A DNA stretch of 56,901 nt from an uncultured Prochlorococcus sp. (GTDB taxonomy: Bacteria; Cyanobacteriota; Cyanobacteriia; PCC-6307; Cyanobiaceae), in the NCBI GenBank assembly GCA_902624105.1, contig CACNWH010000006.1, positions 1-56,901 of the forward strand. The letters run 5' to 3'. The translations under genes and the position numbers were made by a program. Shown here one piece after another: positions 1 to 56,901 of this stretch. The notes under the pieces are model-generated. The model was not told the DNA's origin. It saw only the letters and a program-made list of their open reading frames with translations, and searched no databases. Within the stretch, counting starts at the first letter, position 1. Each line of letters opens with the position of its first letter.

Positions 1-1
1 T

Positions 2-223
2 GAAGGTGTCGTAATTGCAAAAAGACATGGTGGATTGAACCAAACAATTACAGTCAGAAGAATTTTTCAAGGAATCGGAGTTGAGAGAATATTTATGCTA
101 CATAGTCCACAAGTTGCCTCTCTAAAAGTTGAACGTAGAGGTAAAGTAAGGAGAGCTAAGCTATTCTATTTAAGAGATAGAGTAGGTAAAGCTACTCGTG
201 TTAAACAACGCTTCGACCGTTAG
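2..223 (+). CDS. rplS: 50S ribosomal protein L19, C-terminal part
   Basis: This reading frame is open from the window edge to the TAG at 221-223, so the gene is cut by the window and its start is not visible. The visible 73 residues match the C-terminal half of bacterial L19: the [14 protein letters not shown] segment, the HSP motif, then a basic tail with [17 protein letters not shown]19 sits at the interface of the 30S and 50S ribosomal subunits. The gene is followed by tRNA-Trp after 55 bases, which places it at the head of a translation-related block. Confidence 0.96.
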
Positions 224-263
224 AGTTGTAAAGTAAATACACCCTAATGGTCAAAAAGGCGCT

Positions 264-269
264 TATAAT
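264..269 (+). promoter_or_regulatory. -10 element for tRNA-Trp
   Basis: A perfect TATAAT lies 9 bases before the first base of tRNA-Trp, the spacing expected for a start at or just before the tRNA 5' end. No convincing -35 hexamer is visible, which is common in Prochlorococcus. Inferred from sequence only. Confidence 0.5.
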
Positions 270-278
270 TATAATTAT

Positions 279-351
279 GCGCCGTTAGTTCAGTTGGTAG
301 AACGCAGGTCTCCAAAACCTGATGTCGGGGGTTCAAGTCCTCCACGGCGCG
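279..351 (+). tRNA. trnW: tRNA-Trp (anticodon CCA)
   Basis: The 73-base sequence folds as a cloverleaf. The acceptor stem GCGCCGT pairs with ACGGCGC. The anticodon stem CAGGT/ACCTG carries loop CTCCAAA with anticodon CCA at 312-314. The T arm contains GTTCAAG, and the discriminator base is G351. CCA is not encoded, as is usual in cyanobacteria. It lies between rplS and the PSHCP gene. Confidence 0.97.
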
Positions 352-388
352 TTTGAATCAACATTTTGTAATTTTATTATTTTTTGTG

Positions 389-577
389 ATGGAGTTAGAC
401 CTTCAACCTGGGGACGTAGTTAAAGTCCTAGAATCAGCCGCCTTAGGATGGGTGAGAGCGAGAGTTATCAGAGTTAAATCTGGAGGTAGAGTTGTAGTCC
501 AAAGTGATCAAGGCAGAGAATTTACTGCTAGAGGTAATCAAGTAAGACTTATTGAGCCAGCTGGTTTTAGACCTTAA
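389..577 (+). CDS. PSHCP, picocyanobacterial hyper-conserved RNA-binding protein
   Basis: This small basic protein of 62 residues starts MELDLQPGDVVKV and ends PAGFRP. I recognise it as the hyper-conserved protein reported to be essentially invariant across Prochlorococcus and marine Synechococcus and absent elsewhere. Published work describes a Tudor/SH3-like beta barrel that binds RNA and reports association with ribosomal protein L2. The sequence fits a small barrel: short beta-type stretches with Gly turns (PGD, SGGR) and scattered Arg/Lys. I chose the ATG at 389 because it gives exactly 62 residues; an upstream in-frame start at 353 would add twelve hydrophobic residues directly after the tRNA. 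The gene sits between tRNA-Trp and tRNA-Asp, which fits a role in translation or tRNA biology. Its molecular role is not settled. Confidence 0.9.
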   Translation: MELDLQPGDVVKVLESAALGWVRARVIRVKSGGRVVVQSDQGREFTARGNQVRLIEPAGFRP

Positions 578-716
578 TCTTTTTAAGAAATTAATTTACA
601 ACTTAACCACATTTAAATTCTTTAACTAACAGAATAAATTTTACTATTACAACAAAAATCTTTAGTTTTAACATCTTCTAATTTATACTGGTTAAGTAAT
701 ATCCCATTCGATTTAT

Positions 717-790
717 GGGACCGTAGTTCAACTGGTTAGAGCACCGCCCTGTCACGGCGGAAGTTGCGGGTTCGAATCCCGTCGGTCCCG
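717..790 (+). tRNA. trnD: tRNA-Asp (anticodon GTC)
   Basis: A 74-base cloverleaf. The acceptor stem GGGACCG pairs with CGGTCCC, the anticodon stem CCGCC/GGCGG carries loop CTGTCAC with anticodon GTC at 751-753, the T arm contains GTTCGAATC, and the discriminator base is G790. A TAATAT at 697-702 could be the -10 element. gltX begins 16 bases downstream, so the tRNA and the synthetase may share a transcript. Confidence 0.97.
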
Positions 791-806
791 TCCCAAAAAG
801 AATTTC

Positions 807-2243
807 TTGAAAAACCGTTTAAGACTAGCGCCAAGTCCTACAGGTCTCTTACATATAGGTACCGCTAGAACAGCTTTATTTAACTGGCTATATGCTAAAA
901 AAAACAAAGGCAAATTTTTACTGAGGATAGAAGATACAGATACATCTCGTTCTAAACACGAATTCACTAAAAATATATTAGAAGGACTAACCTGGTTAGG
1001 TTTAAATTGGGATGAAGCTCCAATAAATCAAAGTGAACGGATTGAGGTTCATAAGGAGGTTATTAAGAAACTTCTGGATCAAGGAGTTGCATATAGATGC
1101 TTCATGTCTGAAAAAGAATCGCAACAATTAAGGGAATCACAAAAAAATAATGGTTTACCTCCAAAACATGACAATAGATATAGAGACCTATCTAAAAGTA
1201 AAATTGAAAGTTTTATAAATGAAGGCAAGTCATCAGTTATTAGGTTCAAAATTGATGATGATGCCGAAATTACCTGGAATGATCAGATAAGAGGCGAAAT
1301 TAAATGGTTTGGAAAAGACCTTGGAGGAGATATGGTCTTATCTAGAAGGGCGAATGGGTACGATATCGGTTCACCTCTTTATAACTTAGCAGTTGTTATT
1401 GATGATAATTTTATGAATATTACTAACGTTATTAGGGGTGAAGATCATATTTCTAATACGGCAAAACAAATTTTAATTTATAAAGCCTTAAAGTATGAAC
1501 TCCCTAAATTTTCTCACACACCTTTGATTTTAAATAGTGAAGGGAAAAAATTGTCAAAACGCGACTCTGTTACATCTATTGATGAATTCAGAGAGATGGG
1601 TTACCTTCCTGATGCCCTTACCAACTATATGGCCCTATTAGGATGGTCTCCTAAATCCTGTGAGAATGAAATACAATCTTTAGAAAAGTTGTCGAAGACA
1701 TTCGATCTGAAAGACGTCAACAAAGCAGGTGCAAAATTTAATTGGGAGAAACTGAATTGGATCAACTCACAATATATTAAAAATATGGATTCTCATGATT
1801 TATTTAATATCATTAAAGTATTTTGGGAAAAGAAAGGATGGGAAATACCTTCTCAAAAATGGGGATTAAATTTAACACTTTTAATACAGGATTCAATTGT
1901 TGTTCTCAAAGAGGTAATCGATCAGTCAGAACCATTTTTTAAACTACCAGAAGTTGATAAAAAAGGTGTAGATTTTTTAAAAAACAACCACGTAAAATCT
2001 ATTTTGAAAGATGTAATTAATTTACTAATTACAAAAAATCAAACTATTGATCACAATGATGCTAAAGAAATAATAGATCACATTTCTGTTAAATATAAAA
2101 TCAAAAAAGGTATTTTATTAAAATCACTCAGAATAGCATTTTTCGGTTGTTTAAGCGGTCCAGATCTAATAAGAAGTTGGTTACTTTTATCAGAAAAAGG
2201 CGAAGACATATTAAGGATTAAGAAATGTTTAGACATTATTTAA
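807..2243 (+). CDS. gltX: glutamyl-tRNA synthetase
   Basis: A class I aminoacyl-tRNA synthetase of 478 residues that charges glutamate onto tRNA. In cyanobacteria, which usually lack GlnRS, the enzyme is normally non-discriminating and also supplies Glu-tRNA for tetrapyrrole synthesis. The HIGH motif appears as HIGT around residue 17 and KMSKS as KLSKR near residue 250. The N-terminal [10 protein letters not shown] is characteristic. The start is a TTG at 807; no ATG lies between the upstream tRNA and the first conserved residues. The 3' end overlaps the convergent antiporter gene by 8 bases. The upstream neighbours are tRNA-Asp and PSHCP. Confidence 0.97.
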
Positions 2244-3441
2244 ATTTTTCTGAATCTATAAGATTTAGGTAATTTGCAAGTGGCCTTGCTGTAAGCCCTT
2301 GTATACCTACAGTCATTAAAATTGTTAAAAAAACTAAACCTTGAAGTCTTCCTGAACCTAGTACCCCAGCTTGCTCTAATCTTATTGAAAATAATGAAGC
2401 CACTGCTGCTGTGACTATTCCTCTTGGAGCTAGCCAGGCCAAAAATATTCTTTCTTTAATATCTAATTCTTGACCAATAGTTGCTAGGGAAACAGAGATT
2501 GGTCTTACCACAACCATCATCATAAGGACACAGATCACTCCTCCCAAACCCAGAGGACTCAACTCACCCCAAGAGACATCTGAAGCTAAAAGAGGGAAAA
2601 GGACTGTAATCGCTAATTGAGCTAACTCGCTTATAAGATTATCTAACCTATCTTTATCAATCACTTCCCGTTTCCCTACAATAAATCCTGCCGCAACAGA
2701 AGCTGGCAGACCTGATTCAGGAAGGAAATATTCACAGATCCCATACACTAAAAATATTATGCCCACAGTGACTTGAAGTTCTATACCCAGTGAAGAATCA
2801 CTTTTAATTTTTTTTAAGATTTCAGATAAAATCCAGCCTGCTAAAAGTCCAATTAATACTCCTCCACCTAATCGCTGCATTAAAGCTATAAAAACTTCTT
2901 TTATTCCATGTAAATCACCTAATAAAAGTTCAAGTATTAACAACGCTAATACAGCACCTATAGGTTCTAAAACTAAACCTTCAGCTTTCAATACACTTGA
3001 TAAAGGTGAAGCAAGCTTTATTTGCTCCACCAGTGGAGATATTACAGTTGGCCCCGTAGCCAAAACTATTGAACTATAAACGGCGGCTACAGACCAAGAC
3101 AAACCTGCAAATACATGCGCTATCAAAACTCCTCCAGCTAAAGAAATAATTAATCTTAATAATGATATTCTTAAAACAGTTGTTCTTACATTGCCTTCAG
3201 GCAATTTAAGGTTTAATCCCCCTTCGAATAAAACTAAGCAAACTAATAAACCAACAATTGTCTCTAATCCTTGCCCAAGATCCAAAGGTTCAACTAATCC
3301 AAAACCTGAACGCCCAATCAACAAACCTGATAATAATAAAATTACAACGCTTGGGAATCCCGTAAGAGAAGATAATAAACGAGCTATCGCTCCTGCAAAT
3401 ACAGTTATACCCCATAGCAAGCTAAGCCTCTCAGGCGTCAT
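2236..3441 (-). CDS. Na+/H+ antiporter, CPA1 family
   Basis: A 401-residue integral membrane protein with about 11-12 hydrophobic segments. It resembles cation:proton antiporters of the CPA1 (NhaP-like) family: [10 protein letters not shown] in an early helix, [10 protein letters not shown] in a central one, and an [10 protein letters not shown] stretch corresponding to the conserved (A/G)T(D/G)P region. The C-terminal [18 protein letters not shown] segment is typical of the family. The protein ends shortly after the last helix, so no long cytosolic tail is present. It probably exchanges Na+ (or K+) for H+ across the cell membrane; ion specificity cannot be read from sequence. It converges with gltX and lies downstream of hli. 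Confidence 0.88.
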
Positions 3442-3554
3442 ATAGATTTCCGATAATAATTAATATCAATTTATTTGATTAAATCAACAAATATAATATT
3501 AGTCTACTCCAAAAAATATTTATTAATCTTAAAGAGAATTGCTAGATGGATGTT

Positions 3555-3734
3555 TCAAGAAGAAAATTTATTTAACAGAGTAATAAATATTAAAAGGAAG
3601 CCTATTCCAACAGTAGCCATCCTCCCATTCCAGATTTCGGCTTGAGGTGTAAAACCTCTTTTCCAAAGATTTAATTCTGCTTTATCAACAAGATTTCTTG
3701 TTTCTTGCTCCAAGTTGTTAACATTTTTATTCAT
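3555..3734 (-). CDS. hli: high-light-inducible protein (Hli/HLIP)
   Basis: A 59-residue protein with one transmembrane helix, found by reading the gap between the antiporter gene and tsaD. The Hli signature is clear: FTPQAEIWNGRMATVGIGF at about residues 28-46, where Glu and Arg of the E-x-x-N-G-R motif are the inter-helix salt-bridge and chlorophyll-ligand residues of the CAB/ELIP/HLIP superfamily, followed by a hydrophobic helix end. The N terminus is soluble and charged. Hli proteins bind chlorophyll and carotenoid and protect photosystems or assembly intermediates under excess light. The start is the ATG at 3734 and the stop is TGA at 3555-3557. It follows tsaD on the same strand with only 11 bases between them. 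Confidence 0.92.
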   Translation of the reverse strand: MNKNVNNLEQETRNLVDKAELNLWKRGFTPQAEIWNGRMATVGIGFLLIFITLLNKFSS

Positions 3735-3745
3735 TAGTTATTAAA

Positions 3746-4816
3746 TTAAAATGGTGGAATTTGATCATAAAGACACATCGCTTGATCTATTGGAAGCCTT
3801 GCAGCGACTCCAAGATTTAAAGGACTTTGAAAATCCCCTAGATTTAGCCTTGAGAGTGCTGCTGCACCAATCATCGCGGCATTATCAGTGCAAAGAGATA
3901 TAGGTGCTAAATGAACTTTAATAGATTTTTCATAAGCTTTCTCAATCATCATATTTCTTAACGTATTATTTGCAGCTACACCTCCAACAACTACAAGATT
4001 GTTTAATTTATAATCTGTGGCACAATTAAGAGATCTTTCTACAAGTACTTCAGCTACAACTCTTTGAAAACTTGCAGCTATATCATTAACAGGAATATTT
4101 ACATTGCTATCTTCTAATCTCTCTACAAGCCTTAAAACAGAAGTTTTTAATCCACTAAAAGAAAAATCATATTTCAAAAAACCACCTTTTTTATCTGAGA
4201 TTTTACACTTTGGCAAGTCATACTTGGATGAATCACCATTCTTTGCAGCTTTCTCAATGGCTGGCCCTCCAGGATAACCAAGACCTAACAATCTTCCAAC
4301 TTTATCGAAGGCCTCGCCAGCAGCATCATCATAACTTCGTCCGATTCTTAACATTTTTTTATTCTCTCCAACCTTAATTAATTCGGTGTGACCTCCACTA
4401 ACCAAAAGGACAAGGTAAGGTGGCTTGGGATAATTCTGCGAAAAGAATACCGAAGAAAGATGTCCATCGAGATGATGAACACCTAAAAATGGTTTTGAAT
4501 GAATCAGGCATAATGTTCTTGCAAATATAGATCCAATTCTTAAACATCCAATCAATCCAGGAGCAACAGTTGAGGCGATACTATCAATCTGATTAATATT
4601 AAAATTCGCATCTTTAAGTGCCTGCTCATAAACAGAAGGTATTAACTCTAGATGCTTTCTAGCTGCTAATTCAGGAACAACTCCGCCCCACTTAGAATGA
4701 TCTTTAACTTGTGAAGCGATTACATTTGAATGAATTCTATAAATTCCATCTTTATTTGATACTACAGAAACTGATGTCTCATCACAACTTGTTTCAATCG
4801 CAAGGACTAAAGCCAT
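3746..4816 (-). CDS. tsaD: tRNA N6-threonylcarbamoyladenosine transferase TsaD
   Basis: A 356-residue protein of the Kae1/Gcp/YgjD family. It transfers the threonylcarbamoyl group to A37 of ANN-decoding tRNAs (t6A). The N terminus LAIETSCDETSVSVV is the ASKHA-fold phosphate-1 motif, and HHLDGHLSS carries the two metal-binding histidines of the HxxxH motif. LVSGGHTEL and the GGPAIEKAA region follow, then LVVVGGVAANNTLR and a C-terminal CTDNAAMIG with the third metal ligand. The length is typical. It is transcribed away from psaF; the 71-base gap must hold both promoters. Confidence 0.96.
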   Translation of the reverse strand: MALVLAIETSCDETSVSVVSNKDGIYRIHSNVIASQVKDHSKWGGVVPELAARKHLELIPSVYEQALKDANFNINQIDSIASTVAPGLIGCLRIGSIFARTLCLIHSKPFLGVHHLDGHLSSVFFSQNYPKPPYLVLLVSGGHTELIKVGENKKMLRIGRSYDDAAGEAFDKVGRLLGLGYPGGPAIEKAAKNGDSSKYDLPKCKISDKKGGFLKYDFSFSGLKTSVLRLVERLEDSNVNIPVNDIAASFQRVVAEVLVERSLNCATDYKLNNLVVVGGVAANNTLRNMMIEKAYEKSIKVHLAPISLCTDNAAMIGAAALSRLNLGDFQSPLNLGVAARLPIDQAMCLYDQIPPF

Positions 4817-4887
4817 ATATTGTTTTAGAATACTTTAACTTAATAATAATTTCCTTCTTACCTAAAGAGAATTAAAGATTGCAACTT

Positions 4888-5442
4888 ATGAAATTCTTTT
4901 TTTCAATTGTAACTTCGGTTTTACTAATTATTGGAATGGCCCCATCAGCTTTTGCTGCAAAAGGTGCTGCGCTTAATGCTGATAGAGCAAGTACAGAATA
5001 TACTGCTTCCGCTCTTCAAAAATGTTCTGAGAATGCAAAGTTCTTGGAGAGGGCAAGTGCGGCAAAAACACCAAAGGACATAACTCGTTTCAATAGATAT
5101 GGTAAAGCATTATGCGGAGATGATGGACTGCCTCATCTCATTATAGGCCCACCACTAGAACCATTTGGAGCTCTCTTGAATAGAGGGCATGAAGGTGATC
5201 TTCTTATCCCAGGAGTTCTATTTATATATATTGCTGGAATAATAGGTTGGTCAGGCAGAGAATATCTTATAGAGTCAAAGAAAACTAAAGATCCTGCAGA
5301 CATGGAAATAATCATAGATCTAAAACTAGCTAGAAAATGTCTTGTTAAAGGTGCCCAATGGCCATTACTTGCAAATAGACAGGGAAGGAATGGAGATTTA
5401 AGAGAAAAAGATAAGAATATTACTGTAAATGGACCACGCTAA
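4888..5442 (+). CDS. psaF: photosystem I reaction centre subunit III (PsaF)
   Basis: A 184-residue precursor whose first ~23 residues are a signal peptide with a hydrophobic core ending in AFA, after which the mature lumenal domain begins. The body shows KCSENAKFLERA, the conserved CGDDGLPHLI block, and a transmembrane helix near LLIPGVLFIYIAGIIGWSGR. In photosystem I, PsaF lies on the lumenal side and packs with PsaJ. The ATG at 4888 gives a clean signal peptide; a TTG at 4879 would add only three residues. psaJ follows after 27 bases, the usual psaF-psaJ operon. Confidence 0.97.
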   Translation: MKFFFSIVTSVLLIIGMAPSAFAAKGAALNADRASTEYTASALQKCSENAKFLERASAAKTPKDITRFNRYGKALCGDDGLPHLIIGPPLEPFGALLNRGHEGDLLIPGVLFIYIAGIIGWSGREYLIESKKTKDPADMEIIIDLKLARKCLVKGAQWPLLANRQGRNGDLREKDKNITVNGPR

Positions 5443-5469
5443 ATCAATTAACACTATCTAATTAAAACA

Positions 5470-5604
5470 ATGTTCAAAATTTTTAATACAAAATTCATGA
5501 GATCAGCTCCAATAATAGCTGCTATTTGGCTTACTATTACAGCTGGAATCATTATTGAATTTAATAGATTTTTCCCTGATCTTCTTTTCCATCCAATGAG
5601 CTAA
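5470..5604 (+). CDS. psaJ: photosystem I reaction centre subunit IX (PsaJ)
   Basis: A 44-residue single-helix protein starting [15 protein letters not shown]. The helix runs about residues 14-30 and ends [16 protein letters not shown], the characteristic PsaJ C terminus. PsaJ is a small membrane subunit that stabilises PsaF in photosystem I and contacts peripheral chlorophyll. It lies directly downstream of psaF in the same operon and converges with gmk (17-base gap). Length and context fully match the family. Confidence 0.95.
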
Positions 5605-5621
5605 ATTAACAAAGTAATTGC

Positions 5622-6173
5622 TTAAGAAATAATTTTTAAAATCTCATCAGCTGTTTTATCTATTTCATAATTCTTTAATACATAGTCAAAATCCTTTGAG
5701 GAACTGATTTCAAAATCTGCTCTTTCAAGTCTTTGAAGTATAGATTTTTCACTATCAGTTCCTCTATTACGTATTCTCTTTTCTAACTCTTTTTTATTAG
5801 GAGGTAATAAAAATATTGAAATTGTTTCTGAAAATTTCTCTCTAACTTGACATGCTCCTTCAACCTCAATTTCTAAAATCACCTTAAATCCATTATTAAT
5901 TTTTTCTTTAATAATGTTAATAGGTGTTCCATATATATTACCTGCAAATTCTGCCCACTCAAGAAACATTTCATTCTTAATCATTTCTTTAAATTTTTTT
6001 GTAGTTAAAAAATAATAATCTTTACCATTTTCTTCACCCTCTCTAGGTTTCCTCGTCGTTGCAGAAATAGATAACCATATATTTTTATTCTTTTTTAGGA
6101 TATTTTTTACAACTGTTCCTTTACCTACTCCACTTGGTCCCGTAATAATAATTAGTTTTTTAGAGTTTTTCAT
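5622..6173 (-). CDS. gmk: guanylate kinase
   Basis: A 183-residue P-loop kinase that phosphorylates GMP to GDP. The Walker A motif is GPSGVGKGT at about residues 12-20. SATTRKPREGEENGKDYYF is the GMP-binding region, with the Ser and the two conserved Arg. WAEFAGNIYGTP and RLERADFE complete the pattern. It is normal in length. It is transcribed towards psaJ and away from the RqcH-like gene, with a 45-base divergent gap. Confidence 0.96.
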   Translation of the reverse strand: MKNSKKLIIITGPSGVGKGTVVKNILKKNKNIWLSISATTRKPREGEENGKDYYFLTTKKFKEMIKNEMFLEWAEFAGNIYGTPINIIKEKINNGFKVILEIEVEGACQVREKFSETISIFLLPPNKKELEKRIRNRGTDSEKSILQRLERADFEISSSKDFDYVLKNYEIDKTADEILKIIS

Positions 6174-6218
6174 ATGTTTATTTTTGCTGTTAAATTAGTA
6201 TCTATCGAGAGATAAATA

Positions 6219-7934
6219 ATGCTTAAAGGTGTTCCTCAAACAATGGATATAACTTCCATTAAAGCTATATTAAATAATCTATCAAATGAAATTTTACCTT
6301 CCAAATTTGAAGCTGCACAACAACCTGAGCCAAACACAATACAAATTGGTTTTAGAGGAATAAATAATTTCAATTGGATAGAAGTTTGCTGGCAAGGAGA
6401 TTGCGCAAGAATAATTAAAATTGATAGACCTGAGAAGCAAGGTAATACTAGCACCCTTGCAAGACAACTTAGTTGCGGTCTTAAATATATGGCATTAGTC
6501 TCGATAAAACAAGATAAATTCGAAAGAGTTATTCAACTAGAATTTGCAAAAAGACCAGGAGATAAAGTAAGTAAGTTTTTAATATTTGAATTAATGGGTA
6601 AACACAGCAATATTTTCTACTTAGATAAAAATCAAAAAATAATAGCTTTAGGGAAACAAATTAAATCATCTCAATCAAGTTATAGAAAGATTTCAACAGG
6701 TAATTATTATTCCCCTCCTCCTTCTAATGATTTCAAAAAGGAACCCAAAGAGGATGAAACTTTCGAAGAATGGAAAGAAAATTTATCATCATTTCCTGAA
6801 CCTCTTAAAAATTCACTTCTAAATACATATCAAGGTGTTAGCCCTATTTTAATAAAACAAATAGATCACATATCCAAATTAAAAAAATATGATTTGATGA
6901 GCAAAAATATACTTTTAATTGATGATAAATATTTAAAAGAAATTTTCATTACTTGGAAAAAATGGATAAATTGCTTTGTCAATAATAAATTTAGTTATTC
7001 ATCTTTCGATAATTATTTTTATAGCGTTTGGTTCCAAGACAATAAAGCCAATACCAAAGTTAATCTATCTAAAGAATTAAGTTATTATTATGATCATTTT
7101 TTAAAACTCAAAAAGATTGAAGAACTAGTAAAAAAAATTGACTCTCTAATTTATAAACAGTCAAATATTGAAAAAAAGAACTTTAATATTCAAAACAAAC
7201 TTCTTAAAAACTCTGAAAGTCATGAAGAGTATAAGCAAAAGGCAGATAATATTTTTTTAAACTTACAAATAAGTAAAGAAGATGTAATTGAAGCACAAAA
7301 TTTATATAAGAAATCTAAGAAACTAAAAAGATCTAAAAATCTAATTTATGATAGGCTTTCTATCTATTCTGAAAAGCTGAGAAGGCTTGATGAATTTAGT
7401 GTATTACTTGAAAATCTTAGTTCAATTAATATTGGTACTTTAAAAATTAAGATAGATTTATTAAATGAATTAAAAGAGGAGTTGTGTAGTGAATTTAATT
7501 TAAATACAAACAAAAAAAATCATACAAAACTCAAACCTATTAATAAAGATTCTAATCCTATAGAAATTAATTCCCCCGAAGGAATAGTTATACAAATAGG
7601 TAGAAATATGAGACAAAATGATTTAATTAGCTTTAAATTTTCTAAGAAACAAGATTTATGGTTTCATGCACAGGAGACCCCAGGGAGTCATGTAATTTTA
7701 AAAGCATCGACTAAAACTCCAACAGAAGCGGACATTCAAGTCTCAGCTGATATTGCAGCATTTTTTTGTAAAGCGAAAGGTAATAATAAAGTTCCAATTT
7801 CATTAGTAAAAATTAAAGACTTACAAAAAATTAAAAACGGAGGTCCTGGATGTGTTTCATTTAAAAACAGTGAAATAATTTGGGGAAATCCAACAAGAGG
7901 CAAAGAATATATTAAAAAAAATACTCAAAAATAA
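6219..7934 (+). CDS. RqcH/NEMF-family (NFACT) protein
   Basis: A 571-residue protein of the FbpA/NEMF/Tae2 family. The N-terminal ~250 residues form the NFACT-N fold (FEAAQQPEPNTIQIGFRG, KHSNIFYLD). The middle, around residues 300-400, is Lys/Glu-rich and likely coiled coil, and the C terminus carries the NFACT-R domain (DLWFHAQETPGSHVIL, near residue 485). Bacterial RqcH binds obstructed 50S subunits and recruits Ala-tRNA to add alanine tails that mark stalled nascent chains. The fibronectin-binding name often attached to this family is unlikely to matter here. The true start may be the second ATG at 6243 (MDITSIKAIL), closer to family N termini. The gene is transcribed away from gmk. Confidence 0.85.
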   Translation: MLKGVPQTMDITSIKAILNNLSNEILPSKFEAAQQPEPNTIQIGFRGINNFNWIEVCWQGDCARIIKIDRPEKQGNTSTLARQLSCGLKYMALVSIKQDKFERVIQLEFAKRPGDKVSKFLIFELMGKHSNIFYLDKNQKIIALGKQIKSSQSSYRKISTGNYYSPPPSNDFKKEPKEDETFEEWKENLSSFPEPLKNSLLNTYQGVSPILIKQIDHISKLKKYDLMSKNILLIDDKYLKEIFITWKKWINCFVNNKFSYSSFDNYFYSVWFQDNKANTKVNLSKELSYYYDHFLKLKKIEELVKKIDSLIYKQSNIEKKNFNIQNKLLKNSESHEEYKQKADNIFLNLQISKEDVIEAQNLYKKSKKLKRSKNLIYDRLSIYSEKLRRLDEFSVLLENLSSINIGTLKIKIDLLNELKEELCSEFNLNTNKKNHTKLKPINKDSNPIEINSPEGIVIQIGRNMRQNDLISFKFSKKQDLWFHAQETPGSHVILKASTKTPTEADIQVSADIAAFFCKAKGNNKVPISLVKIKDLQKIKNGGPGCVSFKNSEIIWGNPTRGKEYIKKNTQK

Positions 7935-7968
7935 ATATGTTATATAATTAGTAAAAAAATTATAGGTT

Positions 7969-8229
7969 ATGGTTGATTTTCTTTTAGGGACTCATGAGTT
8001 TTTAGGTAACCATAGTATTCCTGAATTCCTAGTAGGATATTTGTTTGGAGCTGCATTAATAATTGGAGCGCCTACAGTATTTCTATTACTTGCTTTTGTA
8101 AGTGCTCTAATGAAAACGAATGGGAAAATGGGTGGTTATAGAGAATATGAAACATATGGAGAATCCACCTTAAATGATTGTCCACCTTTTCTATTACCTG
8201 ATCCAACAAATCCGAAATATAACAAATAA
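7969..8229 (+). CDS. small membrane protein of unknown function
   Basis: An 86-residue protein I do not recognise. It has one clear transmembrane segment (about residues 22-47, VGYLFGAALIIGAPTVFLLLAFV), a short N-terminal part with two His residues, and a soluble C-terminal tail rich in Gly, Tyr and Pro that ends PDPTNPKYNK. It lies between the RqcH-like gene and tatC on the same strand, 49 bases upstream of tatC, ahead of the cytochrome b6f genes. A small thylakoid-membrane subunit or assembly factor is possible but is only inferred from size and neighbours. A TATAAT-type sequence about 30 bases before the ATG suggests its own promoter. Confidence 0.7.
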   Translation: MVDFLLGTHEFLGNHSIPEFLVGYLFGAALIIGAPTVFLLLAFVSALMKTNGKMGGYREYETYGESTLNDCPPFLLPDPTNPKYNK

Positions 8230-8278
8230 TGCTTGATCTAATTATTTTTACGAAATCAGATCAAAATTACAAGTTGAT

Positions 8279-9046
8279 ATGAGCAACGTCGATAAAAATA
8301 TAAAAGCAAGTCAAAATGAAGTTGGATCAATGACTTTTGGTGATCATTTAGAGGAATTGCGTAGCAGAATTCTTAATTCGATTTATTCAGTTTTAATTTG
8401 TATTTTTATTAGCTTACTCGTTATAAAGCCACTTATAAGATTTCTAGAAATTCCTGCTAAAGATATTCGTTTATTACAACTTGCCCCAGGTGAATTTTTA
8501 TTTGTTGCAATTAAAGTTGCTGGATATAGTGGATTAATCGTTTCATTACCTTATATTTTTTATCAAATAATCTTATTTATATCACCAGGATTAACAAATA
8601 AGGAAAAAAGTCTTCTCTTGCCCGCCTTCATTGGCTCTGGTTTTTTATTTTTAATTGGATTGATATTCTCTTGGTGGATACTAGTTCCTGCAGCCATAAG
8701 TTTTTTCGTAAGATTTGGTTCTGAGATAGTTGAGCCTTTGTGGTCTATTGAGAGATATTTTGATTTTATTTTATTGTTAATGACAAGTACCGCTTTAGCT
8801 TTTCAATTACCAGTATTACAATTCATCCTAGGATCTCTAGGTATTATTTCTACAGAGAAAATGATTTCTAATTGGAGAATTGTAGTAATTTCTTCAGCGA
8901 TCTTGTCAGCTGTTATAACTCCATCGACTGATCCTTTAACAATGTCACTTTTGTCATTATCTATAGTTTTATTGTATTTTATTGGGGCTGGGCTTACATT
9001 TTTATCTGAAACTTTTAAATCAAGAACTCTTTCATCTTTTCATTAA
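8279..9046 (+). CDS. tatC: Sec-independent protein translocase TatC
   Basis: A 255-residue protein with six transmembrane segments. It is the receptor of the twin-arginine pathway that exports folded proteins. The MTFGDHLEELRSRI segment at residues 18-31 is the hallmark cytoplasmic N-terminal motif that contacts the twin-arginine signal. YQIILFISPGLTNKEK and VLQFILGSLGI are also conserved. The Rieske protein PetC, encoded just downstream, has a twin-arginine-type leader and is a likely substrate. The 3' end overlaps the antisense DUF3067 gene by 32 bases. Confidence 0.95.
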   Translation: MSNVDKNIKASQNEVGSMTFGDHLEELRSRILNSIYSVLICIFISLLVIKPLIRFLEIPAKDIRLLQLAPGEFLFVAIKVAGYSGLIVSLPYIFYQIILFISPGLTNKEKSLLLPAFIGSGFLFLIGLIFSWWILVPAAISFFVRFGSEIVEPLWSIERYFDFILLLMTSTALAFQLPVLQFILGSLGIISTEKMISNWRIVVISSAILSAVITPSTDPLTMSLLSLSIVLLYFIGAGLTFLSETFKSRTLSSFH

Positions 9047-9332
9047 TTTTCAATTGCAGGGTTACTGCCCTACCAAGTCTAGGCTTGGAATTTACAGTTC
9101 TTAGCCATTCTCTAACTAAATCTGAATATCCCCCTCTATTGAGAATTTCTATTTTTTCAGCCAATGATTCTCTATATTGAGCTTCCGACATAGGAAAAGA
9201 TTCTTGCTCTAAATATTTCCACATCATTTGAAAATATAAAAAATCTTTCCTTTTAAAAAGTCTAAAATCATATTTCCTACCCCACCTATTATCTAAATAA
9301 TAAATTATTTCATCAATTTCCAATGGTTTCAT
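9015..9332 (-). CDS. DUF3067 family protein
   Basis: A 105-residue soluble protein matching the cyanobacterial and plastid DUF3067 family: GRKYDFRLFKRKDFLYFQMMWKYLEQ early, a middle EYR/AEKIEILNRGG-like helix pair, and a C-terminal RTVNSKPRLGRAVTLQL. No enzymatic motif is visible. The gene lies on the opposite strand between tatC and petC. Its 3' end overlaps tatC by 32 bases and its start faces the petC promoter region, so it is divergent from petCA. Function unknown; context and confinement to oxygenic phototrophs suggest a thylakoid role, which is inference. Confidence 0.75.
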   Translation of the reverse strand: MKPLEIDEIIYYLDNRWGRKYDFRLFKRKDFLYFQMMWKYLEQESFPMSEAQYRESLAEKIEILNRGGYSDLVREWLRTVNSKPRLGRAVTLQLKINEKMKEFLI

Positions 9333-9454
9333 AAATTTCTAAAGATGTTCAAAAGTAAACTTAATTCTCAAAATATTAAAAGTAATACTTATTATGAAGA
9401 AATTTTCTGCAAACTAGAGCATAATAGCTAATAAATAACAGTCCTGAGTATCGA

Positions 9455-9991
9455 ATGACTCAACTAAGTTCCAATGATGTACCTTCAATGGGCAGAAGGC
9501 AATTTATGAATCTTCTAACATTTGGTACTGCCACTGGAGTCGCTCTAGGAGCTTTGTATCCAGTAGCTAATTACTTTATGCCTTTAAGGGCTGGTGGAAG
9601 TGGAGGAGGCACCTCGGCTAAGGACGAATTAGGTAATCCAATAACCAAAACTGGTTGGTTAGCGAGTCATCAGCCTGGAGATAGAAGCTTAGTTCAAGGA
9701 CTTAAAGGTGATCCAACTTATATAATTGTTCAAAATGATGGTGAGATTAGTAATTTTGGTTTAAATGCAATTTGTACACATTTGGGTTGCGTAGTTCCTT
9801 GGGATAGTGGTGCAAATAAATTTATTTGTCCATGTCATGGAAGTCAATATGATACTAATGGAAAGGTTGTTAGAGGTCCAGCTCCTTTATCTCTTGCTTT
9901 AGCGCATGTAGATATCGACGATGAAGCTGTTCTAGTCAAACAATGGAATGAGACAGATTTCAGGACAAATGAGAACCCATGGTGGGCTTAA
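9455..9991 (+). CDS. petC: cytochrome b6f Rieske iron-sulfur protein
   Basis: A 178-residue protein that carries the [2Fe-2S] centre accepting electrons from plastoquinol and passing them to cytochrome f. The cluster ligands are in CTHLGC (C107, H109) and CPCHGS (C125, H128), with C112 and C127 forming the disulfide. GRRQF at residues 13-17 precedes a hydrophobic anchor helix, a Tat-type uncleaved signal. A Gly-rich hinge (GGSGGGT, residues 47-53) links the anchor to the soluble head. It is followed at once by petA and preceded by the divergent DUF3067 gene; tatC, its likely exporter, is nearby. Confidence 0.98.
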
Positions 9992-9996
9992 AAACA

Positions 9997-10950
9997 ATGA
10001 ATAACCTAAAAAAAACTATCATGAAAAAAACCATTTCTTACCTTTGTTTTCTCTTCCTCTTATTAAATATATTTTTTTATTCAACACCATTAAACGCATA
10101 TCCATTTTGGGCACAACAAAATTATGAGTCACCTAGAGAGGCTACAGGCAAAATTGTATGTGCCAATTGTCATCTTGCTCAAATGCCTACCATTGCAGAA
10201 GTTCCTCAATCAGTAGGAGCTGATAGTGTATTTAAAGCTATAGTTAAAATTCCTTATAAGAATGATTTAAAAGAGATCGGGGCTGATGGGTCTGATGTCC
10301 CATTACAAGTTGGAGCAGTTGTAATGCTTCCAGAAGGATTTAAATTAGCGCCTCAAGAAAGGTGGACAAAAGAAATTAAAGAGGAAACAGAGGGAGTATA
10401 TTTTTCAAACTATAGTGATGAGAAAGAAAATATTATAATAGTGGGCCCTTTACCTGGAGATTCTAATAAAGAAATTATATTTCCTGTTCTCTCACCAAAT
10501 CCATCTATAAATAAAGAATATCACTATGGTAAATATTCAATACATGTTGGAGCAAATAGAGGAAGGGGACAAGTCTACCCAAATGGTGATAAAAGTAATA
10601 ATGCGCTATTTACTTCAAGCTCCACTGGAATAATCAGTAAAATAAATACTAATGATGATGGGACTATTAATATAGATATTAAAGATGAAAATGGAGAAAT
10701 TTCTACTGAAGTTTTACCAATAGGTTCCCAAATCATTGTAAATGAGAATGATGAAATCAAATCAGGCGAAGCACTTACTTCAGATCCAAATGTTGGAGGT
10801 TTTGGACAATTAGACAAAGAAGTTGTACTACAAAGTCCTATTAGAATAATTGGTCTAATAGCTTTCTTTATCGGTGTGGGTTTAACACAAATATTATTAG
10901 TTCTTAAAAAGAAACAGGTTGAAAAGGTACAAGCTGCTGAGGGAATCTAA
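9997..10950 (+). CDS. petA: cytochrome f
   Basis: This 317-residue precursor gives the c-type haem subunit of cytochrome b6f. Residues 1-34 form a signal peptide with a long hydrophobic core. The mature protein starts YPFWAQQNY, where the N-terminal Tyr amine is the sixth haem ligand. The haem site CANCH is at residues 55-59. A single C-terminal anchor follows ([20 protein letters not shown]) with a short basic stromal tail. The ATG at 9997 is preferred; an ATG at 9979 would overlap petC by 13 bases, and an ATG at 10021 is a shorter alternative. It forms the petCA operon with petC. Confidence 0.97.
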
Positions 10951-10965
10951 CTTAAACAGTAAATA

Positions 10966-11844
10966 ATGTATTTTCATCCTGCGTTATTAAAATCTCCAGG
11001 ATCGGAAATATTAAATTTAGGATTTTTTAGTGTCAAATGGTATGGATTATTAATTGCAATATCAGTTCTAATAGGCCTTAATTTATCAAAAAAACTTGCA
11101 AGATCTAGAGGGATTGACCCACAATTTATTAGTGAGATTTTACCTTCTCTAGTATTAAGTTCAATAATTGGAGCTAGGATTTATTATGTTATTTTTGAGT
11201 TTCGACAATTTAGTGGAGATAATTTCTTTACTCCTGTAAAAATATTCAATGCTTATTTAAATATCCCTTCATTTTTAGCAATTTGGGAGGGAGGGATAGC
11301 TATACATGGTGCTTTATTGGGAGGATTTTTATCAATTTATTTATTTTGTAAGTCAAAAAAAATTCCTTTAAAATTATTTCTTGATTTATTAATGCCTTCA
11401 GTTATTCTTGGTCAATCAATTGGAAGATGGGGTAATTTTTTTAATAATGAAGCTTTTGGTATCCCAACCAATTTACCTTGGAAAGTATTTATCCCTTTAA
11501 GTAATAGACCTATTATTTTTGCAAACTCTCAATTTTTTCACCCAACATTTTTATATGAATCATTATGGAATTTAATAATATTTATACTATTAATTTATGT
11601 ATTTAATCAACAAAGTAAAAACAATTCTACTACCCCTGGATTAATAACTTGTCTCTATTTAATAACTTATAGTTTTGGGAGATTCTGGATTGAGGATTTG
11701 CGTATTGACTCATTGTGTCTAGGTGGTTATCCGCCATATTGTGAAGGAGGTTTGAGAATAGCACAATTTATAAGTATATTTTTATTTTCTTCTGGATTAA
11801 TATGGTTATATTTTTTAAAATTTAAACTTAATAAAAATAATTAA
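10966..11844 (+). CDS. lgt: prolipoprotein diacylglyceryl transferase
   Basis: A 292-residue membrane enzyme with about seven transmembrane segments. It attaches diacylglycerol to the lipobox cysteine of prolipoproteins. The Lgt signature [17 protein letters not shown] is clear in the middle of the protein, with the HGALLGG segment (an essential His) before it and [13 protein letters not shown] near the C terminus. It follows petA by 15 bases and precedes cobM by 3 bases, so the genes are likely co-transcribed. Two lipoprotein substrates are encoded elsewhere in this window (29638-30624 and 32479-32937). Confidence 0.96.
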
Positions 11845-11847
11845 ATT

Positions 11848-12603
11848 ATGGAACGAAAAATATCATTTATTGGCGTTGGTCCTGGAGATCCAGACTTACT
11901 CACTATAAAAGCTTCGAAAGAGATAAAGTCTGCGGAAGTCATTTTATGGACCGATTCATTAATTCCTAAAAAGATTATACGTTTATCTAACAAGAATTCT
12001 GAAAAGATTAAGACAAGCGGTATGAATTTAAAACAGATAATGAAACTAATGATAGATAAATATCGAGAAGGGAAAAAAGTTATTAGATTACATGATGGGG
12101 ATCCTTGTTTATTTGGAGCTATTAATGAACAGATAATAATACTGAAGAAAGAAAATATTAAAGTTGAAGTAATTCCTGGGATAAGTGCTTTTCAAATAAC
12201 AGCTGCCTACCATCAAGCCGAACTTACTGTCCCAGAGGTAACTCAAACAATTATTTTATCAAGATATAAAGGGCGAACTGGTATGCCAGAAAAAGAGTCA
12301 CTTAAGAACTTAGCTAAATTAAAATCATCATTATGCCTTTATCTAAGTGCCAGACATGTTGGTATAACTCAAAAAACTTTGTTGGAGTTTTATGATCCTT
12401 CTACTAAGGTTATAGTTGGTCATAGAGTATCTTGGGATGATGGTTGGACAGAAATAATAAATTTAAAAGATATGGAAATATTCTCAAAGGAAAAAAAACT
12501 TATTCGCACAACAATTTATATAATTAGTCCCGCATTAGATCAGTTAAATAAAACTTCTAATTTATATAATCCCAATTATCAGCATCTTTTTAGAAGAATT
12601 TAA
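11848..12603 (+). CDS. cobM: precorrin-4 C11-methyltransferase
   Basis: A 251-residue SAM-dependent tetrapyrrole methylase of corrin-ring synthesis. The family fingerprints are the N-terminal ISFIGVGPGDPDLLTIK, then VIRLHDGDPCLFGAINEQ, and the PGISAFQ turn. The CobM/CbiF subtype is indicated by the SLCLYLSARH and VIVGHRVSWDDG stretches. It adds the methyl group at C11 on the way to pseudocobalamin, the cobamide Prochlorococcus is reported to make. It begins 3 bases after lgt. An unexpected partner is the CobT-like gene at 30634-31779, far away in the same window. Confidence 0.92.
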   Translation: MERKISFIGVGPGDPDLLTIKASKEIKSAEVILWTDSLIPKKIIRLSNKNSEKIKTSGMNLKQIMKLMIDKYREGKKVIRLHDGDPCLFGAINEQIIILKKENIKVEVIPGISAFQITAAYHQAELTVPEVTQTIILSRYKGRTGMPEKESLKNLAKLKSSLCLYLSARHVGITQKTLLEFYDPSTKVIVGHRVSWDDGWTEIINLKDMEIFSKEKKLIRTTIYIISPALDQLNKTSNLYNPNYQHLFRRI

Positions 12604-12654
12604 TACGTTTGATGATTAAATAGTTTGCTAAGTTGATAGTTAAAAATTAACTAC

Positions 12655-12660
12655 TATAAT
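12655..12660 (+). promoter_or_regulatory. -10 element for the RodZ-like gene
   Basis: A TATAAT lies 48 bases before the preferred ATG at 12708. Just before it is a small inverted repeat, TAGTTAA-AAA-TTAACTA, at about 12636-12652, which could be a weak hairpin or an operator. Read by eye only. Confidence 0.35.
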
Positions 12661-12707
12661 TGAGTTAATATTATTTGAAAACAATAAACATTCTTACTTA
12701 TAAAGAT

Positions 12708-13139
12708 ATGTCTCTCAAAAAGATAGGTAATATTATAAAAGAAGCTAGAGAAAGTAAAAATCAATCAGTTAACGAATTAGCCTCAAATTTAAAAATTAGT
12801 GCACAACAACTGAAAGCGATTGAAGATGGAAGAGATGATTTATTACCAGAAAAAGTTTTCGTAAAGGCCATGATAAAGAAAATCTCAGAGAAACTTAAAC
12901 TCGATATAAATGACCTGATGAACGATTTCAATCATCAAAAAGAAAAAATTAAAATTGAAGAAATTGTTGAAGATGTACCAAAAAAGGTAAAAATAAAGAA
13001 TTCATTCTCTTTTATTTTTGTTTTTAATATTTTTATTTCTGGTTTAATAGGTTTAATAGCATCTTCGTATATTTATAGTTTCTTTTCGAATACGAATAGT
13101 GAATCTGATACAAAAAATCTTATTAAAGATATTAAATAA
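12708..13139 (+). CDS. RodZ-like helix-turn-helix membrane protein, short form
   Basis: A 143-residue protein. Residues 1-70 form an HTH_25/RodZ-type domain (IKEARESKNQSVNELASNL, AIEDGRDDLLPEKVFVKAMI), where the second half recalls the MreB-contacting face of RodZ. A Lys/Glu-rich linker leads to one transmembrane helix (about residues 98-122), then a tail of ~20 residues. Full-length RodZ has a periplasmic domain after the helix; it is missing here. It may anchor MreB or peptidoglycan enzymes or be a small regulator. The ATG at 12708 is preferred over the TTG at 12675. The 3' end overlaps ppx by 8 bases on the opposite strand. Confidence 0.75.
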   Translation: MSLKKIGNIIKEARESKNQSVNELASNLKISAQQLKAIEDGRDDLLPEKVFVKAMIKKISEKLKLDINDLMNDFNHQKEKIKIEEIVEDVPKKVKIKNSFSFIFVFNIFISGLIGLIASSYIYSFFSNTNSESDTKNLIKDIK

Positions 13140-14721
13140 CTTTTAATTCTAAACCTTTGCTTTCTTTTAAAATTTGACTGCAAGACCTCAAACTCCACTT
13201 CTCCAAAAGAGGCTGATTTTTTGAATTAGCCGTTATTAACTTAAATATGATTTGATTATCATTAAATTTAATATTTACTTTTAATATCTCAAAGTTTGGT
13301 CTTTTATCTAGAGACGAAGCCAATCTTAAGATTAGAGCCATATCTAAAGCAATTTCTCTATCTTCTTTAGAAATTAGAATTTGCCAAGATTCATGTCTCT
13401 TCTTTGGAAGTGTTTTTCTGTGGTACCTGGCTATCGCTGCAATTATATTTTTTTCAGATAAAGAATAACCTAATAATTCACAATTTCTAATCAAATACCA
13501 AGAATGTTTATGGTAAGCAGTTAAATTAATTTGTTTACCAGTATTACAAAGAAAACATGCTGCCCATAAAAGATTTCGTCCTTTATTTTTTAAGTCATTA
13601 TGCAAAACATGTCTTGTTTGGTCATGAATTTGTAGAGCAAACGATGCAACTCTTTCAGCTCTTTCTTTATCTACCGAAAATTTATCCGCCTGATGCATTA
13701 CTGTAGTTTTACGAATATTACTTTGCAAACTAAATTTGCTAGTTAACATTCCTTCCCTAATCATCCAATCAATAACTAGGCCTTCTCTTAAGGCTCTCTC
13801 ACTTATTGTTAATTCAGAAACATTTAACATCTCCATTGATGTATTTAAAATCAAACCTCCTGGAATGATAATTTCAGATCTTCTCTCACTTAAAGAAGGG
13901 ATTTTACGAAGATCTGCAGGCGTCAATTTAATTAACTTTAAAAGCAAATCCTCCAAGTTAGACTTTTCAAATTTATAACCATGCATTTTTTGTTTTGGTT
14001 CACCCAAATCAGATGAGATTAAATTACCCAAAGCTATTGCAGTTCCACTTGTTGCTATCATCAAAGTTGACTCATTTTTCGCTAACCTACTTTTGATTTT
14101 GCCAATTGATGGTTCTAGTGAACCTTGTATAAACGTTTTTATAAAATCAAGTCTAGAGTTAGTTAATGGCTCATCTCGAAAAAAATCATTTTTAAGTCTG
14201 ACCGCACCAATTCTTGCGCTTGTTAAGGCACGCGTATCTTCACTATTAGCAAGTATTAATTCTGTCGATCCTCCACCAATATCTAAAATAATGTGAGATT
14301 TGTTTTCCAAAGACATTCCAGATAAAACACCAAGATATATAAGACGAGCTTCTTCGGCACCACTTATCAACTCAATTTCAATTCCTATATTTTCCATAAC
14401 TCTTTTAATAAAGTCTCTTCCATTTGGAGACTCTCTTACGGCACTTGTTGCTGCAGCTAAAATTTTTGAGACTCCATAACTAACACAATATTCCCTAAAT
14501 CTTTTTAAGGTCTCAATTACCCTCTCTATTGCCTCCTCTGTCAAATTCCCATCATCATCTCTTTCTCCAAGTCTAGTCGTTGATTTTTCAGTAAATTTAA
14601 TACTGAAAGATTTTAAATCTGGATTAATTTGAGCTACCAAAAGATGTGTTGAATTTGTTCCTATATCGATTGAGGCTACACAGAGATTTTTATCATTGAT
14701 ATTAATTGAATTATTTGGCAT
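13132..14721 (-). CDS. ppx: exopolyphosphatase, Ppx/GppA family
   Basis: A 529-residue protein of the ASKHA superfamily. N-terminal half: ASIDIGTNSTHLL (phosphate-1), AATSAVRESPNG, SGAEEARLIYLGV and DIGGGSTEL (phosphate-2), all typical of Ppx/GppA. The C-terminal third has an HD-like helical domain (AACFLCNTGKQINLTAYHKHSWYLI). The enzyme hydrolyses polyphosphate from its ends, or pppGpp in GppA members; the two cannot be separated here. The ATG at 14721 (MPNNS) is preferred; a GTG at 14760 would add 13 residues. It is transcribed away from ubiA, with a gap of about 120 bases. Confidence 0.92.
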   Translation of the reverse strand: MPNNSININDKNLCVASIDIGTNSTHLLVAQINPDLKSFSIKFTEKSTTRLGERDDDGNLTEEAIERVIETLKRFREYCVSYGVSKILAAATSAVRESPNGRDFIKRVMENIGIEIELISGAEEARLIYLGVLSGMSLENKSHIILDIGGGSTELILANSEDTRALTSARIGAVRLKNDFFRDEPLTNSRLDFIKTFIQGSLEPSIGKIKSRLAKNESTLMIATSGTAIALGNLISSDLGEPKQKMHGYKFEKSNLEDLLLKLIKLTPADLRKIPSLSERRSEIIIPGGLILNTSMEMLNVSELTISERALREGLVIDWMIREGMLTSKFSLQSNIRKTTVMHQADKFSVDKERAERVASFALQIHDQTRHVLHNDLKNKGRNLLWAACFLCNTGKQINLTAYHKHSWYLIRNCELLGYSLSEKNIIAAIARYHRKTLPKKRHESWQILISKEDREIALDMALILRLASSLDKRPNFEILKVNIKFNDNQIIFKLITANSKNQPLLEKWSLRSCSQILKESKGLELKVI

Positions 14722-14843
14722 TATCTTATAATTTTTAATCCCTAAAGATAATAAACACAATAAATAATATACTTAAGGTTGTTTATTTATTTTTTAATTA
14801 ACCTTACATAGGCAAATTATTTAAACTTATGAAATAAAAGTAC

Positions 14844-15728
14844 GTGTTTTTTCAAAATCTTAAAACATATTTACAGCCAATTTTTTCAATATTACGCTGG
14901 AATAAACCAACTGGTAGATTAATCTTACTTATTCCAGCAGGCTGGAGTCTATGGTTAGCTCCAGATAATAGTCCCGATTTTTATTTAATTATAAAAATTT
15001 TATTTGGAGGATTATTTGTAAGTGGTTTTGGTTGCGTTGCCAATGATATTTGGGATAAAGATATTGATAAAAAAGTTTTGAGGACAAAAGATAGACCTCT
15101 AGCTGCTAATAAACTAAAAATAAAAGATGCTTATCTTATTCTTTTTTTATTTTTATTAGGAAGTTTTTTGATAACCCTTTCTTTACCAGAGAATGGAAGA
15201 CTTCTTTCAATCATTTTATCTTTAATTGCATTACCATTTATCTTTATTTATCCATCTGCGAAAAGATGGTTTAAATTTCCACAGATAATTTTATCCATTT
15301 GTTGGGGGTTTTCGGTTTTGATACCATGGGCAGCACATGAAGGAAATTTAAATAATCCTGTATTATTTTTTTGTTGGCTAGGAACAGTTTTCTGGACATT
15401 TGGTTTTGATACCGTATATGCCTTAGCAGACAAAGAATATGATCAAAAAATCGGTGTCAATAGTTCTGCTATTAATTTAGGATCGCATGCCAAAACAACA
15501 ATTCAAATTTGTTACTTAACAGCTTCAATCTCTTTAGCTATTTGTTCAATTTTAAGTAAATTAGGTATAGTTTTTTGGCCAATTTGGATCATTACTTCAA
15601 TCCTTATGCAAAAAGATGTAAAGAAAATATTTAAAAGCGAAGATTTATCACTAACTAAGATCAGCAGACATTTTAAGAATCAAGTTATTTATGGGACTCT
15701 TATCTTAATCGGAATAATAATTGGATAA
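14844..15728 (+). CDS. ubiA: 4-hydroxybenzoate polyprenyltransferase, UbiA family
   Basis: A 294-residue membrane prenyltransferase with about eight or nine helices. The first Asp-rich motif is NDIWDKDID (near residue 68) and the second is ALADKEYDQKIG (near residue 194), the two Mg2+-diphosphate sites. RWNKPTGRLILLIPAGWSL is typical of the UbiA/COQ2 branch. In cyanobacteria this enzyme prenylates 4-hydroxybenzoate in plastoquinone synthesis. The start is a GTG at 14844, with no better ATG before the conserved region. The LD-carboxypeptidase gene follows after 12 bases. Confidence 0.92.
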   Translation: MFFQNLKTYLQPIFSILRWNKPTGRLILLIPAGWSLWLAPDNSPDFYLIIKILFGGLFVSGFGCVANDIWDKDIDKKVLRTKDRPLAANKLKIKDAYLILFLFLLGSFLITLSLPENGRLLSIILSLIALPFIFIYPSAKRWFKFPQIILSICWGFSVLIPWAAHEGNLNNPVLFFCWLGTVFWTFGFDTVYALADKEYDQKIGVNSSAINLGSHAKTTIQICYLTASISLAICSILSKLGIVFWPIWIITSILMQKDVKKIFKSEDLSLTKISRHFKNQVIYGTLILIGIIIG

Positions 15729-15740
15729 AGTTTAAGTTAA

Positions 15741-16598
15741 ATGAATTATCAATTAAAGGAAGGAAATATTGTAAAAGTCATAGCTCCAAGTTCATATATA
15801 GAGGATGAAAAAGAATTCTTTAATGGAATCGAAATCATTAAAAATTGGGGTCTCAATGTTAAGTTTAATAATTTAACTGATAGAAAATATGGATACTTTG
15901 CGGGCAATGACAATATAAGATTTGCCGAAATTGATAAAGCACAAGATAGTGAACTTATTATTTGTGCAAAAGGGGGATGGGGGGCGTCTAGGATATTAGA
16001 AAAAGCCCCAAAATGGAAAAACAAATGGTTATTAGGTTTCTCTGATAATTGTTCATTATTGCTATCAAAATATTCAAAGGGTTCATTTGGATCAATTCAT
16101 GGCCCTACTATTTCAACTTTATCAAAAGAACCTAATTGGAGCGTTAATAGATTAAGGAATTTTCTTTTTGAAGGTTATTTAGATGATATTAGTGGTTCCC
16201 CTTTAAAAAAAGGAATAGCTAGAGGAGAAATTTTAATTTCTAATTTGACAATTTTTTGTTTTTTAATTGGTACAAATGAAATGCCTAATTGTGATGGGAA
16301 AATTATTATATTTGAGGATGTTAATGAGGAAATTTATAAAATAGACCGAATGTTTACATATATAAGAATGTCAAACGTACTAAAAAATATTGTCGGGATA
16401 GGTTTTGGTAATTTCTTTGTTCATAGAGAAACAGAAAAAATTGAATTACTAGAGAAACTAATTTTTGATAGATTTGCAGAATTTAAGATACCAATAATTT
16501 CTAATCTTCCAGTAGGACACTTAAAAGGTAACGCTTGCCTCCCTTATGGCTATAGAGGGATATTAAATGGAAATATTGGTAAATTATCCATTAATTAA
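15741..16598 (+). CDS. LD-carboxypeptidase, peptidase family S66
   Basis: A 285-residue protein resembling LdcA/MccF. The N terminus reads VKVIAPSSYI; the middle has CAKGGWGASRILEK and LLGFSDNCSLLL, where the Ser of GFSDN is at the nucleophile position of S66 peptidases. The catalytic dyad partners are probably the Glu in IFEDVNEE and the His in PVGHLKGN near the C terminus. LdcA enzymes remove the terminal D-alanine from the cytoplasmic tetrapeptide during peptidoglycan recycling. It follows ubiA by 12 bases and converges with ispD, 7 bases away. Confidence 0.9.
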   Translation: MNYQLKEGNIVKVIAPSSYIEDEKEFFNGIEIIKNWGLNVKFNNLTDRKYGYFAGNDNIRFAEIDKAQDSELIICAKGGWGASRILEKAPKWKNKWLLGFSDNCSLLLSKYSKGSFGSIHGPTISTLSKEPNWSVNRLRNFLFEGYLDDISGSPLKKGIARGEILISNLTIFCFLIGTNEMPNCDGKIIIFEDVNEEIYKIDRMFTYIRMSNVLKNIVGIGFGNFFVHRETEKIELLEKLIFDRFAEFKIPIISNLPVGHLKGNACLPYGYRGILNGNIGKLSIN

Positions 16599-16605
16599 TT
16601 TATAC

Positions 16606-17286
16606 CTAACTATTACCTAAAAATAAACTTGCAATTTTTAAATCAATTGGACTTGTGATTTTAATATTAGTCGAATTACCTTCAATAATTTTTACTGGCC
16701 ATTTCAAACGTTCAAATAATGAAGCATCATCTGTGACATTCCAACTATTATCTTTAGCTATTTGATGAGCTTTTTTTAACTGAGATACTAAAAATCCCTG
16801 AGGTGTCTGAGCTGCCCATAAAAAGTTCCGATTTGGAGTCTCCTTAATAATTCGATTCTCATTAACGACTTTTATTGTATCTGTAACTTTCACAGCTAAT
16901 ATAACTGCATCATTTTCTTCTAGTTCAGTAAAACATTTATCTATTAATTTAGATTTAATTAAACATCTTGCACCATCATGAATTAAAACTTTCACTGCAT
17001 TACTAGGTAGATTATTTACACCATTTCTTACTGATTCTTGCCTTGTATTCCCTCCATTAATCCAATTTATTTTGCCTGCGAATTCTTTAATTGAATTAAT
17101 AATCTCAGATCTATCGTGTGGTTGCCCAATAATACCAACCCAACTTACTTTTTCAGATAAAAATACAGCTTTAAGGGTCCAATATAAAATTGACTCACCA
17201 TTTAGGTTGAGAAGTAATTTATTTTTTCCAGCCTTCATTCTACTACCACTACCTGCTGCTGGAATTAGTAAATGCAAAATAATCAA
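16606..17286 (-). CDS. ispD: 2-C-methyl-D-erythritol 4-phosphate cytidylyltransferase
   Basis: A 226-residue nucleotidyltransferase of the MEP isoprenoid pathway, which feeds chlorophyll phytyl tails, carotenoids and quinones. The N-terminal LIPAAGSGSRMKAGKNKLLL is the CTP-binding motif with its Arg and Lys. Later come LIHDGARCLI, VKVTDTIKV and WAAQTPQGF, then NVTDDASLFE. The start codon is TTG, at 17286 or at 17277; no ATG precedes the core motif. It is divergent from fabG. Confidence 0.95.
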   Translation of the reverse strand: MIILHLLIPAAGSGSRMKAGKNKLLLNLNGESILYWTLKAVFLSEKVSWVGIIGQPHDRSEIINSIKEFAGKINWINGGNTRQESVRNGVNNLPSNAVKVLIHDGARCLIKSKLIDKCFTELEENDAVILAVKVTDTIKVVNENRIIKETPNRNFLWAAQTPQGFLVSQLKKAHQIAKDNSWNVTDDASLFERLKWPVKIIEGNSTNIKITSPIDLKIASLFLGNS

Positions 17287-17371
17287 GCCTCTCTACTTTC
17301 TAGATAATTATAAATAAAACATTAATCTTTACACAAATAGTACTACGATCTAAATGGGTAATACATTCAAA

Positions 17372-18121
17372 ATGACTCAAAATAAAATCTTATCAGGTAA
17401 AGTCGCTCTAGTCACAGGAGCGAGCAGAGGCATTGGTAAATCCATTGCGTTGTCTCTGGGGGCACTAGGTGCAGAAGTTGTTGTGAATTATTCCGCTTCA
17501 GACACTTCAGCGGAAGAAGTTGCCAAATCAATTAATAAAAGTGGGGGTAGCTCTTATAAATTAAAATTTGATGTATCTGATGAAGAGTCTGTTAATAATG
17601 GGATAAATCAAATAATTAAAAATAGTGGAAAGATTGATATTCTTATAAATAATGCTGGCATTACAAGAGATGGACTTTTGATGCGTATGAAAGAATCTCA
17701 ATGGGATGAAGTATTAAATACAAACTTAAAAGGTGTTTTTTTATGCACAAAAAATGTATCTAGATTTATGTTAAAACAACGAAGTGGAAAAATAATTAAT
17801 ATCACTTCCATTGTTGGTTTGATAGGAAATCCTGGACAAGCTAATTATGCAGCTTCAAAAGCAGGCGTTATTGGCTTTACAAAAACCTGCGCTAAAGAAT
17901 TTGCCTCTAGAGGAATAAAAGTAAATGCTATAGCCCCAGGTTTTATTGAAACAGAAATGACAGAAAACCTGAAAACTGATGATCTTTTAAAAATGATACC
18001 TTTAGGAAAACTTGGATCAGCGGATCAAATTGCAAGCTTGGTTAATTTTCTAGTTTCAAGCGATGCAAGTGAATATATTACAGGGCAGACAATAAGTATA
18101 GATGGAGGTATGAATATGTAA
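17372..18121 (+). CDS. fabG: 3-oxoacyl-[acyl-carrier-protein] reductase
   Basis: A 249-residue classical short-chain dehydrogenase that reduces 3-oxoacyl-ACP with NADPH in fatty acid elongation. It shows the Rossmann TGASRGIG motif (about residues 15-22), NNAG, the catalytic Ser in NITSIVG and the YAASK catalytic Tyr-Lys pair, and a C-terminal YITGQTISIDGGMNM typical of FabG. I chose the ATG at 17372; an ATG at 17354 would add six residues. It lies between ispD (divergent) and a small unknown gene (convergent). Confidence 0.95.
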   Translation: MTQNKILSGKVALVTGASRGIGKSIALSLGALGAEVVVNYSASDTSAEEVAKSINKSGGSSYKLKFDVSDEESVNNGINQIIKNSGKIDILINNAGITRDGLLMRMKESQWDEVLNTNLKGVFLCTKNVSRFMLKQRSGKIINITSIVGLIGNPGQANYAASKAGVIGFTKTCAKEFASRGIKVNAIAPGFIETEMTENLKTDDLLKMIPLGKLGSADQIASLVNFLVSSDASEYITGQTISIDGGMNM

Positions 18122-18148
18122 ATATTAAAGGAAGTTAAGAATTAACAA

Positions 18149-18328
18149 TTAATTACTTTCATAAGGTTGGCCTAATTCATCTCTTAATCTTCTGATCTTT
18201 TGTAAAAGCTTTAATCTTCTACTTCTTGCTGTTAATGTTAGAAAAACTCTAAGTGGAAAATATACTAAGGTCATCGCAGCTGCGAGAGTTGCAGTTAATG
18301 TAAAAATAAAATTACTAGTATCTTCCAT
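18149..18328 (-). CDS. small membrane protein of unknown function
   Basis: A 59-residue protein with a hydrophobic N-terminal segment (residues 6-30, FIFTLTATLAAAMTLVYFPLRVFL) followed by an Arg/Lys-rich amphipathic tail (RSRRLKLLQKIRRLRDELGQ) that could lie on the membrane or bind an acidic partner. I do not recognise the family. The ATG at 18328 is preferred; a TTG at 18343 would add five residues. It lies between fabG (convergent) and groL (divergent), so it shares the upstream regulatory region of groL. Confidence 0.65.
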   Translation of the reverse strand: MEDTSNFIFTLTATLAAAMTLVYFPLRVFLTLTARSRRLKLLQKIRRLRDELGQPYESN

Positions 18329-18379
18329 ATTTTTAAGATACAATTTTTTTGACTAAATGTGGATATAAATAAAAAACAA

Positions 18380-18395
18380 ATTCGGCTTTCCCCAC
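18380..18395 (+). promoter_or_regulatory. K-box-like sequence upstream of groL
   Basis: The 16-base ATTCGGCTTTCCCCAC resembles the K-box described for cyanobacterial groE genes (GTTCGG-NNAN-CCNNAC), differing at the first base and at the fixed A. It lies 66 bases before the groL ATG. A TAGAAT at 18434-18439 could be the -10. No CIRCE-type inverted repeat is present. The consensus is recalled from literature; the assignment is tentative. Confidence 0.35.
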
Positions 18396-18461
18396 TTATC
18401 TCACTATTTTAAAGCATATTTTCTGTGGGAAATTAGAATAAGAAAATATAATTAGTAAAAA

Positions 18462-20102
18462 ATGCCAAAGCAATTAAGTTTTTCAGATGAATCGCGCGAA
18501 TCTTTAGAAAAAGGAGTAAACATAGTTGCAAATGCTGTAAAAGTAACACTTGGACCTAAAGCAAAAAATGTTGTGATTGAGAGAAAATTTGGTGCTCCAG
18601 ATGTAGTAAGAGATGGTTCTACGGTTGCTAAAGAGATCGATATTGAAAATTCTTTCGCTAATTTAGGAGCGAAATTAATAGAACAAGTTGCATCTAAAAC
18701 TAAAGAGAAAGCAGGAGATGGTACAACAACTGCAACAGTTTTAACTCAAAAGATGGTACAAGAAGGGTTAAAAAATATTGCTGCTGGTGCAAACCCCATT
18801 GAAATTAAGAAAGGAATGAAAATTGCCTTAAATCATGTCCTAAAGATACTAAAAGATAAGAGCATTCAAATAGGTGGTGCTGATATTGCAAAAGTAGCTA
18901 CTGTTAGTGCTGGTGGAGATGAGGAAATAGGATTAATCATTACTAAAGCAATGGATATTGTTACTTCAGACGGAGTTATTACTGTAGAAGAATCTCAATC
19001 ATTAGAAACTGAATTAGATATTACTGAAGGCATGTCTTTTGACAGAGGTTATAGTTCACCTTACTTAGTAACCGATCAAGAAAGACAGATATGTGAGCTC
19101 GTAAATCCAAAAATATTAATTACTGATCAGAAAATATCGAACTTAAATAATCTTGTTCCTATTCTTGAAGAGATTCAAAAATCAGGTGAACCATTTCTAA
19201 TTCTTGCAGAGGATATTGAAGGCGAAGCTCTTACAACTCTTGTATTAAATAAAAATGCAGGAGTTTTAAATGTATCTGCAGTCAGAGCACCTTCCTTTGG
19301 AGAGAGAAGAAAAGCAGCACTTGAAGATATTGCAATACTTACTGGCGGCAATTTAATTAGTGAAGATAAGTCTATGTCTCTCGAAAAAGTAACTTTAAAT
19401 GATCTTGGGAAAGCTAGAAAAGTCACCATAACTAAAGATAAAACTACAATTGTTGCTTTTGAAGATACAAAAGATCTTGTGAAAGCAAGGGTTGAGAAGT
19501 TAAAAAATGAAGTAGAAATAACTGATTCTGATTATGATAAAGACAAAATTAATGAAAGGATAGCAAAACTCTCTGGAGGGGTCGCCTTAATAAAAGTTGG
19601 AGCTGCTACAGAGACTGAAATGAAGTATAAAAAATTAAGAATAGAGGATTCATTAAATGCTACAAGGGCAGCCATTGAAGAAGGTGTAGTCTCTGGAGGA
19701 GGACAAACATTAATTGAACTTTCAGAGCATCTTGAAAGTCTAAATGAAAATTTAGAATCAGACCAGAAAACAGGTCTTGATATAGTTGCAAAAGCACTTC
19801 AAGAGCCTGCCAAACAGATCGCAAAAAATGCGGGGTTCAATGGAGAAGTCGTTGTAGCCGATATTAAGAGGTTAAAAAAAGGATTCAATGTAGTTACTGG
19901 AAAGTACGAAGATCTTAATGAGTCAGGAATTATAGATCCTTCAAAAGTACTTCGTTTATCTCTTGAAGATGCTGTCTCAATTGCCTCTATGCTCTTAACA
20001 ACAGAAGTGTCAGTCGCAGATATTCCCGAACCAGAGACACCAGCTCCTGCAGGAGATCCTATGGGCGGAATGGGCGGAATGGGAATGCCTGGAATGATGT
20101 AG
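18462..20102 (+). CDS. groL: 60 kDa chaperonin GroEL, copy without adjacent groES
   Basis: A 546-residue group I chaperonin. Family features are intact: DGTTTATVL near residue 87, the apical-domain stretches [11 protein letters not shown] and [12 protein letters not shown], and [13 protein letters not shown] in the equatorial domain. The C terminus ends in GGM repeats. No groES lies upstream; the preceding gene is an unrelated small ORF on the other strand. Cyanobacteria usually carry two groEL genes, one with groES and one alone, and this is the stand-alone type. It would refold stressed proteins, using a GroES encoded elsewhere. It converges with the ABC-2 permease gene. Confidence 0.96.
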
Positions 20103-20149
20103 ATCGCTTTGTTTATTCGATATTAAAAATTCTTAAATAAACTTTTTTT

Positions 20150-20974
20150 CTAAGTTAATTTTTTATTTAATAATGGCCTGATAATCACTAAAGATAAAAT
20201 TGTTAAAAGAAATAATAAACTAATACAATTTCTACAGGTTAAATCACCATAAGGTGCATTTAAAGCTACCAAATCTAAATTAAAATTTGAAGAATATGCA
20301 ATTCTTATTGGCTCAATTGCAAAAGTTAACGGATTAAATGATGCAATCCATCCTAACCAAGAAGGCATGAAGGATATTGGAGCTAATGCTGTACTTGCGA
20401 ATAGGAGAGGTAAATTAACAACAAAAATGAGCGCAATTAGTTCTATATGACCTGGGAGAACAAAAGCTAAACATAAACTAATTGAAGTTACGAATAAAAC
20501 CAATAAAATTAAAGTAGCGAAAACGATACCTAATCCTAAAAAGTTAGGAAATCCATAACCTAATAAAAAGGAAATAAACATAATTGCCAAGCTTTGAACA
20601 AAACTAAGTATTGTGATATAAAAAAAAGAAGATAGTACTATGGATAAACGACTAGTAAGAGGGGCTACTAATAATCTATTTAGGAATCCAAATTCTCTAT
20701 CAAACATAAGAGGTAATCCAGAATTTAATGCTCCACTAAAAGCTGTAAAAACTATCAATCCAGCTCCTAAGAAATTCCCATAGGAATCTACACCAGGTAA
20801 GAAATCTTTTGGGGCGTTTGCAAATAAAGCTCCAAACAAGAATAGCCAAATAATTGGCTGTAATATTCCTGCAAAAAATGTTGAAGGTCTTCTTTTTAAT
20901 TGAATAAATAATCTCTTAGTTAAAGCAGCCGTCTCCTGATAAAGGAATATAAAATTATATTGTTGTATTTCCAT
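20150..20974 (-). CDS. ABC-2 type exporter permease
   Basis: A 274-residue membrane protein with about six transmembrane segments, of the ABC-2 (DrrB/NodJ-like) type: ILQPIIWLFLFGALF early, FDREFGFLNRLLVAPLTS in the coupling loop, and SFNPLTFAIEPIR near the C terminus. It follows the ATPase gene at 21030-22046 by 55 bases, forming a two-gene exporter. The pair sits downstream of ctaA-ctaB on the same strand, so a link to haem A/O or oxidase assembly is possible but unproven. The substrate is unknown. Confidence 0.88.
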   Translation of the reverse strand: MEIQQYNFIFLYQETAALTKRLFIQLKRRPSTFFAGILQPIIWLFLFGALFANAPKDFLPGVDSYGNFLGAGLIVFTAFSGALNSGLPLMFDREFGFLNRLLVAPLTSRLSIVLSSFFYITILSFVQSLAIMFISFLLGYGFPNFLGLGIVFATLILLVLFVTSISLCLAFVLPGHIELIALIFVVNLPLLFASTALAPISFMPSWLGWIASFNPLTFAIEPIRIAYSSNFNLDLVALNAPYGDLTCRNCISLLFLLTILSLVIIRPLLNKKLT

Positions 20975-21029
20975 GAATAGTTAATTTTATAAATTTATTA
21001 TAAGTAAATGATATACCTAAAATATTAAA

Positions 21030-22046
21030 TTACCTCATAGATTGTTTTGATTCTTTTTTGAGATCTCTTTTACCTGTCATATACAATTCTGCATCTTGAA
21101 GAGTTTTTCCTGTAGCTTGAAGATATACATCATCAAGACTAGGTTGGCTTTGAGATAAAGAAAATATTTTAAATTTTGAAAATGCTAATTCTACTTTTAA
21201 TTTTGAAATTAAATCTTTATCTCTATCTGCAATAAAGTTTAAAGAATAACCTTGTGAGGCATTAATTACAATTTGGCTTATCCCATCAATTTTTTCTAAT
21301 ATTTTTCTTACTTTTTCGGATTCAAGAGAATCACTAAATTCACGAACTTTTAATATTATTCTGTCTCCTCCAAACTTATTTTTTAATTGAGTGGGGTTGC
21401 CTTGATCAATTATTTTCCCATCATTTATTATTACAACATTATCAGCTAATTTATCAATCTCATCAAGATAATGGCTACTTAAAATTATTGTCATCCCATC
21501 TTTCTTTAAATCATTTAATAATCCCCATATAATATTTCTACTTTCAATATCTAGACCAACCGTTGGTTCATCAAGTATTAAAACTTTTGGCAAATGTAAA
21601 AGTCCAGCTGCTAAATCAATTCTTCTTTTCATCCCTCCAGAATAAGTTCCGCATTTTCTATCAATCCAATTTTGCATATCTAATTGATTAATTAATAATT
21701 CAATTCTTTTTAATTTATTAGATTGGTCTATATGGTATAAATCCGCTTGAAAATCTAACAGCTCTCTTCCAGTGAGTATCTTATCAAGGGCTATTTCTTG
21801 AGCCACATATCCAATTAATTCTCTAATTTTCCTTGGTTCTTTAATTACATCTATATTATTTATTTTTATGGTTCCCTCATCTGGAGAAATCAAAGTTGCT
21901 AAAGTCCTTAATAAAGTTGTTTTACCAGCTCCATTAGGGCCTAAGATTCCAAATAAACTACCTTCTGTGATGTTAATATTTATTTTCTTGAGGGCTTTAA
22001 CATCTAAATAATCTTTTGATAGATTTTGAATTTGAATTTGATTCAT
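21030..22046 (-). CDS. ABC exporter ATP-binding protein (DrrA-like)
   Basis: A 338-residue ATPase. Walker A is GPNGAGKTT, the Q-loop falls at YVAQEIALD, the signature is YSGGMKRR, Walker B is VLILDEPTVGLD, and the H-loop is in LSSHYLDE. About 100 C-terminal residues follow the ATPase core, as in DrrA-type multidrug or antibiotic exporters. It pairs with the ABC-2 permease downstream. I chose the ATG at 22046; a TTG one codon earlier is also open. It lies 21 bases after ctaB, suggesting co-transcription. Confidence 0.92.
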   Translation of the reverse strand: MNQIQIQNLSKDYLDVKALKKININITEGSLFGILGPNGAGKTTLLRTLATLISPDEGTIKINNIDVIKEPRKIRELIGYVAQEIALDKILTGRELLDFQADLYHIDQSNKLKRIELLINQLDMQNWIDRKCGTYSGGMKRRIDLAAGLLHLPKVLILDEPTVGLDIESRNIIWGLLNDLKKDGMTIILSSHYLDEIDKLADNVVIINDGKIIDQGNPTQLKNKFGGDRIILKVREFSDSLESEKVRKILEKIDGISQIVINASQGYSLNFIADRDKDLISKLKVELAFSKFKIFSLSQSQPSLDDVYLQATGKTLQDAELYMTGKRDLKKESKQSMR

Positions 22047-22067
22047 CAAAGTTGAATTTTTATTAAA

Positions 22068-23078
22068 TTAGAAATTTATTAAATAATATAATTGTGAAAA
22101 AATTGATGAGGCAATTTTTAATGTTTGTTCTTCAAATTCAACAGAAAGATTAGTTCTTGCTAATAAAAGCAAAAGGCAAATTCCAAACATATAAAGGATA
22201 GACCATCTAAATAAACCTTTGGCTAGTATTAAATCATCTGGTGAGTTTTTCAATCTATAAATCAATTGCAATAATCTAGCGTTAAATGGTATGACCATAA
22301 TTTCATATAAGAGGCCACCTTCAGGAAGTGCAAAAATACCAAAGATACTCATAACAACAGTTGCTAATCCATATTTAGAAATTGCATTAACAGTAAACGC
22401 GGAGCCTTTTACAGAAGGAAGCATAGGTATTCCCACTGATGCATAATCATCTTTGAGAAGAATAGCTAAAGCCCAGAAATGTGCAGGAGTCCATAGCATA
22501 ACCAAGCCGAAAAGCCACCATCCACTTAACCCTATATGTCCTGTAGCTGCAGATGCCCCAACTAACGGAGGTATTGCGCCTGCTACTCCACCAATAACAA
22601 TATTCTGAGTAGTTCTTGGTTTAAGGATAATGGTATAAAGCAGAACATAACTACATAAACCTAAAAGTGTTAATCCTGCAGCAAGATAATTGACACCGCT
22701 TACTAAAAGCATTGCTGCTGCCAATGTACATGAAATAGCTCCAAAGAAAACAGTATTAAATGATAATTTACCTGCTGGTAAGGCTCTACCGCTAGTTCGT
22801 TTCATATTCTTATCTAGATCCATTTCCCATAGACAATTTAGAGCGCCAGCAGCTGCAGCGGCTAGTGCTCCTCCTCCAAGAGTACAAACCAACTTAGGAG
22901 AAGACAAAGGCCACTCTTCGCTTAAAGCCATACCACCCAAAGTTGTTGCTAAAAGAAGAGGTATTAGCCTAGGTTTAGCAACCTCTAGCCATGGTGGAAG
23001 TTTTATTTTTTTCCTTGAAGGGACAACATCTTCTCTTATTGAAGGTTGAACACTTATATTTTTAAAATTACTTTTCAT
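22068..23078 (-). CDS. ctaB: haem O synthase (protohaem IX farnesyltransferase)
   Basis: A 336-residue UbiA-superfamily membrane enzyme that farnesylates protohaem to haem O. The first Asp motif is in [22 protein letters not shown], the CtaB/COX10 form of NxxxDxxxD. Further signatures are [22 protein letters not shown] and [18 protein letters not shown]. About nine transmembrane helices follow a polar N terminus of ~30 residues. The start codon overlaps the ctaA stop by one base (TAATG), indicating translational coupling. It supplies the haem for the CtaCDE oxidase encoded divergently. Confidence 0.96.
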
Positions 23079-24013
23079 TAGTTGAAACTTAAAATTACAT
23101 TATTTTTAGTTGAATTAAATAGTATATTTTCTGAAGAATTTTTAAATATTAAAGTCGATAGCGTTGCAACTAGTAAGGAAGCCACAATTTGATGACTAAT
23201 AATTATGAGAGGTTCATTCAAGTTTGTTTTTAAACTTAGTACACCCAAAGTTATTTGAGATAATAAAAGTAAGAAAGCTGAAATTAGAGCTTTCCAATTA
23301 TTTTTAAATAAATCAAATTTTAAAAATGAAACCAATAATATTGACATTATTGAAATAAAAACAGGAATTGCGAATAATTTATGAGAATTTAATACGATAC
23401 AGTTTTGATTCAAGGATAAACATAGGTGCGCTGACCATGTTGAAGAAAGTCTTACTCCAATAACTGATTGAACTAAGGTAAGAAAAAGAGGTATTGATAA
23501 AAGAAATTTCCACCAAAGAATGTTTTTAGCCATTGCATTATTTATTAAAGCTTGATTCACATAAATAGCTGTAATTAAAATAATAAATGCAATTAAAAGA
23601 TGACTCATTACAGAGATAGAGGAAAGCATATTGATAACTGTTAGTGCTCCTAATGTCCCTTGCAAAATAATTAAAAAAACTAAAAAAGAATATATCGTTG
23701 GTAACCAATTGGGCAAGAATTTTCTCCAGAGAAAAGATAATGTGAATTGAGTAACAATTAAAACACCAACTAAAAAGGCATCTAATCTATGAAACCATTC
23801 GAGAAATACTCTCAAATTCATATGGGTAAGAGGTAAAAAAGTTCCATAACATAAGGGCCAGTCAGGACAAGCAAGTCCTGCCTCCATAACCCTTGTTGCG
23901 CTTCCGATTGCAATTAGAGCTATTATTGCAAGTACAGTATGATTGCCCAGCTTAAGCAATGAACATTTACATTTTTTTTGATTAATTTCGAATTGATTCA
24001 AGAAATTAAACAT
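23078..24013 (-). CDS. ctaA: haem A synthase
   Basis: A 311-residue membrane protein of the CtaA/COX15 family, which oxidises haem O to haem A for cytochrome c oxidase. The conserved extracytoplasmic [12 protein letters not shown] lies just after the first helix and is followed by [17 protein letters not shown], which holds haem-ligating His residues. A second pair is expected in the C-terminal half ([10 protein letters not shown] and ISHQIVASL). It has about eight helices. The gene starts at an ATG and faces away from ctaC across a 242-base regulatory gap. Confidence 0.94.
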
Positions 24014-24044
24014 ATTATTTTGAATACTAATTTAATTTTTAAAG

Positions 24045-24073
24045 ACAAACATTAATAAAAACTGAATGTTTGT
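24045..24073. repeat. inverted repeat in the ctaA/ctaC divergent promoter region
   Basis: The 9-base arms ACAAACATT (24045-24053) and AATGTTTGT (24065-24073) are perfect reverse complements separated by 11 bases. They lie 32 bases upstream of the ctaA start and about 180 bases upstream of ctaC. The placement suits an operator shared by both directions or an RNA hairpin in the ctaA leader. Visible in sequence; function inferred. Confidence 0.45.
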
Positions 24074-24255
24074 TATTTACTTTATTTTTTAATAAAAAAT
24101 TGTACTTTCCTAACAAAAATTCGATAAAAGTAACTTTACTTACATATTTTTCTTCTAATTATTAAGAAGTTATGAATTTATAGAATATTCCTTAAACAAA
24201 TAATGCAAAAATTTTAAAAGGTAATATTGTGAAAATATAAATTAATTAATAAAAA

Positions 24256-25053
24256 TTGTTAAATAAATCTTATTATTTAATTCTTATTATTTCGATCATA
24301 ATTGGTATATCATTTTGGATCGGTTTTAATGTAAATTTACTTCCTGAAGAAGCTAGTATTAATGCCCCTATATATGATGAATTATTTAAAATACTTTTCA
24401 TTATTGGATTAATATTATTTATAGGTATGACAGCTTTAGTAATATATAGCTTATTTAAATTTAGAAAAAAAGAAGGGGAATTTGGAGATGGAATTGCATT
24501 AGAGGGAAATTTAAGCTTAGAAATAATATGGACTGTAATTCCATCAATTATTGTTTTATTTGTAGGTATTTATAGTTATAACATTTATGACCGAATGGGA
24601 GGAATGAATGAGTTAAATCATAACCATCATAACCTAAATACAAATTCTGAAAAAATATGGGCAGGAATAAGTCAAGGTAATAATAGCAATTCCGGTTTAG
24701 GTGAAACTGCTATAGAAGTATCAGCAATGCAATTCGCATTCTTATTTAATTACCCGCAAGGAGAATTTATCTCGGGAGAATTACACGTACCAGTTGATCA
24801 ACAAATTTCAATAAAAATGGAATCCAAAGATGTAATTCATGCTTTTTGGATTCCTGAATTCAGAATTAAACAAGATATAATTCCTGGTCAGCCTACTATT
24901 TTAAATTTTACGCCAACAAAGATAGGCAAATATCCAATTATTTGTGCCGAACTTTGTGGTCCTTACCATGGAGGAATGAGAGCTTCAATAATTGTTGAAG
25001 ACAAATCTGACTATGAGAGATGGTTTAACCAAAATAACAAAACAAACTTATAA
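24256..25053 (+). CDS. ctaC: cytochrome c oxidase subunit II
   Basis: A 265-residue subunit that receives electrons at the CuA site. Two N-terminal transmembrane segments (about residues 5-25 and 44-68) precede the soluble cupredoxin domain. The CuA ligands are visible: H in VIHAFW, and C230, E232, C234, H238 and M241 in CAELCGPYHGGM. An Asn/His-rich insert lies between the helices and the cupredoxin domain (NHNHHNLNTN). The start codon is TTG at 24256. It is the first gene of the ctaCDE operon, with ctaD beginning 2 bases after it. Confidence 0.97.
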   Translation: MLNKSYYLILIISIIIGISFWIGFNVNLLPEEASINAPIYDELFKILFIIGLILFIGMTALVIYSLFKFRKKEGEFGDGIALEGNLSLEIIWTVIPSIIVLFVGIYSYNIYDRMGGMNELNHNHHNLNTNSEKIWAGISQGNNSNSGLGETAIEVSAMQFAFLFNYPQGEFISGELHVPVDQQISIKMESKDVIHAFWIPEFRIKQDIIPGQPTILNFTPTKIGKYPIICAELCGPYHGGMRASIIVEDKSDYERWFNQNNKTNL

Positions 25054-25055
25054 AA

Positions 25056-26675
25056 ATGACAATTTTAATTGATAAACAAGCTAAGGTAAAAGAAAGTTTC
25101 CAACCGAAAGGTTTTCTAAGATATTTCAGTTTTAGCCTAGACCACAAGGTAATTGGTATTCAATATTTGGTTTGTGGTTTTCTCTTTTATTTAGTTGGAG
25201 GAACTCTTGCAAGTGCAATAAGAATAGAGCTAATAAGCCCTCTATCAGACTTTTTACCAAGGGATGTTTATAATCAGATCCTAACTCTCCATGGGACAAT
25301 TATGATTTTCCTATGGATTGTGCCTGTAGTAAATGGTGCCTTTGGGAATTATTTAATACCTTTTTACGTAGGCGCCAGAGATATGGCTTTCCCAAGGTTA
25401 AATGCAGTTGCTTTTTGGTTAATTCCACCATCAGGTTTAATGCTAATAGCAAGTTATTTTATTGAAGGTGCCTCTCAATCAGGCTGGACGGCATACCCTC
25501 CTTTAAGCATAACGACACCTCAATCTGGACAAATAATTTGGATATTGAGCGTTTTACTTCTTGGTGGTAGTTCTATTTTTGGTGGCATAAACTTCATAGT
25601 TACAATTTTAAAATTAAGAAGACCAGGATTAAAACTTATGAATTTACCCATGTATTGCTGGGCAATGCTAGGGACAAGTATTTTAGTCGTTTTATCAACT
25701 CCTGTTTTAGCAGGAACTTTAATATTACTTAGTTTTGATATTGTTGCACACACTGGATTCTTCAATCCTGCTCTTGGAGGTAATGTTGTTGTTTACCAGC
25801 ATTTATTTTGGTTTTATTCTCATCCTGCTGTTTACATAATGGTTCTTCCCGCGTTTGGATTGGTGAGTGAAATACTTCCCATACATTGCAGAAAACCACT
25901 TTTTGGATACACAACTATGGTCTTTTCAATTATGGGCATAGTTATCCTTGGTTTAGTTGTTTGGGCTCATCACATGTTTACAAGTGGGACACCTCCTTGG
26001 ATGAGATTATTTTTTACAATAGCCACAGCGTTTATTGCCGTTCCTACTGGAATAAAATTTTTTAACTGGGTTGCCACAATGTGGGGAGGGAAAATCTCTC
26101 TAAATAGTGCAATGTTATTTTCATGTGGATTCATAATAAATTTTGTATTTGGAGGTATAACTGGTGTTGCTCTTGCACAAGTTCCTTTTGATATCCATGT
26201 ACATGATACTTATTTTGTAGTTGCACATTTTCATTACATTGTTTATGGAGGCTCAGTATTTGTTATATTTTCATCAATTTATCACTGGTATCCAAAAGTA
26301 GTAGGCAAATTGTTAAATGAGACTTTAGGTTATTTACATTTTGCTCTGACCTTCATTGGATTTAATTTATGTTTCGCCCCACAACACTGGCTTGGATTAA
26401 ATGGAATGCCAAGAAGGGTTGCCGAATATGATCCACAATTTCAATTCGTAAATCAAATCAGTAGTCTTGGAGCCTTATTTATGGCAATTAGCACTATACC
26501 TTTTCTAATTAATGTATTCATAAGCATCAAAAAAGGTAAAATCGCAGGAAATAATCCATGGAATGGTCTTACCCCAGAATGGTTAACTACTTCCCCTCCT
26601 CCTGTAGAAAATTGGGAAGGAGAGGCCCCGTTGGTAAATGAACCTTATGGATATGGAAAAGATTATCACTCATGA
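25056..26675 (+). CDS. ctaD: cytochrome c oxidase subunit I
   Basis: A 539-residue haem-copper oxidase core with about 12 helices, reducing O2 to water. The haem a ligands are H79 and H393, the haem a3 ligand is H391, and the CuB ligands are H256, H305 and H306. The H256-Y260 pair is the expected cross-link. The usual Glu after HP (HPEV) is Ala here and is preceded by YS (FWFYSHPAVY), which places the enzyme in the A2 proton-path subtype. It lies between ctaC and ctaE in one operon. The oxidase acts as the respiratory end of the thylakoid or cytoplasmic membrane chain. Confidence 0.98.
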   Translation: MTILIDKQAKVKESFQPKGFLRYFSFSLDHKVIGIQYLVCGFLFYLVGGTLASAIRIELISPLSDFLPRDVYNQILTLHGTIMIFLWIVPVVNGAFGNYLIPFYVGARDMAFPRLNAVAFWLIPPSGLMLIASYFIEGASQSGWTAYPPLSITTPQSGQIIWILSVLLLGGSSIFGGINFIVTILKLRRPGLKLMNLPMYCWAMLGTSILVVLSTPVLAGTLILLSFDIVAHTGFFNPALGGNVVVYQHLFWFYSHPAVYIMVLPAFGLVSEILPIHCRKPLFGYTTMVFSIMGIVILGLVVWAHHMFTSGTPPWMRLFFTIATAFIAVPTGIKFFNWVATMWGGKISLNSAMLFSCGFIINFVFGGITGVALAQVPFDIHVHDTYFVVAHFHYIVYGGSVFVIFSSIYHWYPKVVGKLLNETLGYLHFALTFIGFNLCFAPQHWLGLNGMPRRVAEYDPQFQFVNQISSLGALFMAISTIPFLINVFISIKKGKIAGNNPWNGLTPEWLTTSPPPVENWEGEAPLVNEPYGYGKDYHS

Positions 26676-26693
26676 CAAAAAACTTTAAATAAT

Positions 26694-27296
26694 ATGACAA
26701 TACTAAATAGTTCTAATGAGATTAAAAAAGAAGGTGATGATCTAATTAATCATCACGAGGACTTTAGAATTTTTGGTCTAATAATTTTCTTAATCGCAGA
26801 TGGAATGACCTTTGCGGGATTTTTTGCAGCTTACCTTACATATAAAGCTGTAAATCCATTACCAGAAGGATCAGTGTATGAACTTGAACTCGCAATTCCA
26901 ACCTTAAATACTTTTCTTTTACTTATTAGCAGCGCAACCTTTCATAAGGCAGGGAAAGCTCTTTTTAATAAAAAAAACGTTGTCTCACAAAAGTGGCTAT
27001 TAATAACTGCTTTATTAGGAATTATTTTTTTAGTATGTCAACTTTTTGAGTACTTTAACCTGCCATTTGGCCTCACCGATAATTTATTTGCTAGCACTTT
27101 CTACGCTTTAACTGGTTTTCATGGTTTACACGTTACTCTTGGAACATTAATGATACTTATAATTTCATGGCAAACAAGAATTAACGGGGGAAGAATTACT
27201 TATAAGAATATGTTTCCCTTAGAAGCAGTTGAGTTATATTGGCATTTTGTTGATGGTATTTGGGTTATTTTGTTCATTATTCTTTATCTTTACTGA
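26694..27296 (+). CDS. ctaE: cytochrome c oxidase subunit III
   Basis: A 200-residue membrane protein with about five helices, of the short bacterial form. Conserved segments include FLIADGMTFAGFFAAYLTYK near the N terminus, ALTGFHGLHVTLGTLMI with the family His residues, and the C-terminal VELYWHFVDGIWVILFI. Subunit III stabilises subunit I and its proton uptake path. It follows ctaD by 18 bases. The gene after it, on the same strand, encodes an AbrB-like regulator. Confidence 0.97.
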   Translation: MTILNSSNEIKKEGDDLINHHEDFRIFGLIIFLIADGMTFAGFFAAYLTYKAVNPLPEGSVYELELAIPTLNTFLLLISSATFHKAGKALFNKKNVVSQKWLLITALLGIIFLVCQLFEYFNLPFGLTDNLFASTFYALTGFHGLHVTLGTLMILIISWQTRINGGRITYKNMFPLEAVELYWHFVDGIWVILFIILYLY

Positions 27297-27384
27297 TAAT
27301 TATTATTAATTTATCAATATATTTTTTATATAATTTAAATACCACAATTATGATTATTAACATGAATATCAAATTGATTAAATA

Positions 27385-27741
27385 ATGCTTGTAGGAAAAG
27401 AGCTACTAGAAAAATCAAAATTATTAAGTAAAAAATCAGAAGAGGATATCGCTAGAGAATGTGGATATATTGGACCAAGTGGAAGAGTTTTAAGGAAGAG
27501 TTTTTACAGAGCTTATATTGAAGCAAAATATGGTAAATTATCGAAAAAAATTGGAACAAAAAAATCTGGTAATAGATCCTTAAGGGGTAGGCAAGCAGAA
27601 TTTAAAACCAAGGTTCATGGGAACGGAAATATTTTAATAGGAAATTCTTATACAAAAAGGTTAGGTTTAATTCCAGGGCAAGAATTTCAAATTCTTATCA
27701 AAAAAGAATCAAAAATCATACACCTCATACCTATTAAATAA
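27385..27741 (+). CDS. AbrB-like transcriptional regulator (cyAbrB type)
   Basis: A 118-residue basic protein. The N terminus MLVGKELLEKSKLLSKKSEEDIARECGY matches the cyanobacteria-specific AbrB (cyAbrB) family. The C-terminal ~50 residues form a swapped-hairpin-like DNA-binding unit (GNGNILIGNSYTKRLGLIPGQEFQI). cyAbrB proteins regulate carbon/nitrogen and redox genes in other cyanobacteria. It is encoded 88 bases after ctaE in the same direction, with a TATAATT-type sequence in the gap suggesting its own promoter. It converges with ribE, 2 bases away. Confidence 0.85.
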   Translation: MLVGKELLEKSKLLSKKSEEDIARECGYIGPSGRVLRKSFYRAYIEAKYGKLSKKIGTKKSGNRSLRGRQAEFKTKVHGNGNILIGNSYTKRLGLIPGQEFQILIKKESKIIHLIPIK

Positions 27742-27743
27742 AT

Positions 27744-28394
27744 TTAATTAGCCCACCCATTTTCCTTGAGCCATAGAAGATTAATTTTCTCACTTGCAGA
27801 TTCTTTATTATTTGATAATAGAAGTTTTTCAACATATTTCACTAAAGCATCAGCCTCAAGATTTACATCTTGTCCTTTTGATAAAAGTTTAAGATTAGTA
27901 TTATTCCAAGTGTGAGGAATTACAGCAATTGTAAATATCTCTCCATTATTTTTCTCTTCGGCAATGGTAAGACTTATACCATTAACGCAAATACTACCTT
28001 TCTCTACAATATATTTAGAAAATTTTTTATCTTTCCACTTTAGAGAAAGAAGCCATGATTTACTCAATTTTTCGATATCAACAACTTCCCCAAGTCCATC
28101 AATATGTCCGCTAACAATATGCCCCCCTAATCTGTCAGAAATTCTCAAAGCAGGTTCTAAATTAACAATTGAATTTAATGAATATTTCTCTCCTAAGGAA
28201 GTTTTTTTCATGGTCTCTTCACTAATATCAACAGTAAAGCTTTTATTAAAATACTGCTTTACTGTCAAACAGATACCATCAACAGCAATACTATCACCTA
28301 TGTTTATATCGAATAAATTATCGCAGATCTGAATTAAATATGAATTATTTTCTTTTTTTAATTTGCCAGTAGCCTGTATTATTCCAGTAAACAT
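27744..28394 (-). CDS. ribE: riboflavin synthase alpha subunit
   Basis: A 216-residue protein made of two tandem lumazine-binding barrels. The first opens with MFTGIIQATG, the universal start of the family, and contains DSIAVDGICLTV. The second contains GHIVSGHIDGLG and GSICVNGISLTI. The enzyme dismutates two 6,7-dimethyl-8-ribityllumazine molecules to give riboflavin. Length is normal. It is convergent with the cyAbrB-like gene and divergent from the aldo/keto reductase gene. Confidence 0.96.
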   Translation of the reverse strand: MFTGIIQATGKLKKENNSYLIQICDNLFDINIGDSIAVDGICLTVKQYFNKSFTVDISEETMKKTSLGEKYSLNSIVNLEPALRISDRLGGHIVSGHIDGLGEVVDIEKLSKSWLLSLKWKDKKFSKYIVEKGSICVNGISLTIAEEKNNGEIFTIAVIPHTWNNTNLKLLSKGQDVNLEADALVKYVEKLLLSNNKESASEKINLLWLKENGWAN

Positions 28395-28498
28395 AAATAT
28401 AGAGATAAAACTTATAAAAAATCATTTACTATTTACATAAAAATATAAATGACTATATATATATTAAGAGATAATTTCAAAATTAGAATGAATAAGAA

Positions 28499-29641
28499 GT
28501 GATTATTAATTCACAAAAAAGATCTTTTGGAATTGGTCCCAAAGTAAGTGTATTTACTCTAGGTACAATGCGTGCCATTGAGAGTGCAATAAAGATGCAC
28601 GATATTATTAAATTAGCCCATTGTGCAGGAATAAATCACCTTGAAACAGCTCCATCCTACGGTAAAGCTGAGATATTTATTGGTGAAGCACTTAACAAAT
28701 TAAATAAATTCGAAAAAATATCAAAAGAAAATTGGGTAATAACAACCAAAATTTTGCCCAAAGGAAGCTTTAACGAATTAAAAGAAAAATTTTTTAATTC
28801 ATTAATAAATTTGAATGTCAAAAAAATTAATAACTTAGCTTTTCATGGCCTTAATCTTTTTGAACATCTTGAATGGGTTCTTGAAGGGGAAGGAAGAAAA
28901 TTTATTAATTGGCTTTTAAGTAAAAATTTGATTGATCAGATTGGTTTTAGTTCCCATGGAGACTTCCAATTAATTAATTCTGCAATTAATTCTGATATTT
29001 TTAATTTTTGTAGTTTACATTTACATTTATTTGATCAATCAAAAATCCCATTAGCGAGGAAAGCTTTAAATAAAAATATGGGAGTAATGGCTATTTCCCC
29101 AGCTGATAAAGGGGGTAAACTTCATTTACCAAGCGATATTTTAAAAGAGGCATCATTACCATATCATCCTCTTGAGATTGCCTATAGATTTCTTTTATCA
29201 GAGGGAATAACAACCTTGTCATTGGGTGCTAGTAAACCTAATGATTTTGATTTACCAATTAAGTTAGCTAATGCCACCCAAAAGCTATCAAAATTAGAAA
29301 TTAACACAATCAAAAATATTGAAGCTGAATCGAATAAAAGATTAGGGATCACAAAATGTGAACAATGCAGAGCTTGTCTCCCTTGTCCAAATGAAGTCCC
29401 AATACCTGAAATATTGAGACTAAGAAATATATATATAGGAAATGGACAAAAAGAATTCGCAAAAGAGAGGTATAACTTAATTGGGAGAGCAGGACACTGG
29501 TGGGAGACAAAGAATGGAAATAATTGTATGAGCTGTAATTTTTGTGTTCCTAAATGTCCTAATAAATTAGATATACCAAGCCTATTAAAGGAAACTCATC
29601 ATTTACTTCTTGACAAACCTAAAAAACGATTATGGGGCTAA
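28499..29641 (+). CDS. aldo/keto reductase with C-terminal 4Fe-4S domain
   Basis: A 380-residue protein. Residues ~10-290 form an aldo/keto reductase barrel: FTLGTMRAI, NHLETAPSYGKAE (Asp of the usual DTA/SxxYG replaced by Glu), ending with the SLGASKPNDF cofactor-loop region. The C-terminal ~90 residues hold two cysteine clusters, CEQCRACLPCP and CMSCNFCVPKCP, resembling two [4Fe-4S] binding sites. This AKR-ferredoxin fusion suggests electron transfer to or from ferredoxin; the substrate is unknown. The start is a GTG at 28499. The 3' end overlaps the next minus-strand gene by 4 bases. Confidence 0.85.
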   Translation: MIINSQKRSFGIGPKVSVFTLGTMRAIESAIKMHDIIKLAHCAGINHLETAPSYGKAEIFIGEALNKLNKFEKISKENWVITTKILPKGSFNELKEKFFNSLINLNVKKINNLAFHGLNLFEHLEWVLEGEGRKFINWLLSKNLIDQIGFSSHGDFQLINSAINSDIFNFCSLHLHLFDQSKIPLARKALNKNMGVMAISPADKGGKLHLPSDILKEASLPYHPLEIAYRFLLSEGITTLSLGASKPNDFDLPIKLANATQKLSKLEINTIKNIEAESNKRLGITKCEQCRACLPCPNEVPIPEILRLRNIYIGNGQKEFAKERYNLIGRAGHWWETKNGNNCMSCNFCVPKCPNKLDIPSLLKETHHLLLDKPKKRLWG

Positions 29642-30624
29642 TAATTTTTCCATATTTTTTCTAATTCTACTTTTTCAAATTCTTTTAGAGAACTAAAAGA
29701 CCAACTATTCCTCCAGCATTCTTCTGATGGTCTATTTAATAATCTTGCTGATTTGCTTGAATAATTATAGTTACTCTGAATATATTCATTATTGAAAGGT
29801 AGATATAATCCATCTTTTATTAATTTATTTGATGAATTTCTTTCTAATAATTTATCTATTAAATTCAATAATAGTGTTTGCTTAAAATTATTTCTAATCA
29901 GAAGAAAATTCCACATTAAAGGAACACCTTGATTTGGAAACACTATTGAAAGCCTAGAATCAATTTTTAGATATTTTTCACAAATTGTTAAAGGTAAAAT
30001 AGCTAAAACAGCATCTGTATTTATTAACCAATCAATCGCATTTATATCATCGTAAATATTTCTTTGATTAATAATTTCCTTAATTGCATTTTTGTTATTG
30101 ATTCTTTCAGCTATAGAAATCAAAATTCTTGGACTATTGGGTAAAATCATTTTTCCAATCAAATCTTTAGATAAAAGAAAATCCCAATTATTCTTATTTG
30201 TTATTTTATAACGTTCATTATTTTTTATAATTACTCCATATGGAATAACACCAAATGGATAAAGTTTTTTTCGTTCAATAGGATCCCAAGTTCTTAAATA
30301 ATTTTTAGATCTATCATCTAAATAATTCAATAAAGGATCACTAATATCACAAAAATAATTAAGTTCTACTCTATTTATCCAACCATCATTAATTAAAATT
30401 ATATCTTTATCTCTAAAATTTACATTTAAATTATCTTCTCTATAATTTAAATTATTCTTTTTCCAAATTTTTGGTAATAAATTTATAAAACTTACTGGAA
30501 GGAAATTCTTATATAAACCTATTGAAATTTTTTTAGATAATCCTTTGCAGGAAGTTAAAAGAAACAAAACAGATAATTTTGCAATGTTTAAAAACTCTTT
30601 TCTGGTCAACTTGTTTTTTATCAT
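29638..30624 (-). CDS. solute-binding-like lipoprotein
   Basis: A 328-residue protein with a lipoprotein signal (RKEFLNIAKLSVLFLLTSC; lipobox LLTSC with Cys at about residue 26). The body resembles a type 2 periplasmic binding protein of the polyamine/iron class: YPFGVIPYGVIIKNN in the ligand-loop region, then NNWDFLLSKDLIGKMILPNSPR and GVPLMWNFLLI. No permease or ATPase is adjacent, so the ligand and partner are unknown. It is the last gene of a minus-strand run with the CobT-like gene 9 bases upstream. It is very rich in Asn, Lys and Ile. Confidence 0.65.
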   Translation of the reverse strand: MIKNKLTRKEFLNIAKLSVLFLLTSCKGLSKKISIGLYKNFLPVSFINLLPKIWKKNNLNYREDNLNVNFRDKDIILINDGWINRVELNYFCDISDPLLNYLDDRSKNYLRTWDPIERKKLYPFGVIPYGVIIKNNERYKITNKNNWDFLLSKDLIGKMILPNSPRILISIAERINNKNAIKEIINQRNIYDDINAIDWLINTDAVLAILPLTICEKYLKIDSRLSIVFPNQGVPLMWNFLLIRNNFKQTLLLNLIDKLLERNSSNKLIKDGLYLPFNNEYIQSNYNYSSKSARLLNRPSEECWRNSWSFSSLKEFEKVELEKIWKNY

Positions 30625-30633
30625 TATTATTTT

Positions 30634-31779
30634 TTAGAGGGAAATTTGTCCAACGTCTTTCATTTTTTTAATAGTAGATTCGCATTCTGAAACTATCTCT
30701 TCATATTTAAACCCTTTTAGATGTACTAAGAGTGAAAGTGCTCCAGCTCCAACTCCTTCTTTAACATAACCTTTTTCATAATCTCTTAATTCTTTTATCA
30801 TTGATGAATGAAAATTTAAACCACTAGCAAAACCAAATAACTTTACTTTATGCTTATTTGCCACTTTATTTAAAAGTTTTTTTATAGATTCATCGTAAGC
30901 CAACCATCCTGTTGTGATAACAAATACTTTCTCTGAAAAAAACTGCTTTTCAGCTATCGACATAAATTCTAAAGCAAGTAACAATATTGCAATCATTTGA
31001 CTCCCTCCTGCCAATATAACTGTTTTATTTGACTTTCTGGCACCTATTAGAAGTCCCATTGAGAAAGCTTGGAATGGATCGCCTAAGGCAGATATAACAT
31101 CAATAGAACTAAAGTTACTGCCTAGATTTGCATTTAAAAGACCAGTTTTTATAATTTCTGTTTTTAATTTTCTTGGAGGTCTTAAAAGGCTGCTCCCAAC
31201 CAAATCAGCGACATCTAAACCAAAAGCCTCCATAATCGCTTGAGCAGTAGTTGTCCCTCCTGGAACTGATTCAGATATTACTATTGGTTTATTTGTCATT
31301 TGTCCAATAGAAAGTCCTTTTTCATAAAGATTACAAGCCCTTGATTTATCCATAGATTTTCCAGTACTTAAGCAATTTGAAGGATGGCCATATGTTTTCT
31401 CAACTAAAATATGTTGAAAGTAAGGTCGCTTATAAACACCAATAGGAATAACAATTAAATTTGCTCCTAAAAGTACTTTGCATACATTACTTATGAGAGC
31501 TGGAGTCACTCCTGCTTTTAGTTTTGGCAACTTATATTTATAGTCCTTAATTGTTCCTAGTAAGCAAAATTCTGCATCAGCTAATGCAGTTATTTTTCTA
31601 GAATTCGAATCAATACCTGCTGCAGAAATTCCTGATATTTGAGAAGTATTTGTTCCTGCAATAATTAAATAAAATAAAAAACTATCAATATCATTTTTAA
31701 TAATATTTATTTTTTTTAAAATTTCAATATTACTTATATCACTACCGAAATATTTAATATTATGTGATGATTTTGGCAT
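30634..31779 (-). CDS. CobT-like phosphoribosyltransferase, UPF0284 family
   Basis: A 381-residue protein distantly related to nicotinate-nucleotide:dimethylbenzimidazole phosphoribosyltransferase (CobT). It shows PGGTTTAQAIMEAFG, ALGDPFQAFSMGLL and LAGGSQMIAILLLAL, and near the C terminus EGVGAGA with E341 at the position of the CobT catalytic glutamate. CobT activates the lower-ligand base of cobamides; picocyanobacteria are reported to use adenine instead of dimethylbenzimidazole, so the base used is open. The neighbours are a DUF2232 membrane protein 14 bases upstream and a lipoprotein 9 bases downstream. Confidence 0.85.
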   Translation of the reverse strand: MPKSSHNIKYFGSDISNIEILKKINIIKNDIDSFLFYLIIAGTNTSQISGISAAGIDSNSRKITALADAEFCLLGTIKDYKYKLPKLKAGVTPALISNVCKVLLGANLIVIPIGVYKRPYFQHILVEKTYGHPSNCLSTGKSMDKSRACNLYEKGLSIGQMTNKPIVISESVPGGTTTAQAIMEAFGLDVADLVGSSLLRPPRKLKTEIIKTGLLNANLGSNFSSIDVISALGDPFQAFSMGLLIGARKSNKTVILAGGSQMIAILLLALEFMSIAEKQFFSEKVFVITTGWLAYDESIKKLLNKVANKHKVKLFGFASGLNFHSSMIKELRDYEKGYVKEGVGAGALSLLVHLKGFKYEEIVSECESTIKKMKDVGQISL

Positions 31780-31793
31780 TGTTTCTTAAAAAA

Positions 31794-32432
31794 TTAAAGA
31801 CTTAAATCTACGAAACCACTTATTCTATTTGGAGGTTGTGGAATAGATGCTTTTAATCTTGGAAAAACTGCATATGCAATTATGTGAATAGTTAAAACAT
31901 ATACAAATTCCTGAAAAATAACTAAAAATATTGCAACCAACTGAATTATTGTTATGGAAGGTGACCAAGAGATATCAATTATTGAAGCAAATTTTTGAAT
32001 TAAACTATAACTAGCACGTGTGACTAAAATCCAAAGATTCTCTCCAACCAAAATTGAAAGAGCAAATACTCTTATTAGAAATCCAGAAGCCCCTATCAAA
32101 ATTCCTGAAAATAAACTAAACCACCAACTTTTACTTTTAAGCCAACACCAACCTAACCAGAGGGACAGTATTCCATAAGGGAATAAGAATAAAGGACCTC
32201 TGATTGGCCCCATGAGGATTATTAATAAAAGAATTTGAATAGAAATACCATCTAAAGCCACTTTTGTACCTCTTCTTAATTGAAGTAAAGATATTGGGAG
32301 AGGCAATATAAGCCTTAAAAGAGCTCCTCCTACAGGCAAATAATAAAGTGCAATCCATAATAAAGAAGCAAGTGATGCCAGATAAGAAGGTTCAATTAAA
32401 TCTAAGGCTTGGGATTTTTTTGTTATTTTCAT
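31794..32432 (-). CDS. DUF2232 family membrane protein
   Basis: A 212-residue, very hydrophobic protein with about six transmembrane helices, matching the DUF2232/YybS-like family: LASLASLLWIALYYLPVGGALLRLILPLPISLLQLRRG near the start, then GPLFLFPYGILSLWLGWCW. DUF2232 has been grouped with S-component-like vitamin uptake proteins, which makes substrate uptake a reasonable guess but not a finding. It lies between a small lipoprotein gene and the CobT-like gene on the minus strand. The C terminus ends with a soluble Pro-containing tail. Confidence 0.75.
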   Translation of the reverse strand: MKITKKSQALDLIEPSYLASLASLLWIALYYLPVGGALLRLILPLPISLLQLRRGTKVALDGISIQILLLIILMGPIRGPLFLFPYGILSLWLGWCWLKSKSWWFSLFSGILIGASGFLIRVFALSILVGENLWILVTRASYSLIQKFASIIDISWSPSITIIQLVAIFLVIFQEFVYVLTIHIIAYAVFPRLKASIPQPPNRISGFVDLSL

Positions 32433-32478
32433 TTACATTTATTTAAAAAAAACTTTTACATTTATTTTTCATTTTGAT

Positions 32479-32937
32479 TTAATTCGGGATTAACTCTATT
32501 TTTTCTATCTCAAAATTAATATCTCCATTCTTCAAAACTTTAGAAAAATTTTCCGTAGGGAAAGAAGGATCAACTTTCTTTAAAATTACAAAAACTCTAT
32601 ATGACTTAGGTTGAAAATTCTGATTTGTCTTTTTTATTTTATTTAAATCACTTTTCCTAATCGAAATTTTGTCAGCAATATTTGGTGTTGTATTCTCATT
32701 GTTAGGTTTTATTTTTTTAGTTATATCTTTTTTCTTTAGTACATTATTATCTTTTAGGAGTATATCGCTTTTTAATTTTTTATTACTATCGTTTTGGGAT
32801 AGTTTATTAAGATTATTATTATTATTATTATTATTATTAAAACTAGATTCTAAGAAATTGCCAATGCCTCCACCAGAACAGGATTGTAATAGAAATAATA
32901 AAGTCAAAAAAACAAAATTAGTGATTTTGTTTGCCAT
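32479..32937 (-). CDS. Asn-rich small lipoprotein of unknown function
   Basis: A 152-residue protein with a lipoprotein signal (FLTLLFLLQSC, lipobox LLQSC, Cys near residue 20). A run of nine Asn (about residues 35-43) follows, encoded by the ATT/AAT triplet tract at 32812-32839, then a Lys/Asn-rich low-complexity linker. The last ~45 residues (SYRVFVILKKVDPSFPTENFSK and beyond) look folded. It is probably anchored in a membrane by its N-terminal lipid. It lies 8 bases after topA and 46 bases before the DUF2232 gene, so it is part of the same minus-strand run. I do not recognise the family. Confidence 0.65.
   Translation of the reverse strand: MANKITNFVFLTLLFLLQSCSGGGIGNFLESSFNNNNNNNNNLNKLSQNDSNKKLKSDILLKDNNVLKKKDITKKIKPNNENTTPNIADKISIRKSDLNKIKKTNQNFQPKSYRVFVILKKVDPSFPTENFSKVLKNGDINFEIEKIELIPN
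32812..32839 (+). repeat. triplet microsatellite (ATT)9 inside a lipoprotein gene
   Basis: An uninterrupted ATT tract of 28 bases, read on the minus strand as AAT codons for Asn. Its unit is three bases, so slippage would change the Asn-run length without shifting the frame. Confidence 0.95.
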
Positions 32938-32945
32938 ATTTAATT

Positions 32946-35564
32946 CTATACTTTCTTTGAGTTTTTTACATTAGAGGAGTTTTTTCTCGGTGACTTTGAA
33001 TTCTTCTTTTTTTTAGAATATCCTCCATCTTTTAATTTTTCATTTATTAATTTTAATAATTCCTCAATTGATAATTTTTCTAAATCTGTTTCTTTAGGTA
33101 AAGAGATATTTAATTTTCCATATTTAGCATACATTCCATATGGTCCATTCAAAATTTGAATATTTTCGCTATAGCCTTCAGGCTTGCCATAATCTTTTAA
33201 AACAGCTCTACCTCCTCTGCCTAGTTTTGGCATAGCTAAAACTTCTATTGCTCTTTGTAAATCAACTTTAAAAACATCATCTTCCTTTTTTAAGGATCTA
33301 TTCTCAGAATCATTTTCATTTTTAATCCACCTTAAATAAGGCCCAAATCTGCCTCTATCAGCTTCCACTATTCCTCCTTCGGGATGTTCACCCAATAGTC
33401 TTGGTAAGCTAAGCAATTCAAGAGCTTGAGCTAATGTTAAATCATCTGTCTTTAATTCTTTGGGCAATGAAGCTCTTCTAGGTTTTTCATTATTATCTTC
33501 ATTATTACCTAATTGAACATAAGGTCCATAAGGTCCAAATCTTAAGAAAACTTTTTCACCAGTCTTTGGATCTCTTCCTAGATCTGAAGGTCCACTTAAG
33601 ATCTGATTAACCTTTTTTTCATCTAAATCACCAGGAACAATATCCATAGGCAAATTACCTTTTGCCTGAATTTCATTTCCAGAAGCATCTAGTTTTGTCC
33701 CTTCAAGCCAAGGCCCGTTTGATCCTATTCTTACAACACAGGGTAAATCATCAAAATCAACTTGTCTGTAGGCTTTCCCATCAATATCCCCCTCTGTTTT
33801 TTGAACTTTAATTTCAAGCCCATCCTTACCTTTATAAAATGTTTCTAAATAAGGTAACCACTCTAAATTTCCTGCAGATATTTCATCGAGAGATGACTCC
33901 ATTTTTGCAGTGAATGTAGTATCTACTAAATCAGGGAAATGCTCTTCAAGAAGCGCAGTGACAGCAAAAGCAGTAAAAGTTGGTGCTAAAGAATTATTAG
34001 AGATCTGCGCATAACCTCTATCGACAATAGTTCCTATAATACTTGCATAAGTTGAAGGCCTACCAATTCCTTCTTTCTCTAAAATTTTTACAAGGGCGGC
34101 TTCAGTATATCTTGCAGGAGGTTTCGTTTCATGTGAGATTGCATCATTAGTAATCAAATCTAAGTCAGATCCAGGAACTAAATTTGGGAGTACAACTTCC
34201 TTTTGCTCAAGAGCAGCTCCTGGATCATCACTACCCTCTACATAAGCCCTAAAAAAGCCAGGGAAATCAATACTTTTACCACTTGATTTAAAAATAGCTT
34301 CGCCTGCAGAAATTTCCGCATTAATCATTGTAAGCTTAGCTTCAGCCATTTGGCTGGCTACTGTTCTTTTCCAAATAAGATCATATAAAGATAAATCTCT
34401 TCCTGATAATTCTGTTTCTTTGGGTATTTTAAAGTTTTCTCCAGCAGGTCTTATCGCTTCATGTGCTTCTTGTGCATTAATGGCTTTAGAACTAAATTGA
34501 CGAGGCTTATCAGAGAGATAGTTTTCTCCATAATTTAATTGAACACAATCTCTTGCTGCTTTAATCGCTTGCTCAGATAAATGAACGGAATCAGTTCTCA
34601 TATAAGTTATAAAGCCTCTTTCGTATAGGCCTTGAGCACATCTCATTGTCTCTCTAGCAGAAAGTCTCAATTTCCTATTAGCTTCTTGTTGTAAGGTACT
34701 TGTTGTAAATGGAGGTACTGGTCTTCTAACTGATGGTTTTTTCTCCAACTTTTCCAATCTCCAATTAACTTTTGATAAGGATTCAACTAAGTTAGATGAT
34801 TTCAGTTCATTTAAAATTACTGATTTATTACCTTTTTTTAATTGCCCAGTCTTTTCATCAAAATCTGAACCATTAGCGACCTTTTTTCCACCCAAGCTAA
34901 ATAACTTAGCTTCAAAAGATTTACCTTCATATATCAATTTAGCTTTCAAATCCCAGTAATAAGATTTTTCAAATGATCTTCTTTCTCTTTCTCTTCTTAC
35001 TAACAAACGTACAGAAACAGACTGTACTCTTCCTGCAGATAATCTAGGAGCAACTTTCTTCCACAATAGAGGTGATAATTCATAGCCAAAGAGTCTATCG
35101 AGTATTCTTCTCGTTTCTTGAGCTTGAACTAATTCCATATCTATATCTCTTGTTTGATCAAGAGCTTTATTGATAGCCTTTTTTGTTATTTCATGAAAAA
35201 CCATCCTTCTAGTTGGTATTTTCGGTTTTAGAATTTGCATTAAATGCCAACTAATACTTTCACCCTCTCTATCTTCATCAGTTGCAAGAAGTAATTTGGT
35301 TGCCCCTTTTAATGCATTTTTTAAATCTTTTACAACTTTCTTTTTATCTTTCGGAATAACATATAGAGGTTCAAAATCCTCAGTTGTGTTTACACCAATT
35401 CTTGACCATTTTTCTTTTTTTAAAGATGCTGGTATTTCACCTGCTCCTTTAGGCAGATCTCTTACATGTCCCATTGAAGCTAATACTTCATAATTAGATG
35501 GCAAAAATTTTCTTATAGTTTTTGCTTTAGTGGGACTTTCTACAATAACAAGTGTGTGTTCCAA
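32946..35564 (-). CDS. topA: DNA topoisomerase I
   Basis: An 872-residue type IA topoisomerase that relaxes negative supercoils. The TOPRIM domain shows VIVESPTKAKT (residues 6-16) and LATDEDREGESISWHL with the DxDxE acidic triad (residues 94-108). The active Tyr is Y321 in FITYMRTDS. The C-terminal ~270 residues hold Gly/Pro-rich repeats (RFGPYGPYVQLG, RFGPYLRW, NGPYGMYAKYG) of the Topo-C type found in cyanobacteria in place of zinc fingers. It ends with a basic Lys/Ser-rich tail. It heads the minus-strand run of lipoprotein, DUF2232 and CobT-like genes and is divergent from ndhB. Confidence 0.97.
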   Translation of the reverse strand: MEHTLVIVESPTKAKTIRKFLPSNYEVLASMGHVRDLPKGAGEIPASLKKEKWSRIGVNTTEDFEPLYVIPKDKKKVVKDLKNALKGATKLLLATDEDREGESISWHLMQILKPKIPTRRMVFHEITKKAINKALDQTRDIDMELVQAQETRRILDRLFGYELSPLLWKKVAPRLSAGRVQSVSVRLLVRRERERRSFEKSYYWDLKAKLIYEGKSFEAKLFSLGGKKVANGSDFDEKTGQLKKGNKSVILNELKSSNLVESLSKVNWRLEKLEKKPSVRRPVPPFTTSTLQQEANRKLRLSARETMRCAQGLYERGFITYMRTDSVHLSEQAIKAARDCVQLNYGENYLSDKPRQFSSKAINAQEAHEAIRPAGENFKIPKETELSGRDLSLYDLIWKRTVASQMAEAKLTMINAEISAGEAIFKSSGKSIDFPGFFRAYVEGSDDPGAALEQKEVVLPNLVPGSDLDLITNDAISHETKPPARYTEAALVKILEKEGIGRPSTYASIIGTIVDRGYAQISNNSLAPTFTAFAVTALLEEHFPDLVDTTFTAKMESSLDEISAGNLEWLPYLETFYKGKDGLEIKVQKTEGDIDGKAYRQVDFDDLPCVVRIGSNGPWLEGTKLDASGNEIQAKGNLPMDIVPGDLDEKKVNQILSGPSDLGRDPKTGEKVFLRFGPYGPYVQLGNNEDNNEKPRRASLPKELKTDDLTLAQALELLSLPRLLGEHPEGGIVEADRGRFGPYLRWIKNENDSENRSLKKEDDVFKVDLQRAIEVLAMPKLGRGGRAVLKDYGKPEGYSENIQILNGPYGMYAKYGKLNISLPKETDLEKLSIEELLKLINEKLKDGGYSKKKKNSKSPRKNSSNVKNSKKV

Positions 35565-35670
35565 GGGAATTTCAATAAAATAGTTTTTTTATTCCTTAGG
35601 GCATAATATGATTAATTGAATGTTTTTCAAGCAAAACTTCTTGAGAATTACAATTAACCCGCCCACAAAT

Positions 35671-35676
35671 TATAAT
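35671..35676 (+). promoter_or_regulatory. -10 element for ndhB
   Basis: A TATAAT lies 51 bases before the ndhB GTG, in the 162-base gap between divergent topA and ndhB. No good -35 hexamer is visible at the usual spacing. Tentative. Confidence 0.35.
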
Positions 35677-35726
35677 CAAGATAGTATTAACTTTTACCAA
35701 CTAAATCTATTATTTCTTAAAATAAA

Positions 35727-37253
35727 GTGCCTAACGAAATCCTTACTTTTAATTTAAACGCTCAAGCAATAATTCCTGAAGCTTTCATTTTGCTAGGAAT
35801 AGTAGGTACTCTTATCGTAGATCTTGCTGGAGAAAAGACTGCTTCTCGATTAGCCCCAATAATATGTTACGGATCTATAAGTTCAGCTCTTCTAACTATA
35901 TCTTTACAATGGAACAATCCTGGAGGAAAAGCTTTCTTTGGCTCTTTTTATTCGGATAATCTTTCTTTAGCATTTAGAGCAATTATTGCACTTTCAACTT
36001 TAGTTTCTTTATTAATAAGTTGGAGATATACGGAACAAAGTGGAAGTCCAATTGGTGAATTTGCTGCAATAGTTTTATCAGCCACTCTGGGAGCAATGCT
36101 TTTGTGCGGTTCTACAGATTTAATAAGTGTCTTTATTTCCTTAGAGACCCTCTCGGTAGCAAGCTACTTACTTTCGGGTTATTTAAAAAGAGATCCTAGA
36201 AGTTCAGAGGCAGCCTTAAAGTATCTTTTAGTAGGTTCTGCTGCGGCAGCAGTATATTTATATGGTTCATCACTATTGTATGGACTTAGCGGCTCTACAA
36301 ATCTGACCACAATAGGATTAGAATTAATTAATAAACCTTCTTTCATAACATCTCTTGCTCTAGTCTTTGTATTGTCTACAGTTGCTTTCAAAATTGCAGC
36401 AGTCCCTTTTCATCAATGGACTCCTGATGTTTATGAGGGGTCTCCAACTCCAGTAGTTGCCTTTTTATCTGTAGGCTCCAAAACTGCAGGATTTGCTTTC
36501 GCGATAAGAATATTAACAACAACTTTTACTTCTTTTGATGATCAATGGAAATTATTATTTACTATCCTAGCAATCTTAAGTATGGCACTTGGCAACGTTG
36601 TAGCACTAGCACAAACGTCAATGAAGCGAATGCTAGCGTATAGTTCCATTGGGCAAGCAGGCTTTGTGATGATTGGTATAGTTTCTGGAACTCAAGATGG
36701 ACTTTCAGCAGCAGTATTATATTTAGCGGCATACCTATTTATGAATCTTGGAGCATTCTCATGCGTAATACTATTTTCATTAAAAACAGGGTCTGATAAA
36801 ATTTCTGATTATTCAGGCCTATACCAAAAAGATCCTCTGATAACTCTTGGATTAAGTATTTGCTTACTCTCCTTGGGAGGTTTACCTCCAATGTTAGGTT
36901 TTTTTGGCAAAATTTATTTATTCTTTGCTGGATGGGCTAATCATCAATACGCTTTAGTAATTATTGGGCTTGTAACTTCTGTTATTTCTATTTATTACTA
37001 TATTTCAGTTATAAAAATGATGGTAGTAAAGGAGCCTCAGGAAGCTTCTGAAATTGTTAAAACTTATCCTGAGACCAACTGGAATATTGTTGGTTTGCCT
37101 CCTTTAAGAGTTGCTTTATATACTTGTGTAGCGGTAACAGCATTGGGTGGAATATTGTCTAATCCACTTTTTAAACTTGCAAATACAGCAGTAACTGAAA
37201 CCCCTTCTCTCAATAAAATTTTATCTATGGCTTTTATAAATATTATTTATTAA
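35727..37253 (+). CDS. ndhB: NDH-1 subunit 2 (NdhB)
   Basis: A 508-residue antiporter-like membrane subunit of the cyanobacterial NDH-1 complex, which takes electrons from ferredoxin to plastoquinone and pumps protons. Conserved parts include [20 protein letters not shown] (helix with the proton-channel Glu), [19 protein letters not shown] with a key Lys, and [25 protein letters not shown] around residues 220-245. It has about 14 helices. The start codon is GTG at 35727. The next gene, an ABC ATPase, follows after 2 bases. Confidence 0.97.
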
Positions 37254-37255
37254 AT

Positions 37256-37948
37256 ATGAATGTAGTCGCTTCTCTTGACAAAGTATCCAAAACTTATGGC
37301 AAGGGTAATTTAAAGGTAAAAGCTTTAGACAATATAAGTCTGGAGATCCTTAAAGGTGATTATTTAGCCGTTATGGGCGCGAGTGGCTCTGGTAAAAGTA
37401 CCGCAATGAATATTTTAGGATGTCTTGATCGTCCTACTCAGGGCAATTATATGCTTAATGGATCCGCTGTTGAAAATTTGTCTGATGATGAATTAGCAGA
37501 CTTAAGGAATAAAAATCTTGGATTTGTTTTCCAACAGTTTCATTTACTATCAGATGCAACCGCATTAGAAAATGTTATGCTTCCAATGATTTATGCAGGA
37601 ATTAATAATTTAGAGAGAGAAAAAAAAGCTAAACAAGCTTTAAATGAAGTTGGCCTTAATGAGAGAATTAATAATCGACCTAATCAACTATCAGGAGGAC
37701 AACAACAAAGGGTAGCAATCGCTAGAGCAATAATAAATAAACCCTCACTTTTATTAGCAGATGAACCCACTGGGGCGCTAGATTCTAAAACAACTGAGGA
37801 TGTTCTAGATTTATTTGATAAATTGCATCGATCTGGAATCACTATAGTCTTAGTTACTCATGAAGATGAAGTAGCAAATCGCGCAAAAAAAATTGCTAAA
37901 TTTAAAGATGGAAAGATTATTGAAATAAAAAATCAATTAAAAATTTAA
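37256..37948 (+). CDS. ABC transporter ATP-binding protein (LolD/MacB/DevA-like)
   Basis: A 230-residue ATPase of the MacB/LolD/DevA subgroup. Walker A is GASGSGKST (about residues 40-48), the Q-loop is GFVFQQFHLL, the signature is LSGGQQQRVAIARA, and Walker B is LLLADEPTGALDSKT, where GALDS is typical of this subgroup. These ATPases drive mechanotransmission exporters of lipoproteins, glycolipids or peptides. No permease gene is adjacent, so its partner lies elsewhere. It follows ndhB by 2 bases and overlaps convergent birA by 4 bases. Confidence 0.92.
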   Translation: MNVVASLDKVSKTYGKGNLKVKALDNISLEILKGDYLAVMGASGSGKSTAMNILGCLDRPTQGNYMLNGSAVENLSDDELADLRNKNLGFVFQQFHLLSDATALENVMLPMIYAGINNLEREKKAKQALNEVGLNERINNRPNQLSGGQQQRVAIARAIINKPSLLLADEPTGALDSKTTEDVLDLFDKLHRSGITIVLVTHEDEVANRAKKIAKFKDGKIIEIKNQLKI

Positions 37949-38694
37949 AGATTCGACTTTAATTTTTTTTGATGATTACCATTAAATATTTTTAAACAAC
38001 CCATTTCATCTATTTCATCAATTTTCCAATTTTTATCATAATCTCTTGGTAAGTATTCTTTACTGAGAAACTTATTAGAACCATATATGATATGCTTTTT
38101 ATTTTTATTGTATAACATTACTTTATTAAAAACTTTCAAAATTTCAGAAGACCAATAGGATTCTGATAGATTTTTTTTATTTAGAATATTTGAAAGAGAT
38201 ATACCCTCTTCTGGAGTAGTGTTATTTAAATTCATGCCGATTCCAATTTTTGCATAAAGTACTTCATTACCTCTCGTTATTAATTTAGGCAAAAATCCTA
38301 TTAATTTCTTAGAACCATAAAAAATATCATTAGGCCACTTTATATTTACCTCTATAGATTTTCTATAGAACATTTCACATAAAAAAAAGGCTATTGAAAC
38401 TGAAAAAATATCAGTTGAAAAATCTCTCGAAAATATTGGATATGCTGCACTAAGCCATATCCCTCCATGTGGCGAAATCCATCTTCTTCCGTTCTGGCCA
38501 ATACCCTGAGCTTGTTTTCTTGAGAAGATGCCAATGGGGTTAAAATTTTTTAATACATTTTTTTTAAGATACTTATTAAGCTCGATTTCCGTACTAGAAC
38601 AATTATATTTATAAATCAATTTCCAATTTGGAGAATTATTCGAGCCTTTTTTATAAAAGAATGATGTTTTTGCTGAAGAACCAATAACTTTCAC
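37945..38694 (-). CDS. birA: biotin-[acetyl-CoA-carboxylase] ligase
   Basis: A 249-residue protein of the single-domain BirA class without the N-terminal DNA-binding domain. GQNGRRWISPHGGIWLSAA is the biotinyl-AMP-binding loop, the conserved KWPND with its catalytic Lys follows, and the IGIGMNLNN segment comes next. It attaches biotin to the acetyl-CoA carboxylase carrier protein for fatty acid synthesis. With no HTH domain it cannot act as a biotin-operon repressor in the E. coli manner. It overlaps the ABC ATPase gene by 4 bases and is divergent from the DciA-like gene. Confidence 0.92.
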   Translation of the reverse strand: MKVIGSSAKTSFFYKKGSNNSPNWKLIYKYNCSSTEIELNKYLKKNVLKNFNPIGIFSRKQAQGIGQNGRRWISPHGGIWLSAAYPIFSRDFSTDIFSVSIAFFLCEMFYRKSIEVNIKWPNDIFYGSKKLIGFLPKLITRGNEVLYAKIGIGMNLNNTTPEEGISLSNILNKKNLSESYWSSEILKVFNKVMLYNKNKKHIIYGSNKFLSKEYLPRDYDKNWKIDEIDEMGCLKIFNGNHQKKLKSNL

Positions 38695-38795
38695 AAACTT
38701 TTAATAATCAATTGAATTTTTAATACTTATGATTAAATAAGTAATTTCAGTTTTCTGTAATTATACATAATAAAAATATTCTATTATTAAAGAAA

Positions 38796-39254
38796 TTGAT
38801 TCAAAGAAATCCAGAAGCTTTAAATAAATGTCTAATAAAGTTTAGGGAATCTTGGTCTGATTTTGATAAAATGTTAAATTTATCAAATGATTGGACTAAA
38901 GTTGTTGGGAAAGAATTAGCTAAAGAATGTCAGCCCTTAAAAATTGAAAATAATATTTTAACTATTGTTGCTAACCATCCACAATGGAGACAAGCATTAA
39001 TCTATAACAAACATAAAATTAAAGAATCAATTTTAAGATTAGGCATTAATTTAAATAATATTCGTATAGTTCAAAATTATCAATATAAATTGAATAAAAA
39101 TAAAGTTTCAAATACTAAATTAATTTGGGATAACCATCCAAGTAGGATTAAAGACCAACAAATTCAAAATTGTAAGATATGTGAACGACCAACTCCTCTA
39201 AGAGAAATTGAAAGATGGGGCAAATGTACCTTTTGCTGGAGAGAAACAATTTAG
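38796..39254 (+). CDS. DUF721 (DciA-like) protein with zinc-finger tail
   Basis: A 152-residue protein. Residues ~5-95 match DUF721: WTKVVGKELAKECQPLKIENNILTIVANHPQWRQALIYNK, including the hydrophobic helix with Trp. DUF721 defines DciA, the ancestral replicative-helicase loading factor, and this is the cyanobacterial form. The C terminus has two CxxC pairs (C126, C129, C144, C147), fitting a zinc ribbon not found in most DciA proteins. The start is a TTG at 38796. It lies between birA (divergent) and a UbiE/MenG methyltransferase gene (convergent). Confidence 0.75.
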   Translation: MIQRNPEALNKCLIKFRESWSDFDKMLNLSNDWTKVVGKELAKECQPLKIENNILTIVANHPQWRQALIYNKHKIKESILRLGINLNNIRIVQNYQYKLNKNKVSNTKLIWDNHPSRIKDQQIQNCKICERPTPLREIERWGKCTFCWRETI

Positions 39255-39258
39255 ATCA

Positions 39259-39960
39259 TTATTTTTTTAAAAGTAATAAACCCATCTGGCCACCAAATAA
39301 AGTTTTATACTTAACTTCTTTAAATCCAATTTTCTTTGCTATGTACATTAATTTTGTTCCTTTTGGAAAATCCTTTATGCTATTTTCAATGTAACTATAT
39401 TCTTCTTTTAAGTTAAATAAACCCGATATTGGTACAACAATAAAACGTAAATATATTTTTTGAAATATTGAGGGAAGAGAATTGTTTTTAGAATGATTAA
39501 AGTCTAAGAATCCTGCTCTACCATTATCCTTTAAAAGGGAAAAAACCTTTTGAATGCCATCCTCTACATTTTTTAAATTTCGTAAACCATATGACATACA
39601 AATTCCGTCGAATTTCCTAATTTGTGTATCCAAATCAAAAATATCTTTTTTTTCCCAATAAATAACTGTTCTAACTAAATTATTTGACTTTCTTTGCGCA
39701 ATTCTCAGAAGTTTTTCTGATATATCAATTCCAAAAACCTTACCAGATGGAGTTACTAATTCGTTTAATAAAAATGTCATATCTCCTGTTCCACAACATA
39801 AATCAGCCCATTCCTCTCCATTTTTTGGATTTAATAAACTAATTAATTTCCTTTTCCATAAAAAATGTAATCCTAAGCTAAATAAATTATTAAAGAAATC
39901 ATATTTATATGAAATCTCATTGAAAATATTACTAATGTATTTTGGATTTTTATTAATCAT
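39259..39960 (-). CDS. menG: UbiE/MenG-family quinone methyltransferase
   Basis: A 233-residue class I SAM-dependent methyltransferase. SAM motif I is EWADLCCGTGDMTFLL near residues 50-65, followed by VFGIDISEKLLRIAQRK. GICMSYGLRNLKNVEDGIQ is the UbiE family signature, and GRAGFLDFN follows. In cyanobacteria the enzyme methylates demethylphylloquinone in the last step of phylloquinone (photosystem I A1 cofactor) synthesis; plastoquinone methylation uses a different enzyme. It lies 29 bases after hisF on the same strand and converges with the DciA-like gene. Confidence 0.9.
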   Translation of the reverse strand: MINKNPKYISNIFNEISYKYDFFNNLFSLGLHFLWKRKLISLLNPKNGEEWADLCCGTGDMTFLLNELVTPSGKVFGIDISEKLLRIAQRKSNNLVRTVIYWEKKDIFDLDTQIRKFDGICMSYGLRNLKNVEDGIQKVFSLLKDNGRAGFLDFNHSKNNSLPSIFQKIYLRFIVVPISGLFNLKEEYSYIENSIKDFPKGTKLMYIAKKIGFKEVKYKTLFGGQMGLLLLKK

Positions 39961-39989
39961 TTGAAAGTATTGTTAAATTAAAAATTCAT

Positions 39990-40760
39990 TTATTCAATTG
40001 GTCTTATTAATAGTTTTTTTTCTATCAAGTAAGATTTAATTTCTTTAATGGTAAGTATTTTATCGTGCAATAAAGATGCCAAAAGAGCTGCAGATGCTCT
40101 ACCTTTAGTGAAAACTTCATATATATCATTTAAAGAACCTGCGCCTCCTGATGCGATAACAGGTATATTGACTGCTTCAGAGACATATTTATTTAGTTCC
40201 AAATCATAGCCTTTTTGAGTACCATCTCCATCCATAGATGTTAATAATATTTCCCCTGCACCTAATTCCTCGACCTTTTTTGACCAGCTGATGACATCAA
40301 TACCAGTATTAATCCTCCCTCCGTTAATAAAAACCTCCCATTCATTATCATGATTACTTTTTTTTCTAGCATCAATAGCAATGACAATACATTGGCTACC
40401 AAACTTTTCAGAACTATCTTTAATTAATTTTGGATTACTAACTGCAGAGGAATTTAAACTAACTTTATCTGCCCCTGCTCTTAGCAGATCATTAATAGAG
40501 TCAATTGAATTTATACCACCACCAACTGTGAAGGGGATTCTCACAGTTTGAGCTGTTCTAGAGACAAGATCTATTAAAGTCTTTCTATTCTCAAAAGTTG
40601 CCTTAATATCCAAAAACACAAGCTCATCAGCGCCTTCATTTGAGTATAAAGATGCTAGTTCAACAGGATCTCCAGAATCTCGCAGATTAATGAAATTGAT
40701 ACCCTTAACCACTCGACCATTCGCGACATCAAGGCAGGGTATTAAACGAAGAGCAACCAT
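39990..40760 (-). CDS. hisF: imidazole glycerol phosphate synthase, cyclase subunit
   Basis: A 256-residue TIM barrel that, with HisH, makes imidazole glycerol phosphate and AICAR in histidine synthesis. The N terminus [19 protein letters not shown] contains catalytic Asp11, and [11 protein letters not shown] holds catalytic Asp130. [16 protein letters not shown] and [10 protein letters not shown] are phosphate-binding segments. Length and motifs are complete. It is divergent from petP. Confidence 0.97.
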
Positions 40761-40820
40761 TTTAAAAAAAATTGTCCAAATGCTGTTAATCTTGCATAAT
40801 AGCTTCTATTTTAAAATGTT

Positions 40821-41045
40821 ATGACTAACACGCAATTATTACCAAAAATTGGAAGTAAAGTAAAAATTAATTTTGAAAAAGTCAAAGATCGATTACCTTC
40901 AAAACTTATAGAACAAATTGCTTCTAATCCTAAAGCAGTGATAGTAGGATATAAAATGACTGATGGAAGAAGCATTGGTTTGATCCTAAAATTTAATTCT
41001 GGACAAGAAAATTGGTTTTTCCCTGAAGAAATTGAACGAGGTTAA
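40821..41045 (+). CDS. petP: cytochrome b6f subunit PetP-like (DUF2862)
   Basis: A 74-residue soluble protein matching the small DUF2862 family, named PetP after its association with cyanobacterial cytochrome b6f. It has the SH3-like SKVKINFEKVKDRLP strand, a middle VIVGYKMTDGRSIGLILKF and a C-terminal NWFFPEEIE. PetP binds the stromal side of b6f and influences electron-flow stability. The N terminus is slightly extended compared with shorter homologues. It precedes chlG by 6 bases, so both lie on one transcript, and it is divergent from hisF. Confidence 0.8.
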   Translation: MTNTQLLPKIGSKVKINFEKVKDRLPSKLIEQIASNPKAVIVGYKMTDGRSIGLILKFNSGQENWFFPEEIERG

Positions 41046-41051
41046 TTTTAA

Positions 41052-41999
41052 GTGAATGATCCAAAACAACTATTAGGAATAAAAGGAGCATCAGAGACTT
41101 CTAGTTTGTGGAAACTCAGAATTCAACTTATGAAGCCAATAACCTGGATTCCTTTAATATGGGGAGTAATTTGTGGTGCAGCGGCTAGTGGAAATTTTGT
41201 CTGGACAGTTGATAATGTTTTAGCATCATTGGCATGTATGTTAATGAGTGGGCCATTACTTGCAGGATATACTCAAACAATTAATGATTTTTTTGATAGA
41301 GAAATTGATGCTATTAATGAACCTAATAGACCGATTCCTTCCGGTGCAATATCTATAAAACAAGTTAAAATACAAATCTGGGTTCTACTGATTTTAGGAT
41401 TAATTGTTGCATATTTGCTAGATATGTATGCTCAACATAGTTTCCCGTCTGTATTTCTCCTGGCTTTAGGTGGATCTTTTGTTAGTTATATTTATTCTGC
41501 CCCACCGCTAAAATTAAAACAAAATGGATGGTTAGGTAATTATGCATTAGGAGCATCTTACATAGCTTTACCATGGTGGGCAGGTCAAGCACTTTTTGGG
41601 AAATTAACAATAGTAACTGCATTATTAACGCTTGCTTATAGTCTTTCTGGATTAGGTATTGCTGTTATAAATGATTTTAAAAGTGTGGAAGGAGATTCGA
41701 AATTAGGATTAAATTCTTTACCAGTAATTTTTGGTATTAAAAATGCAAGCAGAATAAGTGCAGGCCTTATTGATATCTTTCAGTTAGCGATGGTAGGAGT
41801 ACTTATAATAATTGATCAACATTTGGCATCCGTAATTTTAGTTTTATTAGTTATTCCCCAAATAACATTCCAAGAGATGTGGTTATTAAGAGATCCTCTT
41901 AAATATGATGTAAAGTACCAGGCGAGTGCACAACCATTTTTAATTACTGGAATGCTTATAACTGCATTAGCTATTGGGCATAGTTTTCTCGTGGTCTAA
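41052..41999 (+). CDS. chlG: chlorophyll synthase
   Basis: A 315-residue UbiA-family membrane enzyme that esterifies (divinyl) chlorophyllide with phytyl or geranylgeranyl diphosphate. The first Asp motif NDFFDREIDAINEPNRPIPSG is diagnostic of ChlG/BchG. The second site is in NDFKSVEGDSKLGLNSLPV. About nine helices follow a 30-residue soluble N terminus. The start codon is GTG. It follows petP by 6 bases and abuts the penicillin-binding protein gene, which begins at the next base. Confidence 0.95.
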   Translation: MNDPKQLLGIKGASETSSLWKLRIQLMKPITWIPLIWGVICGAAASGNFVWTVDNVLASLACMLMSGPLLAGYTQTINDFFDREIDAINEPNRPIPSGAISIKQVKIQIWVLLILGLIVAYLLDMYAQHSFPSVFLLALGGSFVSYIYSAPPLKLKQNGWLGNYALGASYIALPWWAGQALFGKLTIVTALLTLAYSLSGLGIAVINDFKSVEGDSKLGLNSLPVIFGIKNASRISAGLIDIFQLAMVGVLIIIDQHLASVILVLLVIPQITFQEMWLLRDPLKYDVKYQASAQPFLITGMLITALAIGHSFLVV

Positions 42000-43748
42000 G
42001 TGCTTAAATTCAAGCAACTTATTTTATTAGTCTCACCAACAATATTTGTATTTCTAGTTCTCTTTTTTATAAGTAATTTGATTAAAAATAAACTTAACTA
42101 TAAAACTAATGAAATTTATAAGTTAGAACATAATTTTTCATATCAGATTAATTATTCTCAAGATAAGTTACTAAGTAAATTAAGTCGAAAATTTAATATA
42201 AAAGATGAAGAAGAGAAAATACCTAAACTAATGAAATATGCATTTATTTCTGCTGAAGACAGAAGATTTTTAAAACATAATGGTGTAGATATATTTGGAT
42301 CCACGAGAGCATTCATAAATAATTTTCAAAGTGGATCTATAAGAGAGGGAGGCAGCACCATAACGCAGCAGGCATCAAGATTAATTTTCTTAAATAATGA
42401 AATTAGCATCAAAAGAAAAATTAAAGAAATTATAATTTCAATAATTTTGGATTTTAAATACAGTAAAAATCAAATTCTTAAGATCTACCTTAATGAGATT
42501 TATTTAGGAGAAGGAGCGAGAGGAATTAATGAAGCATCTCAAATTTATTTTGGCAAACTAATTAACGAATTAACATTATCTGAAGTTGCAATGCTAGCAG
42601 GATTAGCGCCTGCTCCAAACTTCTATTCACCCTATCAAAATTTTGATTTAGCGATACAAAGAAGAGATAAAATTCTTAGATTAATGTATTTAGAAGGCTA
42701 TATTGATAAGATTAGCTATGAAAGGGCTTTAATAGAAAAAATAAAAGTAATTAATAAGAATGATAATGAAGATAAACTCTTAATAAACTTTATATTATCT
42801 GAATCAGTAAGTAAAATAAATCCTGAAAATAACTATCACTTAGATGATTATCTGATAATTAATTCTAGTATTGAAAAGGACTGGCAAGATAAAGCACAAA
42901 AACTTTCTAAGGAATTACTACCTGAAGGAATTGAGGTAGGTTTAATATCAATTGAATCAGATACTGGACTTATTAAAACGATGATAAGCGGTAGATATCC
43001 AAGATATAATGAATTCAATCGTGTTACATCTGCGATAAGACCTTTAAGTTCTACATTTAAAATAATTCCATATTGTTTAGCATTCTTAGAAGGTAAAAGT
43101 CCTTTAGATACTTATGATGATTCGCCCACTTGCTGGGGGGATTATTGCCCTAAAAATTTTTCTAATTTCTATCAAGGTAAATCTACATTAATTGAATCTT
43201 TTAAAAATTCCTCAAATATAGTGCCTATCAAAATTGCATATCAATTTGGTTTAGAAAATATAGTAAATCTAGCCAATCTATTTGGCATAAAATATAAAAA
43301 AGATCTAAGTAATTATTTACCTATCGCAATAGGAGCATATGGCGACAGCCTTTTTAATATTACAAACGCATATTCCATAATCAATAACAACGGTCAATTA
43401 ATAAAACCAAGTATTATAAAAACAATAAAATCAAAAAATAATCAGATAATTTGGATAAATAAATTTAAAACAAAAAAAATTATTGATAAAGAAATAGCAA
43501 ATAAATTAAATAATCTTTTAGAAAAATCTGTTGAAAGTGGCACTGGTATAGCAGCATCGATTAATGGTAGAAAAATATTGGGCAAAACAGGGACTTCAGA
43601 TCTAAATAGAGATCTTTGGTTTATAGGATCTATTAAGAATCTAACTACTGGCATATGGATTGGCTTTGACGATAACAGAGCAACAAATTTTTCAAGTGGG
43701 ACTTCTGCAAATTTCTGGAGGACTTATATTGAATCAATTGATATGTAA
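42000..43748 (+). CDS. class A penicillin-binding protein
   Basis: A 582-residue bifunctional peptidoglycan synthase. One N-terminal anchor (residues ~5-28) precedes the GT51 glycosyltransferase: SAEDRRFLKHNGVDIFG with catalytic E86, GGSTITQQASR (118-128), KIYLNEIYLGEGARGI. The transpeptidase has S351-TFK, SSN near residue 407, and GKTGTS near residue 520. The segment between the two domains is short, so this is a compact form near PBP1c or PBP1a. The start is GTG at 42000, with no gap after chlG. It converges with rsmB. Confidence 0.92.
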   Translation: MLKFKQLILLVSPTIFVFLVLFFISNLIKNKLNYKTNEIYKLEHNFSYQINYSQDKLLSKLSRKFNIKDEEEKIPKLMKYAFISAEDRRFLKHNGVDIFGSTRAFINNFQSGSIREGGSTITQQASRLIFLNNEISIKRKIKEIIISIILDFKYSKNQILKIYLNEIYLGEGARGINEASQIYFGKLINELTLSEVAMLAGLAPAPNFYSPYQNFDLAIQRRDKILRLMYLEGYIDKISYERALIEKIKVINKNDNEDKLLINFILSESVSKINPENNYHLDDYLIINSSIEKDWQDKAQKLSKELLPEGIEVGLISIESDTGLIKTMISGRYPRYNEFNRVTSAIRPLSSTFKIIPYCLAFLEGKSPLDTYDDSPTCWGDYCPKNFSNFYQGKSTLIESFKNSSNIVPIKIAYQFGLENIVNLANLFGIKYKKDLSNYLPIAIGAYGDSLFNITNAYSIINNNGQLIKPSIIKTIKSKNNQIIWINKFKTKKIIDKEIANKLNNLLEKSVESGTGIAASINGRKILGKTGTSDLNRDLWFIGSIKNLTTGIWIGFDDNRATNFSSGTSANFWRTYIESIDM

Positions 43749-43757
43749 TATTAAAAG

Positions 43758-45074
43758 TTATTTTTTATATGAAACTAATGCAGCATAAAATCCATCTCCC
43801 GAATCATCTTTATTAGGTAATATTTGTTTTTCAAAAACTAATTCTAATTTATTGTTCTTCCTTAAAAATTTTTCGATAAGCAAATTATTTTCACGTGGAC
43901 AAATTGTACATGTTGAATAAACCAGTAAACCATTTTTATTAAGTAGAGGAACAATATTTTCTAATAATTTTTCTTGAATAATTATTAATTGATCAATACT
44001 TTCTTTTGTAATCTTCCATCTTGCGTCTGGATTTCTTGCCAAAGTTCCTAAACCAGAACAAGGTGCATCGATTAGAATTTTATCAAAGTAATTGATAAAC
44101 TCAGGATTAATATCTATTATTTTTGTAGCATCAATTTTTAAAGCTTTCACACTTTTTATATCTAATCTTTCTAAATTTTCTTTTAATAACTTTAATCGCT
44201 TATCAGATCTGTCAATAGCTAATATATATCCATCGTCTTTAATTAATTGGGCCAAGTGAGTCGTTTTAGTTCCTGGTGCAGCGCAAGCATCAAGAATTTT
44301 ATCTCCTTTCTTTGGCTTCAAGAGAGGTGCCACCCATTGTGAAGATCGATCTTGTATCAACCATTTTCCTTCAAGATATCCAGGAAGCTTTCGAATTGAT
44401 CTTGGCTTACTTTTTAAAAATAATCCATTTTCCAATTTATTTATAGGTTCAACATCAATATTATTCTTTTGAAAAATCTCTAAACATTCTTTCATTGTTG
44501 TTTTCAGTGTATTAACTCTAAAGTCAATTTTGGGCTTTTTATTATATGCTTTCGCAATATTTTCAGTTTCAGTAATTCCAAACCAATTTATCATTTCATA
44601 AACAAGCCATAAAGGTAATGATTCTTTTAAGGAGATTCTTTCTGCCTGATTTATCGGAACTTTAGGGATATTATTAATTTCTAATTTTCTAGTTACATTT
44701 CTAAGTATCGCATTAACCACTCCACTTAACTTATTTAATTCTGATTTTTTAGCTATTTCAACAGTTGTAGAGATACAGGCAGAATCAGGTATTTTATCCA
44801 TTTTCAATATTTGATATAAGCCTATATGAAGCAACCATCTCAATTTAGGAGGTTGTTTTTTATGGTTAAATTTTGAAGTATGATCAATCCAATGATCTAA
44901 TAGTTTTCTATATCTAATACATCCAAACGATAACTCAGTGATGAATGCAATATCAAGTGAAGTGAATTTATAATTTAATAATACTTTTTCTAAAGCTAAA
45001 TCTGAATACATTCCCGAGCTTACTTTTAATAAAATCTCCCAAGCTGCTTTTCTTTGTGAATACCCCTCAAGCAA
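43758..45074 (-). CDS. rsmB: 16S rRNA (cytosine-967-C5)-methyltransferase
   Basis: A 438-residue protein. N-terminal ~130 residues form a NusB-like RNA-binding domain (SQRKAAWEILLKVSSGMYSDLALEKVL). The C-terminal SAM methyltransferase has the motifs DACAAPGTKTTHLAQL (motif I), IDAPCSGLGTLARNPDARW (motif IV, with Cys) and VYSTCTICPRENN (motif VI, catalytic Cys). It methylates C967 of 16S rRNA. The ATG starts the NusB domain correctly. It converges with the PBP gene, and a gap of about 430 bases lies upstream. Confidence 0.95.
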   Translation of the reverse strand: MLEGYSQRKAAWEILLKVSSGMYSDLALEKVLLNYKFTSLDIAFITELSFGCIRYRKLLDHWIDHTSKFNHKKQPPKLRWLLHIGLYQILKMDKIPDSACISTTVEIAKKSELNKLSGVVNAILRNVTRKLEINNIPKVPINQAERISLKESLPLWLVYEMINWFGITETENIAKAYNKKPKIDFRVNTLKTTMKECLEIFQKNNIDVEPINKLENGLFLKSKPRSIRKLPGYLEGKWLIQDRSSQWVAPLLKPKKGDKILDACAAPGTKTTHLAQLIKDDGYILAIDRSDKRLKLLKENLERLDIKSVKALKIDATKIIDINPEFINYFDKILIDAPCSGLGTLARNPDARWKITKESIDQLIIIQEKLLENIVPLLNKNGLLVYSTCTICPRENNLLIEKFLRKNNKLELVFEKQILPNKDDSGDGFYAALVSYKK

Positions 45075-45114
45075 AATATTCTAAAATTACTTCTAATATG
45101 ATAATCAAATAAAT

Positions 45115-45264
45115 CTAAACAATATTATTAATAGAAGATTTCATCCAAATAAAACCCAAAACAGAAACTAAAGTTAAATTGAAACCTAAAAAAATATAAA
45201 TATTTAATGAATGAATTCTTTCATTCGTCAATTTAAAGCTGGATTTGTTTGTATTTTTTTTCAT
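45115..45264 (-). CDS. possible 49-residue membrane peptide
   Basis: Reading this gap on the minus strand gives an open frame ATG to TAG with a charged N terminus (MKKNTNKSSFKLTNERIHSL), a hydrophobic helix (about residues 21-40, IYIFLGFNLTLVSVLGFIW) and a short tail. Topology and codon use are plausible for a small single-pass protein, and it lies 40 bases upstream of rsmB on the same strand. I do not recognise the sequence, and no ribosome binding site is obvious. It may be a real gene or a chance frame. Confidence 0.4.
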   Translation of the reverse strand: MKKNTNKSSFKLTNERIHSLNIYIFLGFNLTLVSVLGFIWMKSSINNIV

Positions 45265-45500
45265 AAAAGCATAAATATAAATCTTAAAAGATTCAATTGT
45301 AAACTAAATTCATTTATAAAATTGATTATGGAATTAGTAAACTTTCCAAAATTAGAAATTTATATTTATAAATGATTAAAGTATTAGAAAACTCTTTTAA
45401 ATAAGTCAAGAACACTAGTCTCATGTAAACATAACACCTAGTTGTTATATTTCGTAATAATCTTATATTCTTTTAATTTTTAAGATTTTATACTAATTCA
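45265..45500. other. AT-rich intergenic stretch, no gene seen
   Basis: Together with the possible small gene before it, this is the largest non-coding region of the window. I see only short frames (10-15 codons). A weak hairpin, ATAACA (45431-45436) with TGTTAT (45443-45448), lies upstream of the photolyase stop. A small RNA is possible, but nothing identifies one. Confidence 0.4.
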
Positions 45501-46991
45501 TCACTTAAGTTCATTCAAAAATCTATTTGCCACTTCAAAATGATTATTTAATTTTTCAGGATTCATTTTATCTAGATTTCTTATTAACATTGATAACCTA
45601 TATTGTTTACTGAAATAAGTTCTATTATCGCTCATAAATTTCCAAAACAAACCATCCCAAACTATACACCAATTATCATTTTTATAATTTGACATCTTTT
45701 TAATATAATTTGAACCAGAGATATATGGTTTTGTAGAAAAAATACCTCCATCACTAAATTGACTCATACCATAAACATTAGGAACCATAACCCAATCATA
45801 AGAATCAATAAACATTTCCATAAACCATCGATAAACTTCATCAGGATGTATACGACATAAAAGCATAAAGTTTCCAAGAACCATTAATCTCTCTATGTGA
45901 TGACAATATCCGAATTGCAAAATATTTTTTATAACATTATCCACAGGTTCAATTCCAGTTGTTGCATCATAAAACGAATTAGGAATTCTTTTATGTTCAA
46001 AATTCCAAAAATTACTAGTTCTCATTTTGACACCATACTTCTGATATGTAAGATTTATGAATTCTCGCCAACCAATAATTTGCCTAATAAAACCTTCTAG
46101 AGAATTCAATGGAATATTATTTTCTTTGCTGAAATTAATAGCTTTATCAACAACCTCTCTAGGAGTTAATAATCCAACATTTATTAGCAATGATAAAAGA
46201 CTATGCCATAAAAAACTATCTTCCTTACAAATAGCATCTTCATAATCACCAAAAAGAAAAAATCTCTCTTCAAAAAAATTCTTCAACCAATCTCTAGCTT
46301 CTTTAAAATTTGTAGGATAAAAAAAGTATTTACTTGATCCAAGAAATTTAATATCACTTTTTAAAATTAATTTCTCAGAATCTAAAACTATTTTATTTTT
46401 AGATAATTTTTTTATAACTGGGATATTTGTATTTTTTGGGATTTTTTTTCTATTTAATTCATCAAAACTCCACTTACCACCGAGAGGTAAACCATCCTTA
46501 TTAATTAAAATATTTTGGCTTCGTCTTTGATCCTCATAGAATCTTCCCATTAAGGGTTTCTTAGAATTATTTTTAAACTTATTTATTATTCTATTTTCTG
46601 TAAGAAACATTGGTGATTCTAAATAATTTATTTTCAATTGTTTTTCTTTAACGAATCTATTTAATCTTCTTTCAATTAAATAATCATGAGGTTTAATAAC
46701 ATTGATTATTTGATAATTTTGTTTTAAGTATTTTTCTAAATAGTCCTGAGTTGAAAAGTTTTTTTGATTTGTGGCATAAATAACCTTATGACCACTTTTT
46801 TCTAAATATTCTTTATAAGAAAACATACTAGCTTTTAAAAAAATTAATTTATTTATATGATTTCTAAGTTGAAAAAATTTATCATTACCCCAAAAAAGAG
46901 AGTCTTCAATCATTAAAATTTCACTGCCATATTTAAAAAGAGGATTAAGTTCAAATAATTGATTTGGGAAAATTATAGATATCTGATTCAT
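45501..46991 (-). CDS. photolyase-related protein of the FeS-BCP/COG3046 family, two cluster Cys absent
   Basis: A 496-residue protein of the deoxyribodipyrimidine photolyase-related family, whose bacterial members (PhrB type) repair (6-4) photoproducts with FAD, a lumazine antenna and a [4Fe-4S] cluster. The N-terminal Rossmann-like part starts [11 protein letters not shown]. The FAD region shows [25 protein letters not shown] and [13 protein letters not shown]. Of the four cluster cysteines in PhrB relatives, only C363 and probably C442 are present. The usual CxxC after the MSxY motif is replaced by KNDN in a shortened loop. It is translationally coupled (ATGA overlap) to the DUF2256 gene upstream. 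Confidence 0.85.
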
Positions 46992-47119
46992 CTTTTAGAC
47001 TTCCTTTTTCTACACCTATTTGAGCAATATTTAACTTCATCCCAACAATCATGCCATTTTTTTCTCCAATCAAATGATCTATTGCAAACTGGGCAAATTT
47101 TATTTGGTAAATTTTTCAC
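46988..47119 (-). CDS. DUF2256 zinc-ribbon-like small protein
   Basis: A 43-residue protein found by reading the gap between the photolyase-like and TIGR03643 genes. It matches DUF2256: CPVC (C9, C12), [17 protein letters not shown], then CxxxC (C32, C36), with a fifth Cys at C25 and a basic tail KRKSKR. The cysteine layout suggests a zinc ribbon. The start is GTG at 47119, 3 bases after the stop of the TIGR03643 gene; its stop overlaps the photolyase ATG (ATGA). Function unknown; the conserved partner genes suggest it acts with the photolyase-like protein. Confidence 0.88.
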
Positions 47120-47122
47120 TAC

Positions 47123-47380
47123 TTAGATTTTTCTTTTATGAGTTGACTTAAATCTAGAAGAATCTTTTAATCTCATATGCTTTGTATTTCTGCCATTAAC
47201 TCTTTCTCTCCAAACATTGAAGGATTTTCTCTTTAAATATTTTCTCATAATTTTAATTGCATCTTTTTCCTTTAAACCAAATTGAAACTCTATAGATTCA
47301 AATGGTGTTCTATCTTCCCAGCACATTTCTATAATTCTATCGATATCTTTAATATCCATTTTTTTTATTGAATGTTGCAT
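47123..47380 (-). CDS. TIGR03643 family protein (DUF2805)
   Basis: An 85-residue protein matching the small TIGR03643 family: DIDRIIEMCWEDRTPFESIEFQFGLKEKDAIKIMRKYLK, then SFNVWRERVNGRNTKH and a basic tail. The predicted helices resemble an HTH-like fold that could bind nucleic acid. Two starts are possible: ATG at 47380, overlapping the DCC gene by 16 bases, or ATG at 47359, just after that stop; neither has a clear ribosome binding site. The function is unknown. It is the second gene of a minus-strand cassette ending in the photolyase-like gene. Confidence 0.85.
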   Translation of the reverse strand: MQHSIKKMDIKDIDRIIEMCWEDRTPFESIEFQFGLKEKDAIKIMRKYLKRKSFNVWRERVNGRNTKHMRLKDSSRFKSTHKRKI

Positions 47381-47757
47381 TTAGAGTCACATATTTTTTC
47401 TAAATTATCTCTGCCTGTTAATTTCAATCTATATTTAGCCCAATATTTATAAAAAAATCTTATGACATTCGAGAGGAATGGTAGTCTTGTAGGAAAATAA
47501 ATCCAACCAAGTCCAACTAATTCATATGAATAAGCTAAAACATCTACACCAAAAATAATTTCTCCATTACTAAGTATTCCATGAAGGTTCGCCATTGCTT
47601 GTTTGTAAGAGATATGACTAAAATTTTCAGGTCTATAATTAATACTAATATCAACAAAATTTATAGATTTTGTTTTATCTTTTTTCTTGAGGAAATTCGT
47701 TTCTCTGAGGCAAAGTGGACATGCTCCATCGAATAGGAATGTTAGCTTGTAATTCAT
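47365..47757 (-). CDS. DCC-family (DUF393) thiol-disulfide oxidoreductase
   Basis: A 130-residue protein with the family motif FDGACPLCLRET (C13-P-L-C16), the thioredoxin-like CxxC that opens the DCC family. The later YSYELVGLGWIYFPTRLPFLSNVIRFFYKYWAKYR is characteristic, with a C-terminal hydrophobic helix that may touch the membrane. DCC proteins are thought to reduce or isomerise disulfides or handle metal clusters, but no substrate is known. It is the first gene of the four-gene cassette. Confidence 0.88.
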   Translation of the reverse strand: MNYKLTFLFDGACPLCLRETNFLKKKDKTKSINFVDISINYRPENFSHISYKQAMANLHGILSNGEIIFGVDVLAYSYELVGLGWIYFPTRLPFLSNVIRFFYKYWAKYRLKLTGRDNLEKICDSKCNIQ

Positions 47758-47930
47758 ATTTTTATTTAAATATATATAGTTTGCGAATAGTTCGTGGAAA
47801 ATACTTTAATTTAGCCCCTTGAATAAAAGCATTTAAATCTGAAAGTTACTAATTTTTAAATATAAATTTTATAAAGCTTTAATATTCTTTCCTTTTATTT
47901 TAAAAAAAATTACATTAGGTTATAAGCACT

Positions 47931-47960
47931 AACCATTGATTAAGGGATACATCAATGGTT
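47931..47960. terminator. perfect 10-bp inverted repeat, possible terminator
   Basis: AACCATTGAT (47931-47940) and ATCAATGGTT (47951-47960) are perfect reverse complements around a 10-base loop. It lies 5 bases beyond the stop of the small minus-strand gene at 47966-48169. There is no strong T run on the minus strand, so termination would be weak or Rho-dependent; an RNA-stability hairpin is the other reading. Confidence 0.45.
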
Positions 47961-47965
47961 TATAT

Positions 47966-48169
47966 TTATTCATCTAACAGATGTACACCCTCTCCAATAT
48001 CTGGCTTAAAATCACAATATTTTTCAAATACGATTCCCACTTTCCTCATACATTCTCCTAATTCATCATTAAATTTTTCCCAGTCTTCAGTATTCTTATC
48101 AGGTAAAGACCAGCCCTGATTTTCAACCATACTTGTAATTACTGTGTAGTCCCATTCTATGTAAGCCAT
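47966..48169 (-). CDS. small acidic protein of unknown function
   Basis: A 67-residue soluble protein, acidic overall: MAYIEWDYTVITSMVENQGWSL, then DKNTEDWEKFNDELGECMRKVG and a C-terminal DFKPDIGEGVHLLDE. Two Cys are present (about residues 40 and 52). No transmembrane segment, signal or known motif is seen. It appears to be a stand-alone gene with an inverted repeat 5 bases after its stop and is divergent from trmH across about 150 bases. I do not recognise the family. Confidence 0.6.
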   Translation of the reverse strand: MAYIEWDYTVITSMVENQGWSLPDKNTEDWEKFNDELGECMRKVGIVFEKYCDFKPDIGEGVHLLDE

Positions 48170-48321
48170 TTATTTTTAATATTGATTTAGTTAATAATTA
48201 TAGAACACAATAATCACCTAAAATAGAATTAATTTTAATATTTAATTTAGTCAAAATCTATTTTTAATATATTAATCTCTATTAGAGAATATAATAATTT
48301 TATATGTTAAGAGAATAATAA

Positions 48322-48981
48322 ATGTCAGTTTTGCCGAGAAGATTCCAAAGAATAAAACATGTTTTAAACTCAAGGATGGGTGATTTAACTGTCCTTATTG
48401 AGGGTGTTAATAAACCGCATAATCTATCTGCGATAATTAGGACTTGTGATGGAGCTGGAGTGTTTCAAGCTAATTTTATTTGTGATCATAATGAAGTAAA
48501 AACATTTAACAGCACTGCTCAAGGTAGTCAAAAATGGGTTAATTTAAGAAATCATGAATCCTATTTGAAAGCAACAAAAACCTTAAAAAAGGAAGGTTTC
48601 AAATTATACGGCACATCTCTAAATGAAAATTCTATTGATTATCGAGATTTTGATTTCACAGAAAGTACTTGCTTTGTACTAGGTGCTGAAAAGTGGGGGT
48701 TAAGCAATGAATTAAATGCCCAAGTCGATGAATCAATTTATATTCCAATGAATGGAATGGTTCAATCTCTAAATGTTTCAGTAGCTGGTGCTATTTTACT
48801 TTTCGAAGCAGTTCGCCAAAGAAAAAGTAAGGGTTTAATACCCTCTAAAGGAGAAGGACTGAATCAGGATGAATATGAAAAAACTTTATTTGAATGGACA
48901 TATCCAGAATTAATTAATTATTATAAAAAATCAAACAAAGATTATCCTTGCCTAAATGAGAATGGTGAAATTTACAAATAA
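48322..48981 (+). CDS. trmH: tRNA (guanosine-18-2'-O)-methyltransferase TrmH
   Basis: A 219-residue SPOUT methyltransferase. Motif 1 is KPHNLSAIIRTCDGAGVF (about residues 32-49) with the Asn and the key Arg. Motif 2 is FVLGAEKWGLS and motif 3 is QSLNVSVAGAILLFEAVRQR, which together form the trefoil knot that binds SAM. A basic N terminus (RRFQRIKHVLNSR) is typical of TrmH. It methylates the 2'-OH of G18 in the D-loop of tRNAs. A C-terminal extension of ~30 residues follows the knot. Confidence 0.93.
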   Translation: MSVLPRRFQRIKHVLNSRMGDLTVLIEGVNKPHNLSAIIRTCDGAGVFQANFICDHNEVKTFNSTAQGSQKWVNLRNHESYLKATKTLKKEGFKLYGTSLNENSIDYRDFDFTESTCFVLGAEKWGLSNELNAQVDESIYIPMNGMVQSLNVSVAGAILLFEAVRQRKSKGLIPSKGEGLNQDEYEKTLFEWTYPELINYYKKSNKDYPCLNENGEIYK

Positions 48982-48991
48982 AATAATTTTT

Positions 48992-49825
48992 TTATTTATT
49001 AAAACTTTCCTCTAGATCTTCTCCAATAAAAGATAACGCTAAAACAAGAAAAAACATTGCGAAGCCAGGGTATAAAGCTGTCCACCAAATTCCTGTGGGC
49101 AATGCTGTGAGAGCCAAATTTAAATCACTACCCCATTCAGGTATATTAACAGGCACACCTAATCCCAAAAAACCTAGGCTCCCTAAAACAAGTACTGAAT
49201 CTGCTGCATTCAATGTTAATAAAACAGGTAAAGGAGTAATAACATTGGGGAATATATATTTGAGAATCACCTTAATGGTACTTAATCCTGCTAAGTTAGA
49301 AGCCTCAACATAATTTTCTGACTTTATTAAAAGGGTTTGATTTCTTATTAGTCTAAAATATTGAGGAGAATAAACTATACATAATGCCAAAGCAGCGTTT
49401 ATTACCCCTCTTCCTAAAATAAAAGCAATTACAACTGATAATAAAATAACTGGTATTGAAAAAATCGTGTCCATTACTATTGATAAAGACTTATCAATGT
49501 ATCCACCGAAAAAACCACTTATTAATCCCAAGGGCAAACCAATCAATAATGAGAAAAATAAGGATAAAAATACTACTTCAAATGCAATAGTTGATCCTTG
49601 TAAAGTTCTTAAGCAAACATCTCTCCCCAATCTATCTGTTCCACATAAATGACTGATTGAAGGTGGGGAATATATTTGATTATTCAAGGCTGTTTCTGAA
49701 AAGTCAAATAAATTAAAAAAATCAAACAACAGCATTAAAAATGCGGCAATGGTATAAAAACTTAATATGATAAAACCAGTTTTTCTAATATTTTCCGTGA
49801 CACCCTTTAAATTTGATTTAATCAA
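48992..49825 (-). CDS. DppC-like ABC transporter permease
   Basis: A 277-residue membrane protein with about six helices, typical of the permease C subunit of dipeptide/oligopeptide/nickel importers. An N-terminal anchor helix is followed by HLCGTDRLGRDVCLRTLQGS, the family-specific motif. The EAA-type loop EASNLAGLSTIKVILKYIFPN contacts the ATPase. No DppB, binding protein or ATPase lies nearby, so the system is split or incomplete here. The start codon is TTG at 49825. It is downstream of lepA on the same strand. Confidence 0.88.
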   Translation of the reverse strand: MIKSNLKGVTENIRKTGFIILSFYTIAAFLMLLFDFFNLFDFSETALNNQIYSPPSISHLCGTDRLGRDVCLRTLQGSTIAFEVVFLSLFFSLLIGLPLGLISGFFGGYIDKSLSIVMDTIFSIPVILLSVVIAFILGRGVINAALALCIVYSPQYFRLIRNQTLLIKSENYVEASNLAGLSTIKVILKYIFPNVITPLPVLLTLNAADSVLVLGSLGFLGLGVPVNIPEWGSDLNLALTALPTGIWWTALYPGFAMFFLVLALSFIGEDLEESFNK

Positions 49826-49903
49826 AACTTATTTTAAATATTAATGTCAATATTAATATAACTGCAACTTCTAAGATAAAAAAGTTTTTTATTAAAGAAA
49901 AAT

Positions 49904-51715
49904 CTATTGTTGATTTAATTTTAAGACAGCCATAAAAGCTTCTTGGGGAACGTCTACCTTACCCATTGCTTTCATCCTTTTTTTCCCTTTTGCTTGTTTT
50001 TTTAGTAATTTTTTCTTTCTTGAAATGTCACCACCATAACATTTCGAGAGAACATCCTTTCTTAAAGCACTTATACTCTCGCTAGCAATAACCCTGCTCC
50101 CAATTGATGCTTGAATTGGTATTTTAAATTGTTGTTTTGGGATAAGATCTTTTAACTTCTCTACTAAACCTCTTCCAATTCCATAAGCCTTATCTTTATG
50201 AACAATCGAAGTAAGGGGATCAGCTCTTTCGGAATTTATGAGAACATCAAGTCTTACAAGATCATTTTTTCTATAACCTATTAAATGATATTCCATAGAA
50301 GCATAACCTTGGGTTCTACTTTTCATTTGATCAAAAAAGTCAGTAACAACTTCAGCAAGAGGAATTTCGTAAATCAAAGTAACTCGATCAGTTGTGATAT
50401 ATTTCATGTCTACAAAAAGGCCTCTTCTTTCTTGGCATAATCCCATTAATGTTCCATTGAACTCATTTGGCGCATAAATTTCCATTCTTACATAAGGCTC
50501 CTCTATTGATTCTCTAGATTGAGGATCAGGGATAGTAGATGGATTATCAACAAGAATATGATTACCTTCATTAAGATTTACTTTATAAATTACAGAAGGA
50601 GCAGTAACAATTAAGTCTAAATCATATTCTCTTTCTAATCTTTCTTGAACAATTTCCATATGAAGTAATCCCAAAAAACCGCATCTAAATCCAAAACCCA
50701 TGGCACTACTAGTCTCAGGCTCATATTTTAGAGCAGCATCTGATAATTGTAATTTTTCTAGAGATTCCCTTAAATCAGGATATTGATCTGCATCAGTAGG
50801 GAACAATCCGCAAAATACCATAGGATTTGCTTCTTTATATCCTGGTAAAGCCTCTTCAGCAGGATTATTAAATAGTGTCATCGTATCACCAACTCTTGCA
50901 TCAGCAACAGATTTTATTGATGCTGCTAGATAACCAACTTCTCCAGCATGCAAATCATTAACTTTTTGCTGATCAGGAGCCATAATTCCAATCTCATCTA
51001 ATTCATAAAATTTATTGCTAGCCATTAGCAGAATTTTATCTTTTAATGATATTTTTCCGGACACGACTCTAAAATACACAACCACTCCTCTGTAAGGGTC
51101 GTAATATGAATCAAAAATCAGAGCTTTTGTTTTTTTAGTAGTATGATCCTCAGGCGCGGGAATATCTTTAACAATAGTTTCAAGTATGTCTTGTATACCT
51201 ATACCTGTTTTTGCTGAACAATAAATAGCATTTGATGTATCTAAACCAACGATTTCTTCAATTTCTTTTTTTATTTTTTCAGGGTCAGCACCAGGCAAAT
51301 CAACTTTATTTAAAACAGGAATAATTTCAAGATTATTTTCAATCGCAAGATAAACATTTGCCAAGGTTTGAGCTTCAACTCCTTGACTTGCGTCAACAAC
51401 CAACAAAGCGCCTTCACAAGCTTGTAATGATCTACTGACTTCATACGAAAAATCTACATGACCTGGAGTATCAATTAAATTTAAAACATACTCCTCATTA
51501 TCTTTGGCCTTATATTTCATTCTTGCAGCTTGTAATTTAATCGTAATTCCCCTCTCTCTTTCAAGATCCATACTATCTAGAAATTGTTCTTGCATATCTC
51601 TTTGAGATACCGTTCCAGTATCTTGAAGTAATCTATCTGCAAGAGTTGATTTACCATGATCTATATGAGCTATTATGCAAAAATTTCTTAATTTTGATAC
51701 AGGTACATCAGTCAT
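49904..51715 (-). CDS. lepA: elongation factor 4 (LepA)
   Basis: A 603-residue translational GTPase. G1 is AHIDHGKST (residues 16-24), switch II is DTPGHVDF, and G4 is NKVDLPGA. The LepA-specific C terminus includes [37 protein letters not shown]4 binds ribosomes in or near the pre-translocation state and can promote back-translocation or late subunit assembly. Length and domains are complete. It lies 45 bases downstream of the mqo start-side gene and is followed by the DppC-like permease. Confidence 0.97.
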
Positions 51716-51760
51716 TTAAATCTAATTTAACGTTTCAATATTTATTCAGATATTAGCTAA

Positions 51761-53233
51761 TTAAGTAAATTGATGGAAACCTAGAATTGAATTATTCCTA
51801 CTTTTAATATTTTCTTGATATTTACAATCTAGTGTTATCAAATTTGAAATTCTTTTTTCAAAAAACTCTTTATTATCTTTTAAAAAACAAGAATTTCTTA
51901 AGACCTCAGTCATTATGTTTACGGCTGTACTCGCACCAGGTGAAGCTCCCAATAATGCTGAGAGAGAACCATCAGAAGAATTAATAATCTCAGTACCAAA
52001 TTTTAATACGCCGCCTTTTTGAGTTTTTTTAATTATCTGAACACGTTGTCCAGCATTTTTTAAGTACCAATCATTTGAATTAGCAGAAGGCATCATTTTT
52101 TTTAGACTTTTAATTCTAGATGAATGATTTTGTATAGATTGAGAAATAAGATACTTAATTAAATCCAAATTTTTAAATCCAACATCAAAAGCAGGCAGAA
52201 TATTATTAATTTTTAGGGAATTAAACAAATCAAAAAATGAACCTTCCTTCAAGAATTTTGTAGTAGAACCTGCAAATGGACCAAACAATAGATATCTCTT
52301 ACCGTTAATCCATCTTGCATCTAAATGTGGAACTGACATTGGAGGTGATCCTATAGCCGCCTTCCCATAAACTTTGGCATTATGTTGCGTTGTTAATTCA
52401 TTATTTTCGCAAATAAGCCATTTACCACTCACAGGGAATCCTCCAAATAATCTACCTTCTGGAATTTTTGATTTTTGAAGGAGAGTTATAGATTTTCCAC
52501 CAGCACCTAGAAATATATATTTAGCAATAAGAGTTTTTCTTTTTCCACCTTTATTCAAATGTACTGCCCAATTATTATTTTTGAGCTTATTTAAATCAAA
52601 AACCTCCGTTAAATAATTTAATTCTACATTTTTATTGTTAACAAGATATTTTAAATATTCACTGGTTAAAGATCCAAAATCTATGTCAGTACCTCTTTTA
52701 ACCCTCGTTGCAGCAATTTTTATATTTTTATTTCTATTTTTATTTATAAGAGGAGCCCAGGAGGAAATTTCAGGAAAATTAGATGAGAATTCCATATCTT
52801 TAAACTCATTAAATTTGGATAGTAATTGATATCTTTTCTCCAAAAAATTAAAATCTTCCTCTCCACTTACAAAACTAATATGCGGCGTAAATCTTAAGAA
52901 TTTCTTACAATCTATTTTCCCTTTTTCATATAAAGATGCCCATAGTTCTAATGATTTTTCAAATGAATTATTAATTGACAAAGCCTTTCTGAATTCAATT
53001 TCACCTGCATTATTTATAGGTGTATAATTTAGTTCGCAATTAGCGGCATGGCCAGTTCCCGCGTTATTAAATGCACTTGTACTTTCTTGCCCTGCACTCT
53101 CAAGCTTTTCTACTATAAGGATATTTATATCTGGATATATTTCTGTAAGTAAAATCGCCAAAGTTGCACTCATTATTCCCGCACCAACTAATATGGCGTC
53201 GTAATCAGAAGTGCTCTTTTGTAGAATAGCCAC
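51761..53233 (-). CDS. mqo: malate:quinone oxidoreductase
   Basis: A 490-residue FAD-dependent peripheral membrane enzyme that oxidises malate to oxaloacetate and passes electrons to quinone. The FAD-binding motif [17 protein letters not shown] is near residues 14-30. [24 protein letters not shown] is the Mqo family signature, and [12 protein letters not shown] and [16 protein letters not shown] are also conserved. Mqo is the usual malate oxidising route in Prochlorococcus. It is divergent from nfu. Confidence 0.95.
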
Positions 53234-53307
53234 TTTAAAAAATCATTATTCTTTTTTGCAAAGAACTAAATTCTTTTCTAGTCTAACAATAAGATATTAT
53301 AAATTTC

Positions 53308-53553
53308 ATGAGTACTGAGACTCTTCCATTAACAAATGAAAACGTAGAAAAAGTTCTTGATGAACTTAGACCATTTTTAATCTCTGACGGGGGAAATGTA
53401 GAGATAGCTGAAATTGATGGCCCAATTGTAAAGGTGAGACTTCAAGGGGCCTGTGGAAGCTGTCCCAGTAGCACAATGACCTTAAAAATGGGTATTGAAA
53501 GAAAGCTAAAAGAAATGATTCCAGAGATCAGCGAAGTTGTTCAAGTTTTATAA
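53308..53553 (+). CDS. nfu: NFU-type iron-sulfur scaffold protein
   Basis: An 81-residue NifU C-terminal domain protein. [25 protein letters not shown] leads to [18 protein letters not shown] with the CxxC that binds a [4Fe-4S] cluster between two monomers. Cyanobacterial NfuA of this size supplies clusters to photosystem I and other proteins. It is a single-domain form, as is usual in cyanobacteria. It is divergent from mqo and converges with the next small membrane protein gene. Confidence 0.95.
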
Positions 53554-53562
53554 AATTAAAAA

Positions 53563-53820
53563 TCACTCTCCCTTTAATTCTTTATTTAAAGCGGTTTTGT
53601 AATCTAAGCAATCAATAGGTAACCCTTGGCCAATAGCTATAAGAAGAGGAGCTAATATACCTAATGTAAAAACTAAATTAGATAAACTGACACCGTTTTT
53701 GCTTAAGATAAAACTTATTAAATATATTGTTATTAAATATGCGTGAAGTGAAAAAAATTCTTTAGGCTTAAGAGCTGGCCATCTAAGGGTATTTCCTAAA
53801 AAGTATAAAAAACCAGTCAT
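53563..53820 (-). CDS. small membrane protein of unknown function
   Basis: An 85-residue protein with a likely two-helix pattern: HAYLITIYLISFIL (about residues 26-39) and LVFTLGILAPLLIAIGQG (about residues 49-66), with a short soluble tail DCLDYKTALNKELKGE. It begins MTGFLYFLGNTLRWPALKPKEFFSL. No known motif. The start is the ATG at 53820. It is convergent with nfu, 9 bases away, and faces the riboswitch-controlled gene. Confidence 0.65.
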   Translation of the reverse strand: MTGFLYFLGNTLRWPALKPKEFFSLHAYLITIYLISFILSKNGVSLSNLVFTLGILAPLLIAIGQGLPIDCLDYKTALNKELKGE

Positions 53821-53962
53821 ACAAAAAAAATTGTCAATATCAAACCAAGATTAGTCCTTTAGAGCCATTAATTTACATAAAATTTACTTTAAATAATAAT
53901 TAAATAAATATTAAATTTTAATTTCAAAATTAATCTCATAGACATGAATATAAAGTCTAGTT

Positions 53963-53968
53963 TATAAT
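53963..53968 (+). promoter_or_regulatory. -10 element before the glutamine riboswitch candidate
   Basis: A perfect TATAAT lies 25 bases before the first conserved riboswitch base. The start of transcription would fall near 53975, giving a leader of about 90 bases before the DUF4278 ATG. No clear -35. Inferred. Confidence 0.45.
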
Positions 53969-53990
53969 TAATGATGTAGTTTTACTACTA

Positions 53991-54046
53991 TTCGTTCACC
54001 CTACTAGGGCGCAGTCCGAGCTATACCATGGAACGGGGGATAGCCG
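53991..54046 (+). promoter_or_regulatory. glutamine riboswitch candidate (Downstream-peptide type)
   Basis: The leader forms an H-type pseudoknot. Stem P1 pairs CGTTC (53993-53997) with GAACG (54031-54035). Within P1 a hairpin CCC-TACTA-GGG lies at 53999-54009. A second stem pairs GCTAT (54020-54024), inside the P1 loop, with ATAGC (54040-54044), outside it. Fold and conserved blocks (CGTTCACC, CGCAGTCCGAG, CCATGGAACG) match my memory of the Downstream-peptide RNA, which binds L-glutamine and precedes small ORFs in picocyanobacteria and cyanophages. It would tie the DUF4278 peptide to nitrogen status. No covariance search was run. Confidence 0.75.
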
Positions 54047-54063
54047 TGTTGTTAAATCGAATC

Positions 54064-54237
54064 ATGACTTCACTAACTTACAGAGGTAAATCTTATACCC
54101 AAAACAATTCAAACTCCCAAAATTCATTTGTAGAATTGACCTATAGGAGGAATGTTTATATAAATAGAAAAAAGGAGTTTTCTTCAAAACAAGATCTAGT
54201 TACTCTCAAATACAGAGGAATTGAATACGAAAAATAA
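54064..54237 (+). CDS. DUF4278 peptide controlled by the riboswitch candidate
   Basis: A 57-residue basic protein with two copies of the LTYRG motif characteristic of DUF4278: TSLTYRGKSY at the N terminus, a related ELTYRRNVY in the middle, and LKYRGIEYEK at the end. The family is small, mostly cyanobacterial and uncharacterised. An earlier in-frame ATG at 54028 lies inside the riboswitch aptamer and is not a likely start; the ATG at 54064 is preferred. It has its own promoter, leader and terminator, so it is a stand-alone unit. Glutamine control suggests a role in nitrogen metabolism, possibly as a protein-binding regulator. Confidence 0.82.
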   Translation: MTSLTYRGKSYTQNNSNSQNSFVELTYRRNVYINRKKEFSSKQDLVTLKYRGIEYEK

Positions 54238-54250
54238 ACCTTAAAACCTT

Positions 54251-54278
54251 AATCCTCCCAGTTGGGGGGATTTTTTTT
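54251..54278 (+). terminator. Rho-independent terminator of the DUF4278 unit
   Basis: A 9-bp stem (AATCCTCCC at 54251-54259 with GGGGGGATT at 54264-54272, one G-T pair) and a 4-base loop are followed by a run of T to 54278. It is the strongest terminator I see in the window and ends the short transcript 13 bases after the stop codon. Confidence 0.9.
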
Positions 54279-54307
54279 AGCTATATTTTATTTAAAAATT
54301 AAAAATT

Positions 54308-55102
54308 ATGCCCGAAGATTGTTGCAGTGTTTCAAACGTAAGTAATGAAACACATAATCCTAATCATAAAATTGCTATACAGGAAAGATATGGAGCTGCT
54401 GCAATTGAAAAAGAAAGCTGCCTTTGTACCCCAGTCTCATTTAATCCAAAATATCTTGAGGTGATTCCAGAAGAAGTCATTGAAAGAGATTACGGATGTG
54501 GAGATCCAACTAAATGGGTAAAACTAAATGATGTAGTTTTAGATCTTGGAAGCGGTAGCGGCAAAAATGCATTTATTTGTGCTCAAATTGTTGGCAAGGG
54601 AGGTCAAGTTATAGGAGTTGATCAGAATCAAGATATGCTTAATCTATCAAGAGAATCAATTGAATATGTTGCCAAAAAAATTGGTTATAAAAATACAAAA
54701 TTTATTGAAGGTTCCATTGAGAAGTTAGATGAAATAGATATAAATTTGAACCCAATCATTAAAGATAAATCAATCGATATTATTTTAAGTAATTGTGTTT
54801 TAAATTTAGTGAATCCTGATTCAAGAAATAATCTCTTAAAAAACATTAAGAGAGTACTTAAGAGGAATGGCAGGATTGCAATCAGCGATATTGTCTCTAA
54901 TAAAAAAGTACCCCTTGAATTACAGAAGGATCCAGATTTATGGAGTGGTTGTATAAGTGGAGCATGGTACGAGCCAGAATTTATAGAGGACTTCAAAAAG
55001 CTAGGATTTAAAAATCTAAATTTTGCTGAAAGAAGTTCAGAACCATGGAAAGTAATTGAAGATATTGAATTTAGAACTGTAACTTTAGTGGGAAATCTTT
55101 AA
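54308..55102 (+). CDS. ArsM-like SAM methyltransferase
   Basis: A 264-residue methyltransferase resembling arsenite S-adenosylmethyltransferase. SAM motif I is VVLDLGSGSGKNAFICAQ (near residue 77), then GVDQNQDML. The YGCG segment (near residue 62) and SGCISGAW (near residue 217) hold cysteines at places where ArsM binds As(III), and SNCVLNLV is a family motif. An N-terminal MPEDCCSVS adds a Cys pair. ArsM methylates arsenite to less harmful or volatile species; arsenate is taken up as a phosphate mimic in phosphate-poor water. The class V PLP enzyme gene follows after 16 bases. Confidence 0.75.
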   Translation: MPEDCCSVSNVSNETHNPNHKIAIQERYGAAAIEKESCLCTPVSFNPKYLEVIPEEVIERDYGCGDPTKWVKLNDVVLDLGSGSGKNAFICAQIVGKGGQVIGVDQNQDMLNLSRESIEYVAKKIGYKNTKFIEGSIEKLDEIDINLNPIIKDKSIDIILSNCVLNLVNPDSRNNLLKNIKRVLKRNGRIAISDIVSNKKVPLELQKDPDLWSGCISGAWYEPEFIEDFKKLGFKNLNFAERSSEPWKVIEDIEFRTVTLVGNL

Positions 55103-55118
55103 AGAAAAATTTGTTTTT

Positions 55119-56294
55119 ATGAGCGATAATTTACGTAGCCTGATGCCTGGCTTAAAAAATAAATTTTATTTCAACTATGGAGGACAAGGTCCTCTACCCA
55201 AACCATCATTAAATGCAATAACCAAAAGTTGGCAAAAAATTCAGGAATTAGGACCATTCACAGATAATGTTTGGCCTTACCTTAATAAAGAAATAATAAA
55301 AACGAAACAAAAAATATCAGAACAGTTTGGCGTAAAACCAAAAAACATTTCTCTTTCTGAAAATATATCAACAGGGATGATATTACCTCTATGGGGAGTC
55401 AATATAGATAAAGGTGATGAGTTATTAATAAGTGATTGTGAACATCCTGGGGTCGTAGCGGCAAGTAGAGAATTTTGTAGAAGAAATAATCTTAAATTTA
55501 GAATTTTTCCAATTCAAAAAATAAAAAATCTCGATAAAAAAGTAATAATAAATGAACTTGAAAAGTACGTAAATAAAAATACAAAAATTTTTATAATATC
55601 TCACATATTATGGAACTTTGGTTATGAAATGCCTCTGAAAGAAATAAGCATTGAACTCAACCGATTACCCAAAAAACCTTTTCTTCTTGTAGATGGTGCA
55701 CAAAGCTTCGGCCATATAGAAATCAATGAAAAAGTTAAGTTCTCTGATGTTTATGCAGTCACATCTCATAAATGGGCATGCGGTCCTGAAGGTTTGGGAG
55801 CATTTTATGTTTCTGAAAGATTTATTGAAAATAGCAGTCCAACTATTATTGGTTGGAAATCCCTGAAAAGAGAGCAAGGTATTTATAAGCCTCATGAAAA
55901 CTTATTTCATAATGATGCAAGAAAATTTGAAATTGCAACATCTTGCATTCCATTATTATCTGGTTTAAGGCAATCAATTTCTTTAATTGAAAAAGATTGC
56001 AAAGGTTTTAAAAAACATAATTTAATAACATCAATGAGTAATAAATTATGGAATCATTTGAATGAGATTGATGAAGTTAATTTAATTATGAATAGGCCAA
56101 TACGAAATGGAATTATTAGTTTTGATATAAAAAAGATGGATGATAAAAATAATTTGATTTATAAACTTGGATTAAAAAATATTTGGATTAGGGTAATAGA
56201 AGATCCGCAATGGTTTCGAGTATGTATTCATCAGATGACAACTGAAGATGAAATTGAAGTATTAGTTGATGAGATTAAATCTTTTATTTTATAA
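55119..56294 (+). CDS. class V aminotransferase-fold enzyme (cysteine/cystine C-S lyase-like)
   Basis: A 391-residue PLP enzyme of the NifS/SufS superfamily. FLLVDGAQSFGHIEI has the Asp that contacts PLP, and TSHKWACGPEGLGAFYVS carries the PLP Lys (SHK). FYFNYGGQGPLPKPS is the N-terminal segment of the cyanobacterial C-DES-like branch. An active-site Cys loop of the SufS type is not obvious in the C-terminal third, so a C-S lyase is favoured over a desulfurase for Fe-S assembly. It follows the ArsM-like gene by 16 bases and converges with the SDR gene. Confidence 0.8.
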   Translation: MSDNLRSLMPGLKNKFYFNYGGQGPLPKPSLNAITKSWQKIQELGPFTDNVWPYLNKEIIKTKQKISEQFGVKPKNISLSENISTGMILPLWGVNIDKGDELLISDCEHPGVVAASREFCRRNNLKFRIFPIQKIKNLDKKVIINELEKYVNKNTKIFIISHILWNFGYEMPLKEISIELNRLPKKPFLLVDGAQSFGHIEINEKVKFSDVYAVTSHKWACGPEGLGAFYVSERFIENSSPTIIGWKSLKREQGIYKPHENLFHNDARKFEIATSCIPLLSGLRQSISLIEKDCKGFKKHNLITSMSNKLWNHLNEIDEVNLIMNRPIRNGIISFDIKKMDDKNNLIYKLGLKNIWIRVIEDPQWFRVCIHQMTTEDEIEVLVDEIKSFIL

Positions 56295-56301
56295 ATACTC
56301 T

Positions 56302-56901
56302 TTACCAAGGTATCTCTAAACCATCCCATGCAAAAAATTTACCACTATCTTCAGGTTTCTGATTGATTAATATATCTATTAAATGCTTGGAAGCCTTTTC
56401 CGTAGAAAATAATTTATTTTCAGGAACAAATTTTTGAAATGGTTTAGACAAATTAGTATTTACTGTGCCTGGATGTAGCAAAGTAATTATTGATTTTGGA
56501 AACTTTCTTCTCCACTCAATACTTAATGATTTAAGAAGCTGATTCTGAGCTGACTTAGCTGCCCTGTAAGAATACCAACCACCAGTTTTATTATCGCCAA
56601 TACTTCCAACTCTCGCACTCATGCTTGCAAAACTAAAAGATGAATCTTTTGGTATGAATTCTTCAATACTTTTTGCAAGCAATATTGGAGCAAAAGCATT
56701 AATTGAAAAACTCTGGATTAAATTTTCTTTTGAGATATGTTGTAATCTTTTTTCAGGATTAAGTGTTTCGCTATGCAATCTTCCCGTAGCATTAATTACT
56801 AACCTTAAATTATCTGGATGACTTTTAATTCTATTTTTTAAATCAATTAAAGATTTATCGTTTTCAATATCCAATTCCCAAAATGATTCATAAGTTTTGG
56901 T
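56302..56901 (-). CDS. short-chain dehydrogenase/reductase, N terminus outside window
   Basis: The frame is open to the window end, so the gene is cut and the N-terminal Rossmann TGxxxGIG region lies outside. The visible 199 residues include VINATG (NNAG-like), ASMSARVGSIG with the catalytic Ser, and YSYRAAKSAQNQL with Tyr-x-x-x-Lys, then LLHPGTVNTNLSKPF. It is an SDR of unknown substrate. It converges with the PLP enzyme gene, 7 bases away. Confidence 0.85.
   Translation of the reverse strand, partial: TKTYESFWELDIENDKSLIDLKNRIKSHPDNLRLVINATGRLHSETLNPEKRLQHISKENLIQSFSINAFAPILLAKSIEEFIPKDSSFSFASMSARVGSIGDNKTGGWYSYRAAKSAQNQLLKSLSIEWRRKFPKSIITLLHPGTVNTNLSKPFQKFVPENKLFSTEKASKHLIDILINQKPEDSGKFFAWDGLEIPW

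Follow-up and report, generated by a model that had tools for sequence, protein, structure and literature searches.

A type 2 glutamine riboswitch and its stand-alone DUF4278 gene in an uncultured Prochlorococcus, with an NtcA-like palindrome at the inferred transcription start

The window (the whole stretch of 56,901 nucleotides analysed here) belongs to a Prochlorococcus-like genome of 1.10 Mb (49 contigs, 67% complete). The locus described here is genuine, conserved and functional in appearance, and belongs to a published class in which a type 2 glutamine riboswitch precedes the gene of a small DUF4278 protein. The aptamer score, the promoter, the terminator and the DUF4278 reading frame together confirm the locus and show that it is not a chance match. 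The pairing itself is already known in picocyanobacteria, whose type 2 glutamine riboswitch has DUF4278 genes downstream (PMC6316151, PMC2864571). The link to nitrogen status drawn in the original prediction from a glutamine riboswitch and its peptide is right but had likewise been published for this group (PMC6316151, PMC2864571). New here are a frame test on an early AUG, a palindrome at the start site and the absence of an IF7-like module. We regard it as quite probable that the gene is monocistronic and on in nitrogen excess, with NtcA repression at the start and translation released by glutamine, and that the DUF4278 protein dampens the assimilation of nitrogen or some linked process.

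The aptamer lies at positions 53990..54044 of the forward strand. It matches the Glutamine-II (Downstream-peptide, type 2) model RF01704 over its full length (model positions 1-60 of 60), scoring 59.2 bits (gathering threshold 33; E 7.6e-12 in the search of the entire window). The assignment of the leader to the Downstream-peptide class, proposed earlier, was thus confirmed by the covariance model. The P2 helix shows compensatory changes: standard pairs of several types each are present at five positions in 121-122 of the 122 distinct cores, counts that somewhat favour pairing because the pairing offset was optimised for each sequence. At the syntenic locus one P2 pair is altered on both sides (GCUAU/AUAGC in the window versus GUCAU/AUGGC in other Prochlorococcus). 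Because the copies were collected with a pattern that demanded the pseudoknot strands CGUUC and GAACG, these are uninformative on conservation. Residues C1, G2, G18, C19, A33, G35, C39, G40, G41 and G42 of the crystal structure (PMC6698751) are all found in the window in an alignment made by eye. Two other Rfam matches, ncr1575 and Phe_leader, are weak and score under the gathering cut-offs of their models; they derive mostly from the terminator and were rejected. The type 1 class (RF01739) was not found in the window's incomplete genome.

RF01704 aptamers are present in 148 of the 151 genomes of the genus (DUF4278 in 140) and in 92 of 151 genomes in a sample of the family. One copy was seen in the window's incomplete genome; six near-complete genomes from the genus carry 4-7 each. 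By analogy with these relatives, the window copy would bind L-glutamine and control its gene: the Downstream-peptide element of a Prochlorococcus strain is described as a gene activator, with expression activated in the presence of glutamine (PMC6316151). Genomes of the HNLC lineage contain a further RF01704 copy (L242, at about 3015 on the - strand; L243, at 3018 on the + strand). This copy is oriented divergently from a second ammonium transporter gene, at a distance of about 330 nt, and has downstream a 52-aa ORF with a PYRRSVY motif and no Pfam match.

A sigma-70-type promoter with 11 of 12 consensus matches is found upstream (53939..53968, forward strand; -35 TAGACA, 18-nt spacer, -10 TATAAT). 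Syntenic orthologues keep TAGACA or TGGACA as -35 and TATAAT as -10. Downstream, a strong intrinsic terminator extends over 54251..54279 of the same strand (hairpin 54251-54272 plus T-run). The peptide unit therefore has its own promoter and terminator, as originally predicted, and it does stand alone. The ORF is enclosed by the aptamer on its 5' side and by the terminator on its 3' side. The gene order is conserved (Mqo, NifU, hypothetical protein, aptamer with DUF4278, ArsM-like, class V aminotransferase) and is retained between the window lineage and more distant Prochlorococcus. The ORF is conserved together with this synteny. The next gene, encoding the ArsM-like methyltransferase, starts at 54308, beyond the terminator. 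This gene and that of the class V aminotransferase (54308-55102 and 55119-56294 of the window) form a pair syntenic with the riboswitch gene.

The gene itself (54064..54237, forward strand) encodes a small protein of 57 aa, identified by its synteny and by a match to the Pfam profile PF14105 (41.7 bits, cut-off 25.3; E 1.5e-10). The earlier description of a peptide with DUF4278 repeats holds for the family; the repeats, however, are three YRG-type repeats within a single DUF4278 domain. The peptide is basic, with a calculated pI of about 9.8 (residues 2-57). Its nearest named relatives are HNLC1 Prochlorococcus (96% identity), together with four uncultured Prochlorococcus genomes. The AlphaFold2 model is of low confidence (pLDDT 70, pTM 0.25). 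A sequence search against solved structures gave no match (best E 3.1), and a search for phage copies of the peptide found none.

The linker between aptamer and start codon (54045..54063, forward strand) is, from its sequence, the presumed expression platform. No clear Shine-Dalgarno was seen in the linker of the window copy. Many non-syntenic copies (e.g. L151, L110, L191) exhibit a Shine-Dalgarno-like GGAG or GAGGA just 5' of the start codon, a motif that the syntenic 57-aa locus does not have. The authors of the crystal structure propose that a blocked ribosome site is made accessible by glutamine (PMC6698751). J1 is the commonest predicted partner of the linker. An alternative pairing of aptamer and linker that would hide the start was considered and rejected: pairing within native combinations does not exceed that of swapped combinations in strength (p = 0.6), and the swap test detected no co-evolving alternative pairing.

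A palindrome, GTAGTTTTACTAC (GTA-N7-TAC), is present at positions 53976..53988 of the forward strand. Comparison of the copies suggests that it is an NtcA-like box beginning at the transcription start. Its longer form, GTAGC-N4-GCTAC (equivalent to GTA-N8-TAC), occurs in 128 of 136 distinct copies where base shuffles would give 2.5, although these copies are related by descent and the 128 are not independent events. In these 128 copies the palindrome is located 17-23 nt upstream of the aptamer. In the MED4 transcript, whose first base is G, the Yfr6 reading frame opens at nucleotide 97 (PMC1242208). Counting back from the ORF of L003, a Yfr6-type copy (19+52+25 nt), brings this G to the first base of the palindrome, a placement with a margin of one or two bases, because linkers differ in length and the count was made on L003 rather than on MED4. 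Transcription would accordingly start at the palindrome, which corresponds to about 53976 in the window. That the PMM1846 promoter contains an NtcA motif had been noted before (PMC6316151). We found no published statement that nearly every copy has the palindrome at its start, the main experimental paper being outside the literature covered. This near-universal start-site palindrome represents a testable second input. A distinct motif, TGAACN[AT]C, precedes the palindrome by 38-41 nt in 47 of 157 copies, where shuffling predicts 0.66. All these copies come from loci other than the syntenic one (e.g. L098, L099, L105) and none has a TAGACA -35.

The spacing of NtcA-regulated promoters is GTA-N8-TAC, whereas the palindrome of the window and of its five nearest relatives has 13 bases, GTA-N7-TAC, one base fewer. 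The window genome keeps a canonical GTATAAACCAATAC (N8) upstream of amt1; with the N7 spacing, NtcA control of the riboswitch gene may have become weak or have disappeared in this lineage. Alternatively, the palindrome might be mainly a 5'-terminal RNA hairpin, contributing for example to transcript stability, rather than an NtcA operator. The arms are indeed complementary over five pairs, more than the GTA/TAC of NtcA (G-U included, positions 4 and 5 pair in 146/146 and 136/146 copies, respectively). Moreover, in the six genomes of the window lineage, where the centre has one base fewer, the inner pair changes between T-A, A-T and C-G and is always matched. However, the inner pair is C-A in 10 of the 146 copies, and a spacing of exactly N8 between half-sites in 128/136 fits a protein dimer and is needless for a loop. 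We consider a mainly RNA role rather unlikely and favour an NtcA operator. A composite view is that in nearly all type 2 copies the palindrome is both NtcA operator and 5' RNA hairpin, forming a double gate for 2-oxoglutarate and glutamine, and that the HNLC-like lineage shortened the site by one base, so that the 2-oxoglutarate gate is loosened or altered at the window locus. This we put forward as a speculative and rather unlikely proposal.

With the palindrome read as an NtcA operator, the gene would be controlled as follows. Transcription would begin at about 53976, on the palindrome. NtcA, active at high 2-oxoglutarate (low nitrogen), would cover the start site and repress, as its motif suggests. 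The 5' part of the transcript would be the type 2 glutamine riboswitch, in which plentiful glutamine would lead to formation of the pseudoknot helix and to translation from ATG 54064; release of translation by glutamine is published for a relative (PMC6316151). The product would be the 57-aa basic DUF4278 protein, which by binding a partner would probably dampen the assimilation of nitrogen or some linked process. Because the NtcA and glutamine layers agree in direction, the gene would be on in nitrogen excess and off in starvation. Glutamine binding, activation and lower expression on nitrogen starvation are expected here from the literature on relatives; repression of this start by NtcA, the way in which translation is released and the role of the protein are what we infer for the window. 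The mechanism is weakened by the N7 palindrome, by the want of a clear Shine-Dalgarno and by the swap test, which supports no hiding helix.

Three known systems resemble the locus. MED4 PMM1846 has the same aptamer class, a stand-alone DUF4278 gene downstream and an NtcA motif in its promoter region (PMC6316151, PMC2864571); the likeness is one of layout. The window copy differs in coming from a lineage near HNLC1 Prochlorococcus and in its GTA-N7-TAC palindrome. Yfr6 shares the leader layout of start palindrome, aptamer and short YRG-repeat peptide (PMC1242208). It is a paralogous copy whose RNA is reduced on nitrogen depletion (PMC1242208). However, Yfr6-type peptides have 33 aa and two repeats and are encoded at another locus, while the window peptide has 57 aa and three repeats. 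The third system, gifB / IF17 of Synechocystis, also has DUF4278 under a glutamine riboswitch and is on in nitrogen excess (PMC6316151), but it combines a type 1 riboswitch (RF01739) with a C-terminal IF7-like module, whereas the window has type 2 and no such module.

IF17 is a glutamine synthetase inactivating factor, and the peptide could be of the same type, made in nitrogen excess to bind and inhibit the enzyme. The N-terminal part of IF17 consists of DUF4278, and the IF17 gene is likewise controlled by a glutamine riboswitch (PMC6316151); the peptide is small and basic. However, this N-terminal part is dispensable for the function of IF17 and promotes its stability (PMC6316151), and the 57-aa peptide stops after DUF4278, without the C-terminal IF7-like module that defines IF17-type members. 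A profile of this module, built from the C-terminal parts of long DUF4278 proteins of 14 cyanobacteria, found it in none of 151 Cyanobiaceae genomes. The same profile recovered the module in three other cyanobacteria used as positive controls (E 1e-20 to 1e-34), of which G158 and G167 also contributed rows to the profile and G171 is independent of it. IF17-type inhibition of glutamine synthetase by the peptide therefore appears unlikely on comparative grounds. The family-wide absence of the module argues that the effector, if the peptide is one, works differently.

The original prediction also pointed to an earlier ATG inside the aptamer as a possible ligand-gated start, a suggestion which the comparison does not support. 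This AUG (54028..54030, forward strand) corresponds to A33-N34-G35 in the numbering of PMC6698751. It is structural and probably not a start codon: in the crystal structure A33 pairs with G42 and G35 takes part in a base triple (PMC6698751). Among 122 cores, position 33 is always A and position 35 always G, while position 34 is T in 84, A in 29, G in 6 and C in 3; the window aptamer has U at this variable position. Of 117 distinct copies at other loci, 80 carry the AUG: 9 of these read openly in frame into the peptide, 9 share its frame but meet a stop, and 62 are out of frame. Within the syntenic lineage, 17 of the 19 distinct copies read from the AUG into the peptide in an open frame; these copies share recent ancestry, and the syntenic orthologues L033, L048 and L050 have AGG instead. 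With A33 and G35 invariant, N34 variable and the frame lost outside one lineage, AUG 54028 is best interpreted as incidental to the aptamer and not as a conserved start. That it is a genuine start, at which glutamine gates initiation of a 69-aa protein, would agree with the open frame of those 17 copies but hardly with the remainder of these observations, and is most improbable. Comparison of the copies instead supports ATG 54064 as the start codon.
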